The notes below the pieces were generated by a model. It saw nothing but the letters and a program-made list of their open reading frames with translations. It was not told the DNA's origin and did not search any database. Positions 1-64,000 of a stretch of 64,000 bases of DNA are shown here, one piece after another (within the stretch, counting starts at the first letter, position 1; each line of letters begins with the position of its first letter). Position numbers and translations under genes: made by a program. Source of the stretch: Sphingomicrobium astaxanthinifaciens (GTDB lineage Bacteria; Pseudomonadota; Alphaproteobacteria; Sphingomonadales; Sphingomonadaceae). The stretch spans positions 62,001-126,000 of the forward strand of contig NZ_JAKNYM010000002.1 in assembly GCF_022865105.1 (NCBI RefSeq). The letters run 5' to 3'.

Positions 1-1200
1 GAGCTGCGCGCGCGCGACCTCGCGCCGCCACCGGGAGCGCGCGGGCCGGACGCGCTGCGCGCGCCGCCGTCGCGGCCCGGATCGGTCGGCGATATCGCCG
101 CCGGGCCGCAACTCGATATCAGCGAGGATATCGCGCTGCCGCCCAAGGCCTATCTCACGGGCTTCACGCTGGGCCGGCAACATGAATGGAGCCGGCGCGT
201 GTCGATCACCATCAAATGGTGCCTGATCGGCTGCAAGCGCACCTACTATCTCGAGCCCTATGCGGGATTCGGCTATGGCATCGGGCTGCGCCTGCCGCTG
301 CGGGTCGAGGGCACCTACCGCTATCGGCACCAGGACGGGCAGGAACGCGCCTGGCTGGTGCCCGCCTTCGCGCCGTTCGACGGCTCGGCCGCGCAATATG
401 GCGAGGTCGGCCTGCCGCAGGCCAAGCGCTACGGCGGGCAGGAACTGGTGGCCGAGGCGGACGGCTATGCCGGGTTCCTCTACAAATTGCCCGCGGGCAT
501 CGACGGCAACGTCGGCGCCGAGGTCGCCCTCGACCTCACCGACCGCCTGCCCCAGCCCTTTCGCGACGGCCAGTTCACCCCGCCCGCGCCCGGCAGTTCG
601 ACGCCCGAGGTGGGGCGCACCATGAGCGATGTCGACCTGATCGCGGGCCGCGCCAATTTTCACGTGGTCGGGGCGCGGATCCATCCCGCGGTCAAGTTCG
701 CGCTGGCCAGCAACGGCATCGCCTTCAAGCTGCGCGATCACCTGACCGGGACCGACCAGTGGATGACGACCCCGGGGCAGCCCTATCCGCTCAGCCTCGA
801 CAGCGGCCATCGCAGCCGCTTCTCGATCGGCGATCCGGTCTATGACCTCGCCTTCGTCATGACCCCGGGGATCGAGGGGCGGGTGTTCGTCGATGTCGCG
901 CGCTGGTCGCACGTCTGGAAATGGCCCGTCTGGTTCCCGCAACTGTCGGTCAAGCTCCCGCCCACCGGGGTGCAGTTCGGGTGCCACGCGCAGACCGTGT
1001 GCAGCAACGCGCACGAGGTCCGAGCCGCTTATTGGGAGCCGCCCGCGCGCATGCCGACGGCGCAGGACGATCCGCCCGCGGCCCCGACCCGCGCCACCGT
1101 GCCCACGCGCGCCGAGCCGCGGCCCGAACGCGCCGAGCCGCGGCGGACGATCATGCAGGCGCCCCCGCCGCCGCCCGAGGGCCGCGACGAGGACGACTAG
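1..1200 (+). CDS. Hypothetical protein, 5' end outside the window
   Basis: The reading frame is open from base 1, so at least 399 residues are visible and the start lies upstream. I do not recognise the family. The visible part begins with a Pro/Arg-rich linker, followed by a folded-looking region. That region has a CLIGC cysteine pair (around 210-236), Gly/Tyr-rich strand-like stretches, and a second cysteine pair CHAQTVC (around 991-1009). The last 60 or so residues are a low-complexity Pro/Arg/Glu tail ending in an acidic cluster. The repeated aromatic strands could suit a secreted or envelope protein, but no signal peptide is visible because the N-terminus is missing. It is convergent with the helicase gene downstream. 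The coding frame is convincing; the function is unknown. Confidence 0.7.
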   Translation, partial: ELRARDLAPPPGARGPDALRAPPSRPGSVGDIAAGPQLDISEDIALPPKAYLTGFTLGRQHEWSRRVSITIKWCLIGCKRTYYLEPYAGFGYGIGLRLPLRVEGTYRYRHQDGQERAWLVPAFAPFDGSAAQYGEVGLPQAKRYGGQELVAEADGYAGFLYKLPAGIDGNVGAEVALDLTDRLPQPFRDGQFTPPAPGSSTPEVGRTMSDVDLIAGRANFHVVGARIHPAVKFALASNGIAFKLRDHLTGTDQWMTTPGQPYPLSLDSGHRSRFSIGDPVYDLAFVMTPGIEGRVFVDVARWSHVWKWPVWFPQLSVKLPPTGVQFGCHAQTVCSNAHEVRAAYWEPPARMPTAQDDPPAAPTRATVPTRAEPRPERAEPRRTIMQAPPPPPEGRDEDD

Positions 1201-1228
1201 CGCACGATCGCTCTAGCGCGCGGTCGGT

Positions 1229-2731
1229 CTAGCGCGCGGGCTGGCGCGGGCGACCGGCGCCGCCGCGCGCGCGCTTGGGGGCGCCGCCGGGCGCGCGCTG
1301 GCCGCGATGCCCGCCGGGCTTGCCGCCATGGCGCTGCTGCCCCTCGCCGCGCGCGCCGCCGTCGCCGCCGCCATGCGCCTTCTTGCGGAAGGGCTTGCGT
1401 TCGCCCTCGCCCTCGGCGCGCTGGCGCTGCGGGTGGCGCGGCTTGACCGCATGCTTGGGGCCGCGCTGGCGACGCTGCGGGGGACGGCTGTTGACCCCGT
1501 CGCCCTGCTCCTCGCCCATCGGCGTCCAGCGCCCCTGCGTCGCGCCGCGCGCGGCGGGCTTGGGCAGGTCGGCGGCCTGCTGGTTGAAATTGTCGGGCAG
1601 CCGTGCGGGCGCGAGCTTGACCCCGGTCAGCCGCTCGATGTCGCGCAGATAGGCCTTCTCGTCGGGGGCGCAGAAGCTGATCGCCTCGCCCTCGCGTCCC
1701 GCCCGCGCGGTGCGCCCGATGCGGTGGACATATTGCTCGGGCACGTTGGGCAGCTCGAAGTTGAAGACGTGGCTCACCCCCGGCACGTCGATCCCGCGCG
1801 CGGCGATGTCGGTCGCCACGAGGATGCGCAGCTTGCCCTCACGGAAGCCGTTGAGCGCGGCGGTGCGCTGCCCCTGGCTCTTGTTGCCGTGGATCGCGGC
1901 CGCCTCGACCCCCGCACCGACGAGATGCCGGACGACGCGGTCGGCGCCATGCTTGGTGCGGGTGAAGACGAGCGCGCGGTCGATGCTGTTGTCACGCAGC
2001 CCGTCGCGCAGCCGCAGCGTGAGCAGCGCCTGCTTCTCGCGCTGGTCGATGAAGGTCACCGACTGGTCGATCCGCTCGGCGGTGGTCGACGGCGGGGTCA
2101 CCTCGACCTTGACCGGGTTGCTGATGAACTGCCGACCCAGATCGGCGATCGCCTTGGGCATGGTCGCCGAGAAGAACAGCGACTGGCGCTCCTTGGGCAG
2201 CATGCGCGCGATCTGCTGCAGCGGCTTGATGAACCCGAGATCCATCATCTGGTCGGCCTCGTCGAGCACGAAGATCTCGACGTTGCGCAGCGTCAGCGCG
2301 CGCCGGTCGATGAGGTCGAGCAGGCGCCCCGGGGTGGCGACGAGGACGTCGGTGCCGCCGACCAGCCCGCGCGCCTGCGCGGTGATCGGCTTGCCCCCGA
2401 AGACGACATGGGTCTTCAGGCCCGTCCCCTTGGAATAGCCCTTGATCGAGGTGGCGATCTGCGCCGCCAGCTCGCGCGTCGGCGACAGCACCAGCATGCG
2501 ACACGAGGCCGGCTGGCGCATCACGAACCCGCGCTCGAGCAGGCGATGGATCGAGGGCAGCGAGAAGGCTGCCGTCTTGCCCGTGCCGGTCTGCGCGATC
2601 CCCATCAGGTCGCGCCCCTCGAGGAGCGGCGGGATGGCCTGCTGCTGGATCGGGGTCGGGGTGGTGTAATTCTGGTCCTGCAAGGCGCGCAGGATCGGCT
2701 TGGCGAGGCCAAGCTTGGCAAAAAAGGACAT
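1229..2731 (-). CDS. rhlE: DEAD-box ATP-dependent RNA helicase, RhlE type
   Basis: This 500-residue RNA helicase remodels RNA and assists ribosome assembly or mRNA decay in the cytoplasm. All core motifs are present in order: Q motif (TTPTPIQQQAIP, about residue 25), Walker A AQTGTGKT, PTRELA, the DEAD box, SAT, then ARGIDVPG and HRIGRTARAG in the second RecA domain. A tail of about 120 residues after the core is strongly basic (Arg/Lys/Gly/His-rich), as is common in RhlE proteins that bind rRNA. The start is the ATG that gives MSFFAKLGL; an upstream in-frame start would add 13 unconserved residues. The gene stands alone between a convergent unknown gene and lepA. RhlE and related cold-shock helicases are hard to separate without a tree. 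Confidence 0.93.
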   Translation of the reverse strand: MSFFAKLGLAKPILRALQDQNYTTPTPIQQQAIPPLLEGRDLMGIAQTGTGKTAAFSLPSIHRLLERGFVMRQPASCRMLVLSPTRELAAQIATSIKGYSKGTGLKTHVVFGGKPITAQARGLVGGTDVLVATPGRLLDLIDRRALTLRNVEIFVLDEADQMMDLGFIKPLQQIARMLPKERQSLFFSATMPKAIADLGRQFISNPVKVEVTPPSTTAERIDQSVTFIDQREKQALLTLRLRDGLRDNSIDRALVFTRTKHGADRVVRHLVGAGVEAAAIHGNKSQGQRTAALNGFREGKLRILVATDIAARGIDVPGVSHVFNFELPNVPEQYVHRIGRTARAGREGEAISFCAPDEKAYLRDIERLTGVKLAPARLPDNFNQQAADLPKPAARGATQGRWTPMGEEQGDGVNSRPPQRRQRGPKHAVKPRHPQRQRAEGEGERKPFRKKAHGGGDGGARGEGQQRHGGKPGGHRGQRAPGGAPKRARGGAGRPRQPAR

Positions 2732-3178
2732 GGTTGGTCTTTCAATATGGGTGCGGCGCGTGCGGCCCATCGGTCTGGGGCGCGCCGCGCGGCAGGGTTA
2801 TCGTCGAATGCGACCCTGCGTGAAAAAGGAAGCTGTCAGAGTGTCTGGACGGTGCGGATCCCCGCAAGGGGCCTCACGCTGCACCGAATGTCTGGTGGCG
2901 CCCCTATAGGGTTCCGTTCCTGAACGCAACCGAAACCGCTTGGCAACGCCCTGCGCACCAGTCCGCCAACTGCGATCGATAATCTCAGGCGCCAAGGCGA
3001 AGATCGGCCAGCGAAAAACCTGCAATCACGCCGATCCCGGCCTGATCTCCCGCCAAGAGGAGGATGAGAAGCGGGGTCAGGGCGGCCTGACCCCGTCGGT
3101 CCTGTCGCGCTCTTGCGCGCAGGCCGTCCGGCTGTCGCGCTCTCTACGACGTAAGCCTGCGGCTTACGCTCGGGCGCT
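2732..3178. other. Intergenic region rhlE-lepA with two hairpins
   Basis: This 447-base stretch holds no convincing gene. It contains two perfect inverted repeats near the lepA stop: a 10-bp stem at 3072-3081/3086-3095 with a 4-nt loop, and an 8-bp stem at 3150-3157/3161-3168 with a 3-nt loop. Neither is followed by a run of T on either strand, so they may be Rho-assisted or simple transcript-end hairpins of lepA. A TATAGG hexamer at 2903-2908 (minus strand), with a weak -35 15 bases upstream, could belong to the rhlE promoter. Confidence 0.5.
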
Positions 3179-4999
3179 CTAGCTCTCATCCCCCATCTTG
3201 AGCGCGGCGATAAAGGCCTCCTGCGGGATGCTCACGTTCCCATATTCGCGCATCTTCGCCTTGCCCTTCTTCTGCTTCTCGAGGAGCTTGCGTTTGCGCG
3301 TGGCGTCGCCGCCATAGCATTTGGCGGTCACGTCCTTGCGCATCGCGCTGATCGTCTCGCGGGCGATGATCTTGCCGCCGATCGCGGCCTGCACCGGGAT
3401 CTTGAACAGGTGCCTCGGGATGAGGTCCTTTAAGCGCTCGCACATGCCGCGCCCGCGCGCCTCGGCGGTCGAGCGGTGGACGATCATGCTGAGCGCGTCG
3501 ACCGGCTCCTCGTTGACGAGGATGCTCATCTTCACGAGGTCGCCCTCGCGATTGCCGATCTGCTCGTAATCGAAGCTCGCATAGCCCTGGCTGATCGACT
3601 TCAGCCGGTCGTAGAAATCGAACACCACTTCGTTCAAGGGCAGTTCGTAGACCACCTGCGCGCGCCCGCCCACGTAAGTCAGGTCCTTCTGGATCCCGCG
3701 CCGGTCCTGGCACAGCTTGAGGATGCCGCCGAGATATTCGTCGGGGGTATAGATGGTCGCCTTGATCCACGGCTCCTCGATGCTCTCGATCCGGTTCACG
3801 TCGGGATAGTCCGCCGGATTGTGCAGCTCGATCGTCTGCGCATCCTCGGTCTTCGAGTGCGACAGGTGCATCGTGTAGACGACGCTCGGCGCGGTGGTGA
3901 TGAGGTCGAGGTCATACTCGCGCGTCAGCCGCTCCTGGATGATCTCGAGGTGGAGGAGCCCGAGGAACCCGCAGCGGAAGCCGAACCCCAGCGCCGCCGA
4001 GGTTTCCATCTCGAAGCTGAAGCTCGCATCGTTGAGCCGCAGCTTGTGCAGGCTCTCGCGCAATTTCTCGAAGTCCGCCGCATCGACGGGGAAGAGCCCG
4101 CAGAACACCACCGGCTGCACTTCCTTGAACCCCGGCAGCGGCTTGTCGGTCGGGTTCTTGACCGTGGTGATCGTGTCGCCGACCGCGGTCTGGCTGACTT
4201 CCTTGATCTGCGCGGTGATGAAGCCGATCTCGCCCGCGCTCAATTCCTCGAGCTCGACCCGCTTGGGGGTGAAGCAGCCGACGCGGTCGATCAGGTGCTC
4301 GGTCCCCGCCTGCATGAACTTGATCTTCTGCCCGCGCTTCAAGCTGCCTTCCATCACGCGCACGAGGATGACGACCCCGAGATAGGGGTCGTACCAGCTG
4401 TCGACGAGCATCGCCTTCAAGGGCGCGTCGCGGTCGCCCTTGGGGTGCGGGATCTTGTCGACGATCGCCTGCAGGATGGCCTCGATGCCGATCCCCGACT
4501 TGGCGCTCGCCTCGACCGCGTCCGCGCTGTCGAGCCCGATCACTTCCTCGATCTCGAGCTTGACCTTCTCGGGGTCGGCGGCGGGCAGGTCGATCTTGTT
4601 GATCACCGGCACGATCTCATGGTCATGCTCGATCGACTGGTAAACGTTGGCGAGCGTCTGCGCCTCGACGCCCTGCGCGGCGTCGACCACCAGCAGCGCG
4701 CCTTCGCAGGCGGCGAGACTGCGCGAGACTTCATAGGCGAAGTCGACGTGCCCGGGCGTGTCCATGAGGTTGAGCTCATAGGTCTCGCCGTCGGCGGCCT
4801 GCCAGTTGAGGCGCACCGTCTGGCTCTTGATGGTGATCCCGCGCTCCTGCTCGATCTCCATATTGTCGAGCACCTGCTGCTTCATCTCGCGCTCGGAGAG
4901 GCCCCCCGTCACCTGGATGAGCCGGTCGGCAAGCGTCGACTTGCCATGGTCGATATGCGCGATGATGCTGAAATTGCGGATTTTTTCGAGGTCGGTCAT
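3179..4999 (-). CDS. lepA: Elongation factor 4 (LepA), ribosome back-translocase GTPase
   Basis: LepA is a 606-residue translational GTPase that binds stalled or mistranslocated ribosomes and affects initiation and translocation. GTPase motifs are plain: AHIDHGKST (G1, about residues 14-22), DTPGHVDF (G3) and NKIDLP (G4). The EF-G-like domains and the LepA-specific C-terminal domain follow, with the conserved stretch around [17 protein letters not shown]. Length is normal for the family. The ATG giving [21 protein letters not shown] is preferred; a TTG four codons earlier is possible but unlike relatives. It is monocistronic here, divergent from the DUF1206 gene. Confidence 0.97.
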
Positions 5000-5141
5000 G
5001 GGTTTCTTCAAGAAGGTTCGGGGCCGGGGGATGATCCACCGCCATCGTTGCAGGCCAGCTAGCAGCGATTGACGCGGCTGTCAGCACTTTCGGAACCGTC
5101 ACGGCCCGCCGCTCGTCTGCCTTGGGACAACAGGGAGTTTG

Positions 5142-5921
5142 ATGCGCATGGTTACGACGTCCGGATTGGAATCCACCGCCTCCAGCCTCGAGAACTGGAC
5201 CCGCGCAGGCTATGTCGCGCGCGGGCTCATCTACATCCTGCTCGGCTATGTCGCGCTGAGCGCCGAGGCGCCGCGCAGCACCACCGACCTGTTCCAGACG
5301 GTCGAGGACCTGCCCGCCGGGCAGGTGCTGCTCGCGATCATCATGGTGGGCGCCTTCGGTTACGGGCTGTGGAAACTCTTCGATGCGGCCAAGAACCTCG
5401 AGGGGTTCGACGATGATGCCACCGGCAAGACCAAGCGCGTCTTCTACGTCATCGGCGGGCTCGGCTACTGGATCCTCGCGCTGCTCGCCGCGCGCACGCT
5501 GTTCAGCAGCACCCCGAGCGCCGGCGGCGGCACCGAAAAGGCCGCCGCGATGGCCCCCGACTGGCTGCTCTATGTCGCCGGGGCGGGGATCATCGTCGCC
5601 GGCCTCTACCAGTTCAAGAAGGGGCTGACGCGCGAGTTCCTCGAGGGGCTGTCCGCCAACGCCCCATCGTTCGTCGGCTGGTTCGGGCTGCTCGGCCATG
5701 TCGCGCGCGCCATCGTCTTCGTCACCTCGGGCTGGTTCGTCCTGCAGGCGGTCGGCGACAGCGACGAGGCCAAGGGGCTCGCCGCGGCGCTGACCAGCCT
5801 CAAGGACACGGGCACGCTGTTCACGCTGCTGTGCATCGGGCTCATCCTGTTCGGCATCTTCAGCCTCGTCGAGGCCCGCTACCGGATCATCCCCAACGAG
5901 GACCTGCGCCCCAACCGCTGA
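5142..5921 (+). CDS. DUF1206 membrane protein
   Basis: This is a 259-residue integral membrane protein of the DUF1206 family, whose function is not established. The sequence shows three similar units, each with two hydrophobic segments and a short Gly-rich turn: about residues 20-75, 105-155 and 185-250. This matches the three-fold repeated architecture of the family. A charged loop with FDDDATGKTKR separates units one and two. A GGGAG ribosome-binding site lies at 5133-5137. Either ATG at 5142 or ATG at 5148 could be used; the second has the more usual spacing. No operon partner is obvious. Confidence 0.85.
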   Translation: MRMVTTSGLESTASSLENWTRAGYVARGLIYILLGYVALSAEAPRSTTDLFQTVEDLPAGQVLLAIIMVGAFGYGLWKLFDAAKNLEGFDDDATGKTKRVFYVIGGLGYWILALLAARTLFSSTPSAGGGTEKAAAMAPDWLLYVAGAGIIVAGLYQFKKGLTREFLEGLSANAPSFVGWFGLLGHVARAIVFVTSGWFVLQAVGDSDEAKGLAAALTSLKDTGTLFTLLCIGLILFGIFSLVEARYRIIPNEDLRPNR

Positions 5922-6047
5922 GGCGGAGCGGCTTACCGCCCCCCGTCCAAGCACCTCGCCCCCCTGCCGAAAGACAGGTTGCCGTGCCCACGCGTGCCGG
6001 GCATGACCATCGCGCATGCGTACAAATTTATTTTCCCGGAGACATTG

Positions 6048-8888
6048 ATGGCCCGCCTTCCCAAGACCGCGCTGCTGCTCGCGAGCAGCTCGCTCCTCGC
6101 CGCCTGCACCGCGACCGCCCAGCCGCTGGCGAGCGCCGCCCCCGCCCCGGCGGCGAGTGCCGAGGCCGACCCGATCGCCGAGCTCGTCGAACAGGTCGCG
6201 ATCCCGCACCAGAGCTTCCAGCTCGACAACGGCCTCACCGTCCTCGTCCACGAGGATCGCAAGGCCCCGATCGTGGCGGTGAGCGTGTGGTACAACGTCG
6301 GCTCGAAGGACGAGCCCGAAGGCAAGACCGGCTTTGCCCACCTGTTCGAGCACCTCATGTTCAACGGCTCGGAAAACCTGCCCGGTGACTATTTCGAATG
6401 GACCGAGCAGATCGGCGCCACTGCCTTGAACGGCACCACCTGGTTCGACCGCACCAACTATTTCCAGAACGTGCCGACGGGCGCGCTCGAACGCGCGCTG
6501 TTCATGGAAAGCGACCGCATGGGCTACCTGCTCGGCGCGGTGACGCAGGAAAAGCTCACCAACCAGATCGGGGTCGTCCAGAACGAGAAGCGGCAGGGCG
6601 ACAACCAGCCCGGCGGGCTGGTCTATTACGAGGTCCTGAAAGCGCTCTTCCCCGAGGGCCATCCCTATCGCCACTCGACGATCGGCTCGATGGCCGACCT
6701 GTCCTCGGCGACGATGGGCGACGTGCAACAGTGGTTCATCGACAAATATGGCCCCAACAATGCCGTGCTCGTGCTGGCCGGCGACATCGACGCCGAGACC
6801 GCGCGCCCGCTGGTCGAGAAATATTTCGGGCAGATCGAACGCGGCCCGGTCAACACCCCCGCCGAGGCCGAGGTGCCCACGCTCGAGACGCCCAAGCGCA
6901 TCGTCATGCGCGACCGCGTCCCCAACACGCGCATCACCAAATATTGGGCGGTGCCGGGGATCGCCAGCGAGGACCGCGAGGCGCTGACCATCGCCGCGCA
7001 GATCCTCGGCGGGCTCGCCTCGAGCCGGGTCGACGAGCAGATCGTCCGCGGCGAGGAAATCGCCAATTTCGCCTTCGCGGGCTATTCGCCCTTCCACCGT
7101 GTCGGCACCTTCCAACTGGGCGGCGAGGTGAAGAGCGGGATCGAGGCCAATGTCCTCGAAAGCCGGCTCCAGACCATCCTCACCGAGTTCGTGCTCGAGG
7201 GGCCGAGCGAGGAAGAGGTCGACCGCGCGGTCACCAACCTGCTCGCCGGGCAGGTTAAGGGGCTCGAACAGGTCGGCGGCTTCGGCGGCAAGGCCAATGC
7301 GCTGGCCGAGGGGCTGCTCTACAACGGCGACAGCAACGAATATGCCGAGGAACTCGCCAATTATGCCGCGCTGACCCCCGAGGACGTGCGCGCCGCCGCG
7401 GCGCGCTGGCTCGCGCGCCCCTCGGTCACCATCACGCTCGCACCGGGCGAGCGCGCCCCCTATGAGGAAGCCACCGCGCCCGCCGAAAGCGGCGGTCTCG
7501 AGGCGCGCGATTACACCCCGACGAAGCGCGAACTGCCCCCGATCGGGCAGACCGCGGCGCTCGACTTCCCCGACGTCAGCACCACCACGCTGTCGAACGG
7601 CGCGACCGTCTATTATGCGCAGCGCGACACCGTGCCGGTGACCAGCATCGTCGTCGAATTCGACGCCGGTCGCGCCGCCGATGCGAGCGACCAGCGGGGC
7701 CTGTCGTCGATGGTCGTGAGCCTGCTCGAGGAAGGCGCCGGCGGCATGGACGCGCAGTCGCTGGCCGAAGCGCAGGAATCGCTCGGCGCGTCGATCGCCT
7801 TCGGCAACGGGCTCGACGAGACCACCGCCAACATGAGCACCCTGTCGGCCAACCTAGCGCCCAGCCTCGACCTGTTCGGGACCATGCTGCGCGCTCCCGA
7901 CTTCGAGGCCGGCGCGATCGAGCGCGTGCGCAGCCAGACGCTCGCCGCGCGCGCGCGCTCGCTGTCGAGCCCCAACGGGCTGATCGCCGACACGCTGCCG
8001 CTCATCATCTACGGGGAGGACGACCCCTATGGTGGCAGCCCGTTCGGGAGCGTCGCCGCGATCGAGGCGATCGACCGCGACGACCTCGTGGCCTTCCACG
8101 CCGCCTATCTGCGCCCCGACAACATGGAGATCTATGTCGTTTCGGACCTCGCGCTCGACGAGGTGACCGCGGCGCTCGAGGCCGAACTGGGCGATTGGCA
8201 GCCCCCCGCCACCCCGCGCGGCGAGAAGGCGTTCCCCGATCGGCCGACGCGTCCCGACCAGCCGAGCTACATCCTCGTCGATCGCCCGGACTCGCCGCAG
8301 TCGATCATCGCCGCGGCGCAGCTCCTGCCGGTCGACCCGACCGCCGACCTCGTCGACGTCAACGCCGCCAACGAGGCGCTCGGCGGCAGCTTCCTGAGCC
8401 GCATCAACATGGACCTGCGCGAGACCAAGGGCTGGTCCTACGGCGTGCGCGGCCGGGTGCAGCGCAACGATGCCGACGTGAGCTACCTGTTCACCGCGCC
8501 GGTCCAGGCCGATCGCACCGCCGATAGCATCCTCGCGCTGCAGCAACAGACGCGGGCCTTCCTCGGCGAGGACGGCGTGCGCGAGGAGGAACTGGTGCGC
8601 ATCGTCAACTCGAACATCGCCTCGCTGCCAGGGCAGTTCGAAACCTCGGCGGCGGTCCTCCAGGGGATCCGCGCCAACGTCGACCTCGGCCGTCCGATGG
8701 ACTATTACGAGACGCTCTCCGAGCGCTATCGCGGGCAGACCCGGACCAGCCTCGACAGTGCCATCCGCGGCATCCTCGACCCCGAGGACTTCCTGTGGGT
8801 GATCGTCGGCGACGCCGCGGTCGTCGGGCCGCAGCTCGATGCCGCCGGGATCGACTATGAGGTGCGCAAGGTCGACGCGGGGCAATAG
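6048..8888 (+). CDS. M16 family (pitrilysin/insulinase-like) zinc peptidase, lipoprotein
   Basis: This 946-residue protein carries two consecutive M16 units (about residues 45-470 and 500-930). The N-terminal unit has the inverted zinc motif HLFEH (about residues 98-102) and a downstream glutamate region, so it is the catalytic half. The second unit lacks the motif, as usual for the structural half that closes the chamber. The N-terminus MARLPKTALLLASSSLLAAC is a lipoprotein signal with a lipobox ending at Cys20, so the enzyme should sit in the envelope and degrade peptides. The ATG at 6048 was chosen because it directly precedes the signal and has a purine-rich site just upstream. It is followed by a strong inverted repeat shared with the purK end. 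Confidence 0.93.
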   Translation: MARLPKTALLLASSSLLAACTATAQPLASAAPAPAASAEADPIAELVEQVAIPHQSFQLDNGLTVLVHEDRKAPIVAVSVWYNVGSKDEPEGKTGFAHLFEHLMFNGSENLPGDYFEWTEQIGATALNGTTWFDRTNYFQNVPTGALERALFMESDRMGYLLGAVTQEKLTNQIGVVQNEKRQGDNQPGGLVYYEVLKALFPEGHPYRHSTIGSMADLSSATMGDVQQWFIDKYGPNNAVLVLAGDIDAETARPLVEKYFGQIERGPVNTPAEAEVPTLETPKRIVMRDRVPNTRITKYWAVPGIASEDREALTIAAQILGGLASSRVDEQIVRGEEIANFAFAGYSPFHRVGTFQLGGEVKSGIEANVLESRLQTILTEFVLEGPSEEEVDRAVTNLLAGQVKGLEQVGGFGGKANALAEGLLYNGDSNEYAEELANYAALTPEDVRAAAARWLARPSVTITLAPGERAPYEEATAPAESGGLEARDYTPTKRELPPIGQTAALDFPDVSTTTLSNGATVYYAQRDTVPVTSIVVEFDAGRAADASDQRGLSSMVVSLLEEGAGGMDAQSLAEAQESLGASIAFGNGLDETTANMSTLSANLAPSLDLFGTMLRAPDFEAGAIERVRSQTLAARARSLSSPNGLIADTLPLIIYGEDDPYGGSPFGSVAAIEAIDRDDLVAFHAAYLRPDNMEIYVVSDLALDEVTAALEAELGDWQPPATPRGEKAFPDRPTRPDQPSYILVDRPDSPQSIIAAAQLLPVDPTADLVDVNAANEALGGSFLSRINMDLRETKGWSYGVRGRVQRNDADVSYLFTAPVQADRTADSILALQQQTRAFLGEDGVREEELVRIVNSNIASLPGQFETSAAVLQGIRANVDLGRPMDYYETLSERYRGQTRTSLDSAIRGILDPEDFLWVIVGDAAVVGPQLDAAGIDYEVRKVDAGQ

Positions 8889-8922
8889 CCCCGCGCGGTT
8901 CGCGCGCGACCGACGCCAGCGT

Positions 8923-8955
8923 GGGGCACGTCACCCGAGGCGGGTGACGTGCCCC
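8923..8955. terminator. 15-bp perfect inverted repeat between convergent genes
   Basis: Stem 8923-8937 pairs perfectly with 8941-8955 around a 3-nt loop (AGG). It lies just after the M16 peptidase stop and overlaps the last codons and stop of purK on the other strand, so it can act on both transcripts. No T-run follows on either side, so it is terminator-like rather than a canonical intrinsic terminator. Confidence 0.6.
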
Positions 8956-9989
8956 ATCTTGCGTCCGGGTCGGGCTTCCTTCTTGCCATAGACGTGGAGG
9001 TGCGCGCCGGGCTCGGCGAGCAGTTCCTCCCAGCGCTCGACGTCGCTGCCGATGAGATTGTCCATCGTCACGCGCGGGGCGACCAGCGCGGGATCGCCCA
9101 GCGGCAGCCCGGCGATGCAGCGCAGGTGCTGTTCGAACTGGCTGGTCTGCGAGCCCTCGATCGTCCAATGCCCCGAATTGTGGACGCGCGGCGCGATCTC
9201 ATTGACGATCGGCCCCTCGGCGGTGGCGAAGAACTCGACCGCCATGACCCCGACATGGCCGAGCGCGCCGGCCAGCGCGCAGGCGATCTCGACGGCGCGC
9301 TCGACATGCTCGTCGACGCCCTCACCCGCGGGCACTTCGGAGCGGCGCAGGATGCCGCCGTCGTGGATATTGCGCGGCGCGTTCCAGACCGCGAGGGCAT
9401 CATCGGCGCGGCGCGCCACGAGGATCGAGAATTCGGCCGTGAAATCGACCGCCGCCTCGGCGACCGCGGGCTCGCGCCCGATCGCTTCCCACGCGTCCGG
9501 CAGCTGGCTTTCCTCGCGCACCCACGCCTGCCCCTTGCCGTCATAGCCCAGCCGCCGCGACTTGAGGACCAGCGGGAAGCCGATTTCCTCGCCGAGCCCT
9601 TCGAGGTCGCCCGGCTCGCTGACCGGGCGCCAGTTGGCGACGGTGCCGCCATGTTCCTCGATGAAGCGTTTCTCGGCGGCCCGGTCCTGCGCGATGGCGA
9701 GGCTGCGGGTGCCCGGGTGCAGCTTGTCCCCCATCGCCTCGAGCGCGGCGACGGGAAGGTTCTCGAACTCGTAGGTGATGACGTCGCACTCGGCGGCGAA
9801 GGCAGCGAGCGCGTCGCGATTGGCATAGTCGGCGCAGACGTAGAGCGAGGCGGGCCCGCTCGCCGGGGGCGCCGGGTCGGGGGCATAGACGTGGGTCCGA
9901 TAGCCCATCCGATGCGCGGCGAGGCAGAGCATGCGACCGAGCTGGCCGCCGCCGACGATGCCGATGGTTGACCCGGGCGGCAGGCTCAT
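8931..9989 (-). CDS. purK: N5-carboxyaminoimidazole ribonucleotide synthase (PurK)
   Basis: PurK uses ATP and bicarbonate to carboxylate aminoimidazole ribonucleotide to N5-CAIR in de novo purine synthesis. The 352-residue protein starts with the [12 protein letters not shown] nucleotide motif (about residues 9-20). It continues as an ATP-grasp enzyme with [17 protein letters not shown] (about 135-151) and the late [15 protein letters not shown] signature (about 265-279). It follows purE with a 4-bp ATGA overlap, so the two subunits of the AIR carboxylation step are translationally coupled. The stop codon lies inside the 15-bp inverted repeat at 8923-8955. Confidence 0.97.
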
Positions 9990-10459
9990 TGCGGCGCCTC
10001 CGCGACCTGGTCGGTCTGCGCCTGTCGCCAGTCGTCGAGGCGGCGGGCGAGCGCGGCATCGCTAGTCGCCAGCTGCGCGGCGGCGAACAAGGCGGCGTTT
10101 GCCGCCCCCGCCTCGCCGATGGCGAAGGTGGCGACGGGAACGCCCGCGGGCATCTGCACGATCGAATAGAGGCTGTCCTGCCCCGACAGCGCCTTCGAGC
10201 GCACCGGCACCCCGAGCACCGGGACCGGTGTCAGCGCCGCGACCATCCCGGGTAGGTGCGCCGCCCCGCCGGCGCCCGCGATGATCGCCTTGAGCCCGCG
10301 CGAGCGCGCCGCCTTCGCATAGTCGTAGAGCCGGTCGGGCGTGCGATGCGCCGAGACGATCCTGACTTCGTGGGCGATGTCGAGCGCCTCGAGGATCGCG
10401 GCGGCGCGCGCCATCGTCTCCCAGTCGGACTGGCTGCCCATGATGATACCGACGTCCAC
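9986..10459 (-). CDS. purE: N5-CAIR mutase (PurE, class I)
   Basis: PurE moves the carboxyl group of N5-CAIR to C4, giving CAIR, the step after PurK. The 157-residue protein has the class I motifs GSQSD (about residues 8-12) and SAHRTPD (about 40-46), followed by the [11 protein letters not shown] loop. The start codon is GTG ([12 protein letters not shown]). It is the first gene of purE-purK and overlaps purK by 4 bases. Length and motifs fit the octameric class I enzyme that needs PurK, in agreement with its neighbour. Confidence 0.97.
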
Positions 10460-10537
10460 GCTCGTCCCCCCCGTGTTCGCGCCCCGATGGGGCCGGTTCG
10501 CCTCACTTAGGGCAGGTCGGCGGCCCGTGGCAACGGC

Positions 10538-11227
10538 TCACGCCTCGTCGAGGTACCGCCGGTCGCCCGCGACCATCGCACCGTCGAATTCGTAGAGGAT
10601 CGGGCGCCCGGTCGGGATCTCGAGCCCGGTGATGTCCGCGTCCGAAATGCCCGACAGATGCTTGACCAGCGCGCGCAGGCTGTTGCCGTGCGCCGAGACG
10701 ATCACCGTCTCGCCCTGTTCGAGGTGCGGGCGGATGGTGCTCTCGTAATAGGGCAGGACCCGCGCGATCGTGTCCTTGAGGCTCTCGGTCTCGGGCACAT
10801 CGATCCCGGCATAGCGCGGATCGCCTTCCAGCCGATAGTCGTCGTCGGCGTCCTGCGGCGGCGGCGGCACGTCGAAGCTGCGGCGCCAGATATGCACCTG
10901 CTCGTCGCCCACCTTCTCGCGCATCTCCTGCTTGTTGCGCCCGGTCAGCGCGCCATAGTGGCGCTCGTTGAGGTGCCAGTCCTTGGTCACCGGGACCCAC
11001 AGCCGCCCGAGCGCGTGGAGCGCGAGGTGGAGCGTGCGGATCGCGCGCGTCTGGACCGAGGTGAAGGCGTGGGTCGGCGCGATCCCCTTCTCGCGCATGA
11101 CCCGCCCCGCGGCGCGCGCTTCCTCGATCCCCTTGTCGGTGAGGTCGACGTCCCACCAGCCGGTGAAGCGGTTCTCGAGGTTCCACTGCGACTGGCCGTG
11201 GCGGACGAGGATCAGCTTGGCGCCCAT
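10538..11227 (-). CDS. gpmA: 2,3-bisphosphoglycerate-dependent phosphoglycerate mutase
   Basis: This 229-residue cofactor-dependent mutase interconverts 3- and 2-phosphoglycerate in glycolysis and gluconeogenesis. The catalytic histidine is in LVRHGQSQWN (His about residue 10), and the second active-site region is VSAHGNSLRALVKHL (His about 180). The ENRFTGWWDVDLT and RHYGALTGRNK segments that distinguish GpmA from other histidine phosphatases are present. Its ATG is immediately next to the stop of the upstream M14 peptidase gene with no spacer, so the two are probably co-transcribed and coupled. Confidence 0.96.
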   Translation of the reverse strand: MGAKLILVRHGQSQWNLENRFTGWWDVDLTDKGIEEARAAGRVMREKGIAPTHAFTSVQTRAIRTLHLALHALGRLWVPVTKDWHLNERHYGALTGRNKQEMREKVGDEQVHIWRRSFDVPPPPQDADDDYRLEGDPRYAGIDVPETESLKDTIARVLPYYESTIRPHLEQGETVIVSAHGNSLRALVKHLSGISDADITGLEIPTGRPILYEFDGAMVAGDRRYLDEA

Positions 11228-12370
11228 CTACTTGCCCTTCCGATAGGCGATCAGCTCGGGGAGCAGCTGGTTGAGGGTCGAAAGGCAGGCGTCGGCGAGA
11301 TACTTGCACCGCTCGGTCGACCAGCCGTGGACCGGGTCGGGCAGGTCGTCATTGTCCTTGAACGGCATCTCGAGCGTCATCGACACCGCGCCGTAGCGCT
11401 CGGCCAGCTGGGTGGTCGACATCGACAGGTTCGCCTCGCCCGGCTTGGACACCTCATAGCCCTTCTCTTCCTGGAAGTCGGGCGAATTGGCGACCAGCGT
11501 CGCGCCGAACTTCTTGAACAGCCCGTATTGCGTCTCGTCGATGCTCGGGATGCCCTCGAACCCGGCGAGGAAGTTGGCGGGGATCGCCTCGTCGCCGTGG
11601 ACGTCCATCGCGAAATCGACCCCGGTCTCGTCCATCCGGTTGCGCACGTAGAGCACTTCGGGGCTCTTCTCGGCGGTCGGGTTGTCCCATTCGCGGTTGA
11701 GGTTGGTGCCGACCGCATTGGTCCGGAGGTGCCCGCGCCGCGACCCGTCGGGGTTCATGTTGGGCACGATGTGGAAGGTGCAGTGCCGGCGCAGGTTGCG
11801 GCTGACCGGGTCGTCGGGGTCGGTGAGCTTCTCGAGCGCGCCTTCCATCCACCATTCGGCCTGGCTCTCGCCCGGGTGCTGGCGCGCGTACAGCCACACG
11901 GTCAGCTCGCCCTCGCCCAGCACCAGATAGTCGAGGTCCTGCCCGTCGATGGTCTTGCCGAGGCTGCGATATTCGACGTCGGGCAGCGAGGCGACGGTGG
12001 CGACGAGGTCGAGGTGCCGTTCCATCGAATAGGGCACGAAATAGGCGAGATAGACGCAGTCGGTGTCGGGCACGAGCCGGATCGTCAGCGTGCCGTCCTC
12101 GTAGCTGGTCGACTTGACCCGCGTCCATTCCTCGCGGTCGATGCTCATCAGCGCCTCGTAACCGGGCCAGCCGTCGACATAGGCGGCGCCCCCCGCGTTG
12201 GTGATCGCCAGTTCGACCTCGCGCCCGGCACCGCCGACCAGCTTGAAGTGGAACCACTGGTAGAAGTCCGACTGGTGGTCCTTGACGATCTCGAGTTCGA
12301 GGCGATCGCCGTGCTGGGCGACGAGGCGGATGTTGCCGCTGTCGAACGCGCTGGTGACGGATAGGGTCAT
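11228..12370 (-). CDS. M14 family zinc carboxypeptidase, cytosolic carboxypeptidase (AGBL) type
   Basis: The 380-residue protein has the two-part structure of bacterial AGBL-like carboxypeptidases. An N-terminal beta domain (about residues 1-120, with WFHFKLVGG) is followed by the M14 catalytic domain. The first zinc ligands are in HPGESQAEWWMEG. The substrate-binding loop is MNPDGSRRGHLRTN followed by NLNREW, the third zinc ligand is in MDVHGDE, and the late glutamate is in LEMPFKD. There is no signal peptide, so it should be cytoplasmic; its bacterial substrate is not known. The ATG giving MTLSVTSAFDSG was chosen; the frame extends 50 codons further upstream without conserved sequence. It directly abuts gpmA. 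Confidence 0.9.
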   Translation of the reverse strand: MTLSVTSAFDSGNIRLVAQHGDRLELEIVKDHQSDFYQWFHFKLVGGAGREVELAITNAGGAAYVDGWPGYEALMSIDREEWTRVKSTSYEDGTLTIRLVPDTDCVYLAYFVPYSMERHLDLVATVASLPDVEYRSLGKTIDGQDLDYLVLGEGELTVWLYARQHPGESQAEWWMEGALEKLTDPDDPVSRNLRRHCTFHIVPNMNPDGSRRGHLRTNAVGTNLNREWDNPTAEKSPEVLYVRNRMDETGVDFAMDVHGDEAIPANFLAGFEGIPSIDETQYGLFKKFGATLVANSPDFQEEKGYEVSKPGEANLSMSTTQLAERYGAVSMTLEMPFKDNDDLPDPVHGWSTERCKYLADACLSTLNQLLPELIAYRKGK

Positions 12371-12548
12371 GAGGATCTTTCGCTGAGGATTCGCTTGGGT
12401 TGGCGCCATCTCTAGAAGGGAGCGGGGCGAAGGAAAACCCCGTCTGTTGGGCCGCGCCGCCCGGCCGCTTATCGAAAAGCGTTCCGCTTTGACGGGCGAG
12501 CCCCTAGGCTGCCACGCCACAGTCTTCTCGGATGGAACGGACCTGCTC

Positions 12549-14198
12549 GTGACCGCTTACCGCTATCTTCTCGCCGCCGGCATGCTCGGCCTTGCCGCCC
12601 CGCTCGCCGCCCAGGCCCCCGCCGACCCGCCGCGCGCGCAGAGCGACGAGGTCCGCGCGCATGTCGAATTCCTCGCCGACGACCTGCTCGAGGGCCGGCG
12701 CTCGGGCACCCGCGGCTACGACCTCGCCGCCCTCTATGTCGCCAGCCGCTACCGCGCGATGGGGCTCGAGCCCGGCGCCCCCGACGGTCGCTGGTTCCAG
12801 GATGTCCCGTTCGTGCGCGCCGCCCCCGGCGAGACCGTGCTGACGGGCTATCGCGGCGATGAACCCGTCGCGCTCGGCCCCGACCGCGCCGCGCTGCGCC
12901 CGAGCCCGGCGGGCGAGGCGATCGCGCTCGATGCGCCGCTGGTGCTGGCCGGGCGCGGCATCTCCGAGCCGCTGCTCGGAGTCGACGACTATGCCGGGCT
13001 CGACGTGGCGGGCAAGATCGTGGTCGTCCTGCCCGGCACGGTGCCCGGCCAGGCCGGCGACATCAACGCGCATGTCGGCAGCATCAAGGCCGAGGTCGCC
13101 GCCGCCAAGGGCGCGCGCGGGATCCTCTACGTGCTCGCCGCCCCCGCGCCCCGCGCCAGCCGTTTCCTCGACTATATGCGGGGCAACGAGGTGGTCGACT
13201 TCATCGGCCCCGACGGACGCCCCAGCGGGTTGCCCGGCGCGCTCGAGTTCGAGGGCTATGTCACGCTCGAGGCCGCGAGCGCCTTGTTCGGGCTCGACCT
13301 CGCGCCGGTCGCCCGCGCCGCGGCGGCGGGCGGCGAGATTGCAATCCCGCACGCCCCCGAGGCACGGCTCACGGTCGACCATCGCTCGGTGCACGAGCAT
13401 TTCACCAGCCCCAATGTCATCGCCCGGCTGCCGGGCAGCGACCCTCAGCTGGCGGGCGAAACGGTCATGATGACCGCGCACCTCGACCATGTCGGGATCA
13501 ACCCCGAGGCGCGCGGCGAGGACAAGATCTTCAACGGCGCGCTCGACAATGCGGCGGGGATCGCCACCATGCTCGAGGCCGCGCGGCTGTTCACGCTGGG
13601 CGAGGCGGCGCCGCGGCGCAGCGTCACCTTCATCGCGCTCGCGGCCGAGGAAATGGGGCTGCTCGGCGCGGGCTATTATGCGGCGCAGCCGACGGTGCCG
13701 CTCGACGACATCGCCGCGGTGGTCAACCTCGACATGCCGGTGCCGCTCTACGACTTCACCGACGTCGTCGCCTTTGGCGCCGCCTATAACAGCGTCGCCG
13801 AGAAGGTGGCCGACGCCGGGGCCAGCCTCGGCATCAGCGTCTCGCCCGACCCGATGCCCGAGCAGAACATTTTCGTGCGCTCGGACCATTATGAATTCGC
13901 CAAGAAGGGGGTGCCCGCGATCCTCCTGTTCACCGGCTACGCCAACGGCGGCGAGGACGAGTGGAACGCCTTCTTCGCCGAGCGCTACCACAAGCCGGGG
14001 GACGACCTCAGCCAGCCGCTCGATTGGCGCGCGCTGGCGCGCTATGCCGACCTCAACTATCGTATCGCGCGGACGATCGCCGACGAGCCCGACGCGCCGC
14101 GCTGGTACGAGGGCACCTATTTCGGCGACCGATTCGACCCGGGCGGCGAGCGCGCGGCGCGTCCGGCCGCGCTTGACTCTGCCCCGGCGAGTCACTAG
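12549..14198 (+). CDS. M28 family metallopeptidase, secreted
   Basis: This 549-residue exported peptidase probably removes N-terminal residues from peptides in the periplasm. From the GTG start, the first 22 or so residues form a signal peptide ending in LAAQA. A PA-like insert (about residues 110-260) precedes the zinc domain. Zinc ligands sit in MTAHLDHVG (about residue 308), [21 protein letters not shown] and the final [12 protein letters not shown]. No other in-frame start preserves the signal peptide as well, although the frame extends upstream to 12447. The last codons overlap the likely rpmJ promoter. Confidence 0.9.
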
Positions 14199-14201
14199 GT
14201 G
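14173..14201 (+). promoter_or_regulatory. Candidate rpmJ promoter and 5'-leader hairpin
   Basis: TTGACT (14173-14178) and TAGGTG (14196-14201) are separated by 17 bases, inside the last codons of the upstream peptidase gene. A 7-bp perfect hairpin (14212-14218/14222-14228) follows in the short leader before the rpmJ ATG. This is motif matching only. Confidence 0.4.
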
Positions 14202-14262
14202 GCCTCCAGACTTTTCGGCTCCCGAAAAACCCGTAACTTTCATTCAGGCAAGGTTTTGCGCC

Positions 14263-14388
14263 ATGAAGATCCGTAACTCGTTGAAATCGCTCAAGTCGCG
14301 CCACCGCGATTGCCGGGTCATCCGCCGTCGCGGCCGGACCTATGTGATCAACAAGACCAACCGTCGCTTCAAGGCGCGCCAGGGCTAA
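14263..14388 (+). CDS. rpmJ: 50S ribosomal protein bL36
   Basis: This 41-residue basic protein is the small 50S protein bL36, which binds 23S rRNA. It begins [19 protein letters not shown] and ends in a lysine/arginine-rich tail (RRFKARQG). It has only one cysteine, so it is the zinc-free form, the usual type in alphaproteobacteria, and lacks the CxxC zinc ribbon of the other type. It is monocistronic, with a promoter candidate before it and a strong intrinsic terminator about 40 bases after the stop. Confidence 0.97.
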
Positions 14389-14428
14389 GCCCGCCGGCGC
14401 CTGCCTCGGCAGGGTTGACCAGCATCAG

Positions 14429-14457
14429 ACGCCTCCGAGCTTTCGGGGGCGTTTTTT
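14429..14457 (+). terminator. Rho-independent terminator of rpmJ
   Basis: A 10-bp GC-rich stem (14429-14438/14443-14452, one T-G pair) with a 4-nt loop is followed by a run of six T (14452-14457). This is the clearest intrinsic terminator in the window. Confidence 0.92.
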
Positions 14458-14477
14458 GCTGTCCGTATGGGTCTTGG

Positions 14478-15326
14478 CTAGAGCGGACGCGCGAGGTGCG
14501 CCGCGAGCGCGCGCGCGTGGGTCAGCGCTTCGCCCAGCGCGCGCGGCCGAGAAAAGCGGAAGGTCGCACAGTCGCGCGCCAGCCGCATCGCCTGGCCGAA
14601 GCGGCGGTCGTCGTCGGCCAGTTCCTCGCCGATGGCGGGGCGGAACAGGTTGTCGAGCATGGTCATCGCCGCTTCCTGGCCGCGGATCGGCGCGACCGCG
14701 AAGTCGCCGACATCGATGCGGTAGAGCCGGGTCAGCCGGAACCGCTCCTCCCACGGCGCGCTGCGGTCGAGCGGCAGCTGGTACTTATCGATCGCCGGCG
14801 CGACGCGGGGCAGCCCGTCGAGCGAAATGCCGAGCGCGGCGGCGCCGTCGGGCCCCAGCTTGATGCGCGGGATCCCCGGCCTCACCCAGGCGCCCTGGTC
14901 GTAGAATTCGATCGCCAGCAGGTCATCGCACAGCGGCCGCAGCCCGACCTCGCGCAGGCTCGCCGCGAGCGTCGACTTGCCGACCCCGCTGTCGCCGAGG
15001 AGCGCCGCGGCTTCGCCGTTGCCGATCGCCACCGCATTGGCATGGAGCGTGAGAAACCACCGAGCCAAGCAGCCAGACCCGGATCATCGCCTCGGGGGTC
15101 TCGCGCGGGGCGACGATCTCGACCGCGCGCCCCTCACGCACGCGATAGCGGATCCCGTGCAGCTCGAAGGCGACCGTGCCGTCGGGCTCGAGCCGCCAGT
15201 CGGTCAGCGTGTCAGGGGCAAGCGCGGCATCGCGCCGCAGCGTGATGGTGACGTCGGGCGCGCCGTCGGCGGCGAACAGCTCGGGCAGCGCGAGCGTGCT
15301 GGCAAGGCGCAGCCCTAACGCGCCAT
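14478..15326 (-). pseudogene. HPr-kinase-like (HprK-related) kinase, frameshifted remnant
   Basis: The C-terminal 195 or so residues (15067 down to 14478) form an HprK-like kinase core. This has HANAVAIGNGEAAALLGD, Walker A GDSGVGKST, the acidic LCDDLLAIEF and a PGIPRIKLGP segment. The expected N-terminal domain (GLRLASTLALPELFAADGAP ... EAMIRVWLLG) is present directly upstream, but in another frame. The switch must fall within 15055-15069, so the gene is broken. At the 5' end no start codon exists in the N-terminal frame. An ATG at 15326 is one frame off and meets a stop after three codons, so a second lesion is likely there. Such kinases accompany lasso-peptide gene sets, where relatives modify the precursor peptide. 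A broken B2 gene sits head to head with it. Sequencing error is possible but would need several indels in 1 kb. Confidence 0.75.
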
Positions 15327-15563
15327 CCGCGGCTGGGCGCGGCGATTGCCGTGGAAGACCGAATGTTTCGTGCAGGCGATCGCCGCATGCGCATGCTCGA
15401 GCGGCGCGAGCGCGACGTCGTGCTGCACTACGGGACCCGTCGCGGCGCCGACGGGCTCGAGGCGCATGTCTGGGTGAGTTCGGGCGAGCTGCCGGTGGTC
15501 GGGCATCGCAACGCCGACGAGTTCGTCGAGATCGCGCGCTTTCCGCCCGCCGCGCGCGCCTAG
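15319..15563 (+). pseudogene. Lasso peptide biosynthesis B2 (transglutaminase-like) protein, truncated and frameshifted
   Basis: In frame from 15319 the sequence reads RAIRGWARRLPWKTECFVQ then AIAA, matching the catalytic-cysteine segment of B2 proteases. From 15387 the match continues one frame over as MRMLERRERDVVLHYGTRR ... GLEAHVWVSSG ... EFVEIARFPP, with the catalytic histidine in AHVW. A single missing base near 15385-15387 explains the break. The first 60-70 residues expected of the family are absent: the match starts abruptly beside the kinase remnant. The intact enzyme would cleave the leader of a lasso precursor. No precursor, asparagine-synthetase-like cyclase or PqqD-like protein is seen nearby. 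The stop overlaps the convergent lipoprotein gene (CTAG). Confidence 0.7.
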
Positions 15564-15994
15564 GGCTCGTTCGACCCCGGCTCGACCTCGCCCAGTTGGG
15601 GGGTGTTCTGGCCCTCGCTGTCGGCCCGGCTGATCTCGCACGCGGGCAACCCTTGCTCGGCGACATCGACGCAATTGCGCACCTGCGCCGAATCGTCGGC
15701 GCCGATGAAGATCGCCCAGTCGCGCCCGTCGTCGCAGCTCGCGGTCCACATCATCAAATTCTCATAGTCGGCGACATAGCCCGAGCGCGTGACCCGCTCG
15801 CACCGCAGCCCCGAGGCCCGGATCGCGCGCTTGAGCGCGATGTCGCGATTGACCGGCGACAGCTCGAACATCCGGGTCTGCGCCTCGCTGCGCACCGTGA
15901 TCTCGCTGTCCTCGACCGTGCTGGTCTCGCCGCAACCGACGAGGAGCGCGGCGGCGCCGAGCAGCGGCGCCAGCTGGCGGGCGATCAAGACCAT
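15560..15994 (-). CDS. Small hypothetical lipoprotein
   Basis: This 144-residue protein has a lipoprotein signal (MVLIARQLAPLLGAAALLVGC, lipobox cysteine about residue 21) and should be membrane-anchored on the periplasmic side. The mature part contains three further cysteines (LRCERV, TASCDDG, NCVDV/LPACEI region), probably disulphide-bonded, and ends in an acidic tail. I do not recognise a named family. A GGAGG site precedes the ATG. The start overlaps the end of the 51-residue gene upstream by 10 bases, so the two form a coupled pair. Confidence 0.8.
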   Translation of the reverse strand: MVLIARQLAPLLGAAALLVGCGETSTVEDSEITVRSEAQTRMFELSPVNRDIALKRAIRASGLRCERVTRSGYVADYENLMMWTASCDDGRDWAIFIGADDSAQVRNCVDVAEQGLPACEISRADSEGQNTPQLGEVEPGSNEP

Positions 15995-16140
15995 TCCTCC
16001 GCCTCCGGCGGATGCTCGCTTTCCTGCTCATAGTCCTCGGCCAGCGTGTTGAGCGCGCGGCGGATGACCGGGTCGGCGCTGGTCTGGGCCATGGTCCGAA
16101 GCTCGGACGGGGAAAGGCGGGGCTTTTCGTCCATCTCCAT
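15985..16140 (-). CDS. Small hypothetical protein, 51 residues
   Basis: A short open frame encodes a 51-residue acidic, soluble protein beginning MEMDEKPRLSPSELRTMAQ and continuing DPVIRRALNTLAEDYEQESE. The central DPxIRRxLxxLAxxYE pattern looks like one amphipathic helix. It resembles small uncharacterised proteins common in sphingomonads, but that is from memory only. It overlaps the lipoprotein start by 10 bases, which supports real translation. The function is unknown. Confidence 0.65.
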   Translation of the reverse strand: MEMDEKPRLSPSELRTMAQTSADPVIRRALNTLAEDYEQESEHPPEAEEWS

Positions 16141-16265
16141 GCTCGGGGCAATGCGCCACCGCGGGAAAAGTTTCGCGGCCCGCGCCCGGCGGTGCGATCA
16201 CGCCCTTGCGCTTTTGCGCGCCGCTGCCAAGGTGACGGTCCTCGCAGCCGACCCGGAGTAGCCCC

Positions 16266-17204
16266 ATGTTCGTAGCCGCCTTCAGCCTCCTCGCCCTGCT
16301 GGGCGCGCAGCAAGCCGACCCGAGCGTCGCCGGGCTCACCCCCGGCGAGGTGGTCGACGCCGCCCCCGCCGCGGCCTGGCGCCCGGTCGACCCCGATCAC
16401 CTGCTGCTGGTCGACCTCGCCGACGCGCGGCGGGTGGCGATCGAACTCAACCGCGGCTTCGCGCCCGTGCATGTTGCCAATATCCAGGCGATGGCGCGCG
16501 CGGGCTACTGGACCGGGGGAGCGAGCGTCTATCGCGTACAGGACAATTACGTCGTGCAGTGGGGCCACCGCGACGACCAGCCCGCCTTGCCCGCGGGGGT
16601 CACCGCCACCCCGCCGGCCGAATATGTCCGCCCGGTCGAGGGGCTGGCGGTGCGCGGCTTCGGGCTGCGCGACAGCTATGCCACCGCGGTCGGCTTCGTC
16701 GACAGCTGGCCGGTCGCGCTCTATGCCGATGGCAGCGCCAGCCTCACCCATTGCTACGGCACCGTGGGGGTCGGGCGGAACATGAGCCCCGATACCGGCA
16801 CCGGCGAGGAGCTCTACGCGGTGATCGGCCACGCCCCGCGCCACCTCGACCGCAACATCGCGATCGTCGGGCGGGTGATCGACGGCATGGCGCATTTCAG
16901 CGCGCTGCCGCGCGGCAGCGAAGTGCTCGGCATGTATCCCAAAGGCGAGGTGGCGGCGCCGATCGCGAGCGTTCGCCTCGCGAGCATGTTGCCGCCCGAC
17001 GCGCGCCCGGCCTACGAGGTGCTGCGCTCGGACAGCGAGACCTTCGCGCGCTATGTCGCGGTGCGCGCCAACCGCGACGACGCCTTCTACGACGTCTCCG
17101 CGGGCGGGGTCGATGTGTGCAACGTGCAGGTCCCCGTCCGCCCCGCGGTGGCGCGGCCCGACCTCAAGGCGGGGGATGGCTCGCCGGGCGGGCGCGGCGC
17201 CTAG
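16266..17204 (+). CDS. Secreted cyclophilin-type peptidyl-prolyl isomerase
   Basis: The 312-residue protein starts with a short signal peptide (MFVAAFSLLALLGAQQA) and carries a cyclophilin fold. The active-site arginine and glutamine are recognisable in SVYRVQDNYVVQWG, with tyrosine where phenylalanine is usual. Later conserved parts are HCYGTVGVGR and LDRNIAIVGRVIDGM. An extra 70 or so residues follow the fold and include a single cysteine near the end (VDVCNVQVP). It should assist folding of exported proteins. Its neighbours are divergent and convergent single genes, so no operon is seen. Whether the altered active site is fully active is uncertain. Confidence 0.85.
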   Translation: MFVAAFSLLALLGAQQADPSVAGLTPGEVVDAAPAAAWRPVDPDHLLLVDLADARRVAIELNRGFAPVHVANIQAMARAGYWTGGASVYRVQDNYVVQWGHRDDQPALPAGVTATPPAEYVRPVEGLAVRGFGLRDSYATAVGFVDSWPVALYADGSASLTHCYGTVGVGRNMSPDTGTGEELYAVIGHAPRHLDRNIAIVGRVIDGMAHFSALPRGSEVLGMYPKGEVAAPIASVRLASMLPPDARPAYEVLRSDSETFARYVAVRANRDDAFYDVSAGGVDVCNVQVPVRPAVARPDLKAGDGSPGGRGA

Positions 17205-17258
17205 GCCGGCGGCGCGCGGGTCAGGGTCGCGCGGCGCGCGCGGTCGCGGTCGCGGCGC

Positions 17259-17531
17259 TCAGGCGGCCCAGACGTCGCTGTGGGTCGAGGGCTTCGGGCG
17301 ATGGGTCTGGACGATCGCCGCCGGGCCATGATCGAGGATCGAACCCTCGAGCGGCAGCGCGGTCGCGCAAAAGGCACATTCGGCCGAGGTCCGACCGACC
17401 AGCCAATGGGTGCGGCCGCAGCCCGGGCAATGGTTGATCTCGGCCTCGCGATAGACGGCATAATAGCCGCGTCCCTGCGATCGCGACGGACTACCGTAAA
17501 CCAATTCCTGGCGCATCTGGGGTTGGCTCAT
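17259..17531 (-). CDS. Small zinc-ribbon-like protein
   Basis: This 90-residue soluble protein has two cysteine pairs, CPGCG (about residues 35-39) and CAFC (about 52-55), spaced like a small zinc ribbon. The N-terminus is Gln/Arg/Tyr-rich and the C-terminus contains a His/Lys/Pro segment. A good ribosome-binding site (AAGGAAG) lies 7-8 bases before the ATG. No named family is recognised; a nucleic-acid or protein-binding role is only an inference from the ribbon. Confidence 0.75.
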   Translation of the reverse strand: MSQPQMRQELVYGSPSRSQGRGYYAVYREAEINHCPGCGRTHWLVGRTSAECAFCATALPLEGSILDHGPAAIVQTHRPKPSTHSDVWAA

Positions 17532-17615
17532 CAGGTCTTCCTTTCAACCCGCTTCAACGCCCGCCTCCCCCAAGTGGTTGCCCCCGTCTTGAATTAGGAC
17601 GGATGCGCGGTCGGC

Positions 17616-20087
17616 TCAGTGCGCGCGCAGCGCGGCGCTGGGGCTGCGCGTCAGCGCGGGCCGCACCGCCGCCATCGCGCTGCCGATTGCCACCGCCACC
17701 GTGGCCAGCGCCAGCCCCGCGATCGCGGTCGCATCGGGCCGGAAGGCGATTTCGAAGCGGTCGGTAGCGACGAACCACGCGACCCCCAGCCCGGCGCCGA
17801 TCGCGAGCAGGACGGCGGCGGCCACGAGGATCGCGAATTCGACCAGCTGGGTCCCGAGGAGCTGGCGGCGACGCGCCCCGACGAGGCGGAGCAGCACGAG
17901 ATCGCGCGCCCGCGCCGCGCGCGTGGCGAGCACCGAGCCGGTCAGCACCACCACCCCGATCAGGATCGCGAGCAGGGTGGCGATGCGCACCGCCGCGTCG
18001 AGCGCGGTCAGCACCGAGCGGACGTCCTCGAGCACGCCCGAGACCGAGATCGTGCTCGCGGTCGGGAAGACCGCCGCGAGCCGCGCCTCGAAGCCGGGGG
18101 GGATCGCCGCCCCCTGCGGCTCGATCGTCGCCATCAGCACGTGCGGCGCGCGTTCGAGCGTGCCGGGCGCGAAGACGATGCCGAAGTTGAACCCGAAGCT
18201 GCGCCAGTCGACCTCGCGCAGCGAGGCGATGGCCGCGGTGACCTCGCGCCCCGCGATCGACAGGGTCAGCGTGTCGCCGACCTCGAGCTGGAGATCGCGC
18301 GCCGCCTCTTCCTCGAGGCTGACCAGCGGCGGGCCCGCATAATCCTCGGCCCACCACGCGCCCGCGCTGACCCGGTTGCCCTCGGGCACCTGCGCCGCAT
18401 AGGTCAGCCCGCGATCGCCGCTGGTGAGCCAGCTGCGCCGCTCCTCGGGCAATTCGTCGACCGCGATGCCGTCGACCGCGCTGATCGACCCGCGCAGCGA
18501 GGGCACGACGCGCAGCCGCGCGCTCGGGATCTCGCGCGCCACCAGCGCTTCGAGTTGGGGCCCGGCATCGCGCGGCAGGTCGGTGATGAAGTGCGAGGGC
18601 GCGCGGTCGGGGATCGCCCCGTCGAGTTCGCCGAGCAGGCTCTGGCTGGTCGCCGCCAGCGCGACGAGGATCGACAGGCCGAGCCCGAGCGCGACGGTGA
18701 GCGCGCGGGTCGCGTTGCCCGGCCGGTGGAGCGCGGCCACCCCCAGCCGCGCGATCGGCCCGCCGCGCCCCTTGGCGCCGCGCGCGGCGCGCTGGACCAG
18801 CCAGCCCAGCAGCCAGAACAGGAGCGAGAGGCCGACCAGCGCGGCGATCGCCAGCGCCGCGAGCTGGAGGTTGTCCGAGCCCAGCAGCAGCAGCGCCACC
18901 GCGACCAGCGCGGCCAGCGTGGGCACGATCCAGTCGCTGCGCTTGCCGCGCAGCCCGCCGCTACCCGCATCGGCGCGCAGCAGCGCCTTGGGCGCGGTGC
19001 GCAGCGCGCCGACGAGCGGTCGCCAGGCGACCATCAGCGTGACCGCCACCGCGATCCCCCCCGCGAGCAGCAGCGCGCCCCAGTGCGGACCGGTGTCGGG
19101 CGCGACCGGGAAGCGGTCGGCGAGCAGGTCCTCGAGCAGCGGCGGGACCGCCGCGCCGATGGCGAGCGCGGGGAGCAGCGCGAGCAGCACCGCCGCCGCG
19201 ATCTCGAGCCCCAGCATCGCGGCGAGGTCGCGCCGCTGCGCGCCGACCAGCTTGAGCCGCGCCACCGCCGCCTGCCGCGAGGTCGCGAAGGCGCGCATCG
19301 CCGCGCCGATGCCGAGCGCGCCGATCCCGAGCGCGGCGATCGCCACCACCAGCAGCATGTCGCCGGCGAGCCCGACGAAGCGCTGGGTGCCGCGGCTCGC
19401 CCCCTCGCGGGTGGTCGCCTCCCAGCCGATCGGCTCGAGCGCGTCGAGGAGTCGCTCCTCGGCGCCGTCGAGCGCCGCCGGGTCGTCGAGCGCGATCCGA
19501 TATTGATAGTCGACGAGGCTCCCCGGCACGACCAGCCCGCTGCGCGCCAGCCCCTCGGGGGTGAGCAGCGCGGGCGGGGCGAACAGGAAGGTGCCGCCCG
19601 GCATGCGGTCGATCAGCCCGACCACCGCATAGTCGGCGTTGCCGAGCCCGGTGCGGTCGCCGAGCTCGAGCCCGAGCTGGCGCGCCACCGCGCGCCCCAG
19701 CGCGATCTCGTCCCCGCGCTCGGGGCGCCTGCCCGCCAGCGCGATCTCGCCTGCGAGCGGGAACGCCGCGTCGACCCCGCGAAGGTCGACCAGCGCGATG
19801 TCGCTGCCCTGGCGCAGCATGGCGCGCGTCGCCACCCCTTCGCTGACGGTCCCGAGCGCGGCCATCGCCTCGCGCTCGGCATCGCTCGCGGGGCGCTGCG
19901 CCTGGCTGACCAGCAGGTCGCCCCCCAGCAGCGCGCGCCCGTTGGCGTCGATCGCGCTGTTCATCGCCGCGACGAGGCTGAGCACGGCGGCCAGCCCCGC
20001 GATCGACAGCAGGAGGCAGGCAAACAGCAGCCCGAGCCCCGCGCGCCCCCCCTTGAGATCGCGCCGCGCCAGCTGCCAGCCGATCAT
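17616..20087 (-). CDS. FtsX-family ABC transporter permease (YbbP-like)
   Basis: The 823-residue permease has the duplicated MacB/FtsX plan. There is a first membrane helix (about residues 18-40), a large periplasmic domain, a cluster of three helices (about 245-400), a central pair near 450-500, a second soluble domain, and three final helices (about 690-810). It follows the ATP-binding protein with a 4-bp overlap. Opposite lies a TesA-like esterase, which recalls the ybbA-ybbP/tesA arrangement of other proteobacteria. Relatives move lipophilic molecules or lipoproteins, but the substrate here is unknown. The ATG giving MIGWQLARRDLKGG was chosen because it overlaps the upstream stop; the frame itself extends well upstream of it. 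Confidence 0.9.
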   Translation of the reverse strand: MIGWQLARRDLKGGRAGLGLLFACLLLSIAGLAAVLSLVAAMNSAIDANGRALLGGDLLVSQAQRPASDAEREAMAALGTVSEGVATRAMLRQGSDIALVDLRGVDAAFPLAGEIALAGRRPERGDEIALGRAVARQLGLELGDRTGLGNADYAVVGLIDRMPGGTFLFAPPALLTPEGLARSGLVVPGSLVDYQYRIALDDPAALDGAEERLLDALEPIGWEATTREGASRGTQRFVGLAGDMLLVVAIAALGIGALGIGAAMRAFATSRQAAVARLKLVGAQRRDLAAMLGLEIAAAVLLALLPALAIGAAVPPLLEDLLADRFPVAPDTGPHWGALLLAGGIAVAVTLMVAWRPLVGALRTAPKALLRADAGSGGLRGKRSDWIVPTLAALVAVALLLLGSDNLQLAALAIAALVGLSLLFWLLGWLVQRAARGAKGRGGPIARLGVAALHRPGNATRALTVALGLGLSILVALAATSQSLLGELDGAIPDRAPSHFITDLPRDAGPQLEALVAREIPSARLRVVPSLRGSISAVDGIAVDELPEERRSWLTSGDRGLTYAAQVPEGNRVSAGAWWAEDYAGPPLVSLEEEAARDLQLEVGDTLTLSIAGREVTAAIASLREVDWRSFGFNFGIVFAPGTLERAPHVLMATIEPQGAAIPPGFEARLAAVFPTASTISVSGVLEDVRSVLTALDAAVRIATLLAILIGVVVLTGSVLATRAARARDLVLLRLVGARRRQLLGTQLVEFAILVAAAVLLAIGAGLGVAWFVATDRFEIAFRPDATAIAGLALATVAVAIGSAMAAVRPALTRSPSAALRAH

Positions 20088-20755
20088 TCGACGAGCGTCC
20101 CGTCGCGCATCTGCGCGACCCGCCCGCAGCGGTCGGCGAGCGTCGGGTCGTGGGTGATGATCACCAGCCCCGCGCCGCGGGTGGCCGCGCGCTCGAACAA
20201 CAGATCGGCGATCCCCGCCCCGGTCTTGCTGTCGAGATTGCCCGTCGGCTCGTCGGCGAGGAGGAGGTCGGGGCCGGGGGCGGTGGCGCGCGCGATCGCG
20301 ACGCGCTGCTGCTCGCCCCCCGACAATTCGCTCGGATAATGCGCGAGCCGGTCGGCCAGCCCGACCCGGTCGAGCTCGGCCTCGGCGCGCGCGAAGGCGT
20401 CGGCGGCGCCGGCCAGCTCGAGCGGGACCGCGACATTCTCGCGCGCGGACATCGTCGGCAGCAGCTGGAAGTCCTGCAGCACGATCCCGATGCGCTCGCC
20501 GCGTAGCCGCGCGAGCCCATCCTCGTCGAGCCCGCCGAGCGCCTCCCCGGCCACCGCGACCTCGCCCCGGTCGGGGCGCTCGAGCCCCGCCATCACGCTG
20601 AGCAGCGAGCTCTTGCCCGAGCCGGAGGGGCCGAGGATCGCAAGCGTCTCGCCGGGGGCCAGCCGCAGATCGACCCCCTTGAGGATGTCGACCCGCGCGG
20701 CGCCGTGGCCGAGCGAGAGATGGATGTCGCGAAGATCGATCAGGGACTGGGTCAT
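20084..20755 (-). CDS. ABC transporter ATP-binding protein (YbbA/LolD-like)
   Basis: This 223-residue ATPase powers the permease encoded immediately after it. Walker A is GPSGSGKSS (about residues 43-51), the Q-loop LQDFQLLP, the signature LSGGEQQRVAIARA, and Walker B LLLADEPTGNLDS followed by the H-loop THDP. The MacB/LolD-type signature of the family is complete. The ATG at 20755 heads the operon, and the region upstream contains a 15-bp repeat that separates it from the divergent esterase gene. Confidence 0.94.
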   Translation of the reverse strand: MTQSLIDLRDIHLSLGHGAARVDILKGVDLRLAPGETLAILGPSGSGKSSLLSVMAGLERPDRGEVAVAGEALGGLDEDGLARLRGERIGIVLQDFQLLPTMSARENVAVPLELAGAADAFARAEAELDRVGLADRLAHYPSELSGGEQQRVAIARATAPGPDLLLADEPTGNLDSKTGAGIADLLFERAATRGAGLVIITHDPTLADRCGRVAQMRDGTLVE

Positions 20756-20779
20756 GGCATCCTTGGCTAGGGGGGGGCC

Positions 20780-20824
20780 GGTGGCTTGGCAATCGGTGGC
20801 TTGCTAATCGATGGGTTGGCAATT
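20780..20824. repeat. Three tandem 15-bp repeats in a divergent promoter region
   Basis: Units 20780-20794, 20795-20809 and 20810-20824 are adjacent copies of a 15-mer of the form GGTGGCTTGGCAATC. Unit 2 differs from unit 1 at two positions and unit 3 at three. They occupy the gap between the ABC operon and the esterase gene, where an operator would be expected. No protein is known to bind this pattern. Confidence 0.75.
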
Positions 20825-20862
20825 GCGGTTTGCCGCGCGCCGCGCTAGCCGACCCAAAGACC

Positions 20863-21516
20863 ATGGCCCGGATGCTGCTCTTCCTCGCGCTTCTCTTCGC
20901 CCCGCTTTCTGCGAGCGGGGCGCAGCCGCCGACGAGCGAATCGCGCGCGATCCACCTCCTCGCCTTCGGCGACAGCCTGACCGCCGGCTACGGCCTCGAC
21001 GCGGGGCTCGGCTTCGCGCCCCAGCTCGAGGACGCGCTGCGGCGCGAGGGGATCGCCGCCAGCGTCACCGACGCGGGGGTCTCGGGCGACACCAGCGCTG
21101 CCGGGCGCGAACGGCTCGAATGGACGCTCGACAGCCTCGAGTCGCGGCCCGATGTCGCGATCCTCGAACTGGGGGGCAACGACATGCTGCGCGCGCTCGA
21201 CCCCGCGGTGACCGAGGCCAACCTCGCGGCGATGATCGAGGCTTTCGCGGCGCGCGACATCGCGGTCGTCCTTGCCGCGGTGCCCGCCGCGCGCAACTAC
21301 GATCCCGCCTATGTTGCCGCCTTCGAGGCCATCTATCCGCGGCTCGGCGAGCGCTACGGGGTGCCCGTCATTCCCTTCGTCCCCGCCGACGCCGATCGCG
21401 CGGGGTTGCTGCTCCCCGACGGGGTGCATCCCAATTTCGAGGGGGTGAAGGCGATCGTCTCGGCGATGGTGCCGCGGCTGCTCGGGCTGCCCGCGCTCGC
21501 GGCGCTCGCCGACTAG
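20863..21516 (+). CDS. tesA: Arylesterase/lysophospholipase, SGNH hydrolase (TesA-like)
   Basis: The 217-residue enzyme is an exported SGNH hydrolase that hydrolyses esters and thioesters of fatty acids in the periplasm. A signal peptide (MARMLLFLALLFAPLSASG) is followed by the catalytic block FGDSLTAGYGL (Ser about residue 34), the Gly in DAGVSGDTSA, the Asn in LELGGNDML, and DGVHPNFEG with the catalytic Asp and His. The ATG at 20863 starts the signal peptide. It is divergent from the ABC pair and ends in a shared CTAG with the convergent PilZ gene. Confidence 0.9.
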   Translation: MARMLLFLALLFAPLSASGAQPPTSESRAIHLLAFGDSLTAGYGLDAGLGFAPQLEDALRREGIAASVTDAGVSGDTSAAGRERLEWTLDSLESRPDVAILELGGNDMLRALDPAVTEANLAAMIEAFAARDIAVVLAAVPAARNYDPAYVAAFEAIYPRLGERYGVPVIPFVPADADRAGLLLPDGVHPNFEGVKAIVSAMVPRLLGLPALAALAD

Positions 21517-21827
21517 CGCTCGAGACCGACGAGGTCGGCGAGGTCGACGGGCTCGAAGAATTCGGCGCCGAGCCGGTCGCCCGCGACCCACTTGATCATC
21601 GCGCTGGCGCGGTCGCGGCCCGGGATGATCAGCCAGATGCGCGTGCCGGTGTCGAACTCGTGCCCGGGCACCTCGGCGGAAAAGCCGTGCGCCGAGACGT
21701 TGACGAGTCGGGCTTCGGTGCCCTCCGCCCCCATTTCGCGCACCTGCGCGTCGACCTCGACCGGCTGGCGCCGCGAACGACGCCGCTCGACCGCCGGATC
21801 AACTTCCGCGATTCGCGCTTCGACCAT
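21513..21827 (-). CDS. PilZ domain protein
   Basis: A 104-residue single-domain protein with the PilZ pattern: an RRSRRQPVEVDAQVR segment (about residues 13-27), then NVSAHGFSAEVPG about 30 residues later. The RxxxR and (D/N)xSxxG elements normally bind cyclic di-GMP. The aspartate of the second motif is replaced by Asn-Val-Ser, which is tolerated in the family. It may link c-di-GMP to motility or surface functions, but there is no partner gene nearby. The start is the ATG giving MVEARIAEVDP; the frame extends 34 codons upstream without similarity. Confidence 0.8.
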   Translation of the reverse strand: MVEARIAEVDPAVERRRSRRQPVEVDAQVREMGAEGTEARLVNVSAHGFSAEVPGHEFDTGTRIWLIIPGRDRASAMIKWVAGDRLGAEFFEPVDLADLVGLER

Positions 21828-22072
21828 GAGGAAAAGTCCGTCCTTTCTGCCCGCCCGAGGCGGCCGACTGCGCCCCATATAGGCACGAAATGGCACGATA
21901 GGAAAATTTTCTCGCGGCCCGCGCCGCAAGCGCGCTCACGCGGGGCGGCCGCGCGCCCGCGCGAATCGCTTTGCACCGCCGTTCAGCTTCTATAAGGTCG
22001 AGCCTTGGTAAGCGGGGGAAAGAAGGCGGCATGTGGGGTGCCGCCAACCCCTTGCGAACAGCAGGATTTCCG

Positions 22073-23479
22073 ATGCGTCACATCCTTTCCAAGCTCGCCG
22101 CGGCGAGCCTTCTCGTGCCCGCCTCGGCGCTGGCCACGCAGGCCGCGCCCCCGAGCGCGCAGGCGGTCGAACCGGTCGAATTGCCCGCCGCCGAGGTGCC
22201 GGGCGAGACCGCGCCCGCGCAGGTTGCGCCCGAGCAGCACCTCCTCCCCCCCTCGCCCGTGCGCGAGCTGGGCAGCCCGGTGATCACCCCGGTCGAGCCG
22301 GTTGCCCAGATCCCCTTGTGGCAGGTGGCCGACGCCGAGGAACTGCTCGCCTATGTCGAACAGGTCGGGGTCCTCGGGCTCGATCCGGCCGACTATGACC
22401 ATAGCGCGCTCGCCGCCGCGCTGGGCGCCGACGACTATGCCGCGCTGTCGATCGCCGCGACGCAGCTGTTCGAGGCGCTCGCGCGCGACCTCGCGCTCGG
22501 CCACGTCCCCGCGGCGGGGCGCGTCGACTGGCACATCGTCGATACCGACTTTGCCGAGAAGGGCAGCCTGCGCGCCTATCTCGCGCAGGCCATCGCCTCG
22601 GGGTCGATCACCCAGTCGCTCGACCAGCTCGCGCCGACTCATCCGCAATATGCCGCGCTCGTCAACGCGCTCGCGGCCGAGCGGGCCAAGGGCGCGCAGG
22701 CCGACGCCGACAAGATCGCCGACATCCGCCTCAACCTCGATCGTTGGCGCTGGCTGCCGCGCGACCTTGGGAACCGCTACATCATCGTCAACGTGCCCGC
22801 CTATACCGCCGCGCTGGTCGAGGACGGGGTGACCAAGTCGCGCCACCGCGCGGTCGCGGGCGCCAAGGCGACCCCGACCCCGCAGCTGATGGCCGAGGCG
22901 ACCGGGGTGATCTTCAACCCCTATTGGAACGTGCCCAAGTCGATCGAACCCGAGATTCGCGGCAAGGCGGGCTATGAAGCGGTCAAGGCCGACGACGGCT
23001 CGATCATCCGCTGGCGCCAGCCGCCGGGGCCGACCAACGCGCTCGGGCGGGTCAAGTTCGTGATGTACAACCCGCACCTCATCTACCTGCACGACACCAA
23101 TGCGCGCGGGTTGTTCGACACCGAGGCGCGCGCCTATTCGCACGGCTGCATCCGCACCGAGAACATCCTCGGCCTCGCGACCATGCTGCTCGAGGAAGAC
23201 GGCGGCGACTGGTCGGCGCAAAAGACCGTCGACGTCGTCAATTCGGGCGAGAATACGGGCGCCAAGTTCGTGCGTCCCATCCCGGTCTACATCGTCTACA
23301 TGTCGGTCGCGGCCAGGGGCGACGGCTCGATCCTCGCCTACGAGGACATCTACGACCGCGACGCCCCGGTGCTGCAGGCGTTGAACGACGCGCCCGCGGT
23401 GCCCGGCGCCGAAGAGATCGAGCAGGCCGCCGACCCGCTCGCCCCGCTCGAGGGCGAGGAAGTCGCCAGCGCTGAATAG
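22073..23479 (+). CDS. L,D-transpeptidase, YcbB/YkuD type
   Basis: The 468-residue exported enzyme forms 3-3 cross-links in peptidoglycan or attaches proteins to it. A signal peptide (about residues 1-22, ending LATQA) is followed by a Pro/Ala linker, an alpha-helical scaffold domain (about 75-225), then the YkuD catalytic domain. The active site is SHGCIRTEN (Cys about residue 358), preceded by the histidine in YLHDTN. The length and layout match YcbB/LdtD rather than short YkuD proteins. An AGGA site precedes the ATG. A good hairpin terminator follows. A second, different L,D-transpeptidase lies at 24774-25436. Confidence 0.92.
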   Translation: MRHILSKLAAASLLVPASALATQAAPPSAQAVEPVELPAAEVPGETAPAQVAPEQHLLPPSPVRELGSPVITPVEPVAQIPLWQVADAEELLAYVEQVGVLGLDPADYDHSALAAALGADDYAALSIAATQLFEALARDLALGHVPAAGRVDWHIVDTDFAEKGSLRAYLAQAIASGSITQSLDQLAPTHPQYAALVNALAAERAKGAQADADKIADIRLNLDRWRWLPRDLGNRYIIVNVPAYTAALVEDGVTKSRHRAVAGAKATPTPQLMAEATGVIFNPYWNVPKSIEPEIRGKAGYEAVKADDGSIIRWRQPPGPTNALGRVKFVMYNPHLIYLHDTNARGLFDTEARAYSHGCIRTENILGLATMLLEEDGGDWSAQKTVDVVNSGENTGAKFVRPIPVYIVYMSVAARGDGSILAYEDIYDRDAPVLQALNDAPAVPGAEEIEQAADPLAPLEGEEVASAE

Positions 23480-23499
23480 GCCCGCAGGCTCGAACACGA

Positions 23500-23531
23500 A
23501 TAAGGCCCCGTCGGCAACGGCGGGGCCTTAT
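23500..23531. terminator. Hairpin terminator after the L,D-transpeptidase gene
   Basis: An 11-bp perfect stem (23500-23510/23521-23531) encloses a 10-nt loop 21 bases after the stop. The following bases are AT-rich but not a clean T-run. It can serve both directions and separates the core genome from the AT-richer islet that follows. Confidence 0.7.
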
Positions 23532-23583
23532 CTAATCTGATCAGGTCCAACGTCAGGAGCGGGGTGGACAGCTGCCACCAGCT

Positions 23584-23940
23584 TCAGTTTTGAATCAGGC
23601 GGATAAGTGATCCATCGGGGTCAACCATATAGGCTATTGTGAGTCCGCTGTCCTCACGCTGTGGTGGATGAAGGCGAGGCCATCCCCAGCACTGCTCGGG
23701 CAATCCGGCCCCTTTACACGCCTTATACATTGCGTCCATATCGTCCAAACGGAGGCAGCAACTGAAATTGCTCTCGGCAGCTTTCAGATCTGGATATGGG
23801 AAGAACTCTAAGGCGATTCCGCCTCGATTGAGAATCATCCAGCCCTCGTCTCTCCAGCTTTCTTCAAACCCTAGGCTTAAGTAAAAGCGTGAAGTGGCTT
23901 CAAAACTGGTTGATGGCAGGTTTGGCGTTGCGTGGTCCAT
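23584..23940 (-). CDS. Bleomycin resistance-like VOC protein (BRP-MBL type)
   Basis: This 118-residue VOC-fold protein resembles the bleomycin-binding proteins found beside NDM carbapenemases. It shares TPNLPSTSFEATSRFYLSLGF, the GWMILNRGG turn, LEFFPYPDL, the SCCLRLDD segment and the VDPDGSLIRLIQN end. Such dimers bind and sequester bleomycin-type drugs. A GGGAG site lies before the ATG. Codon usage is visibly less GC-biased than in the neighbouring genes, suggesting acquisition. It is the last of three same-strand genes in the islet, about 110 bases beyond the GDCCVxC gene. Drug binding is not demonstrated, and chromosomal relatives may have other ligands. Confidence 0.85.
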   Translation of the reverse strand: MDHATPNLPSTSFEATSRFYLSLGFEESWRDEGWMILNRGGIALEFFPYPDLKAAESNFSCCLRLDDMDAMYKACKGAGLPEQCWGWPRLHPPQREDSGLTIAYMVDPDGSLIRLIQN

Positions 23941-24052
23941 ATGGCACTCCCTGACGGATTTTATGCAGCGCGCTGCGCAGGACCGCAATCGGGTCGATGA
24001 CCGTCTGGTCGCTTTCGGGGTGGGAAGCGAACGTAAGCTCAACGCCCCTCAA

Positions 24053-24280
24053 TCAACTTCCGCAGCAACCGCCGGGATTTCCCGCGGCGCGAGCTTCCTG
24101 GATAGGGGGACAAGGCACATCTGCGTAAGAGCAGAACACGCAACAATCGCCTTTTTTAGGGCGTAGGACCTCACCGCAATGCCGACAGTCATAGAAAAAC
24201 TGGCAGGCATCTGTGAGCATCGTCTCAGTCGATACGCCGCCACACTTGGGGCAAGTGATTGTCGAAAGCAGATCGGTCAT
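24053..24280 (-). CDS. GDCCVxC domain-containing protein
   Basis: This 75-residue cysteine-rich protein carries the signature GDCCVFCSYADVPCPPIQ (about residues 45-62). A CPKCG pair (about 10-14), a CRHC pair (about 32-35) and a final GGCCGS also occur. The family (sometimes a selenoprotein in other organisms) is small, soluble, and typically encoded next to MerT-like transporters, probably handling a thiophilic metal or metalloid. Here its ATG overlaps the MerT-like stop by 4 bases (ATGA), so the two proteins are made together. No in-frame TGA that could encode selenocysteine is present within it. Confidence 0.88.
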   Translation of the reverse strand: MTDLLSTITCPKCGGVSTETMLTDACQFFYDCRHCGEVLRPKKGDCCVFCSYADVPCPPIQEARAAGNPGGCCGS

Positions 24281-24678
24281 TGTTGGAGCAACCAAGACTG
24301 GATTGGTGCCTCGAAAAGGCTTTTCCAGGTGACGGATAGCAATACGAAAACGGTTGCCGCGCTAAGGAGTACGAAGGTGCGTCGACTTGGCTTCGTCGTG
24401 GAGCAATCGCCGTCGATGCTGCATCGCCGCTGCCTAGCGAAATAACTCGCCCAACCCACTACGACCGCCAGACCAGCGACGATAGTCAACGGCCAATGGT
24501 AGGGCACGACCAAGGCCAATCCGCCCGCACTCATTCCGGCAACCGCGAGCGCGACAGGAAGGACGCAGCAGGCGGCAGCGGAGAAAACAGCTCCCACGCT
24601 TGCTGTAAAGCCGACCGCCATGACAGACTGCTCGCGCTTGGTTGACGAGTTTGGCGGATTTGAAGTCTCGCTAATCAT
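24277..24678 (-). CDS. MerT-like mercuric/metal transport membrane protein
   Basis: The 133-residue protein has three hydrophobic segments. The first contains the adjacent cysteine pair in AAACCVLPVALAV (about residues 35-36). The loop between segments two and three contains a second pair, CSIDGDC. This two-pair layout is the MerT hallmark for passing Hg(II) inward. No merA reductase, merP or merR gene is nearby, so the substrate may not be mercury. The ATG giving MISETSNPPNSS is used; a GTG three codons upstream is an alternative. It begins the three-gene AT-richer islet. Confidence 0.82.
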   Translation of the reverse strand: MISETSNPPNSSTKREQSVMAVGFTASVGAVFSAAACCVLPVALAVAGMSAGGLALVVPYHWPLTIVAGLAVVVGWASYFARQRRCSIDGDCSTTKPSRRTFVLLSAATVFVLLSVTWKSLFEAPIQSWLLQQ

Positions 24679-24773
24679 AATCGCCACATGCGTTAGGAAA
24701 TGAATGGGGTCAACGAAACGTCCGTAATGGGGTCGTAAGCAGACCTTCCGGGATAGCCCTGATTTTGGGAAGC

Positions 24774-25436
24774 CTACGCCAGCTTGTCCGCGTAAAGCAG
24801 CCGCCCGTCACCCAGCAGGTTCATCGCCTGCCAGTGATCGCGCCGCGCGCAGGCGAAGCAGCCCTGGCTGCGCCCCAGCTTGCCGTGGCGGCGCACCATG
24901 TGCGGCTCGGCATAATCGGCCGCGTGCATGACGATATAGCGCGACATCGCGTTCGAATTGGTGAAGTCGAGCCCCGCGAGCTTCATCGAGAGCCCGTACT
25001 TGCCGTGATACTGGCTCGCGGTGGCATAGGCGCCCTGCGAGCTGGCATGGCTGCCGTGGCGGTTCGAGAATTGGTCGAGATAGCCGTTGTGGCTGCGGTC
25101 CGACCCGCTGCCGTGGGTGACGCGGAAATGCTGCGCCTGCCCCGAGGCGAGGTCGACGATGTGGAAGCGCTTGTCGGCGCTATGCCTGGAATAATCGACG
25201 ATGCCGATGCGGTCGTGATGACGCAGGCTGCCGCGATGCTGCTCGAGCGCCGCCAGCGCCTTGGCGAAGAGGGCGGGCTCGACCCCCGCGGGGGCGCCCG
25301 AGAAATTCCAGAAGCTCACCGGGCGGCGCGGGGTGACGATCCTGAGCGCCGGCTGGGCCGCCGCCGCACCGGGCAGGCAAACGCCCGCTGCCCCTGCTGC
25401 AAGGCCCTTGAGAAGATGCCGCCGCCCCAATTCCAT
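24774..25436 (-). CDS. Murein L,D-transpeptidase catalytic domain protein (YkuD_2)
   Basis: The 220-residue exported protein starts with a twin-arginine-like signal (MELGRRHLLKGLAAGAAGVC...). It matches the YkuD_2 family, with YGLSMKLAGLDFTNSNAMSRYIVMHAADYAEP followed by GRSQGCFAC (catalytic Cys about residue 197). It probably acts on peptidoglycan peptides, in the same compartment as the larger YcbB-type enzyme 1.3 kb away. The ATG at 25436 is preferred to the adjacent GTG. It stands alone. Confidence 0.85.
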   Translation of the reverse strand: MELGRRHLLKGLAAGAAGVCLPGAAAAQPALRIVTPRRPVSFWNFSGAPAGVEPALFAKALAALEQHRGSLRHHDRIGIVDYSRHSADKRFHIVDLASGQAQHFRVTHGSGSDRSHNGYLDQFSNRHGSHASSQGAYATASQYHGKYGLSMKLAGLDFTNSNAMSRYIVMHAADYAEPHMVRRHGKLGRSQGCFACARRDHWQAMNLLGDGRLLYADKLA

Positions 25437-25803
25437 CACGTCGCCTGTCCCGCTCCTTGTCGTTCCCTCGCCTGACTGTCTTTGCTTATAGCTGCCAAAA
25501 GGTTAAGATGCGACGCGGCGAGACGCGCCCTGCCCCTCGGCAACCACGCTTCGTCGTCGCCGGCGAGAGGGTCGAGGCGCGGGGCAGCGCGCGTTGGCCC
25601 GCCGATCCCCGCAAGCGGGGGTGACGGCGGGCGAGACGTCCCGGGCCGATGGCGAAACCCGCGCTCGGTGGTTGAACATCGCGGGCGGGGTTGCTAAGGG
25701 CGCGACCTCGCTGCGGCCCGTGCCGGGTTTTGCGGCCCGATTCTCTATGGACATGATCCCGCCTGTCCACATCTTCGGCGGGGCAAAGGAGCTGGTGTTT
25801 TTT
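25437..25803. promoter_or_regulatory. Divergent region before rpsU with hairpin and promoter candidate
   Basis: This 367-base region has no convincing gene. It holds a 6-bp inverted repeat with a 2-nt loop (25607-25612/25615-25620), and a candidate promoter: TTGAAC (25672-25677), 17-base spacer, TAAGGG (25695-25700). A purine-rich GGGGCAAAGGAG element lies about 20 bases before the rpsU ATG. The promoter is motif matching only. Confidence 0.4.
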
Positions 25804-26010
25804 ATGCAGATCATCGTTCGCGACAACAATGTCGACCAGGCGCTGCGGGCGCTCAAGAAGAAGCTGCAGCGTGAAGGCGTCTATCGCGAGATGAAGCTGC
25901 GCCGCCACTACGAGAAGCCGTCGGAAAAGCGCGCCCGCGAAAAGGCCGCTGCGGTCCGTCGTGCGCGCAAGCTCGAGCGCAAGCGCATTGAACGCGAAGG
26001 CGGTCGCTAG
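25804..26010 (+). CDS. rpsU: 30S ribosomal protein bS21
   Basis: This 68-residue, strongly basic protein is bS21, which sits near the anti-Shine-Dalgarno end of 16S rRNA and helps initiation. It has the conserved start [20 protein letters not shown] and the helix-forming [21 protein letters not shown] stretch. The frame is open for 70 codons upstream, but MQIIVRDNN is the family start. It is followed after 22 bases by the FKBP gene, probably in one transcript. Confidence 0.97.
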
Positions 26011-26032
26011 GACCCACTGACAGGGGACGGTC

Positions 26033-26575
26033 ATGTCGGCCAGCCAGGTTCCGCTGCGCCCGATCGCCAAGGGATCGGTCGCCAAGTTCTGGATCGCGAT
26101 CGTCGCGCTGGTGGTGCTCGGCGTCGCCGTCGCCTGGGCCGCGACCCGTCCGCTCCAGGCCGAGATGACCGAGAGCGGTGTCTCGATCCGTACCCTCGTC
26201 GAGGGTGAGGGCGAGACGATCGACATCGTCGACGGCGCCTTCGTCAACTACACCGGCAGCCTTGCCGACGGCCGCGTGTTCGATTCGAGCGACGGTCGCC
26301 CGGTGCCGATGCTGCCCGCCCAGACGGTCGCGGGTTTCTCCGAAGCGTTGCAGGCGATGCGCTCCGGTGGCTCCTACAAGGTGCGCATCCCCGCCGAACT
26401 GGCCTATGGCGACACCCCGCCGCCGGGCAGCATCATTCCCGCCGGCGCCGACCTCTATTTCGATATCGAGATCGTCGATGTCGTGCGCGGCGCGGCGCTG
26501 ATGCTGCAGCAGCAGCAGCCTCCGCAGGCGCTGCCGCCCGAGGCGGTTGAGCCCGAAGCCCCCGCCGCCGAATAG
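26033..26575 (+). CDS. FKBP-type peptidyl-prolyl isomerase, membrane-anchored
   Basis: The 180-residue protein has one N-terminal membrane helix (about residues 18-40) and a single FKBP domain (about 55-150) facing the periplasm. Domain marks are VNYTGSLADGRVFDSS, the binding segment AGFSEALQAMRSGG, and RIPAELAYGDTPPPGSIIPAGADL. The C-terminal tail is Gln/Pro/Ala-rich and probably unstructured. It follows rpsU closely, as is common in sphingomonads, and ends at a strong intrinsic terminator. Confidence 0.93.
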   Translation: MSASQVPLRPIAKGSVAKFWIAIVALVVLGVAVAWAATRPLQAEMTESGVSIRTLVEGEGETIDIVDGAFVNYTGSLADGRVFDSSDGRPVPMLPAQTVAGFSEALQAMRSGGSYKVRIPAELAYGDTPPPGSIIPAGADLYFDIEIVDVVRGAALMLQQQQPPQALPPEAVEPEAPAAE

Positions 26576-26605
26576 GCAACAGCTCTTCGATCGCAAGATC
26601 AGGTG

Positions 26606-26640
26606 ACGCCCGGTCAGCCTAGCTGGCCGGGCGTTCTTCT
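26606..26640 (+). terminator. Terminator after FKBP gene, overlapping a convergent stop codon
   Basis: A 13-bp stem (26606-26618/26622-26634, one T-G pair) with a 3-nt loop is followed by a T-rich tract. The loop bases CTA are the stop codon of the AI-2E transporter gene on the other strand, so the last codons of that gene form half of the hairpin. Confidence 0.85.
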
Positions 26641-27722
26641 CGTTTGGGAGGCACGTCGGTCTTGCCGGGCGTGACCTTCGAATATTGCTCGAGCGCGGCC
26701 TTGATCGCGGCGAGCAGCGGGTCGGCGAGCAAGAGCCCGAGGATCCCGAACAGCGTGCCCATCACGATCTGCATCGCGAGCACCAGCGCCGGGGCGAGGT
26801 CGACCGTCTTCTTGGCGATCATCGGGATCACGACATAGCCGTCGAAATTCTGGACGAAGAGATAGACGAAGATGGCGTAGAAGCCGGCCTCGTTCGACTG
26901 GCTGAAGCCGACCGCGACCAGCAACACCCCCGAGACGAAGGCGCCGACATTGGGGATGAAGGCGAGCAGCCCGGTGAGCAGCGCGAGCAGCGGCGCGAGC
27001 GCGAAGGGTTCGAGCCCGATCAGCCGCGCCCCGAGCGTCAGCATCACATAGGTGAACACCCCCTCGATCAGCATGCCGAGCAGCCGCCCCGCGAGCAGCC
27101 GCCGCAGCGCATAGGCGACATGGTCCGAGATCTCGTAGAACTTGGGGCGCGTCGCGCGCGGCAGCATCCACGCCAGCCCGCGGTCGTAGAGCCGCGGTTC
27201 GGCGGCGATGAAGATGCCGATGACGATCATCAGCACGACCCCCGTCAGCGCCCCGAGCGCGGTCCCGAGGATGCTCGTGACGCGCCCCACCGAGGACAGG
27301 ATCTGCCCGCCGACGCTGTCGAGCGTGAGGTCGTCGATCATGCCCGTCCGGCTGGCCCAGCCGAGCAGCCGTTCGAATTGCGCCACCACCGTGTCGCGCA
27401 GCGCCGCGAACTGTTCGACGAAGCTGGTGCCCGCGTACCAGCCGGTCCAGCCGATGAAGCCGAAGAAGAGGAGCACGACGATCAGCAGCCGCCACGCGCG
27501 CGCGATCGGCAGGACCCGCCCGAGTAGCCGCGTGCCGCCGTCGAGCAGCACCGCGAACACCAGCCCGCCGGCGATCAGCAGCAGCGGGGCGGCGAGCAGG
27601 ATGACCCCGGCGGCGAGCAGCGTGAGCCCGATCCAGACGAGCGCCTTGCGAACCTCGAAGCGCAGCCGCGGGTCCTCGATTTCGGTCGGACCGACGCTCT
27701 GCTCTTCGGGGCCGGGGTTCAT
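26619..27722 (-). CDS. AI-2E family transporter (PerM/TqsA family)
   Basis: The 367-residue membrane protein has the family layout. Two or three helices lie near the N-terminus (about residues 30-105), then an amphipathic soluble segment, then five helices with a LLTGLLAFIPNVGAF turn and the late QNFDGYVVIPMI motif. Family members export autoinducer-2 or act as antiporters; specificity cannot be read here. It is the last gene of the pyrE-pdxJ-acpS-lepB run and starts 4 bases inside lepB (ATGA). The stop codon lies in a terminator loop. Confidence 0.88.
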   Translation of the reverse strand: MNPGPEEQSVGPTEIEDPRLRFEVRKALVWIGLTLLAAGVILLAAPLLLIAGGLVFAVLLDGGTRLLGRVLPIARAWRLLIVVLLFFGFIGWTGWYAGTSFVEQFAALRDTVVAQFERLLGWASRTGMIDDLTLDSVGGQILSSVGRVTSILGTALGALTGVVLMIVIGIFIAAEPRLYDRGLAWMLPRATRPKFYEISDHVAYALRRLLAGRLLGMLIEGVFTYVMLTLGARLIGLEPFALAPLLALLTGLLAFIPNVGAFVSGVLLVAVGFSQSNEAGFYAIFVYLFVQNFDGYVVIPMIAKKTVDLAPALVLAMQIVMGTLFGILGLLLADPLLAAIKAALEQYSKVTPGKTDVPPKREERPAS

Positions 27723-28678
27723 TCTTCGCGCACGCCTCTTGCCGTGGAGCCGCGCAGGCTGGACCATGACCGCCCCTCGCGCAAGCTCCCCCACCAGCTG
27801 GCGGGATTGAGGCTGGTCGTCCCGTCGAGCGAGAAGGTGATGAATTCGGCGCGCCCGCCGATCCGCTCGACCCGGACCGGCCCGCCCAGCCCGCCCTGCC
27901 CGAGCGGTACCCGGCTGTCGGCCGAACTGTCGCGATTGTCGCCGAGGAGGAAGACGTGGCCGGGGGGCACGGTGATCGGCCCATATTCGTCGCCCGACCG
28001 GCGATAGCCGAGGTCGACCGTGTCGTAGCTCACCCCATTGGGCAGCGTCTCGCGCACGATCGGCAGGCGGCAGTAGAGCCCGCCGTCGGCGCCCTTCACC
28101 CTGGTCCCGTCCATGACGTGGCAGGGAGCGTTGGGGTCGACCGGGATCAGCGCCGCGGGCTGGCGCTCGGCGGGGACCGCCTTGCCGTTGAGCACCAGCC
28201 GCCCGCCGGTCAGCGCCACGCTGTCGCCGGGCAGCCCGATCACGCGCTTGATATAATCGTCCGAGCGCCCGGGCGGAGTGACGATGACGATGTCGCCGCG
28301 CTCGGGATAGCTGCCGAACAGGCGCCCCTCGAGCGCGGGCAGCGTGATGCTCCACGGCTCGGCGGGGCCGCGCAGGATCAGCATCCGCGCCAGCGCGGCG
28401 GGGTTGGGGATGGTCGGGCTGACGTGGCTGTAGCCATAGGGGAACTTGGAGACGACCAGCCGGTCCCCCTCGAGCAGCACGGGCATCATCGATTCGGACG
28501 GGATGTAGAAGGGCTTGGCGATGAAGCTGTGGAAGCCGAGGACCGCGAGCATCACCCAGAACAGCCCCTTCAACTCGCGCCACAGGAAGGCGCCGACTTC
28601 GCGCAGGTTCTTCGGTTTGCGCGCGGGGGCCGGGGACGGCTCGGGCGGATCGGTCGGGGTCGCGGCGGGGTCGGTCAC
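27719..28678 (-). CDS. lepB: Signal peptidase I
   Basis: LepB (319 residues, GTG start) cleaves signal peptides of exported proteins at the inner membrane. A Pro-rich cytosolic tail precedes one membrane helix (about residues 35-58). The catalytic serine is in IPSESMMP (about residue 63). The lysine is in YIKRVIGLPGD, and box E is LLGDNRDSSADSR. It lies directly after acpS with no gap, and the next gene overlaps by 4 bases. In many alphaproteobacteria rnc and era follow lepB; here an AI-2E transporter does. Confidence 0.96.
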   Translation of the reverse strand: MTDPAATPTDPPEPSPAPARKPKNLREVGAFLWRELKGLFWVMLAVLGFHSFIAKPFYIPSESMMPVLLEGDRLVVSKFPYGYSHVSPTIPNPAALARMLILRGPAEPWSITLPALEGRLFGSYPERGDIVIVTPPGRSDDYIKRVIGLPGDSVALTGGRLVLNGKAVPAERQPAALIPVDPNAPCHVMDGTRVKGADGGLYCRLPIVRETLPNGVSYDTVDLGYRRSGDEYGPITVPPGHVFLLGDNRDSSADSRVPLGQGGLGGPVRVERIGGRAEFITFSLDGTTSLNPASWWGSLREGRSWSSLRGSTARGVREE

Positions 28679-29089
28679 TCAGGCGTCTCTGATCGGGTGC
28701 GCCTCGAGGATCACGAAGGCCTGCGCCCAGGGGTGATCGTCGGTCAGCGTCAGGTGGATGTGGATGCGGTGGCCCGCGGGGGTCAGCTCGTTTAGCCGGG
28801 CCCGCGCGCCCCCGGTCAGCGCCAGCGTCGGTGCCCCCGAGGGGGCGTTCACCACCCCGATGTCCTTCATGTAGACGCCGCGCTTGAACCCGGTGCCGAC
28901 CGCCTTGGAGAAGGCCTCCTTGGCGGCGAAGCGCTTGGCGTAGGTCCCCGGCCGCGTGAAGGGGCGGCGCCGCGCCTTGGCCTGCTCGATCTCGGTGAAC
29001 ACGCGGCGCTCGAAGCGCTTCCCGAAGCGCTCGAGCGATCGCTCGATCCGCTCGATATTGCACAGGTCACTGCCGAGCCCGATGATCAT
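28679..29089 (-). CDS. acpS: Holo-[acyl-carrier-protein] synthase
   Basis: AcpS transfers 4'-phosphopantetheine from CoA to apo-ACP for fatty-acid synthesis. The 136-residue protein has both family motifs, [13 protein letters not shown] (Mg-binding Asp about residue 8) and [14 protein letters not shown] (about 54-67). Its ATG overlaps the pdxJ stop by 4 bases, and its stop abuts the lepB start, so it is translationally coupled on both sides. Confidence 0.96.
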
Positions 29090-29826
29090 CGCGCCGCGTC
29101 CATCAGCTCGCGCATCCGCCGCACCGCCGCCTCGAGCCCGACGAAGATCGCCTCGCCGACGAGATAATGGCCGATGTTGAGTTCGGCGATCTGGGGGATG
29201 GCCGCGATCGGCTGGACATTCTCGTAGGTCAGGCCATGGCCGGCGTGCGGCTCGATGCCGTTCTTGGCGGCGAGCGCGGCCATGTCGGCGATGCGCTTCA
29301 ACTCGCGCGCCAGCTTGTCGGCATCGCCGTCGAGGAAGGCATGGGCATATTCGCCCGTATGGAATTCGACCACCGGCGCCCCGAGCCGCAGCGCCGCCTC
29401 GAGCTGGCGCTCCTCGGCCTCGATGAAGAGCGAGACGCGGATGCCCGCATCGGCGAGCCGGGTGACAATCGGCTGGAGCTGGTTGTGCAGCCCGTCGGCA
29501 TCCAAGCCCCCCTCGGTGGTCCGCTCCTCGCGCTTCTCGGGCACGATGCAGGCGGCATGCGGCCGGTGCCGCAGCGCGATCTCGAGCATCTCCTCGGTCG
29601 CCGCCAGCTCGAGATTGAGCGGCAGGTCGGTCGCCGCCTGGATGCGCTGGAGGTCGGCATCGCGGATGTGCCGCCGGTCCTCGCGCAGGTGCGCGGTGAT
29701 ACCGTCGCCGCCGACGCTCGCGACAATCTCGGCGGCCCGCACCGGATCGGGGTGATCGCCGCCGCGCGCATTCCGAACGGTCGCGACATGGTCGATGTTG
29801 ACCCCGAGGCGCAGCGGACCGCTCAA
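29086..29826 (-). CDS. pdxJ: Pyridoxine 5'-phosphate synthase
   Basis: PdxJ (246 residues) condenses 3-amino-2-oxopropyl phosphate with 1-deoxyxylulose 5-phosphate to pyridoxine phosphate in vitamin B6 synthesis. The sequence shows the TIM-barrel landmarks [16 protein letters not shown] (about residues 8-23), [12 protein letters not shown], and [11 protein letters not shown]. It overlaps pyrE by 4 bases and acpS by 4 bases. The pdxJ-acpS-lepB order is common in proteobacteria. Confidence 0.97.
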
Positions 29827-30398
29827 GCGCGGCTACCCGGCTTCACCGCTGGGATCGCCGCCAGTTCGGGGGGCAGCGCGTCGGGGTCGTAGGCGGGGAT
29901 GTCGAGCTTCACGAGCGCCCAATAGGGCACCCCGAGGCTGTCCCCGCCGCCGCGGTCGACGAGGCTGACCTCGCCGATCACCTCGCCGCCCTCGCGGCCG
30001 ACCGCTTGGATCGCCTCGCGGCTCGACAGGCCGGTGGTCACGACATCCTCGACCATCAGCACCTTGGCGCCCTTCTCGAGCGCGAAACCGCGGCGCAGGT
30101 GGAAGGTGCCCTCGGGGCGTTCGAGGAACATCGCGGGCTTGCCCAGCGCGCGGCCCATCTCGTGACCGATGATCACTCCGCCCATCGCGGGCGAGACTAC
30201 CGCGTCGATGGACTCGCGCAGCTCGGCGGGGATCTTGGCGGCCAGCGCCTGCGCGAGCCGCGCCGCGCGCGCCGGCTCCATCAGCACCCGCGCGCATTGC
30301 AGGTAGGCGGCGCTGCGCTTGCCCGAGGAGAGGATGAAATGTCCTTCCAGCAGCGCATCGGCGCTACGGAATTCGGCCAAAACCTCGTCTTCGGTCAT
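29823..30398 (-). CDS. pyrE: Orotate phosphoribosyltransferase
   Basis: PyrE (191 residues) joins orotate to PRPP to give orotidine 5'-phosphate in pyrimidine synthesis. The PRPP-binding motif is [18 protein letters not shown] (about residues 116-133), with the [15 protein letters not shown] segment near the N-terminus. The ATG giving [17 protein letters not shown] has a GGGAG site and was chosen although the frame extends far upstream. It is the first gene of a coupled five-gene run, and its upstream region is divergent from ctaC. Confidence 0.96.
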
Positions 30399-30482
30399 CG
30401 TCGCTCCCTCGTCGGATCGCCCCCGCACATAGGTTGCGCGCGCGCGATCGTAAAGCCGCGCGCGCCGGGCCTTTTTGCGGCC

Positions 30483-30511
30483 TTGAGCAATTGGGAGGTG
30501 CCGACTATAGA
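30483..30511 (+). promoter_or_regulatory. Candidate ctaC promoter
   Basis: TTGAGC (30483-30488) and TATAGA (30506-30511) are 17 bases apart, about 60 bases before the ctaC ATG. This is the best vegetative-type promoter match in the window. No operator was recognised. Confidence 0.55.
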
Positions 30512-30570
30512 GGCCGCAATTCGCGAAGGGGTTCGCGCATTCTCGCGCGCCCACGACAACCAAGCCTAGG

Positions 30571-33272
<2,702 letters not shown>

Positions 33273-33297
33273 TCGGGGTGACCGCCTTGGCAAAGCG

Positions 33298-33333
33298 AAG
33301 GGCTGCCCGGAAACCGGGCAGCCCTTTGCTTTT
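33298..33333 (+). terminator. Strong terminator after ctaD
   Basis: A 13-bp perfect stem (33298-33310/33314-33326) with an AAA loop is followed by T-rich sequence to 33333. It sits 25 bases after the ctaD stop and ends the ctaCD transcript. Confidence 0.9.
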
Positions 33334-33468
33334 GGCACGGGCCACGGCCGCCGCGACGGGCGTCATCAAACCGCAACCACCGCGCCATCAAGCTTTCGCT
33401 TCGATTGGCGATGGGCACCGGCATCGACCTGGCTCCCGCGGGAGGGGGCGTTTTTCTCGGAGGGAACC

Positions 33469-34860
33469 ATGATGGCCAAGCTGATCACCACCGCGCCGCT
33501 CGCACTCGTCCTCGCGCTCGCCGCCAGCCCCGCGCAGGCGCAGGAGCTCACCCCCGAAGAGGCGCGCGCGATCCTCGAGCGGCTCGAGGCGCTCGAGGCC
33601 GAGACCGCCGCGCTGCGCGCGCGGCTCGAAGCGACCGAGACGCAGGCCGAGGCGGCGGGCACCAGCGCGACCGCCGCCGGCGCCGCCGCGATGGCCGCGC
33701 AGGACGTCGCGATGCAGGCCAAGGAGGCGGCCAGCAAGACCCCCGCCATCTCGCGCTTCGAGAAGTCGGACGGCTTCACGCTCAAGCCGCGCGGGCGGCT
33801 CCAGTTCGACATGGGCGGAGTCGACACCCCGGGCCCCGCCATCCGCGACGACCTCGGCAATGCGGTCGAGGTGCGGCGCGCGCGGTTGGGGGTCTCGGGC
33901 GACCTGCCCGGCGATTTCGACTACAAGTTCGAGCTCGATTTCACCGGCAACCATGTCGCCTTCACCGACGCCTATGTCGATTATGATGCCGGCCCCGCCA
34001 CGCTCACGCTGGGCCAGCACAACGGCTTCCAGGGGCTCGAGGAGATCACCTCCTCCAACGACATCAGCTTCATGGAACGCGCCGCCTTCACCGATGCCTT
34101 CGGGTTCGAGCGGCGGGTCGGGCTGTCGGCGCAGGGCAGCCATGGCGACCTGCACCTGTGGGGCGGGGCGTTCAGCTCGAACACCGACGATCTCGGCGCC
34201 GGGGTGCAGGCCTGGGCGCTCGACGCCCGTGCGGTCTACGCCCCGGTCGTCGGCGCGGCGCAGCTGCACTTCGGCGGCTCGGTCCACTATCGCAACCTCG
34301 ACGAGGACGACCCGCTGGTGCGCTATCGCCAGCGGCCGCTCATCCATGTCACCGATGTGCGCTTCATCGACACCGGCAGGATCCTCGCCGAGGAGGAGAT
34401 GAGCTACGGCCTCGAGGCTGCCGCGATCCTCGGGCGCTGGCACGCCGCTGCCGAGGCGCACTGGATGCGCCCCGACGCCACCGTGCTCGACGACCCGCTC
34501 TTCTTCGGGGGCTATGCCGAGGTCGGCTACATGCTCACCCCGGGGTATCGCCGCGGCTATTCGCCGGGCGCCTTCAAGGCGGTCAAGCCGGTCGATGGTG
34601 GCCGCTGGAGCGGGCTGGGCGCGCTGCAGCTCAACCTGCGCTACGACCGCCTCGACCTGACCGACGAGGCGATCGTCGGCGGCACGCAGGACGCGATCGC
34701 CGCGGCGCTGTCGTGGCACCCCAACAGCTACCTGCGCTTCCTCGTCAACTATGCGCGGATCGATTATGACGACGTCACGCCCAGCAGCCGCATCCCCACG
34801 CTGGTGGAGAACGAGGGCGCGGTCGAGGTGGTCGGCGCCCGCGCGCAGTTCGCCTTCTAG
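33469..34860 (+). CDS. Phosphate-selective porin (OprO/OprP family)
   Basis: The 463-residue outer-membrane protein has a signal peptide (about residues 1-25, ending ASPAQAQ). A short coiled coil follows (about 30-65, EARAILERLEALEAETAALR), then an Ala-rich linker. From residue 105 there is a beta-barrel with alternating aromatic strands, ending in phenylalanine. The FTLKPRGRLQFDMGG start and RRARLGVSGDLPGDFDYKFELDFTG segment match OprO/OprP-like porins, which pass phosphate or polyphosphate. The neighbouring convergent phoU supports a phosphate role. A GGAGG site precedes ATG 33469; the next codon is also ATG. Confidence 0.87.
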   Translation: MMAKLITTAPLALVLALAASPAQAQELTPEEARAILERLEALEAETAALRARLEATETQAEAAGTSATAAGAAAMAAQDVAMQAKEAASKTPAISRFEKSDGFTLKPRGRLQFDMGGVDTPGPAIRDDLGNAVEVRRARLGVSGDLPGDFDYKFELDFTGNHVAFTDAYVDYDAGPATLTLGQHNGFQGLEEITSSNDISFMERAAFTDAFGFERRVGLSAQGSHGDLHLWGGAFSSNTDDLGAGVQAWALDARAVYAPVVGAAQLHFGGSVHYRNLDEDDPLVRYRQRPLIHVTDVRFIDTGRILAEEEMSYGLEAAAILGRWHAAAEAHWMRPDATVLDDPLFFGGYAEVGYMLTPGYRRGYSPGAFKAVKPVDGGRWSGLGALQLNLRYDRLDLTDEAIVGGTQDAIAAALSWHPNSYLRFLVNYARIDYDDVTPSSRIPTLVENEGAVEVVGARAQFAF

Positions 34861-34907
34861 GGACGCGGCGTAGCGATCGATTGAGCGGGCCGGGGCGGCG
34901 CGCGGCG

Positions 34908-35606
34908 TCAGTCCGCCGCCGTCTCGTCCTGCTTGGGGCGGTCGGGCAGGAGTTCGCCCGTTTCCATGTAATAGACGATTTCGGCGATGTTGGTGGCCTG
35001 GTCGCCCATCCGTTCGAGATGCTTGGCGATGAACAGCCCGTGCGCGGCCCAGTCGACCTCGTCGGCGTGGCCGCGCATGTACCCGACCGTGTCCTTGAAG
35101 ATGCTCGCGTAGAGCGTATCGACCGCGTCATCGCCCTCGCACACCGCGGTGGCGAGATCGGGATCGCGGGTCGCATAGGCCTTCACCGCCTTGTCGATCA
35201 GGTCGCCCGACAGTGCGGCCAGCTCGGCCAGCCGCTGCTTGAGCGGATCGGCGTCGGCATCGGTCACCTTGCGCGAACGGCGCGCGATGTTCTTGGCATA
35301 GTCGGCCACGCGTTCAAGGACATTGGCGATCTTCAGCGCCGAGATAATGTCGCGCAGGTCGTCGGCCATCGGCGCGCGCAGCGCGATCGTGCGGATCGCG
35401 AACTGGTCGATTCGGGTCTCGATCGCGTCGATCTCGGCATCGCCCGCGATGACCTTCTCCGCGAGCGCGCGGTCGTTCTTGCCGAGCGCGTGGATCGCGC
35501 CGTCGAGCGCGGTCCGCGCCATGCTGCCCATCTGCGCGACGAGGTCGCGCAGCGTCTTGAGATCATCGTCGAAAGCGGCGACCGAATGTTTCATTTGCGT
35601 TGCCAT
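34908..35606 (-). CDS. phoU: Phosphate transport regulator PhoU
   Basis: PhoU (232 residues) is an all-helical cytoplasmic regulator that restrains phosphate uptake and the PhoR kinase when phosphate is plentiful. The two repeated three-helix bundles are recognisable, with metal-binding acidic runs (EKVIAGDAEIDAIE and AVCEGDDAVDTLY) and the LERVADYAKNIARR and LERMGDQATNIAE motifs. No pstSCAB or phoBR genes are in the window, so it is separate from the usual operon. A PhoB-box-like sequence overlaps its upstream region. ATG at 35606 gives MATQMKHSV; Met5 is an alternative start. Confidence 0.94.
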   Translation of the reverse strand: MATQMKHSVAAFDDDLKTLRDLVAQMGSMARTALDGAIHALGKNDRALAEKVIAGDAEIDAIETRIDQFAIRTIALRAPMADDLRDIISALKIANVLERVADYAKNIARRSRKVTDADADPLKQRLAELAALSGDLIDKAVKAYATRDPDLATAVCEGDDAVDTLYASIFKDTVGYMRGHADEVDWAAHGLFIAKHLERMGDQATNIAEIVYYMETGELLPDRPKQDETAAD

Positions 35607-35609
35607 AAC

Positions 35610-35627
35610 ATGACACTTGTATCACAG
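35610..35627 (-). promoter_or_regulatory. Candidate PhoB box upstream of phoU
   Basis: On the minus strand the 18 bases read CTGTGAT, ACAA, GTGTCAT: two seven-base half-sites, 11 bases apart start to start. They match the CTGTCAT consensus at six of seven positions each. It lies only 4-21 bases before the phoU ATG, too close for ordinary activation of phoU from this start, and 125 bases before the divergent regulator gene. Confidence 0.4.
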
Positions 35628-35751
35628 TTTGTTTGCAGTTGCGAGATGTTCGTGCGCCTTCAACCCCGGGCCCGCGCTCTTGTTCCGTTGCCGTTACGGA
35701 ATTGCGCCGCGGGGCTGGTGCCGTACCCGCGGAATGCTACATGAGGGCGTC

Positions 35752-36807
35752 ATGACCAGCTCGGATCCCTATCGGTTCGACCGCTTCCTGTTCGATCCCG
35801 TAGAAGCCCGGCTCGAGCGCGAGGGCGAACCGGTGGCGCTACAGCCGCGCGGGCTCGACCTCCTGCACGCATTCCTCGACCGCCCCGGGCGGCTGTGGAG
35901 CAAGGAGGAACTGTTTGAACGGGTGTGGCCCGGCGTGACCGTCGGCGACGAGGCGCTCACGCAGGCGGTCAAGGAAGTGCGCCGCGCGCTGGGCGATGCG
36001 GCCAGCGCGCCGTGCTTCATCGAAACCGTCCCCAAGCGCGGCTATCGCTTCATCGCGCCGGTCGAGCGGCTTGCGCGCCCCGGCACGCCGACGGCGGCGG
36101 CGAGCGCATCGCACGCGGCGGCCCCGGCGCCGGCGCGCCCGGTCGCGGCGGCGACGGCGGGGGGCGCGGTGGCGGGGCTGCTCGGCGGGCTCGCCTACGG
36201 GCTCGTCGCCGCGAGCGGCAACGAGGCCAAGCTGCCGATCATCATTGTCATGACCACGCTCACCGCGGGGATCGCGGCGCTTGGCGCGCTCGGGCTGGGG
36301 CTCGGGATGACGCTGGTCGGCCGCGCCAGCGGGCGGGGCTTCTTTTACTCCGCGCTGGGCGCAGCGCTCGGCGGCTTCGTCGTCGGCGACCTCTTCCACC
36401 TCTTCGCGAGCGGGAGCTTCTCGCTCTTCCTCGGGACCCGTCACGACCAGTTCACCGGCGGGCTCGAGGGCGCGGTGCTCGGCGCCGCGATCGCCATCGG
36501 CGCGCAGGCGGGGGGCGGCGTCGGCGGGCGCTGGCCCCGCCCCGCGATCGGCGCCGCGCTCGGCGGCGCTGTCGCGGGCGCCGCGCTCAGCCTCGCCGGG
36601 GGTAAGCTGATGGCCGCCAGCCTCGCCGCCCTCGCGCGCCGCTTCCATGGCTCGCTGCTCGACCTCGGGCTGTTCGGTCGCCTCGCCGGCGACGACGGGC
36701 TCGGCGCGCCGGTCCAGGCCGCCATCGCCGCAGGCGAGGGGCTGTTGCTCGGGGCGGCGATGGTCGCCTGCATCGAATGGCGGCGCGCCCGTCGCCGCCC
36801 GCGCTGA
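35752..36807 (+). CDS. Winged-helix (OmpR/CadC-type) regulator with a C-terminal multi-pass membrane domain
   Basis: The first 100 or so of 351 residues form an OmpR-type winged-helix DNA-binding domain, with DRFLFDPVEARLEREGE, the recognition region EALTQAVKEVRRALGD and the closing wing KRGYRFIAPVE. An Ala/Pro linker follows. The remaining 220 or so residues are Gly/Ala-rich hydrophobic segments (at least six) with short loops, ending in an Arg-rich tail. ToxR/CadC-type regulators normally have one helix plus a periplasmic sensor; this multi-pass tail is unlike them. It may sense membrane state, but the signal and targets are unknown. ATG 35752 follows a GAGGGCG site. It is divergent from phoU. 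Confidence 0.78.
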   Translation: MTSSDPYRFDRFLFDPVEARLEREGEPVALQPRGLDLLHAFLDRPGRLWSKEELFERVWPGVTVGDEALTQAVKEVRRALGDAASAPCFIETVPKRGYRFIAPVERLARPGTPTAAASASHAAAPAPARPVAAATAGGAVAGLLGGLAYGLVAASGNEAKLPIIIVMTTLTAGIAALGALGLGLGMTLVGRASGRGFFYSALGAALGGFVVGDLFHLFASGSFSLFLGTRHDQFTGGLEGAVLGAAIAIGAQAGGGVGGRWPRPAIGAALGGAVAGAALSLAGGKLMAASLAALARRFHGSLLDLGLFGRLAGDDGLGAPVQAAIAAGEGLLLGAAMVACIEWRRARRRPR

Positions 36808-36896
36808 AATCACGCATTGCTCAGCGGGCGCTCATGCCTTTTTCGTGGCCGGGGGCGATCCTGCGCGCCTCGTCTCGCCACTAAAGGAGGATTTCC

Positions 36897-37454
36897 ATGG
36901 CCCGACCCGTGACCCGCCCGATCCCGTTCCGCGCGCTCCTGTGGGGCCTGCTCGCGCTACCGCTGCTCCTCGCCGCGGTCGCGGGGCTGCGCGGCGCCGA
37001 GGGGTTCGACTGGCGCCCCGGCGACTATTTGGCCGCCCTCGTCCTGCTCGGCGGCGCGGGGCTGTTGGGCGACACGCTGCTGCGCGCCAGCGGCAGCACC
37101 GCTTATCGCCTCGGCGCGCTGGTCGGCTGCCTTTCGCTGCTCTTCCTGTGCTGGGCCAACCTCGCGGTCGGACTCGTGGGATCCGAGGACAACCCGTTCA
37201 ACCAGGTCTATTTCGCGCTGGTCCCGCTGCCCGGCCTCGGCGCGCTGCTGGCGCGCGGGTCGGCGCGGGCGATGGCGCGGCTGATGGCCGCCACGGCCGC
37301 CGGCTTCGTCGCGCTGGCGATCGCCGCGCTCGCCACCGGGCAGGCCGACGCGCCGTATTCGAGCGTGGCCGAAATCCTCGGCTTGCACGCGCTGTTCACG
37401 GGGCTGTTCGCGCTCGCCGCGCTGGCGTTCGGCATCGCCGCGCGGCGCGGCTGA
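36897..37454 (+). CDS. Hypothetical membrane protein
   Basis: A 185-residue protein with about five hydrophobic helices (about residues 15-33, 43-62, 70-92, 100-118 and 130-180) and a short basic C-terminus. No family is recognised. It has the best ribosome-binding site in the window (TAAAGGAGG, 36883-36891, 5 bases before the ATG), so strong translation is expected. It follows the winged-helix membrane regulator by 89 bases in the same direction. Confidence 0.75.
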   Translation: MARPVTRPIPFRALLWGLLALPLLLAAVAGLRGAEGFDWRPGDYLAALVLLGGAGLLGDTLLRASGSTAYRLGALVGCLSLLFLCWANLAVGLVGSEDNPFNQVYFALVPLPGLGALLARGSARAMARLMAATAAGFVALAIAALATGQADAPYSSVAEILGLHALFTGLFALAALAFGIAARRG

Positions 37455-37540
37455 CGGGAACCGCGCCCCGGGCCGGCGGGTTCGCCAAGGCAATTGGGGT
37501 CGCCTCCGGGCGGCCCGTCCCGCTCCAGCAGGAAGAACCC

Positions 37541-37702
37541 ATGGCCAACCTACTCATCCTCATCGCCACCATCTTCGTGCCCCCGCTCGGGGTGGCGCTC
37601 AAGCACGGGCTCGATCGCGATTTCTGGATCAACCTCGTGCTGACCCTGATCCTGTTCGTGCCCGGGTTGATCCACGGGCTCTACGTCAACTTCCTGCGCT
37701 GA
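37541..37702 (+). CDS. YqaE/Pmp3 family membrane peptide
   Basis: This 53-residue peptide has two membrane helices joined by a short polar turn (VALKHGLDRDFWIN), the Pmp3/YqaE plan. The first helix contains the FVPPLGVAL signature and the second ends in GLIHGLYV. Members stabilise membrane potential under salt or stress in yeast and plants; the bacterial role is unclear. An AGGAAG site precedes the ATG. It is the third same-strand gene after the regulator at 35752. Confidence 0.85.
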   Translation: MANLLILIATIFVPPLGVALKHGLDRDFWINLVLTLILFVPGLIHGLYVNFLR

Positions 37703-37711
37703 GGCGCGCGC

Positions 37712-38371
37712 TCAGTCGTCGCCGAGCCGTTCGGCCCCGGTGATCGCCACCGGCTCGACCAGCATCTGCCCCTTCATCGGCCCCTCGCCCGCCTCGGGAT
37801 CGACCGGCGCGGCGAAGATCGCCTCGACCACCTCCATCCCCTCGACCACCCGGCCGAAGGGGGTGAAGCCGTGGAAGTCGGCGCTCGCGTCGAAAGCGGG
37901 GATGGCGTTGAGCGTGATGAACCAGTCGTTGCGTCCCTGCCCCGGCTGCGGCGCGATCAGCGAGATCACCCCGCGCTCGTGGAGGATGCCCGTGTCGGCA
38001 GTCGATTCATGCGCGATCGGGTCGAACAGCTTGTCGGTGCGCCGCACCCCGAATTGCGCGATCCCGCCATCGGCATAGGGCATGGCGCGATAGAAGGTCG
38101 CATGCTCGAGGAAACCGGCGTCGACATAGCCGAGGAAGGCCGCGGTGGTGATCGGCGTCCGAGCGCGGTCGAGGTCGAGCACGATGCGCCCCTTGTCGGT
38201 GTCGATCGCGACCCGCACCAGGTCCTCGGCGGGCTCGACCGCCTCGGCCGGATCGGGCGCATCGACCGCCTCGGGCGCAGCGACCGCCATCGGCTCGGCG
38301 GGCGGCGGCGCGGCCTCCTGCGCGGGGCGGGCGAGCAGGGCGGCGAGGAGGAGGAGGGGCAGGTTCGTCAT
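37712..38371 (-). CDS. Exported cyclophilin-type peptidyl-prolyl isomerase
   Basis: The 219-residue protein has a signal peptide (MTNLPLLLLAALLARPAQ), a Pro/Ala/Glu-rich linker (about residues 20-45) and one cyclophilin domain. The domain shows VRVAIDTDKGRIVLDLD, TPITTAAFLGYVDAGF, FYRAM with the catalytic arginine, NDWFITLNAIPAFD and TPFGRVVEGMEVV. The loop after the arginine is longer than in standard cyclophilins. The ATG at 38371 begins the signal peptide; one three codons upstream is possible. It is convergent with the YqaE gene and divergent from ctaB. Confidence 0.88.
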   Translation of the reverse strand: MTNLPLLLLAALLARPAQEAAPPPAEPMAVAAPEAVDAPDPAEAVEPAEDLVRVAIDTDKGRIVLDLDRARTPITTAAFLGYVDAGFLEHATFYRAMPYADGGIAQFGVRRTDKLFDPIAHESTADTGILHERGVISLIAPQPGQGRNDWFITLNAIPAFDASADFHGFTPFGRVVEGMEVVEAIFAAPVDPEAGEGPMKGQMLVEPVAITGAERLGDD

Positions 38372-38415
38372 GACCGCCATCCTAGCCGCACCGCCCCCTT
38401 CCCCCAAGTCCCTCT

Positions 38416-38443
38416 TTGATTCATGCAATCAACGCCTTATAGG
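38416..38443 (+). promoter_or_regulatory. Candidate ctaB promoter with a palindrome over the -35
   Basis: TTGATT (38416-38421) and TATAGG (38438-38443) are 16 bases apart. TTGATT also pairs with AATCAA (38427-38432) as a 6-bp inverted repeat with a 5-base centre, a possible operator. The transcript would start only a few bases before the ctaB ATG, which has no visible ribosome-binding site. Confidence 0.45.
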
Positions 38444-38454
38444 CACGCCCGACC

Positions 38455-39363
38455 ATGCAGAATGCCGCCACCGATATGCCGCGCTATCCCGCCAGCGCCG
38501 CCGACCTGTTCGCGCTGACCAAGCCGCGGGTGATGAGCCTCGTCGTCTTCACCGCCCTGTGCGGGCTGCTCGCGGCGCCCGAGACCATTCCCACGGTGCT
38601 CGGCTTCACCGCCATCTTGTGCATCGCGGTCGCGGCGGGCGCCTCGGGCGCGCTCAACCAGTGGTACGAGGCCGATGTCGATGCCAAGATGAAGCGCACC
38701 AGGGGGCGCCCGTTGCCCGCGGGCCGGATGGAAAAGCGCACGGCGCTCCATTTCGGGGTAGGGCTGGGGGCTTTCTCGGTGCTGCTGATGGGGTTGGCGA
38801 CCAATTACCTGGCCGCCGCCATCCTCGCATTCTCGATCTTCTTCTACGCGGTCGTCTACACCGTCTGGCTCAAGCCGCGCACCCCGCAGAACATCGTCAT
38901 CGGCGGTGCCGCGGGCGCCTTCCCGCCACTGATCGGCTGGGCCGCGGTAACGGGTGACGTCACCCTCCTGCCAGTGCTGATGTTCCTCATCATCTTCCTG
39001 TGGACGCCGCCGCATTTCTGGGCGCTCTCGCTGTTCGTGAAGACCGATTACGACGCGGCGGGCATCCCGATGCTCCCGGTGGTCGCGGGCAATGCGGCGA
39101 CCCGCCGCCAGGTCGTCATCTACACGCTGCCGATGGTCGCGGCCGCGATCGCCCCCTGGCCGCTCGGCCTCACCGGCCCGGTCTATGGGGCGGCCTCGCT
39201 GGTCCTTAATGCCGTCTTCCTATGGCTCGCGATCCGCGTTGGAATGAACAAGGCGGAGGATCCCGCCGCCATGGGCCCCGAGAAGAAGCTCTTCGGCTAT
39301 TCGATCCTCTACCTGTTCGCGCTGTTCGCGATCCTCACCCTCGACCGGATGTTCTTCGCATGA
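38455..39363 (+). CDS. ctaB: Protoheme IX farnesyltransferase (haem O synthase)
   Basis: CtaB (302 residues, about nine helices) adds a farnesyl group to haem b, giving haem O, the precursor of haem A in the aa3 oxidase. The prenyl-binding motif is [23 protein letters not shown] (about residues 66-88, with DxxxDxxxxRTRGRP), and the second polar loop contains [13 protein letters not shown]. It heads the second oxidase cluster and overlaps the next small gene by 4 bases. Confidence 0.96.
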
Positions 39364-39503
39364 CCGACCCCCAGCCGCCCTTCGACCAGGACGAATATCG
39401 CCGCCGCCAGCGCGAGCGCGCACGGATCATGGCGATCCTGCTGCTCGCCTTCGTCGCGCTCGTCTTCGGCATCACCATCGCCAAGATGGGGCTTTACGAA
39501 TGA
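39360..39503 (+). CDS. Small single-helix protein of the cytochrome oxidase operon
   Basis: This 47-residue protein has a charged N-terminus ([16 protein letters not shown]) and one membrane helix (about residues 23-43, [16 protein letters not shown]). A protein of this kind normally sits between ctaB and ctaG in alphaproteobacterial oxidase operons and is presumed to aid assembly. It overlaps ctaB and ctaG by 4 bases on either side, so it is tightly coupled to both. Confidence 0.85.
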
Positions 39504-40033
39504 GCGACGCCGTCATCGCCAGCCGCAACAACCGGATCGCGATTCGCGCCGCGCTGTTCGCGCTGGCGATGCTCGCGCTCGCCTTCGCCAGCGTGCCGCT
39601 CTACCGGATCTTCTGCCAGGTGACCGGCTTTGGCGGCACGACCCAGCAGGCCGCTGCCGCCCCGGGCGCGGTGGCGGGCGAGATCGGGGTGCGCTTCGAT
39701 GCCAATATCAACGGCGCGCTGCCCTGGGCGTTCGAGGCCGCCGAGACGGTGCGGATCCAGCCCGGGGCGCGGACCATCGTCCATTATACCGCGCGCAACC
39801 TGACCGCGCGCACGACTACCGGCACCGCGACCTTCAACGTCTCGCCCGTGCAGGCGGGGCAATATTTCTCCAAGATCGAATGTTTCTGCTTCACCGAGCA
39901 GACGCTGGCCCCGGGCGAGGAGGTCGAGATGCCGATCATCTTCTTCGTCGACCCGGCGATCCTCGAGGACCCCAACACCGACCATATCGACGAGATCACG
40001 CTCTCCTACACGTTTTTCCCGGTGGAAAAATGA
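39500..40033 (+). CDS. ctaG: Cytochrome c oxidase assembly protein (Cox11/CtaG)
   Basis: CtaG (177 residues) delivers copper to the CuB site of subunit I. One N-terminal membrane helix (about residues 16-36) is followed by the periplasmic immunoglobulin-like domain. An early cysteine is in YRIFCQVTGFGG, and the copper-binding motif is IECFCFTEQTL (about residues 131-141). DPAILEDPNTDHIDEITLSYTFF near the end is typical. It sits between the small operon protein and ctaE. Confidence 0.95.
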   Translation: MSDAVIASRNNRIAIRAALFALAMLALAFASVPLYRIFCQVTGFGGTTQQAAAAPGAVAGEIGVRFDANINGALPWAFEAAETVRIQPGARTIVHYTARNLTARTTTGTATFNVSPVQAGQYFSKIECFCFTEQTLAPGEEVEMPIIFFVDPAILEDPNTDHIDEITLSYTFFPVEK

Positions 40034-40082
40034 GCAGAGGCGGGCTAGGACCCGCGCAAAGCTGAACTAGAGGACCTGTTTC

Positions 40083-40910
40083 ATGGCTGGCACCGTCAAC
40101 CACGACTATCATATTCTTCCCCCCAGCATCTGGCCGCTGGTCGGCGCCGTCTCGGCGATGACCATGCTCGGCGGCGCGGTGCTGTGGATGCACGACTATG
40201 CCTATGGCGGCCTCGTGTTCGGCGCCGGGCTGATCGGCGTCCTGTTCACCATGTTCAGCTGGTGGTCGGACGTCATCAAGGAAGCCAATGGCGGCGACCA
40301 TACCCCCGTCGTGCAGCTGCACCACCGCTACGGGATGATCCTCTTCATCGCCTCCGAGGTGATGTTCTTCGTGGCCTGGTTCTGGGCTTATTTCGATGCC
40401 TCGCTCTTCCCCAGCGCGGTCGATGCGGTGGGCGGCGAATGGCCCCCCGCCGGGCAGGAAGTGCTCAACCCCTTCGGCTACCCGCTGCTCAACACGCTGA
40501 TCCTGCTGTGTTCGGGCACCACCGTGACCTGGGCGCACCACGCGCTGATCCACGGCGATCGCGAGGGGCTCAAGCGCGGGCTGCTCGCCACCATCGCGCT
40601 CGGCCTCATCTTCTCGGCGATCCAGGCGTTCGAATATGCGGTCGCGCCCTTCGCCTTCTCGACCGAGGATGGCGGCAACATCTATGGCTCGACCTTCTAC
40701 ATGGCGACCGGTTTCCACGGCTTCCACGTCATCGTCGGCACGATCTTCCTGATCATCTGCTACCTGCGCGCGGTGAAGGGCGACTTCACCCCCAAGCAGC
40801 ATTTCGGGTTCGAGGCCGCCGCCTGGTACTGGCACTTCGTCGACGTCGTCTGGCTGTTCCTCTTCGCCACCATCTATGTCTGGGGCGGCTGGGGCGCGAC
40901 CTATCACTAG
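40083..40910 (+). CDS. ctaE: Cytochrome c oxidase subunit III
   Basis: Subunit III (275 residues, seven helices) stabilises the oxygen-reducing core and contacts lipids. Conserved parts are HDYHILPPSIWPL at the N-terminus, RYGMILFIASEVMFFVAWFWAYF (with the conserved Glu), GTTVTWAHHAL, and YWHFVDVVWLFLF at the end. It lies 49 bases after ctaG, and its last 35 bases overlap the DUF983 gene. Confidence 0.96.
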   Translation: MAGTVNHDYHILPPSIWPLVGAVSAMTMLGGAVLWMHDYAYGGLVFGAGLIGVLFTMFSWWSDVIKEANGGDHTPVVQLHHRYGMILFIASEVMFFVAWFWAYFDASLFPSAVDAVGGEWPPAGQEVLNPFGYPLLNTLILLCSGTTVTWAHHALIHGDREGLKRGLLATIALGLIFSAIQAFEYAVAPFAFSTEDGGNIYGSTFYMATGFHGFHVIVGTIFLIICYLRAVKGDFTPKQHFGFEAAAWYWHFVDVVWLFLFATIYVWGGWGATYH

Positions 40911-41268
40911 GCACGAGGCGCCGGGGCTGGCCCGTGCCAGCCTCGGCGGCCGCTGCCCGCGCTGCGGCGCCAAGACCCTGTTCGAGGGGCTCCTGACCTT
41001 CGCGAAACGCTGCCCCGCCTGCGGGCTCGGCATCGGCGAATACAATGTCGGCGACGGTCCCGCCGCCTTCCTCATCCTCATCCTCGGCACCGTGATCGGG
41101 GCGGCCGCGATCGGGCTCGAGCTCGCGCTCGCGCCCGCCTGGTACGTCCACCTCGTCTGGGTCCCGCTCGTCATCGGGCTAGCCATCCTCGGGCTGCGCC
41201 TCGGCAAGGCGGCGATGCTGTTCCAGGAAGTCCGCAACGAGGCGCGCGAAGGACGGCTGTCGCGATGA
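40876..41268 (+). CDS. DUF983 family membrane protein
   Basis: This 130-residue protein begins with two zinc-knuckle-like pairs, CPRCG and CPACG (about residues 27-50), then has two membrane helices (about 65-110). DUF983 proteins almost always sit between ctaE and SURF1 in alphaproteobacteria and are thought to help oxidase assembly, without proof. The chosen ATG lies 35 bases inside ctaE. No later in-frame start would keep the conserved LGGRCPRCG segment, so the overlap is probably real. Confidence 0.85.
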   Translation: MSGAAGARPITRHEAPGLARASLGGRCPRCGAKTLFEGLLTFAKRCPACGLGIGEYNVGDGPAAFLILILGTVIGAAAIGLELALAPAWYVHLVWVPLVIGLAILGLRLGKAAMLFQEVRNEAREGRLSR

Positions 41269-41849
41269 CCCGCACCCGGATCGTCCTCGGCGCCATCGTC
41301 ACCGCGATCGCGGTCGCGATCATGATCGGGCTCGGCTTCTGGCAGCTCGACCGGCTCGAGGAGAAGCGCGCGCTGATCGCGGGCTATGCGCAGGCGGTCG
41401 ACCAGCCGCCGATCGCCTATCCCCCGGTGCCGACCGCCGACCCCCCGCTCTATCGCCGCAGCGCGCTGACCTGTCTCGAGGTCACCGGCTGGCGCCACCA
41501 GGCGGGGGCCAATGCGGCGGGGCAGCCGGGCTATGTCCATGTCGCCGACTGCCGCCTCGGGGCCGAGGGGCCCGGTGCCGCCGTCGAGATCGGCTGGAGC
41601 CGCGAGCCGACCGCGGGCACCGACTGGCAAGGCGGCCCGGTCGAGGGCGTGATCGGTCCCGACGAACGCTATCGCTATCGCCTCGTCGCCGACGAGGGGC
41701 TCGCGGGGCTCGAGCGCTCGGCACCGCCCTCGCTCGCGGCGATCCGCAACAATCATCTCGCTTATGCGGTGCAATGGTTCGCCTTTGCCGCGATCGCGCT
41801 AGTGATCTTCGCGCTCGCGACCCGCAAGCGGCGGCGGGAGGGCGCGTGA
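41265..41849 (+). CDS. SURF1 family cytochrome oxidase assembly protein
   Basis: The 194-residue protein has two membrane helices at its ends (about residues 7-27 and 165-186) around a periplasmic domain. The conserved motif GFWQLDRLEEK follows the first helix and NNHLAYAVQWFAFA begins the last. SURF1 helps insert haem a into subunit I. It is shorter than many homologues, with a compact middle domain. It overlaps its neighbours by 4 bases on each side. Confidence 0.93.
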   Translation: MTRTRIVLGAIVTAIAVAIMIGLGFWQLDRLEEKRALIAGYAQAVDQPPIAYPPVPTADPPLYRRSALTCLEVTGWRHQAGANAAGQPGYVHVADCRLGAEGPGAAVEIGWSREPTAGTDWQGGPVEGVIGPDERYRYRLVADEGLAGLERSAPPSLAAIRNNHLAYAVQWFAFAAIALVIFALATRKRRREGA

Positions 41850-42712
41850 CCGACCTCCTCACCCTCGTGACCGAGCCGTGGGACGACTATGCGCTGATCG
41901 ACAGCGGCAACGGGCGCAAGCTCGAACGGTTCGGCCCGATCCGCACCATCCGTCCCGAACCGCAGGCGATGTGGGCGCCGGCGGACAGCGACTGGGACGC
42001 GCACGCCGAGTTCGTCCCCGCCAGCGACGCCGAGGGCAAGGGCCGCTGGCAGCACTATCGCGACGTCCCCGACCAGTGGCCGCTCAAGCGCGGCAACGTC
42101 GCCTTCAACGCGCAGCTCACCCCCTTCCGCCACCTCGCCTTCTTCCCCGACATGGCGCCGCAATGGGACTTCGCGCGGGAGCGACTGGGCGCGGGCACGA
42201 GCGCGCTCAACCTGTTCGGCTACACCGGGGTCGGCACGCTGCAGATGAGCGACACCGGCGCCGAGCTGGTCCATGTCGACGCGAGCAAGAAATCGGTCGA
42301 GGGCGCGCGCGACAATGCGGCGCTCAGCGACATGGCCGACCGCCCGATCCGCTGGCTGGTCGAGGATGCCGGCAAGTTCGCCGCGCGCGAGGTGCGGCGC
42401 GGACGCCGCTACGACGGCATCATGCTCGACCCGCCCAAGTTCGGGCGCGGCCCCAAGGGCGAGCGCTGGGAGATCGAGACCGGGCTCGCGCCGCTGCTCG
42501 AGGACTGCGTCAGCCTGCTCGACGATCGCAGCCGCTTTTGCATCCTCACCGTCTACGCCGTGCGCCTGAGCGCGCTGGCGATCGGCGAGCTGCTGCGCCA
42601 ACAGGCCGCGCACCTGCCCGGCCGCGTCGAGGTGGGCGAGATGGGGGTGCGCGAGGAACGGCGCGGGCTCGTCCTGCCGACCGCCATCTTCGCGCGTTAC
42701 GTGCGCGACTAG
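41846..42712 (+). CDS. Class I SAM-dependent methyltransferase (RlmI-like)
   Basis: This 288-residue enzyme has an N-terminal substrate domain and a Rossmann methyltransferase domain. The SAM site is LNLFGYTGVGTL (about residues 120-131) followed by VHVDASKKSVEGARDNA. The catalytic region is IMLDPPKFGRGPKGERWEIE. It resembles the 23S rRNA cytosine methyltransferase family, but lacks a PUA domain, so the RNA target is uncertain. The GTG start overlaps the SURF1 stop, placing it at the end of the oxidase operon. Confidence 0.87.
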   Translation: MTDLLTLVTEPWDDYALIDSGNGRKLERFGPIRTIRPEPQAMWAPADSDWDAHAEFVPASDAEGKGRWQHYRDVPDQWPLKRGNVAFNAQLTPFRHLAFFPDMAPQWDFARERLGAGTSALNLFGYTGVGTLQMSDTGAELVHVDASKKSVEGARDNAALSDMADRPIRWLVEDAGKFAAREVRRGRRYDGIMLDPPKFGRGPKGERWEIETGLAPLLEDCVSLLDDRSRFCILTVYAVRLSALAIGELLRQQAAHLPGRVEVGEMGVREERRGLVLPTAIFARYVRD

Positions 42713-42724
42713 CCCGCGCGGCGC

Positions 42725-43354
42725 CTAGGCCTCGCGCAGCGCCACACCCGCGACGAACGGGCTCGCCGCCGACAGCAGCAGCGACACCGCGCCTAGCAGC
42801 GCCATCGCCCCCGCCTCGCCCTGCGCCGCGCCGGTGCCGAAGATGAGGACCGGCACGCCGAGCGGCAGGACGAGCAGCCCGGCCAGCGCCCCGGCGCGCG
42901 CCAGCCCCGCGGTCAGCGCCGCCGCCATCAGCCCCAGCCCGGCCAGCGCCGGGGTCCCGACCAGCAGGCTGGCCGCGAGCCGTGGCATCACCGCCTCGCC
43001 GAGCCCGAGCAGCGCGGCGGCGGGGAGCAGCGCGACGAGCAGCGGCGGGGCGAAGGCGAGCCAGTGCCCGGCCAGCTTGGTGAGCGCGATCCATTCGCAC
43101 GAGACCCCGCGCAGCCGCAGTTGGTCGATCGTCCCGTCGGCCAGGTCGGGGGCGACCAGCCGGTCAACCGGCAGCAGCGCCGCGAGCAGCGCCGCGATCC
43201 ACAGCATGCCCGGACCCACCGCGCCGAGCAGCCCGGCATCGGGGCCGGTGGCGAAAGGCACGAGCGTGGCCACGAGGAGGAAGAAGACGATCGGCAGCCC
43301 GATCCCGCGCCCCAGCGCGCGGCGCCATTCGCGGGCGACCAGCGGCCCCGTCAC
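42725..43354 (-). CDS. ccmB: Haem exporter subunit CcmB
   Basis: CcmB (209 residues, six helices) is the membrane part of the CcmAB transporter, which works in cytochrome c maturation by releasing haem-loaded CcmE. It begins VAREWRRALGRG and contains the PDLADGTIDQLRL and SCEWIALTKLAGHW stretches typical of the family. The GTG start overlaps the ccmA stop by 4 bases. ccmC and ccmE are not in the window. Confidence 0.93.
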   Translation of the reverse strand: MTGPLVAREWRRALGRGIGLPIVFFLLVATLVPFATGPDAGLLGAVGPGMLWIAALLAALLPVDRLVAPDLADGTIDQLRLRGVSCEWIALTKLAGHWLAFAPPLLVALLPAAALLGLGEAVMPRLAASLLVGTPALAGLGLMAAALTAGLARAGALAGLLVLPLGVPVLIFGTGAAQGEAGAMALLGAVSLLLSAASPFVAGVALREA

Positions 43355-43920
43355 GGCTGCATCTCGTGGCCGCGCCAGTCGGGCCCGAGCGACTGGTGCG
43401 AGGCCGCCAGCACCGCGCCGCCGCGCGCGCGATGGTCGGCGATCAGGCTGGCCAGCCGGTCGCGCGAGGCGCGGTCGAGCCCGTCGGCGGGCTCGTCGAG
43501 CAGCCACAGGCTCGCCCCGCTCGCCGCCACCCGGGCCAACCCCGCGCGGCGTTTCTGCCCGGTCGACAGATAGCCCACCGGCACCTCGGCCAGCCCCTCC
43601 AGCCCGAGCGCCTCGAGCGCGGCGTCGAGCCGCGTTTCGGCCGCGTCGAGCGCCGCCCAGAACGCCAGCGCGGCGCGCAGCGGGCGCTCGGGTTCGAGCG
43701 CGAGCCGGTCGTCGGCGAGCGCGAGCGGACGGCTCACGACCCGCCCTTGCGCGGGCGCGAGCAGCCCCGCGGCCACGCGCAGGAGCGAGGACTTGCCGAC
43801 CCCGTTGGGGCCGCTCAGCAGCATCGCCTCGCCGGGCGCGAGTTCGAACGACAGGTCGGCGAACAGCTCGCGGCCGGCGCGGCGGCAGGTCACCCGTTCG
43901 AACCGCAGGTGCGGGATCAT
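43351..43920 (-). CDS. ccmA: Haem exporter ATP-binding protein CcmA
   Basis: CcmA (189 residues) is the ATPase of the CcmAB cytochrome c maturation transporter. Walker A is SGPNGVGKSSLLR (about residues 35-47), the signature LSTGQKRRAGLARVA, and Walker B LWLLDEPADGLD. The polypeptide is short for an ABC ATPase, as usual for CcmA. It overlaps ccmB and the upstream metallopeptidase gene by 4 bases each. Confidence 0.94.
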   Translation of the reverse strand: MIPHLRFERVTCRRAGRELFADLSFELAPGEAMLLSGPNGVGKSSLLRVAAGLLAPAQGRVVSRPLALADDRLALEPERPLRAALAFWAALDAAETRLDAALEALGLEGLAEVPVGYLSTGQKRRAGLARVAASGASLWLLDEPADGLDRASRDRLASLIADHRARGGAVLAASHQSLGPDWRGHEMQP

Positions 43921-44330
43921 GCCAGCTCCTCGAGCGCGTGCATGTCCTCGTCGGAAAAGCCGAAATGGTGCCCGATCTCGTGGATCAGCACATGCGCGAT
44001 GAGATGCTCGAGCGTCTCGTCGCCGCGCTCGATCCATTCGAGCAGGATCGGCAGGCGGAACAGTCGCACCTTGTCGGGCAGCGTGCCCGAATGCTCGATG
44101 CTCCGCTCGGTCAGCGGCAGCCCCTCGTAGAGCCCGGTCAGCTCATAGGCGTCCTCGATCCCCATCTCGGCGAGCGTCTGCGCGTCGGCGAAATCCTCGA
44201 CCAACATGACCACGTCGCCCAGGTGGCGGGTGAAGTCGGCGGGCAGCCGCGCATAGGCCGCGCGCGCGATCGCTTCCATCTCGGCCGCCGAGGGCGCTGG
44301 TCCAAAGGCTCGCTCCATCGCCTCGAGCAT
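43917..44330 (-). CDS. Small zincin-like metallopeptidase family protein
   Basis: This 137-residue protein contains the metal motif HEIGHHFGFSDEDM (about residues 118-131), the mark of a small bacterial zincin family (DUF1025). A conserved GLYEGLPLTERS segment lies about residue 68. No signal peptide is seen, so it should be cytoplasmic; substrates are unknown. It is the first gene of the coupled metallopeptidase-ccmA-ccmB run. Confidence 0.88.
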   Translation of the reverse strand: MLEAMERAFGPAPSAAEMEAIARAAYARLPADFTRHLGDVVMLVEDFADAQTLAEMGIEDAYELTGLYEGLPLTERSIEHSGTLPDKVRLFRLPILLEWIERGDETLEHLIAHVLIHEIGHHFGFSDEDMHALEELA

Positions 44331-44405
44331 TGGCGAAGCGCGCGCGCCCCCGCAACCCTTGCTTGAACGCGCCTCGCGCTTGGGCTAGGCGCTCCCCACA
44401 GGTGC

Positions 44406-44496
44406 GGAGCGGTGGCCGAGTGGTCGAAGGCGCACGCCTGGAAAGTGTGTATACGGCAACCCCGTATCGTGGGTTCGAATCCCACCCGCTCCGCCA
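44406..44496 (+). tRNA. tRNA-Ser (anticodon GGA)
   Basis: The acceptor stem GGAGCGG pairs with CCGCTCC (44486-44492), with discriminator G and an encoded CCA. The anticodon loop CTGGAAA gives anticodon GGA, reading UCC and UCU. A long variable arm (TACGG/CCGTA) confirms the serine class. GGTTCGAATCC is the T-loop. Confidence 0.97.
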
Positions 44497-44616
44497 TTTC
44501 CCTTTCACCTGCCCGCGCGCGGGCGATCCCGCTGGCACCCGCCGGCATGCGGGTGGTTCCCCCCGATCCCGCCGCTTTCCCCCCGTCGGCGGCTGCGCTA
44601 GAAGCGTCGCATCGAG

Positions 44617-45804
44617 ATGAACCGTCCTATCACCCATCCCCTGACCGGCTGGCGTCCCGACCGCTGGCGCGACTTTCCCGCCGAGCAGTTGCCGACCTAT
44701 GGCGATGCCGACGCGCTCGCGGCGGTCGAACGACGGCTCGCGGCGGCAGCGCCGGTCGTCCCCATCGCCGAGATCGGCGCGCTCGAGCAGCGCCTCGCCG
44801 CGGTCGCGGCGGGGCGCGCCTTCCTCCTCCAGGGAGGCGACTGCGCCGAAAATTTCGACGACGCCATCGCCCAGCGGGTGGCCCGGCTGGCGCGCCTGTT
44901 CGATGCGATGGCCGCGCCGATCGAGGCCCGCACCGGGCGCGCGGTGGTCCGGGTCGCGCGCCTCGCCGGGCAGTTCGCCAAGCCCCGCTCGGCCTCGAGC
45001 GAACAGCGCGGGCGGATCGAACTGCCCGCCTATCGCGGCGACATCATCAACGGGCAGGGCTTTTCGGGGCCCGAACGCGCGCCCGACCCCGAACGGATGA
45101 TCCAGGCGCATATCCAGTCGGTCGGCACCGCGGCCACGCTGGCCGCCGCGCGCCACGGCTGCGCGCCCATCTACACCAGCCACGAAGCGCTGCTGCTGCC
45201 CTACGAGGAGGCGCTGGCGCGGCGCGACGCCGACGGGCGCTGGTGGGCCACCTCGGGCCATTTCCTGTGGCTCGGAGATCGCACGCGCCAGCTCGAGGGC
45301 GCGCATGTCGCTTTCCTTGAGGGGGTGGCCAACCCGATCGGGGTCAAGTGCGGCCCGGGGCTCGCGCCCGACGCGCTGGCCGCGCTGGTCGACCGGCTCG
45401 ACCCCGCCGAGCGCCCGGGGCGGCTCACCCTCATCGTCCGGCTCGGCGCCGACCGGGTCGAGGCACAGCTGCCCGCGCTATTCGCCGCCGCGCGCGGGCG
45501 GGCGGTGAGCTGGATCGTCGATCCGATGCACGGCAACACCGAGAAGGTCGAGGGGCGCAAGCTGCGCCGCTACGACCGGATCCTGCACGAGGTCCGCAGC
45601 TTCTTCCGGCTCGCGCGCGCGGGGGGGGTCGTGCCCGGCGGGATCCACCTCGAGATGAGCCCCGATGCGGTCACCGAATGCCTCGGCGGCGGCGGCCCGG
45701 CCGCGGTCGCCGACCTCGACCGCGCCTACCGCACCGCCTGCGATCCTCGCCTCAACGGCGATCAGGCGCTTCGATTGATAACCGATCTGGAACAGACGCT
45801 TTGA
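44617..45804 (+). CDS. Class II 3-deoxy-7-phosphoheptulonate (DAHP) synthase
   Basis: This 395-residue enzyme condenses phosphoenolpyruvate with erythrose 4-phosphate, the first step of the shikimate pathway. It is the plant-like class II form, with [14 protein letters not shown] (about residues 69-82), [25 protein letters not shown], the [10 protein letters not shown] metal/substrate segment and [18 protein letters not shown]. It is shorter than typical class II enzymes. Its stop overlaps the TTG start of aroA, giving a coupled run with aroA and aroC. Confidence 0.94.
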
Positions 45805-47105
45805 CCCCGCTGACCGCTCACCCCTCGCCCCGCTTCGGGGGCGACACCGCGCTGCCCGGCGACAAGTCGATCAGCCATCGCGCGCTGATCCTCGCCGCGC
45901 TCGCCTCGGGCACCAGCCGGATCAGCGGGCTGCTCGCCAGCGACGACGTCGCGGCGACCGAGGCCGCGGTCGCGGCGCTGGGCGCGCGCGTCGAGCGCGA
46001 TACCGACGGGGTGGTCCACGTCACCGGGGCCGAATGGCGATCGCCCTCGGGCCCGATCGACTGCGGCAACAGCGGCACCTCGGCGCGGCTGCTGATCGGC
46101 GCCGCGGCGGGGTTCGAGGGGCTCGCCGCCACCTTCATCGGCGATGCCAGCCTGTCGCGCCGCCCGATGAACCGCATTGTCGACCCGTTGCGGCGGATGG
46201 GGGCGAGGATCGAGGGCGGCGAGACGCTGCCGCTCGAGCTCGTCGGCGCGCGGCTCGGGGGGATCGAGCACGAGAGCCCGGTCGCTTCGGCGCAGGTCAA
46301 GTCGGCGATCCTGCTCGCCGGGCTGCGCACCGAGGCCCCGGTGCGCGTCATCGAGCCCCGCCCGAGCCGCGATCACAGCGAGATCATGCTGGCGCAGTTC
46401 GGAGTCGAGGGCGCGGTCGAGGAGGTCGAGGGGGGAATCGCCATCGCGCTCGGCGCGCGGCGCGACCTCGTCGCCACCGACATCGCGGTGCCCGGCGACC
46501 CGTCGTCGGCGGCCTTCGTGTGGGCCGCCGCGGCGATGATCCCGGATGCCAGCGTCACCACCCGCGGGGTGCTGGTCAACGGCACGCGCACCGGGTTCCT
46601 CGAAAAGCTCGAGGCGATGGGCGCGCGGGTCCGGCTGGACCATCACTATCTGTGCTCGGGCGAACCCGTCGCCGACGTCACCGTCGCGCACGAGCGGCTC
46701 GAGCCCGTGCAGGTCGGCCCCGACGAGGTGCCCGCGGTGATCGACGAGCTGCCGATGCTCGCCTGCGTCGCGGCGATGGCCGAGGGCGAATCCTGCCTCG
46801 AGGGGATCGGCGAGTTGCGGGTCAAGGAAAGCGACCGGGTCGGCGCGGTCGCGGCCGGGCTGACCGCCAACGGCGTGACCACCTTCGCGACCGAGGACAG
46901 CCTCAGGATCCTCGGGCGCGGCGAGGTGCCGGGGGGGCGGATGGTCTCGACCCGCCACGACCATCGCATCGCCATGGCCTTCCTCACTCTCGGGCTGGCG
47001 GCGCGGCGCGCGATCACCGTCGACGATGCCGACCCGATCGCGACCAGCTTTCCCGAGTTCGCCGAGGTCATGCGCGGGCTCGGCGGGGGGATCGCGGCGC
47101 CATGA
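45801..47105 (+). CDS. aroA: 3-phosphoshikimate 1-carboxyvinyltransferase (EPSP synthase)
   Basis: AroA (434 residues) adds the enolpyruvyl group of PEP to shikimate 3-phosphate. Key motifs are [16 protein letters not shown] (about residues 20-35), NSGTSARLL (PEP site, about 90-98), a middle [11 protein letters not shown] segment, and [14 protein letters not shown] near the end. The TTG at 45801 is chosen because it overlaps the DAHP synthase stop and gives the normal N-terminal length. An alanine after the NSGTS motif would mark class II enzymes; the sequence here is NSGTSARLL. Confidence 0.95.
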
Positions 47106-48106
47106 GCCTCAACCATTTCGGCCATCTGCTGCGGCTGTCCACTTGGGGCGAAAGCCACGGCCCCGCGATCGGCGGGATGCTCGACGGCTGCCCCCCGGGG
47201 GTCGCGCTCGACGAGGCGCATGTCCAGACCTTCCTCGACCGGCGCCGCCCCGGGACCGGGCGCAACGTCACCCCGCGTCAGGAGCCCGACCGCGTGCGGC
47301 TGCTGTCGGGCCTCTACGAAGGCCGTACCACCGGTACCCCGATCGCCTTCATGATCGACAATGTCGACGCGCGTTCGAAGGACTATCCCGCCGACGCGCC
47401 CTATCGCCCCGGCCATGCCGACTACAGCTACGACGCCAAATATGGCTTCCGCGACCCGCGCGGCGGCGGGCGGGCCTCGGCGCGCGAGACCGCGATCCGC
47501 GTCGCCGCCGGCGCGATCGCCCGCCTCGTCATCCCCGATGTCCGCATCGCGGCGCGCGTCACCGCCATCGGCGGCGAGGACGATAGTGCCAAATGGGAAT
47601 CAATGCTTGATCAGGCGCGAACCGATGGGGATAGCCTCGGCGCCTTGGTCGAGGTCGTCGCCGCGGGTGTCCCGATGGGCTGGGGCGCGCCCGTCTATGC
47701 CAAGCTCGATGCCGCGCTCGCCGGGGCGATGATGTCGATCCCGGCGGTCAAGGGCGTCGAAATCGGCGCAGGCATGGCCGCCGCCGCCGCGCGGGGTTCG
47801 CAGAACGCCGACCCGATGCGCGCGGGGGCCGAGGGGCCCGCCTTCACCGCCAACCATTCGGGCGGGGTCGCGGGCGGCATCTCGACCGGGCAGGACGTGA
47901 TCGTGCGCATGGCCTACAAGCCGACCAGCTCGATCCGCACCCCGGTGCCGAGCGTCAATGCGGCAGGCGAGGAGGTCGAGGCCTCGACCCGCGGCCGCCA
48001 CGACCCCTGCGTCGGCATTCGCGGCGCCCCCGTCGCCGAGGCGATGATGGCGCTCGTCCTCGCCGACCATTTCCTGCTGCACCGCGCGCAATGCGGCGGC
48101 GGCTGA
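47102..48106 (+). CDS. aroC: Chorismate synthase
   Basis: AroC (334 residues) makes chorismate from EPSP using reduced FMN, the last shared step for aromatic amino acids. The signatures [16 protein letters not shown] (about residues 13-28), [29 protein letters not shown] and [19 protein letters not shown] are all present. Its ATG overlaps the aroA stop by 4 bases. It closes the operon and is followed directly by a hairpin. Confidence 0.97.
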
Positions 48107-48127
48107 GCGCGCTGTCCTACAGCGCGC
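48107..48127 (+). terminator. Hairpin right after aroC stop
   Basis: A 9-bp perfect stem (48107-48115/48119-48127) with a 3-nt loop starts at the base after the aroC stop. No T-run follows, so it is a probable rather than canonical terminator. Further on, 48182-48208 holds a 9-base motif in tandem (two exact copies and one at six of nine bases). Confidence 0.5.
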
Positions 48128-48225
48128 GAACGGGCTAGGCTGGCCCCGCTCCTTCTCCCGCGCCGGCCCCCGAGAGTTCCCGAAGTGGACGAAGTGGACA
48201 CATTGGACATGCCGTCCCGCTGCGG

Positions 48226-49404
48226 TCAGCCGGCGCGCGCCCGCAACGCCCGCTGCGCCATCGGCATCGCCAGCATCGTCGACAAGACCGCCATCAGCAG
48301 CAGCGCGGTGAAGGCGGTCGAGCTGATTACCCCGCGGTCGAGCAGGATGTTGGCGAAAATGATCATGATCAGAGCCTTGGTCTGCAACAGCCAGCCGACC
48401 AGCCGCGCCTCGCCGCTCGCCCAGCCGAGCAGCCGCCCCGCGAGCCACACCCCGAGCCGCTTGCCCGCCACCGCGGCGACGAGCAGCGCCAGCGCCACCG
48501 CGATGACGTCCAAGCCGCCCATCTCCCAGCGGGTGCGCAGCCCGGTGGAGAGGAAGAAGACCGGCATCAGCAGCGTGAGGATGCGGTCGCGCCATTCATC
48601 GATCACCGGCACCCCGAACCATTCGGCCTCGAGCACCGCCCCGGCGAGGAAGGCGCCGACCATGTAATGCAGCCCCGCCCAGTCGGCGCCGAGCGCGACG
48701 AGCAGCAGCCAGGCCAGCGCCAGCGGGATGCGGTCGCGCTCTGCGGCCCTTGCGAACAGCCGCCGCGCCGCCACCGTGGCGAGCGCGAACAGCAGCGCGA
48801 ACACCGCCTGCCGTCCCAGCATCTCGGTGTCGACGAGGATCAGCGCGAGCAGCGCCCAGACGACGAGGTCGTCGAGGCTGGCATAGCGCAGGATGCGCTG
48901 GCCGAGCGGGCTGCGCAGGATCTGCAATCTCTCGAGGAACAGGAGCAGGATCGGCAGCGCGGTGACGCTGCAGGCGAGCCCGATGCCAAGCAGGAACTGC
49001 CAGCGCGCCGCCTCTCCCATCCACAAGGCATCGCGCATCACCAGCGCCGCCACCCCTGCGCCCATCAGGAAGGGCACGAGCAGCGCGAGCCCCGCCGTCG
49101 TGCCCGTATCGCGCCGCTTGGCCCAGGCGTCGGGCAGGTCGAGTTCGAGCCCGGCGACGAACACGAACAGCATCACCGCCCATGACGCGATCCCGCCCAG
49201 CGCGCCGAGCACCGCGGGGGTGAAGACCGCCTCGTGCACCACCGGCAGCGCCGCGCCGAGCAGCGCCGGCCCGGCCAGCACCCCGCCGACGATCTGCACG
49301 ACGACCAGCGGCGCCCAGCTGCGCTGCCCCAAGGCCCGCCACGCGAGCCACGGCAGCGTGTAGATCGCCAGCATGGCGACGAGGAAGGCGGTCGCCTCGC
49401 TCAC
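48226..49404 (-). CDS. Cation:proton antiporter (CPA2/KefB-like)
   Basis: The 392-residue membrane protein has about twelve helices and lacks the C-terminal NAD-binding (TrkA-N) domain of full-length KefB. FVAGLELDLPDAW and the broken-helix region KALIMIIFANILLDRGVISS fit the CPA2 family. It probably exchanges Na+ or K+ for protons. The GTG start lies 15 bases after the paaD stop, so it may share a transcript with the thiolase and paaD, an unusual grouping. The ion specificity is not readable. Confidence 0.85.
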   Translation of the reverse strand: MSEATAFLVAMLAIYTLPWLAWRALGQRSWAPLVVVQIVGGVLAGPALLGAALPVVHEAVFTPAVLGALGGIASWAVMLFVFVAGLELDLPDAWAKRRDTGTTAGLALLVPFLMGAGVAALVMRDALWMGEAARWQFLLGIGLACSVTALPILLLFLERLQILRSPLGQRILRYASLDDLVVWALLALILVDTEMLGRQAVFALLFALATVAARRLFARAAERDRIPLALAWLLLVALGADWAGLHYMVGAFLAGAVLEAEWFGVPVIDEWRDRILTLLMPVFFLSTGLRTRWEMGGLDVIAVALALLVAAVAGKRLGVWLAGRLLGWASGEARLVGWLLQTKALIMIIFANILLDRGVISSTAFTALLLMAVLSTMLAMPMAQRALRARAG

Positions 49405-49419
49405 CTCAGCGCGCCCGGC

Positions 49420-49869
49420 TCAATGGCACTTGAACCGGTCGAAGGGTTCGAGACAGTCCTTGCACTGCCATTGCGCCTTGCACGGCGTCGAACCGAAACG
49501 GCTAATTTCCTTGGTGTTATGCGAACCGCATTGCGGGCATTCGACCGTCTCCGAGCGGCTCGGCGGGGCGATGCCATAGGCCTTGAGCTTGTCGTGCCCC
49601 GCCGCGCTGATCATGTCGGTCGACCAGGGCGGGACCAGCCGGTGCTCGATCCGCACCTCGCGAAAGCCGTGGGCATCGAGCGCTTCGCGCACCGATTCCT
49701 CGATTGCGACCGTCGCGGGGCAGCCCGAATAGGTCGGGGTGATGATCACCTTCACCCCCTCGGCATCCTCCTCGATGCCGCGCACGATGCCGAGATCGAC
49801 AACCGAGACGACCGGGATCTCGGGGTCGGGGACCCCGGCCAGCACCGCCTCGATCGCCGCCCGGTCCAT
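49420..49869 (-). CDS. paaD: Phenylacetyl-CoA epoxidase subunit PaaD
   Basis: PaaD (149 residues) is needed to assemble the metal centre of the PaaABCE epoxidase, which attacks phenylacetyl-CoA. The MIP18-like N-terminal domain contains VPDPEIPVVSVVDLGIVR and the cysteine in TPTYSGCPAT. The C-terminal four-cysteine cluster (CPQCG and CKAQWQCKDC) distinguishes PaaD from SufT-type proteins. The epoxidase genes paaABCE are not in the window. It starts 4 bases after the thiolase stop. Confidence 0.9.
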   Translation of the reverse strand: MDRAAIEAVLAGVPDPEIPVVSVVDLGIVRGIEEDAEGVKVIITPTYSGCPATVAIEESVREALDAHGFREVRIEHRLVPPWSTDMISAAGHDKLKAYGIAPPSRSETVECPQCGSHNTKEISRFGSTPCKAQWQCKDCLEPFDRFKCH

Positions 49870-49873
49870 CGCG

Positions 49874-51076
49874 CTACACCCGCTCGAGCGCCAGCGCGAT
49901 GCCCTGTCCGACCCCGATGCACATGGTCGCCAGCGCCCGTTGCGCCCCGCCGCGCTGCAATTCCTCGGTCGCGGTCAGCGCGAGCCGCGCCCCGCTCATC
50001 CCCAGCGGGTGGCCGAGCGCGATCGCGCCGCCATTGGGGTTCACATGTTCGGCATCGTCGGCGAGCCCGAGTTCGCGCATCACCGCCAGCCCCTGCGCGG
50101 CGAAGGCCTCGTTGAGTTCGATCACCCCGAAATCGTCGATATGCAGCCCCAGCCGCTCCATCAGCTTGGCGCTCGCGGGCGCGGGGCCGATCCCCATGAT
50201 CCGCGGCGGCACCCCGGCGACCGCGCCGCCGAGCACCCGCGCGCGCGGCGTCAGCCCGTGGCGCTTCACCGCCGCTTCGGACGCGACGATCAGCGCGGCG
50301 GCGCCGTCATTGACCCCGCTCGCATTGCCCGCCGTCACCGTCCCATCGGGCTTGACGATGGGGCGCAGCCCCGCGAGCACCTCGAGGCTCGAAAGCCGCG
50401 GATGCTCGTCCGCCTCGACGAGGATCGGGTCGCCCTTGCGCTGCGGGATCGCGACCCCGACGATCTCGGCCGCCAGCCGCCCGTTCTCCTGCGCCCGCGC
50501 GGCGCGGAGCTGGCTTTCGTGCGCGAACCTGTCCTGGTCCTCGCGGCTGATGCCATAGTCCTCGGCGACATTCTCGGCGGTCTCGGGCATCGAGTCGATG
50601 CCATATTCGGCCTGCAGCCGCTTGTTGACGAAGCGCCAGCCGATGGTGGTGTCGTAGATCGCATTGTCGCGGCTGAAGGCGCGCTCGGCCTTGGGCATGA
50701 CGAAGGGCGCGCGGCTCATCGATTCGACCCCGCCGGCGATGACGAGGTCCGCCTCGCCCGCCTTGATCGCCCGCGCCGCCATGCTGACGCAATCGAGCCC
50801 CGACCCGCACAGCCGGTTGACCGTGGTCCCCGGCGCGGTGTCGCCGAGCCCGGCGAGCAGCGCGGCCATGCGCGCCACGTTGCGATTGTCCTCGCCCGCC
50901 TGGTTGGCGCAGCCCATGATGACATCGTCGAGCATCGCCCAGTCGACGCCGCCGTTGCGCTCCTTGAGGGCCTTCAGCGGCACGGCGGCGAGGTCGTCGG
51001 CGCGCACGCTCGACAGCGCCCCGCCGAAGCGCCCGATCGGGGTGCGGATGGCATCGCAGATGAACGCGTCTTTCAT
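49874..51076 (-). CDS. 3-oxoadipyl-CoA thiolase (PcaF/PaaJ type)
   Basis: The 400-residue thiolase splits 3-oxoadipyl-CoA into succinyl-CoA and acetyl-CoA at the end of aromatic degradation. It carries ANQAGEDNRNVARMA, the marker of the PcaF/PaaJ group. The nucleophile is in NRLCGSGLD (Cys about residue 91), the histidine in GGAIALGHPLG, and the second cysteine in CIGVGQG. An AAGGAGAG site lies before the ATG; an upstream in-frame start lacks conserved sequence. With paaD next in line, the phenylacetate route is more likely than the protocatechuate route. Confidence 0.94.
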   Translation of the reverse strand: MKDAFICDAIRTPIGRFGGALSSVRADDLAAVPLKALKERNGGVDWAMLDDVIMGCANQAGEDNRNVARMAALLAGLGDTAPGTTVNRLCGSGLDCVSMAARAIKAGEADLVIAGGVESMSRAPFVMPKAERAFSRDNAIYDTTIGWRFVNKRLQAEYGIDSMPETAENVAEDYGISREDQDRFAHESQLRAARAQENGRLAAEIVGVAIPQRKGDPILVEADEHPRLSSLEVLAGLRPIVKPDGTVTAGNASGVNDGAAALIVASEAAVKRHGLTPRARVLGGAVAGVPPRIMGIGPAPASAKLMERLGLHIDDFGVIELNEAFAAQGLAVMRELGLADDAEHVNPNGGAIALGHPLGMSGARLALTATEELQRGGAQRALATMCIGVGQGIALALERV

Positions 51077-51156
51077 AAACTCTCCTTTGCCCGGTCGGCA
51101 TTGGCGCAAATCACGCCGCCTATGCAAGCCGCGCGCGCGGGGCTAGCCTGCCCCGC

Positions 51157-51402
51157 ATGACCGACAACGAATGGCACGAGCGCGGCGATGCACTCGAACG
51201 CGTCTTCACCTTCGCCGATTTCAGCGCGGCCTTCGCCTTCCTGTCGCGGGTGGCGATGCTCGCCGAGAAGATGGATCACCACCCCGAGATCCACAATGTC
51301 TGGAACAAGGTGACGCTGCGGCTGACCACGCATGACGCGGGCAACACGGTGACCGAGCGCGACCGCCGCCTCGCCGCCGCGATCGACCGGCTGGTCGCAT
51401 GA
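51157..51402 (+). CDS. phhB: 4a-hydroxytetrahydrobiopterin dehydratase (PhhB)
   Basis: PhhB (81 residues) recycles the pterin cofactor used by phenylalanine hydroxylase. The active-site segment is [20 protein letters not shown] (about residues 38-57), containing the HHPE-NVWNKV pattern of the family. It starts 80 bases from the divergent thiolase gene and overlaps the next small gene by 4 bases. phhA lies 450 bases downstream. Confidence 0.95.
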
Positions 51403-51584
51403 GGTCGCGGCTGCCCCCGCTCCCCGGCGCCGCGATCGATGCGGCGATCGCCGCGGGGCTCGTGTGGTTCTTCGCCGCGATCGTGTTCGAGCGCCCCGAC
51501 AGCGCCCCCGAGATGGCGGGCGTGGCGGCGGTCGCGGTCTTCCTCGTCGAGTTCGCCCGCCGCTCGATCCCGGCGCGCAAGTGA
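51399..51584 (+). CDS. Small membrane protein, unknown
   Basis: A 61-residue protein with two short hydrophobic segments (about residues 12-28 and 38-52) and a basic end (RRSIPARK). The ATG overlaps the phhB stop (ATGA), which supports translation. No family is recognised. Confidence 0.55.
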
Positions 51585-51660
51585 CCGGCGGGGGGCCGCG
51601 TTCGCGCGGTCGCCATTTTGACGCTTGCAACATGGATCAAGCTTCGACACACTGGCCCGC

Positions 51661-51756
51661 ATGATGACCAGGCCCATCGTCCTTGCGCACAAATCGCCCG
51701 CCGCCCTCGCGGTGACGGCGATCTATGCCTATGGGCGCGCGGTGGACACGGTTTGA
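51661..51756 (+). CDS. Possible 31-residue leader peptide upstream of phhA
   Basis: This short frame reads MMTRPIVLAHKSPAALAV, then TAIYAYGRAVDTV and a stop. Its two tyrosine codons (51724-51726 and 51730-51732) come directly before the 5' arm of a helix that excludes the phhA terminator. No clear ribosome-binding site is seen before either ATG, so translation is uncertain. Confidence 0.3.
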   Translation: MMTRPIVLAHKSPAALAVTAIYAYGRAVDTV

Positions 51757-51824
51757 TCATCTAGACGACATCATCCCGGAACCACCGCCCGCCAGGCTCC
51801 CAGCCTCGGCGGGTTTTTTGTTTT
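51734..51824 (+). promoter_or_regulatory. Candidate transcription attenuator in the phhA leader
   Basis: A terminator (51788-51798 with 51802-51813, one bulged C, 3-nt loop, then TTTTTTGTTTT from 51814) lies 30 bases before the phhA ATG. Its 5' arm bases 51788-51793 can instead pair within a helix of 51782-51793 with 51734-51745 (seven plus four pairs, one mismatch). The two structures are mutually exclusive, which is the hallmark of attenuation. Confidence 0.55.
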
Positions 51825-51853
51825 CGGCACAACAGGAAGAAAGGCACGAGATC

Positions 51854-52672
51854 ATGTTCCAGTCCCGTATCGCCCCCCCGGCCAAGACCGACTGGCGCGC
51901 CTATCTCGTGACCGAGCGATGGGCGCGCTACACGCTGCAGGACCATGCGACCTGGGATCGGCTGTTCGAGCGCCAGCTGCGCGCCTATCGGCACGACTTC
52001 GTCGCCCCCTTCCTGCGCGGGATCGTCCGGCTCGACCTGCAGCGTCCGGGCATTCCGCGGCTCGACACGCTGAGCGACCGCCTGGAAGCGCAGACCGGCT
52101 GGCGGCTCGTGCCCGTCGCGGGGATCGTCCCCGACGCGGCCTTCTTTTCGATGCTCGCCGACCGCCGCTTCCCGATCGGCAATTTCATCCGCGACGGGCG
52201 CCAGCTCGACTATCTCGAGGAGCCCGACTGCTTCCACGACATCTTCGGCCATGTGCCGCTGCTCAGCCACGCGCCGATGGCGCAGGCGATGCAGGCGATG
52301 GGGCACCTCGGGCTCGCCGCCTGTGCCGCCGGGCGGGGCGAGGAAATGAGCCGCCTCTACTGGCATACGGTCGAGTTCGGGCTGGCGCGCGAGGACGGGG
52401 CGCTCAAGCTGTGGGGGGCGGGGCTCGCCTCCTCCTTCGCCGAGGCGCGCCACGCGCTCGAGGCGGCGCTGCCGCGGCCGCGCTTCGCGCTCGGTGCGGC
52501 GCTGGCCACCCCCTATCGCTCGGACCGCTTCCAGCCGCTCTATTTCGTCTCCGACAGCGTGGAGGACAGCTGCGCGCGGATCGCCGAGCTGACGCTCGAG
52601 GCGCTGGCAAGCCTTGGCGAGGGCGAGGCGCCCGGCTATGCGCGGGAGGATGAGCGGATGGCGCAAATTTGA
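51854..52672 (+). CDS. phhA: Phenylalanine 4-monooxygenase
   Basis: PhhA (272 residues) hydroxylates phenylalanine to tyrosine with a pterin cofactor and a mononuclear iron. The iron ligands lie in DCFHDIFGHVPLL (His about residues 127 and 132) and in WHTVEFGLA (Glu about 173). It has the short prokaryotic form without a regulatory ACT domain. The frame is open through the preceding terminator, but MFQSRIAPPAKTDW fits the family start and has a GGAAGAAAGG site upstream. The next gene begins 23 bases before its end. Confidence 0.95.
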   Translation: MFQSRIAPPAKTDWRAYLVTERWARYTLQDHATWDRLFERQLRAYRHDFVAPFLRGIVRLDLQRPGIPRLDTLSDRLEAQTGWRLVPVAGIVPDAAFFSMLADRRFPIGNFIRDGRQLDYLEEPDCFHDIFGHVPLLSHAPMAQAMQAMGHLGLAACAAGRGEEMSRLYWHTVEFGLAREDGALKLWGAGLASSFAEARHALEAALPRPRFALGAALATPYRSDRFQPLYFVSDSVEDSCARIAELTLEALASLGEGEAPGYAREDERMAQI

Positions 52673-53159
52673 GGAGGGGGGCGATCCGCGCAGCCTGCGC
52701 GACGCCTTCGGCAGTTTCGCGACCGGGGTCACGGTGGTCACCTGCCGCGATGCCGACGGCACCCCGCACGGGCTCACCGCCAACAGCTTCACCAGCCTCA
52801 GCCTCGATCCCCCGCTGCTGATCGTCTGCCTCGCCAAGGTGACGACCAGCGCGGGGCCGCTCACCGAGAGCGAGCGGTTCGCGGTCAACGTGCTGCGCAC
52901 CGAACAGCGCCCCGCCTCGATCACCTTCTCGACCCCCGCGGGCGACCGCTTCGGCAAGACGCGGTGGGAGGAGGGGCTCGGCGGCGCGCCGCTGCTGACC
53001 GGCAGCCTCGCGATGTTCGAATGCGCGCGCCACGCGGTGCACGACGGGGGCGACCACTGGATCCTCGTCGGGCGGGTCGAGCGCGCGCGCTTCGAGGAAG
53101 GCCCCGACCCGCTGCTCTATTTCCGCGGCCGCTACCGCCGGCTCCACTTCGACGACTAG
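52650..53159 (+). CDS. Flavin reductase family protein
   Basis: The 169-residue protein has the split-barrel flavin-binding fold of monooxygenase reductase components. FGSFATGVTVVTCRDADGTPHGLTANSFTSLSLDPPLLIVC is the family signature (about residues 20-60), and a histidine-containing DHWILVGRV strand comes late. It probably reduces FMN or FAD with NAD(P)H for an oxygenase; the partner is unknown. The CGGGAGG site and ATG lie inside the phhA end, indicating coupling. Its stop shares CTAG with the convergent crcB. Confidence 0.88.
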   Translation: MSGWRKFEEGGDPRSLRDAFGSFATGVTVVTCRDADGTPHGLTANSFTSLSLDPPLLIVCLAKVTTSAGPLTESERFAVNVLRTEQRPASITFSTPAGDRFGKTRWEEGLGGAPLLTGSLAMFECARHAVHDGGDHWILVGRVERARFEEGPDPLLYFRGRYRRLHFDD

Positions 53160-53515
53160 CGCGCGAGCAGGAAGCCCAGGAGGCAGGCCCCGAGCGACAG
53201 GACGAGCGTGCCCGCGACATAGGCGAGCGCCAGCCCCGCCTGCCCGCGTTCCCACAGGGTGAGCGTATCGAGGCTGAACGCCGAGAAGGTGGTGAACCCG
53301 CCGAGCAGCCCGGTGACGAAGAACAGCTTGGCGGGCTGCCCCACCCCTTCGAGCGCGCCGACCGCGATCCCGATCGCGAGGCTGCCGACCACGTTGACCG
53401 CCAGCGTGCCGACGGGAAAGCCGTAGCCGAACCAGGCCAGCGCCCACTTGCCCACGCCCCAGCGGGCCAGCGCGCCGAGCCCGCCGCCGAGGAAGACCGC
53501 GAGCGCGTGGCCCAT
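53156..53515 (-). CDS. crcB: Fluoride exporter CrcB (Fluc family)
   Basis: CrcB (119 residues, four helices) is a fluoride channel that removes toxic fluoride. The conserved segments are GGGLGALARWGVG at the start, PVGTLAVNVVGS (about residues 37-48, with the key Asn) and GGFTTFSAFSLD (about 75-86). It follows a DUF808 gene, with stop and start overlapping as TGATG. I looked for a fluoride riboswitch before the upstream gene and saw none. Confidence 0.93.
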   Translation of the reverse strand: MGHALAVFLGGGLGALARWGVGKWALAWFGYGFPVGTLAVNVVGSLAIGIAVGALEGVGQPAKLFFVTGLLGGFTTFSAFSLDTLTLWERGQAGLALAYVAGTLVLSLGACLLGFLLAR

Positions 53516-54498
53516 CAGTGCGCGGCCTCGCCCTTCCGGACCGGCGCGCCCCCGCCATGGAGCGGATGGTGGCCGAAGATCCGGGTGACGACCTGGACGA
53601 TGATGAAGCCGAAGACGAGCCCGGTCAGCGCCGCGCCCAGCGTCTCCATGATCCACACGCCGACCCCATTGTCGCCCGCCACCGCGACCGCGAGGTCGTG
53701 GTTCCATTCGTAGAGGAAGCCGAGCACGTGCAGCTCGTGGAAACCGTGCAAGAGGATCGAGCCGCCGACCCACAGCATCGCGGCGGTGCCGATGATGCTC
53801 AGCGCCTTGAGGAGCTTGGGCACGAAGGCGATCATCCCGCGGCCGAATTTCTTCGCGATCCCGTTCTCGCGCTGCGCGAGGTGCAGCCCGATATCGTCGA
53901 GCTTCACGATGATCGCGACCGAGCCGTAGACGATGACCGTGACCGCCACCGCGACCACCGCCAGCGCCCCCGCGCGCATCCAGAGATTGTCGACCATCCC
54001 GCCCGCGGTCAGTTCGTTCAGGGTGATCGCCATGATCTCGGCCGACAGGATGAAATCGGTGCGCACCGCCCCCGCGACCTGCCGCTTCTCGAGCTCCTCG
54101 GGGCTGTCGCAGGCGGCGAGCGTCGCCTCGCCATGATGGTCGCCGGTCAGCGCCTCGAGGATCTTCTCGGTCGCCTCGAAGGCGAGGAAGCCACCCCCGA
54201 GCATCAGGATCGGGATGATCAGGAAGGGCGCGAACTCGGAAAGCAGCAGCGCGGCGGGGAGCAGGAAGACGAGCTTGTTCTTGAGGCTGCCCAGCGTGAT
54301 CTTGCCGATGATCGGCAGTTCGCGGCTCGGGTCCAGCCCGGTGACGTAACGCGGGGTCACCGCGGCATCATCGATGATCACCCCCGCGGTCTTCGACCCG
54401 GCCTTGCCCGCGGCGGCGGCCACGTCATCGACGCTGGCGGCGGCAGTGCGCGCGATGAGTGCGACGTCGTCGAGCAGTGCGACCAGTCCCGATGGCAT
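53515..54498 (-). CDS. DUF808 family membrane protein (YedI-like)
   Basis: The 327-residue inner-membrane protein starts MPSGLVALLDDVALIARTAA, the standard DUF808 beginning. It has about eight hydrophobic segments and the VIIDDAAVTPRYVTGLDPSRELPII segment. The function is unknown. The ATG at 54498 was preferred over a start 9 codons upstream. It is coupled to crcB by a TGATG overlap. Confidence 0.88.
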   Translation of the reverse strand: MPSGLVALLDDVALIARTAAASVDDVAAAAGKAGSKTAGVIIDDAAVTPRYVTGLDPSRELPIIGKITLGSLKNKLVFLLPAALLLSEFAPFLIIPILMLGGGFLAFEATEKILEALTGDHHGEATLAACDSPEELEKRQVAGAVRTDFILSAEIMAITLNELTAGGMVDNLWMRAGALAVVAVAVTVIVYGSVAIIVKLDDIGLHLAQRENGIAKKFGRGMIAFVPKLLKALSIIGTAAMLWVGGSILLHGFHELHVLGFLYEWNHDLAVAVAGDNGVGVWIMETLGAALTGLVFGFIIVQVVTRIFGHHPLHGGGAPVRKGEAAH

Positions 54499-54572
54499 TG
54501 GCGAGGCCCCTTGTTCAGCTAGCAAGGCCCACGGGGTGCCAGCCGCGATGCCGCGCGTAAAGCCCCTTGGGC

Positions 54573-55385
54573 TCAGCGGCGCTCGACCGCGATCCGCGCG
54601 CTCGAGCCGAGCCGGTCGAGCAGCGCCCCGGCCGCCGCGTCGCCCGCGCCATGCGCGGCGAGGAACAGCCGCGTGAAGGCCGCGAGGCTGGGCGCGACCG
54701 GCTGGTCCATCCGCGCGAGGTCGTGCCCGCCCGCCTCGACGACCAGCAGCAGCTTGTCGCCGGCGCGCGAGGTGTCGAAGGCGAGCCGGTGATCGGTCCA
54801 GCGCGGGGCATAGGCCGGATCGGCATCGGCGGTCCCGGTGATGAGCAGCAGCGGCACGTCGAGCCCGGCATAGGCCTGCGGGTCGATCACCTGCTCCATC
54901 GCCCCCGCGGTCGAGAAGGCGATGACCCCCGCGACCGGCGGCCCCTCGAGCGGCGGGCCGAAGCGGGTCCGTGCGCCCGCGCCGAGCAGCGCCATGAAGC
55001 TCCCGAAACTGTGCCCCGCGAGCAGCATCGGGCGGTCGGGATACTCGGTCGCGAGCATCGCGCGCAGTGCCTGCATCGTCTCGACCCGCGCCCTGAAGCC
55101 CCCTTGCAGGTCATAGTCGGCGCGCGCGGGATGCTCGATGCTGTCGACGGGCATCGCGGCAACCACCGCCCAGCCCGCATCGCGCCAGCCGTCGAGCAGC
55201 GCGGCATAGCGCGCCGGGTGCGCCCCATGACCGTGGCCGAACAGGATCGTGCCCGTCGGCTCGCCCGCGGGCGTCCAATGGTAGAGCGCGACCGTGCGCT
55301 CGCCGATCGCGATCGCGCCCTGCCGATCCTGCGCGAGCGCGGGGGATGCGGCGACCATGGCCGCAAGGATAAGGAGGAAACGCAT
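54573..55385 (-). CDS. Exported alpha/beta hydrolase
   Basis: The 270-residue protein has a signal peptide (MRFLLILAAMVAASPALAQ) and an alpha/beta hydrolase fold with the oxyanion FGHGHGAHP and nucleophile elbow AGHSFGSFM (Ser about residue 142). The acid is in ITGTADADP and the histidine in EAGGHDLARM. The architecture is like platelet-activating-factor acetylhydrolase or dienelactone hydrolases. No substrate can be assigned. It is divergent from serS. Confidence 0.82.
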   Translation of the reverse strand: MRFLLILAAMVAASPALAQDRQGAIAIGERTVALYHWTPAGEPTGTILFGHGHGAHPARYAALLDGWRDAGWAVVAAMPVDSIEHPARADYDLQGGFRARVETMQALRAMLATEYPDRPMLLAGHSFGSFMALLGAGARTRFGPPLEGPPVAGVIAFSTAGAMEQVIDPQAYAGLDVPLLLITGTADADPAYAPRWTDHRLAFDTSRAGDKLLLVVEAGGHDLARMDQPVAPSLAAFTRLFLAAHGAGDAAAGALLDRLGSSARIAVERR

Positions 55386-55477
55386 CACGAAGGCTCCGGC
55401 AAGCAGGACGATGCGCCCGCACATACAATGTGCTTCGCCCTTGCCAACCCCCCCTCCGACACGGCACAGGCTGCGCC

Positions 55478-56740
55478 ATGCTTTCGATCGATTTCATCAA
55501 GAACAACCGCCCCGCCGTGCGCGACGCCATCGCCGCCAAGAATGTCGACCTCGACCTCGACGCGCTGCTCGCGCTCGACGCCGAGATCCGCAGCGCTAAG
55601 ACCGAGATCGACCAGCTGCGCGCCGAGCGCAATCGCATCTCGGGCATGTTCAAGGACGCCGCGCCCGAGGAGAAGGCCGCGCTCGGCAAGAAGGCGAAAG
55701 ATGCGGGCAAGCGCGCGGGCGAACTCGAAAGCGGGCTGGGCGAGAAGGTCGAGGCCTTCAACGCCATGATGCTGCAGATGCCCAACATCCCGTGGGAAGG
55801 CGCCCCCGTCGGCCCTGGCGAGGAGGACAATGTGGTCGTCCGCACCGAGGGCACCCCGCGCGACTTCCCCTTCGAGCCGCTCGACCATGTCGCGCTGCTC
55901 GAGAAGAACGACTGGGCCGACCTGTCGCGCATCACGCAGGTCTCGGGCAGCCGCACCTACTGCCTCAAGGGCCGCCTCGCGCTCTTGGAACAGAAGCTCA
56001 TGGCGTGGGCGCTCGAGGAAATCATGGGCAACGGCTTCGAGCCGATCACCCTGCCCGCGATCGCGCGCGAGGAAGCCTTCGTCCGGCAGGGCCAGTTCCC
56101 CGGCCACCGCGAGGAAACCTACGAGCTCGAGAAGGACGACCTGTTCCTCGCGGGCACCGCCGAGGTGGCGCTGACCGGCCTCCATTCGGGCGAGATCCTC
56201 GAGGAAAGCCAGCTGCCCGTCCTTTATGCGGGCTATTCGCCCTGCTTCCGCCGCGAGGCGGGCAGCGCGGGGCGCGACGTGCGCGGGCTGCTGCGCGTCC
56301 ACCAGTTCGTCAAGGTCGAGCAGTTCGTCATCTGCCAGGCCGACGAGGACGTCTCCGCCGAATGGCACGAGAAGCTGCTGAGCGCCGCCGAGAAGCTGCT
56401 GCAGGCGATGGAGATCCCCTACCAGGTCATCGAGACCTCGACCGGCGACATGGGGCTCGGCAAGTATCGCATGAACGATCTCGAAAGCTGGGTGCCGAGC
56501 TTGAACAAGTATCGCGAGACGCACAGCTGCTCGACGCTGCACGACTGGCAGGCGCGCCGCGCCAAGCTTCGCTATCGCAACAGCGAGGGCAAGGTCGTGT
56601 TCGCGCACACCTTGAACAATACCGCGCTCGCCTCCCCGCGCATCCTCGTGCCGCTGCTCGAGAACCACCAGACCGAGGACGGGCGCGTGCGGCTGCCGCA
56701 AGGCATTCGCCACCTCATGGGCGGCGATGAGTATCTCTGA
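55478..56740 (+). CDS. serS: Seryl-tRNA synthetase
   Basis: SerRS (420 residues) charges tRNA-Ser and tRNA-Sec. The N-terminal antiparallel coiled coil (about residues 30-100) grips the long variable arm. The class II motifs follow: LFLAGTAEVALTGLHSGE, motif 2 FRREAGSAGRDVRGLLRVHQF, and a motif 3 ending with ALASPRILVPLLENHQ. Length is normal. Its last 14 bases overlap the first of two hydrolase genes. A tRNA-Ser gene lies 11 kb away. Confidence 0.97.
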   Translation: MLSIDFIKNNRPAVRDAIAAKNVDLDLDALLALDAEIRSAKTEIDQLRAERNRISGMFKDAAPEEKAALGKKAKDAGKRAGELESGLGEKVEAFNAMMLQMPNIPWEGAPVGPGEEDNVVVRTEGTPRDFPFEPLDHVALLEKNDWADLSRITQVSGSRTYCLKGRLALLEQKLMAWALEEIMGNGFEPITLPAIAREEAFVRQGQFPGHREETYELEKDDLFLAGTAEVALTGLHSGEILEESQLPVLYAGYSPCFRREAGSAGRDVRGLLRVHQFVKVEQFVICQADEDVSAEWHEKLLSAAEKLLQAMEIPYQVIETSTGDMGLGKYRMNDLESWVPSLNKYRETHSCSTLHDWQARRAKLRYRNSEGKVVFAHTLNNTALASPRILVPLLENHQTEDGRVRLPQGIRHLMGGDEYL

Positions 56741-57446
56741 CGATCGCCGCTCGGCGCTCAAGGAAGGCGAGGGCGAGGAGGTCCCCAGCCTGTTCGCGCG
56801 CGTCATCGACGTCGCCAACCACCTGGGGCGCATGGGCCGCCACATCGGCCATCTCGGCCCGCGCGGCCCCGAGAACGGCCCACCCGCCTTGGTCATCCCG
56901 GGCTTCATGTCGAGCGATCGCACCACGCTCGAGCTCAGGCGCTTCCTCGCCCGCGACGGCTGGCGCGTCCACGGCTGGAAGAACGGCCAGAACCTCGGCG
57001 CCTACGAGGGCCTGCTCGACGATCTCCAACGCCGCCTCGACGAGGTGGCGGGCGAGGACAAGGCGTTGCTCGTCGGCTGGAGCCTCGGCGGCGTCATGGC
57101 GCGCGAACTGGCGCGCTCCCGCCCCGACAGGGTGCGCGCGGTGGTTACCCTCGCCTCGCCCTTTTCGGGCCACCGCAAGCTCAACAATGTGTGGAAGCAA
57201 TATGAGCTGGTCGCGGGCCATCCGGTCGACGACCCGCCCGTGCCCCAGTCGCCCGACAAGCCGCCGGTGCCGACCATGAGCATCGTCGCCGAGAAGGACG
57301 GGCTCGTCGCCCAGCGCGCGCAGATCGGGCTGCGCGAGGAAACCGACCGCGTCGTCACCCTGCCGTGCGGGCACATGCGGATCGGCAAGTCGCGCCCGAT
57401 GCTGCGCCGGGTGATCAAGGAGATCCACGACTTCGTCCCCCACTGA
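56727..57446 (+). CDS. Alpha/beta hydrolase, first of a tandem pair
   Basis: The 239-residue protein has the lipase-like core PALVIPGFMSSDRTT (about residues 53-67), a nucleophile elbow LVGWSLGGVMARELA (Ser about 117) and a C-terminal PCGHMRIG region with the likely histidine. No signal peptide is visible. It starts inside serS (14-base overlap). It is clearly paralogous to the next gene, sharing PPALVxPGFxSSDR, GWSLGGxxARELAR and VRAVVTLASPF. The substrate is unknown. Confidence 0.82.
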   Translation: MSISDDRRSALKEGEGEEVPSLFARVIDVANHLGRMGRHIGHLGPRGPENGPPALVIPGFMSSDRTTLELRRFLARDGWRVHGWKNGQNLGAYEGLLDDLQRRLDEVAGEDKALLVGWSLGGVMARELARSRPDRVRAVVTLASPFSGHRKLNNVWKQYELVAGHPVDDPPVPQSPDKPPVPTMSIVAEKDGLVAQRAQIGLREETDRVVTLPCGHMRIGKSRPMLRRVIKEIHDFVPH

Positions 57447-57510
57447 TCCTCGCGCGCGGTCGCCCGGTCGTGTGGGAACTTCCCTTGTTACGGGGGTTTA
57501 TCGATCCCAC

Positions 57511-58344
57511 ATGGGAAAGATGATCTGGCAGCGCGACCAGCAGGCGGCCGAGCCTTCGGACCGCATCCATCCCGACGACATCGCCCCGTCGGCGTGGGAG
57601 CGGACGCGCGAAGTCCTGTGGCAGTTTCCCCGCTACATGTCCTCGTGGGGCCCGATCGAGCCCGTCGGCCCCGAGTCCGGCCCCCCCGCGCTCGTCCTGC
57701 CGGGCTTTCTCTCGTCCGATCGCTCGACCAGCCAGATCCGCGGCGCGCTCGGCCGCTACGGCTGGCGCGCGCATCCGTGGGAACTGGGCACCAACAAGGG
57801 CGCCTATGCCGGTCTCCTCGAGACGCTCGAGGAACGGCTCGACCAGGTCGGCGAGGGGCGCAAGGTGCTCGTCCTCGGCTGGAGCCTGGGCGGGCTCTAT
57901 GCGCGCGAACTCGCCCGCCACGCCCCGCACAAGGTACGCGCGGTGGTCACCCTCGCCTCGCCCTTCTGCGGCGACCTCAAGAGCAACAACAATGTCCGCT
58001 GGCTCTACGAATGGGTCGCCGGGCACGACGTCAACGAACCGCCCTTCCCGCGGCTCGAGGACAAGCCCCCGGTGCCGACGATGGCCTTCTGGAGCCGCCG
58101 CGACGGGATCGTCGCGCCGCGCGCCGCGCGCGGCGACGAATGCCACTCCGACCGCGCCATCGAGATCGACACCCACCATATGGGCTTTGCCGTCTGGCGC
58201 CCCGCGCTCAGCCGCATCATGGCGCACGTCAACGACTTTATCCACGAGGTCGAGGGCGCGGTCCCGGCGCGGACCCGCCGCCAGCAGCGCGCGTTCGATC
58301 GCGCCGCCCGCCGCGCCGCCGCCGAGTCGGCGCGCCGCCCCTGA
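57511..58344 (+). CDS. Alpha/beta hydrolase, second of a tandem pair
   Basis: The 277-residue paralogue of the preceding protein has PPALVLPGFLSSDRST, LGWSLGGLYARELAR (nucleophile Ser about residue 129) and DTHHMGFAVW near the catalytic histidine. A basic Ala/Arg-rich tail of about 35 residues is unique to this copy. It lies 64 bases after the first copy in the same direction. The ATG giving MGKMIWQRDQQ is chosen; a GTG 13 codons upstream is possible. Confidence 0.8.
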   Translation: MGKMIWQRDQQAAEPSDRIHPDDIAPSAWERTREVLWQFPRYMSSWGPIEPVGPESGPPALVLPGFLSSDRSTSQIRGALGRYGWRAHPWELGTNKGAYAGLLETLEERLDQVGEGRKVLVLGWSLGGLYARELARHAPHKVRAVVTLASPFCGDLKSNNNVRWLYEWVAGHDVNEPPFPRLEDKPPVPTMAFWSRRDGIVAPRAARGDECHSDRAIEIDTHHMGFAVWRPALSRIMAHVNDFIHEVEGAVPARTRRQQRAFDRAARRAAAESARRP

Positions 58345-58392
58345 GCCCGGGCCCCCAAGAGCCCCCGTTCGCCCCCCGATTTTCCGCCAGAT

Positions 58393-58437
58393 TTGACTCG
58401 CGGGCCCGCCCTGGGCGACATAGAACATAACAAGAAC
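58393..58437 (+). promoter_or_regulatory. SOS promoter with LexA box before imuA
   Basis: TTGACT (58393-58398) is a fair -35, with a degenerate -10 around 58417-58422. Just after it lies GAAC-N7-GAAC (58423-58437), an exact match to the alphaproteobacterial LexA operator (GTTC-N7-GTTC on the other strand). Bound LexA would block transcription of the mutagenesis genes until DNA damage. Confidence 0.85.
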
Positions 58438-58440
58438 AAG

Positions 58441-59229
58441 GTGACGGCGAGTCGTGTGGCAGATGGCCCTTCCATCGGCGCCGACGAGCTTCTCGCACTG
58501 CTCCCTCCGGGCGCGGCGCGCGGGCTCGTGCGGCCAGCATCCGACCTTTCCCCCGGGGAAGGCGCGGCGCGCGCGGGCGCGCATATCCCGCTGCCCCGCA
58601 CGCCCACGCTCAGCGAGATCTTCCCGACCCATGCGCGCGATGCGGGCTGGACCCGCCTGCTGCTGGCCAGCGCCACCCCCGATCGTCCGCTCCTGTGGGT
58701 ACAGGAGCGGATGGCCATCCTCGAGGCCGGACGCTTGCATCCCCCCGGCCTCGGGGACCTGGGCCGCCCCGACCGGCTCATCCACGTGTGCGCGCGCGAT
58801 ACCCGCGCGCTCCTGTGGACGATGGAGGAGGGATTGCGATGCACGGGCCTAGCGGGCGTGGTCGGCGAGGCATGGGGGGAGCCGCCCGCGCTCGACTTTA
58901 CCGCCACCCGCCGGCTGGCCCTCGCCGCCGAGGCGCACGGGCAGCCCTGCTGGCTCGTCCGGCTGGGGGCGAGGCAGGCCGACCTGTCGGGGGCGCGCTG
59001 GCGCTGGCGGGTCGAGAGCCGCCCGTCCGAGCCCAACCGTTACGATGCGAAGGCCCCGGGACGCTCGCGCCTGGCGCTCGAGCTGTTCCGCGCGCGCGGG
59101 GTGCCCCCGGGCCGGTGGGAGTGGGTCGATGCTGAAGGTTCGCAAGCGCACGCTGGCCATCTGGCTCCCGCGCCTGTCGATCGAGCGCTGGCGCAAGATC
59201 GCGCACGCGCATGGCGAGACGCCTCCTGA
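58441..59229 (+). CDS. imuA: ImuA-like translesion synthesis accessory protein
   Basis: ImuA is a RecA-like accessory protein of the ImuA-ImuB-DnaE2 mutasome used for damage-induced mutagenesis. The 262-residue product has the usual features: GADELLALLP at the start, TLSEIFPTHARDAGWTRLLLA, and ALLWTMEEGLRCTGLAGVVGE (about 130-150). The C-terminus is PGRSRLALELFRARGVPPGRWEW plus 30 residues that overlap imuB. The start is taken as GTG 58441, directly after the LexA box; GTG 58456 is equally possible. Confidence 0.85.
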   Translation: MTASRVADGPSIGADELLALLPPGAARGLVRPASDLSPGEGAARAGAHIPLPRTPTLSEIFPTHARDAGWTRLLLASATPDRPLLWVQERMAILEAGRLHPPGLGDLGRPDRLIHVCARDTRALLWTMEEGLRCTGLAGVVGEAWGEPPALDFTATRRLALAAEAHGQPCWLVRLGARQADLSGARWRWRVESRPSEPNRYDAKAPGRSRLALELFRARGVPPGRWEWVDAEGSQAHAGHLAPAPVDRALAQDRARAWRDAS

Positions 59230-60727
59230 GGACGCGCGCATCCTCCTCACCCGCGAGGGGCCGCACGGGCGCCTCGTCCATGCGGTCTGCGACAATGCCG
59301 CGCTGGTGGGGCTGCGCGCGGGCATGCGGCTCACCGACGCCCGCGCGCTCGACCCGCAGGCGACCGTCATCGCCTGCGACCTCATCGGCGACGACAAGCT
59401 CATGGCGCGGCTCGCGCGCTGGGCGCGGCGCTGGTCGCCGCTCGTCGAACGCGATGGCGAGGACGGGCTGCGGCTCGATGCCAGCGGGGTCGCGCACCTG
59501 TTCGGCGGCGAGCGCGCGCTGCTCGACGACATCGAGGCGCGCTTCGCCGCGCTCGGGCTGAGCGCGCGCACCGCGATCGCCGATACCCCGCTCGCGGCAT
59601 GGGCGCTTTGCCATTATGCCGGCGCGGGATCGGGGAGGGGCGAGCTTTCGGGCTCGGCACAGGCCCCTCCCCGTACCGCCCTCGAACGCAAGCTGGCGAG
59701 CGGCCAGCTGGCCGCCCTGCTCGCCCCGCTCCCGGTCGCCGCGCTGCGGCTCCCCCCCGCGGTCGTGCGCACGCTGCACCGGCTCGGGCTCAAGACCATC
59801 GCCGGCCTCTCGGGGATCGAGCGGCGCAGCCTCGCGCGGCGCTTCCGCAGCGCCGACAATCCGCTCGATGCGCTCGACCGCGCGCTGGGGCGGATCGCCG
59901 AACCGCTCAGCGCCGAAGCCGACGCCCCGCCGCCGAGCGCGCGGCTCCGGCTCAAGGAACCGGTCGACGACCCCGCCGCCGCCCGGCAGGCGCTCGACCT
60001 GCTGGTCCCCGAGCTCGCGCGCCAGCTCGAGGCGCGCCGGCTCGGCGCGCGGACCGTCGAACTGGCGGGCTATCGCGTCGACGGTTCGGTCGCCAGCATC
60101 GCCGCCTCGACCGCGCTCGCCACCCGCGAGGCGGACCATCTGTCGCGGCTGCTGGCCGAGCGCACCGAGCGGCTCGACCCCGAGTTCGGCTTCGACGCCT
60201 TCGCGCTGACCGCGAGCTGGGCCGAGCCGCTCGATCCCGCGCAGGATGCCCTCGACGGCGACGAGGCCTCGGGGGTCGCCGTCGGGCGCCTCGTCGACCG
60301 CATCGCCACGCGGCTCGGGGCGCAGGCGGTTGCCCGCCCGCGCCGCCAGCCGAGCCACATGCCCGAGCGCGCGGCGGCCTGGGCCCCCGCGCTCGCCACC
60401 GTCGCCGAGGACCCGGACCCGCCGCCGCAGGCGCCGCGCCCCGAGCGCCTCCTCGACAGCCCCGAGGCGATCGGCGTGCTCTACGCCACCCCCGAGGGGC
60501 TGCCGCGCCGTTTCGTCTGGCGCCGCGCGGTCCACGACATCGTCAAGGTCGAGGGCCCCGAGCGGATCGCCCCCGAATGGTGGCGCGAATACCGGCCCGC
60601 GCGGCTGCGCGACTATTATCGCGTCGAGGACCAGGCCGGGCGCGGCTACTGGATCTTCCGCGAGGGGCTGTTCGGCGATGGGCGCGGCGGCGACCCCGTC
60701 TGGTACATCCACGGGCTGTTCGGTTGA
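59129..60727 (+). CDS. imuB: ImuB, inactive Y-family DNA polymerase homologue
   Basis: ImuB (532 residues) is a Y-family polymerase homologue that has lost polymerase activity. It links the beta clamp, ImuA and DnaE2 at damaged DNA. It starts MLKVRKRTLAIWLPRLSIER and retains Y-family body and little-finger domains. The usual acidic catalytic YxDxD-type triad is missing (GLRLDASGVAHLFGG at the corresponding place). The C-terminal region PEWWREYRPARLRDYYRVEDQAGRGYWIFR is typical. The ATG lies 101 bases inside imuA. dnaE2 begins 3 bases after its stop. Confidence 0.93.
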   Translation: MLKVRKRTLAIWLPRLSIERWRKIAHAHGETPPEDARILLTREGPHGRLVHAVCDNAALVGLRAGMRLTDARALDPQATVIACDLIGDDKLMARLARWARRWSPLVERDGEDGLRLDASGVAHLFGGERALLDDIEARFAALGLSARTAIADTPLAAWALCHYAGAGSGRGELSGSAQAPPRTALERKLASGQLAALLAPLPVAALRLPPAVVRTLHRLGLKTIAGLSGIERRSLARRFRSADNPLDALDRALGRIAEPLSAEADAPPPSARLRLKEPVDDPAAARQALDLLVPELARQLEARRLGARTVELAGYRVDGSVASIAASTALATREADHLSRLLAERTERLDPEFGFDAFALTASWAEPLDPAQDALDGDEASGVAVGRLVDRIATRLGAQAVARPRRQPSHMPERAAAWAPALATVAEDPDPPPQAPRPERLLDSPEAIGVLYATPEGLPRRFVWRRAVHDIVKVEGPERIAPEWWREYRPARLRDYYRVEDQAGRGYWIFREGLFGDGRGGDPVWYIHGLFG

Positions 60728-60730
60728 GCC

Positions 60731-63700
60731 ATGCCCGACGCCAGCCACACCCCCGCCCGGCGCAAGCTCGTGCGCGACGACGCCGACCCCCCGCCGCGGC
60801 TGCCGCGCGCGCGCTTCGTCGAGCTGGGCGTCACCACCCCCTTCTCCTTCCTGCGCGGCGCGTCGGACGCAATCGAGCTGGTGCTGGCCGCGCTCGAGAA
60901 GGGCATGGATGCGATCGGGGTCGCCGACCGCGACACGCTCGCGGGGGTGGTGCGCGTGCACAGCGCCGCCAGGGCCGCGGGGGTGCGCCCGCTGATCGGG
61001 TGCCGGCTGTGCCCGGTCGATGCCCCCGAGCTGCTCGCCTATCCGCGCAACCGCGAAGGCTATGCCAACCTCTCGAGCCTGCTCAGCATGGGCAAGATGC
61101 GCTGCGAGAAGGGCGCGTGCGACCTCCTCCTCAGCGAGATCGCGGCGCGCGGCGCCGATATCGCCCTCATCGCGGTGCCGGGCGAGGACCTCGACCATTT
61201 CGCCGCCGCGCTCCCCGCGCTCGCCGCCGCGCTGCCCGGCATGCGCCATGTCGCGGCCAGCCACCTCTATCGCGGCGATGACGCGGCGCGGATCGAACGG
61301 CTCGACCGCCTCGCGCGGGCGCACGGCCTGTCGATCCTCGCCACCAACGATGTCCATTACCACGCCCCCGAGAAGCGCCCGCTGCAGGACGTGATGACCT
61401 GCATCCGCGAGAAGGTGACGCTCGAGACCGCGGGCTGGCGGCTCCACGCCAATGCCGAGCGGCACCTCAAGGGGCCGGGCGAGATGGCGGCGCTGTTCGA
61501 GCGCTGGCCCCATGCCATCCGCGCGACCCGCGACTTCGCCGACGCCATCGACTTTTCCCTCGACGAGTTGCGCTACGAATATCCCGAAGAAACCTGCCCC
61601 GGCGGGCGCACCCCGCAGCAGCAGCTCGAGCACCTGACCTGGGCCGGGGCCAGCCGCCGCTGGCCCGAGGGGGTGCCGAGCGCCATCATCGCCCAGCTCA
61701 AGAAGGAGCTCGCGCTCATCGAGAAGCTCGATTTCGCGCGCTACTTCCTCACCGTTCACGACATCGTCGCCTACGCGCGCAGCCTCTCGCCCCCGATCCT
61801 GTGCCAGGGACGCGGCTCGGCCGCCAATAGCGCGGTCTGCTATTGCCTCGGCATCACCGCGGTCGATCCCTCGACCACCGACCTGTTGTTCGAGCGCTTC
61901 ATCTCCGAGGAGCGCAAGGAGCCGCCCGATATCGACGTCGATTTCGAGCATGAGCGGCGCGAGGAGGTGATCCAGCACATCTACGCCAAATATGGGCGCG
62001 AGCGCGCGGGGATCGCCGCGACCGTGATCCATTATCGCCCGCGCATGGCGATCCGCGAGGTCGGCAAGGTGATGGGCTGGTCGGAGGATGTGTGCGCGGC
62101 GATCGCGAGCACCTTCTGGGGGTCGATGGAAAGCGAGATGCGCGAGGAGCGGGTCGCCGAGGCAGGGCTCGACCTGTCGGACCCGCATCTGAAGCGCACC
62201 GTCATGCTCGCCGAGCAATTGATCGGCATGCCGCGCCACCTCAGCCAGCATGTCGGCGGCTTCATCCTCACCCAGCGCCCGCTGACCGAGACGGTGCCGA
62301 TCGGCAATGGCGCGATGCAGGGTCGCACCTTCATCGAATGGGACAAGGACGACATCGAGGAGCTCGGCATCCTCAAGATCGACGTGCTCGCACTCGGCAT
62401 GCTGACCTGCTGCCGCAAGGCGTTCGACCTCATCGAGGCGCACCATGGCGAGAAATGGGACCTCGCCACGCTCCCCAAGGAGGAGCCCGGGGTCTACGAC
62501 ATGTTGTGCGAGGGCGACAGCCTCGGCGTCTTCCAGGTCGAGAGCCGCGCGCAGATGAACATGCTCCCGCGGCTTCGCCCGCGCGAATTCTACGACCTCG
62601 TCATCGAGGTGGCGATCGTGCGCCCCGGCCCGATCCAGGGCGACATGGTCCACCCTTTCTTGAAGCGGCGGCAGGGCAAGGAGCCGGTGGTCTACCCCTG
62701 CCCCGATCCCGACCACGGCCCGCCCGACGAGCTCGAGCGCATCCTGCGGCGCACGCTGGGCGTGCCGGTGTTCCAGGAGCAGGCGATGAAGATCGCGCTC
62801 GACGCCGCCAAATTCTCTTCCGCCGAGGCCAACCAGCTCCGCAAGGCAATGGCCACCTTCCGGTCGAGGGGCACCATCGACCTGTTGCAGGACAAGATGG
62901 TCGGGCGGATGGTGGAGCGCGGCTACGACCCCGAATTCGCGGAGCGCTGCTTCCACCAGATCCGCGGCTTCGGGGAATATGGCTTTCCCGAGAGCCACGC
63001 CGCGAGCTTCGCGCTGCTCGTCTACGTGTCGAGCTGGCTCAAGTGGCGCTACCCCGCCGCCTTCGCCGCCGCGCTGCTCAATAGCCAGCCGATGGGGTTC
63101 TACGCCCCCGCGCAGATCGTCCGCGACGCGCGCGAACATGGGGTCGAGGTGCGCCCCGTCGACGTCAACCACAGCCATTGGGACTGCACCCTCGAGCCCA
63201 CCGATCACGCGCCGACCGCGCAGCGCCGCTCATGGGGCTCGACCGCGCTCCCGACCGGCGACTGGACCCCCGACAGCCTGCCCCCGCCCAGCCCCCGCAT
63301 GGCGCTCCGGCTCGGCTTGCGGCAGGTCGACGGGCTGCGACTGGACGATGCCACCCGCATCGTCGCGGCGCGCGCGGGCACGCCGTACCGCAGCGTCGAG
63401 GACATGAAGAAGCGCGCGGGGATCTCGGTCGCGGGGGTCGAGAAACTGGCCGAGGCCGATGCCTTCCGCTCGATCAAGCTCGACCGCCGCGCCGCGCTGT
63501 GGGACGCCAAGGCCTTGAAGGGGGCGCCCGCGCTACCGCTGTTCGAGGCGGCGCAAGCGCGCGACGAAGGCTGGGAGGTCGAACAGGTGCGGCTGCCCGC
63601 CATGGCGCTGTCCGAACAGGTGGTGACCGACTACCAGACCATGCGGCTGAGCCTCAAGGCGCATCCGATGCAGTTCCTGCGCCAGCATTATGCGGCGATG

Positions 63701-64000
63701 GGCTGCGTCACCGCGGGCGAGTTGCGCGACATGCGCTACGGGCGGCGGGTCAGCCTTGCCGGGCTCGTCCTCATCCGCCAGCGCCCGGGCAGCGCCAAGG
63801 GGGTGTGCTTCACCACCATCGAGGACGAAACCGGTGTCGCCAACCTCGTCGTCTGGCCCGATGCCTTCGAGGCCTATCGCCCGATCGTCATGGGCGCGCG
63901 GTTGTTGAAGGTGACCGGCATCGTCCAGCATGACGATGCCGTCGTCCACGTCATCGCCGCGCATCTCGAGGACGACACCGCGCTGCTGCAGCACCTGTCC
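60731..64000 (+). CDS. dnaE2: Error-prone DNA polymerase DnaE2, 3' end outside window
   Basis: DnaE2 is the polymerase of the SOS mutasome. At least 1,090 residues are present, and the frame is still open at the window edge, so only a short C-terminal part is missing. The PHP domain (about residues 28-260) begins FVELGVTTPFSFLRGASDAIELV and includes ATNDVHYH. The catalytic core has LCQGRGSAANSAVCYCLGI and PPDIDVDFEHERR (the acidic pair, about residue 400), then PGPIQGDMVHPF and YGFPESHAASFA. An OB-fold starts near GLVLIRQRPGSAKGVCF. It follows imuB closely, completing imuA-imuB-dnaE2. Confidence 0.96.
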   Translation, partial: MPDASHTPARRKLVRDDADPPPRLPRARFVELGVTTPFSFLRGASDAIELVLAALEKGMDAIGVADRDTLAGVVRVHSAARAAGVRPLIGCRLCPVDAPELLAYPRNREGYANLSSLLSMGKMRCEKGACDLLLSEIAARGADIALIAVPGEDLDHFAAALPALAAALPGMRHVAASHLYRGDDAARIERLDRLARAHGLSILATNDVHYHAPEKRPLQDVMTCIREKVTLETAGWRLHANAERHLKGPGEMAALFERWPHAIRATRDFADAIDFSLDELRYEYPEETCPGGRTPQQQLEHLTWAGASRRWPEGVPSAIIAQLKKELALIEKLDFARYFLTVHDIVAYARSLSPPILCQGRGSAANSAVCYCLGITAVDPSTTDLLFERFISEERKEPPDIDVDFEHERREEVIQHIYAKYGRERAGIAATVIHYRPRMAIREVGKVMGWSEDVCAAIASTFWGSMESEMREERVAEAGLDLSDPHLKRTVMLAEQLIGMPRHLSQHVGGFILTQRPLTETVPIGNGAMQGRTFIEWDKDDIEELGILKIDVLALGMLTCCRKAFDLIEAHHGEKWDLATLPKEEPGVYDMLCEGDSLGVFQVESRAQMNMLPRLRPREFYDLVIEVAIVRPGPIQGDMVHPFLKRRQGKEPVVYPCPDPDHGPPDELERILRRTLGVPVFQEQAMKIALDAAKFSSAEANQLRKAMATFRSRGTIDLLQDKMVGRMVERGYDPEFAERCFHQIRGFGEYGFPESHAASFALLVYVSSWLKWRYPAAFAAALLNSQPMGFYAPAQIVRDAREHGVEVRPVDVNHSHWDCTLEPTDHAPTAQRRSWGSTALPTGDWTPDSLPPPSPRMALRLGLRQVDGLRLDDATRIVAARAGTPYRSVEDMKKRAGISVAGVEKLAEADAFRSIKLDRRAALWDAKALKGAPALPLFEAAQARDEGWEVEQVRLPAMALSEQVVTDYQTMRLSLKAHPMQFLRQHYAAMGCVTAGELRDMRYGRRVSLAGLVLIRQRPGSAKGVCFTTIEDETGVANLVVWPDAFEAYRPIVMGARLLKVTGIVQHDDAVVHVIAAHLEDDTALLQHLS

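Follow-up and report, generated by a model that had tools for sequence, protein, structure and literature searches.

Based on comparison with the same site in related genomes, we propose with high confidence that positions 14478-15563 of the window (the whole 64,000-nucleotide stretch of Sphingomicrobium astaxanthinifaciens DNA analyzed here) hold what remains of a lasso-type RiPP cluster that included a kinase and was inherited vertically, and which was dismantled by a deletion of ~4.34-4.38 kb together with a 26-base and a one-base deletion. Eight species of the window's clade carry the whole cluster at this site with identical gene order and orientation, among them its two nearest sister species (G002 and G058), whose kinases are about 80% identical to that of the window. 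The remnant itself is an ordinary, well-explained decayed cluster; the relatives' whole clusters are slightly unusual through their leaders with Met at position -2.

Two broken genes between rpmJ and a lipoprotein-like gene

The site comprises the following features (L033-L040 are loci with the whole cluster in relatives):

14263..14388, plus strand: rpmJ (ribosomal protein L36), the left flank; 41 aa, 100% identical in L033, L034 and L036
14478..15058, minus strand: kinase pseudogene, C-terminal piece, with the P-loop GDSGVGKS, the histidine of HAN and CDD readable; 81% (G002) and 78% (G058) identical to the sisters' kinases
15058..15059, place uncertain by some bases, minus strand: frame-shifting 26-base deletion in the kinase, from DNA alignment to L033 and L034
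15059..15327 (about 15325), minus strand: kinase pseudogene, N-terminal piece; native start lost; 75% identical to the L033 kinase
15316..15327, no strand: junction of the ~4.4 kb deletion, from comparison with both sides in L033-L036
15319..15385, plus strand: B2 pseudogene, N-terminal piece GWARRLPWKTECFVQAIAA; 96% identical to residues 66-88 of the L033 B2; 17.4 bits against PF13471
15386..15563, plus strand: B2 pseudogene, C-terminal piece after a one-base deletion; matches NF033537 and PF13471
15560..15994, minus strand: lipoprotein-like gene, the right flank; present in 67 of 71 genomes of the genus, adjoining B2 in L033-L040

The identities to the sisters' genes bear out the reading of the first-pass annotation that two recognizable but broken genes lie here, and at the sequence level chance is excluded as the source of the resemblance to kinase and B2. 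The C-terminal kinase piece is an open frame that covers the last two thirds of an HprK-like kinase; it has 196 residues from a TTG first codon, and the N-terminal ~95 residues are absent. The N-terminal piece lies in a different frame and matches residues 4-95 of the L033 kinase (at 15055-15324); a frame switch had been placed within 15055-15069, and the frame indeed changes at 15058/15059. DNA alignment shows 26 bases absent at this lesion, as one gap of 26 against L033 and as two gaps of 11 and 15 bases against L034. The earlier suggestion of an 11-base deletion between direct repeats is unsupported, given both the number of bases gone and the absence of such a repeat from L033 and L034. 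The absence of a usable in-frame start had also been claimed: the native start region is indeed gone from the window, though the N-terminal frame stays open, antisense through B2, up to an ATG at 15666 that is foreign to the gene.

Against TIGR04352 (HprK_rel_A) the C-terminal kinase piece scores 27.6 bits, below the cut-off of 200 (the L033 sister scores 34.5), and against Hpr_kinase_C 15.8 bits, below the cut-off of 33.3; the N-terminal piece has no family match in the NCBIfam-type or Pfam model libraries searched. A conserved His, glycines, Lys-Ser and Asp-Asp mark lasso precursor kinases, according to the motif given in PMC10368454, and the window piece displays these as HANAVA, GDSGVGKS and CDD. 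Across nine relatives' kinases the His, Gly, Lys, Ser and both Asp residues are invariant. When a profile of these nine was compared with solved structures, only weak matches along the P-loop were recovered, namely to an ABC protein (2.1e-5), PEP carboxykinase (3.4e-5) and the HPr(Ser) kinase 3tqf (8e-5). Nine plasmid records matched only at rpmJ and along a short P-loop stretch.

The B2 gene starts abruptly at about 15319, changes frame, and ends with a stop at 15563 that overlaps the 3' end of the convergent lipoprotein-like gene, itself lacking any Pfam match. The sister's frame has 146 residues, and the window's gene aligns with it from residue 66 onward, so that 60-odd residues are gone, in agreement with the annotated loss of the first 60-70; likewise, the frame shift annotated at 15385-15387 corresponds to a single base absent at about 15385/15386 in DNA alignment to L033 and L034. 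The Cys (codon at 15364-15366, of catalytic type) lies in the N-terminal piece and the His in the C-terminal piece; we take these two to be the active-site residues, and as the frames differ, no single-frame active site is present. The C-terminal piece matches NF033537 at 8.1e-7 with 29.5 bits, under the cut-off of 33 (L033 reaches 68.1), and PF13471 with 26.9 bits at a cut-off of 26; the short N-terminal piece falls under the latter cut-off. Beside the right flank, an ORF of ~50 codons (MDEKPRLSPSELRTMAQTSADP...) occupies 15985-16140 of the window on the minus strand, its stop overlapping the start of the lipoprotein-like gene; L033 and L034 conserve this reading.

The whole cluster in relatives and the large deletion

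The eight whole-cluster members of the clade are G002, G058, G055, G012, G043, G034, G051 and G017 (loci L033-L040). In each, rpmJ adjoins a kinase gene that reads in the opposite direction, followed by forward genes for B1 (PqqD), an ABC transporter, one or two precursor-like ORFs, an AsnB-like cyclase and B2, and then by the lipoprotein-like gene in reverse orientation. Stop-free matches in one frame were obtained for 39 of 40 genes in these loci, the exception being the L035 PqqD match, with one stop near its start that is perhaps upstream of the true start. The L034 PqqD scores 64.4 against PF05402 (cut-off 23.4) and the L033 AsnB 45.3 against PF00733 (cut-off 21). The relatives' proteins tested did not reach the cut-offs of the NCBIfam lasso-specific PqqD and cyclase models or of TIGR04352, and the label "lasso-type" is therefore based on B2, on the set of genes present and on the precursor-like ORFs. 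The comparison of the locus in related genomes, where kinase, PqqD, ABC protein, precursor ORF(s), AsnB-like protein and B2 are found together, supports the earlier view that kinase and B2 belonged to one lasso-type cluster.

Relative to these clusters, the window lacks 4,381 bases versus L033 and 4,339 versus L034 between the first kinase codons and the middle of B2; what was spared are the last B2 codons and the kinase end beside rpmJ, so that the two outermost genes are kept in their native orientation. The 5' ends had been described as abutting at 15315-15330, and the junction does fall there. Around it, GCGCC(AT) is compatible with the relatives' sequence on the kinase flank as well as on the B2 flank, so a short microhomology at the junction is likely. 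A deletion or an inversion had been offered as the cause: the deletion stands, supported by the bases missing relative to the two nearest relatives, and the inversion falls, since kinase and B2 have the same relative orientation in the whole clusters, whose kinase and PqqD genes point away from each other to begin with. A loss of this size is not explicable as a base-calling error.

We posit that the ancestral site carried the same arrangement as the relatives, from rpmJ through kinase, B1, ABC transporter, precursor(s), cyclase and B2 to the lipoprotein-like gene, and that the large deletion took B1, the transporter, the precursor(s) and the cyclase, leaving the outer genes head to head. We infer that the ~4.34-4.38 kb went in one event; the junction microhomology suggests that illegitimate recombination may have been responsible. 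The 26-base and one-base deletions, seen against both nearest relatives, also broke the frames of kinase and B2. Homology predicts the following roles for the whole cluster: the kinase would act on the precursor by phosphorylation (a terminal Ser is present in 11 of 13 candidates), B1 and B2 would cleave off the leader, ring closure would fall to the AsnB-like enzyme, and the ABC protein would carry the product out of the cell.

The window site retains no precursor, B1, cyclase or transporter and so falls short of the full kinase-bearing lasso gene set. A second lasso system was sought in the genome with PF13471, NF033537 and PqqD, and none was found: PF13471 matches nowhere outside the remnant, NF033537 gives no match (missing even the remnant), and PqqD gives none. 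As the site is without precursor, B1 and cyclase, the Cys and His of B2 lie in different frames, and these searches revealed no other B1 or B2, the pathway cannot work. The genome does contain four Asn_synthase matches and a second, weak kinase match (E 4.7e-4).

Candidate precursors and known kinase-bearing systems

From 33 small ORFs we picked by eye, on a W..P motif, 13 candidate precursors, located as follows:

L033 5680-6072
L034 6114-6520
L035 5279-5685
L036 5345-5740
L037 11881-12018
L038 11160-11285
L039 11163-11291
L040 6954-7079
L075 5629-5754

Lasso leaders usually carry Thr at -2. PMC10368454 gives a leader register of Tyr at -17, Pro at -14 and Leu at -12, which we infer to hold for the candidates too. 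In this register, Trp and Met would replace Tyr and Thr at -17 and -2, respectively, in 12 of the 13; the exception, L036 5345-5533, which was counted among the 13 and omitted from the precursor alignment, has Asn at -2 and ends in Val. Glu would be core residue 7 in 11 candidates, predicting a seven-residue ring, with Glu6 and Asp9 in the other two (L033 5680-5814 and L036 5345-5533). A scan of 116 loci, with -2 restricted to T, I, V, M or L, yielded seven precursors in the genus, all with Met, and ten elsewhere (seven Thr, two Leu, one Ile), some perhaps by chance; it found none in the genus's covered clusters away from the rpmJ site. Among the matches listed from open-licence literature (titles and abstract openings), neither such a remnant nor a Met(-2) leader was described. 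If confirmed, Met(-2) leaders would broaden the known substrate range of B1/B2.

The study behind the Pade, Thco and Syan kinase-bearing lasso clusters is reportedly that of Zhu et al. 2016. PMC8498205 and PMC10368454 describe these clusters as paeninodin (Pade), Thco and, from Sphingobium yanoikuyae, Syan, and PMC8498205 has lasso kinases of the paeninodin kind phosphorylating a C-terminal Ser. Like them, the relatives' clusters combine lasso genes with an HPr-kinase homolog, split B1/B2 and a transporter, and their candidates mostly end in Ser; they differ in their leaders, with Trp(-17) and Met(-2) in 12 of 13 candidates, and in a kinase divergent from the remaining genes, and the window differs in holding two broken genes only. 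The bsf cluster of Bradymonas sediminis, as presented in PMC10368454, has an Ile(-2) leader with a kinase and B1/B2; its precursor BsfA ends in Asp, BsfK acts on Ser3 and the ring closes at Asp8, and Ile/Val(-2) is reported there for Sphingomonadales too. Shared with bsf are the kinase plus B1/B2 and a hydrophobic residue replacing Thr at -2, in contrast to which the relatives' candidates have Met rather than Ile/Val and, each in 11 of 13, a predicted seven-residue ring and a terminal Ser.

Repeated loss, its age and alternative readings

The genus set consisted of 71 genomes, the window's own (2.24 Mb) and 70 others, and the site was examined in 48 of them (the window and 47 loci). All five genes occur at nine sites (L033-L040 and L075, the latter with a single stop in its ABC match); at one further site (L078) the cluster runs off the contig end. 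Three sites hold remnants, namely the window, L045 (G001) and L042 (G018); 33 are short and empty, with no cluster trace at E 0.01; and two (L076 and L077) have B2 beside the lipoprotein-like gene, with rpmJ absent from the stretch examined. In G001 (L045 about 6437-6909), comparison with the close sister G034 shows a clean deletion of ~4.47 kb that brings the 3' pieces of kinase and B2 together in the same manner as in the window, and in G018 (L042 about 3383-3568) only ~60 C-terminal kinase residues are left.

In a 46-tip tree of neighboring genes, from which L076 and L077 were left out as too short, the window, G001 and G018 fall within one 11-member clade (bipartition support 100), the other eight members of which hold the whole cluster. 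Each remnant pairs with its own whole-cluster sister (window with G002, support 98; G001 with G034, 100; G018 with G017, 86), and the three losses are therefore best read as separate events. Among kinases, the closest neighbor of the window's piece is that of G002 (support 96), with that of G058 next; this matches the species tree, and thus the cluster was inherited vertically rather than gained as a fragment. The kinase tree drew on part of the matches, which existed in 41 of 61 genomes, and in it ten kinases of the site form one group (support 100) against 19 from elsewhere in the genus and 11 from outside. A gene loss is thereby documented at a syntenic site where some relatives keep the whole cluster and others show their own separate decay, and the clade offers a natural comparison, eight whole against three decayed, on the use of a kinase-modified lasso peptide. 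We give about even weight to the wider reading that the site's clusters constitute a small kinase-modified lasso family, with its Met(-2), Trp(-17) and mostly Glu7-ring precursors, destroyed at least three separate times in this 11-species clade with a kinase piece left by rpmJ each time, and that the product probably brings a benefit only under certain conditions and is readily lost.

As to the age of the loss, relaxed selection was tried as a proof and was not seen: across the three surviving pieces, codon positions 1+2 carry 37 of the window-specific changes and position 3 carries 53, against 84 and 118 in the two whole-cluster sisters (Fisher p = 1), the 95% interval of 37/90 being a wide 0.31-0.52. 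Given this absence, either most of the divergence probably predates inactivation or the small indels are errors; the loss is probably recent, though sequencing errors could account for the two small indels, as opposed to the 4.4 kb loss. The unrelaxed pattern is also compatible with continued use of the 196-residue kinase piece.

These possibilities bear on how the remnant should be explained. It is rather unlikely that the large deletion is real and the small indels are sequencing or assembly errors, which would leave the kinase and B2 pieces truncated with their frames intact; the unrelaxed pieces and the single-base size of the B2 indel agree with such errors, but 26 bases are atypical for a base-calling error and are absent relative to both relatives, and the pathway would not be restored, as the site has lost B1, precursor and cyclase in any case. 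That the kinase piece survives in a new role, for instance as a truncated ATP-binding protein, we regard as most improbable: it is open from its TTG, keeps the P-loop, His and Asp-Asp, and has evolved like its orthologs in whole clusters, but the N-terminal ~95 residues are missing, G001 and G018 retain roughly the last 60-65 kinase residues with no kept function seen, and recent loss explains the pattern equally well. The notion that kinase and B2 are an original minimal pair and no remnant at all, for which the head-to-head layout alone speaks, deserves practically no credence, refuted as it is by the nearest relatives, which carry the whole cluster at the site, and by the truncation or frame shift of both genes.

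Two further observations concern other parts of the genus. In G066 (L077 9719-10029) the B2 beside the lipoprotein-like gene is in two pieces in different frames and is probably, judging by its sequence, a fourth decaying copy. L075 (G045) and L078 (G003) hold a site-type kinase cluster at the rpmJ site in another part of the species tree, adjoining G039, whose site is empty; this placement could reflect transfer into the same site or old inheritance with repeated loss.
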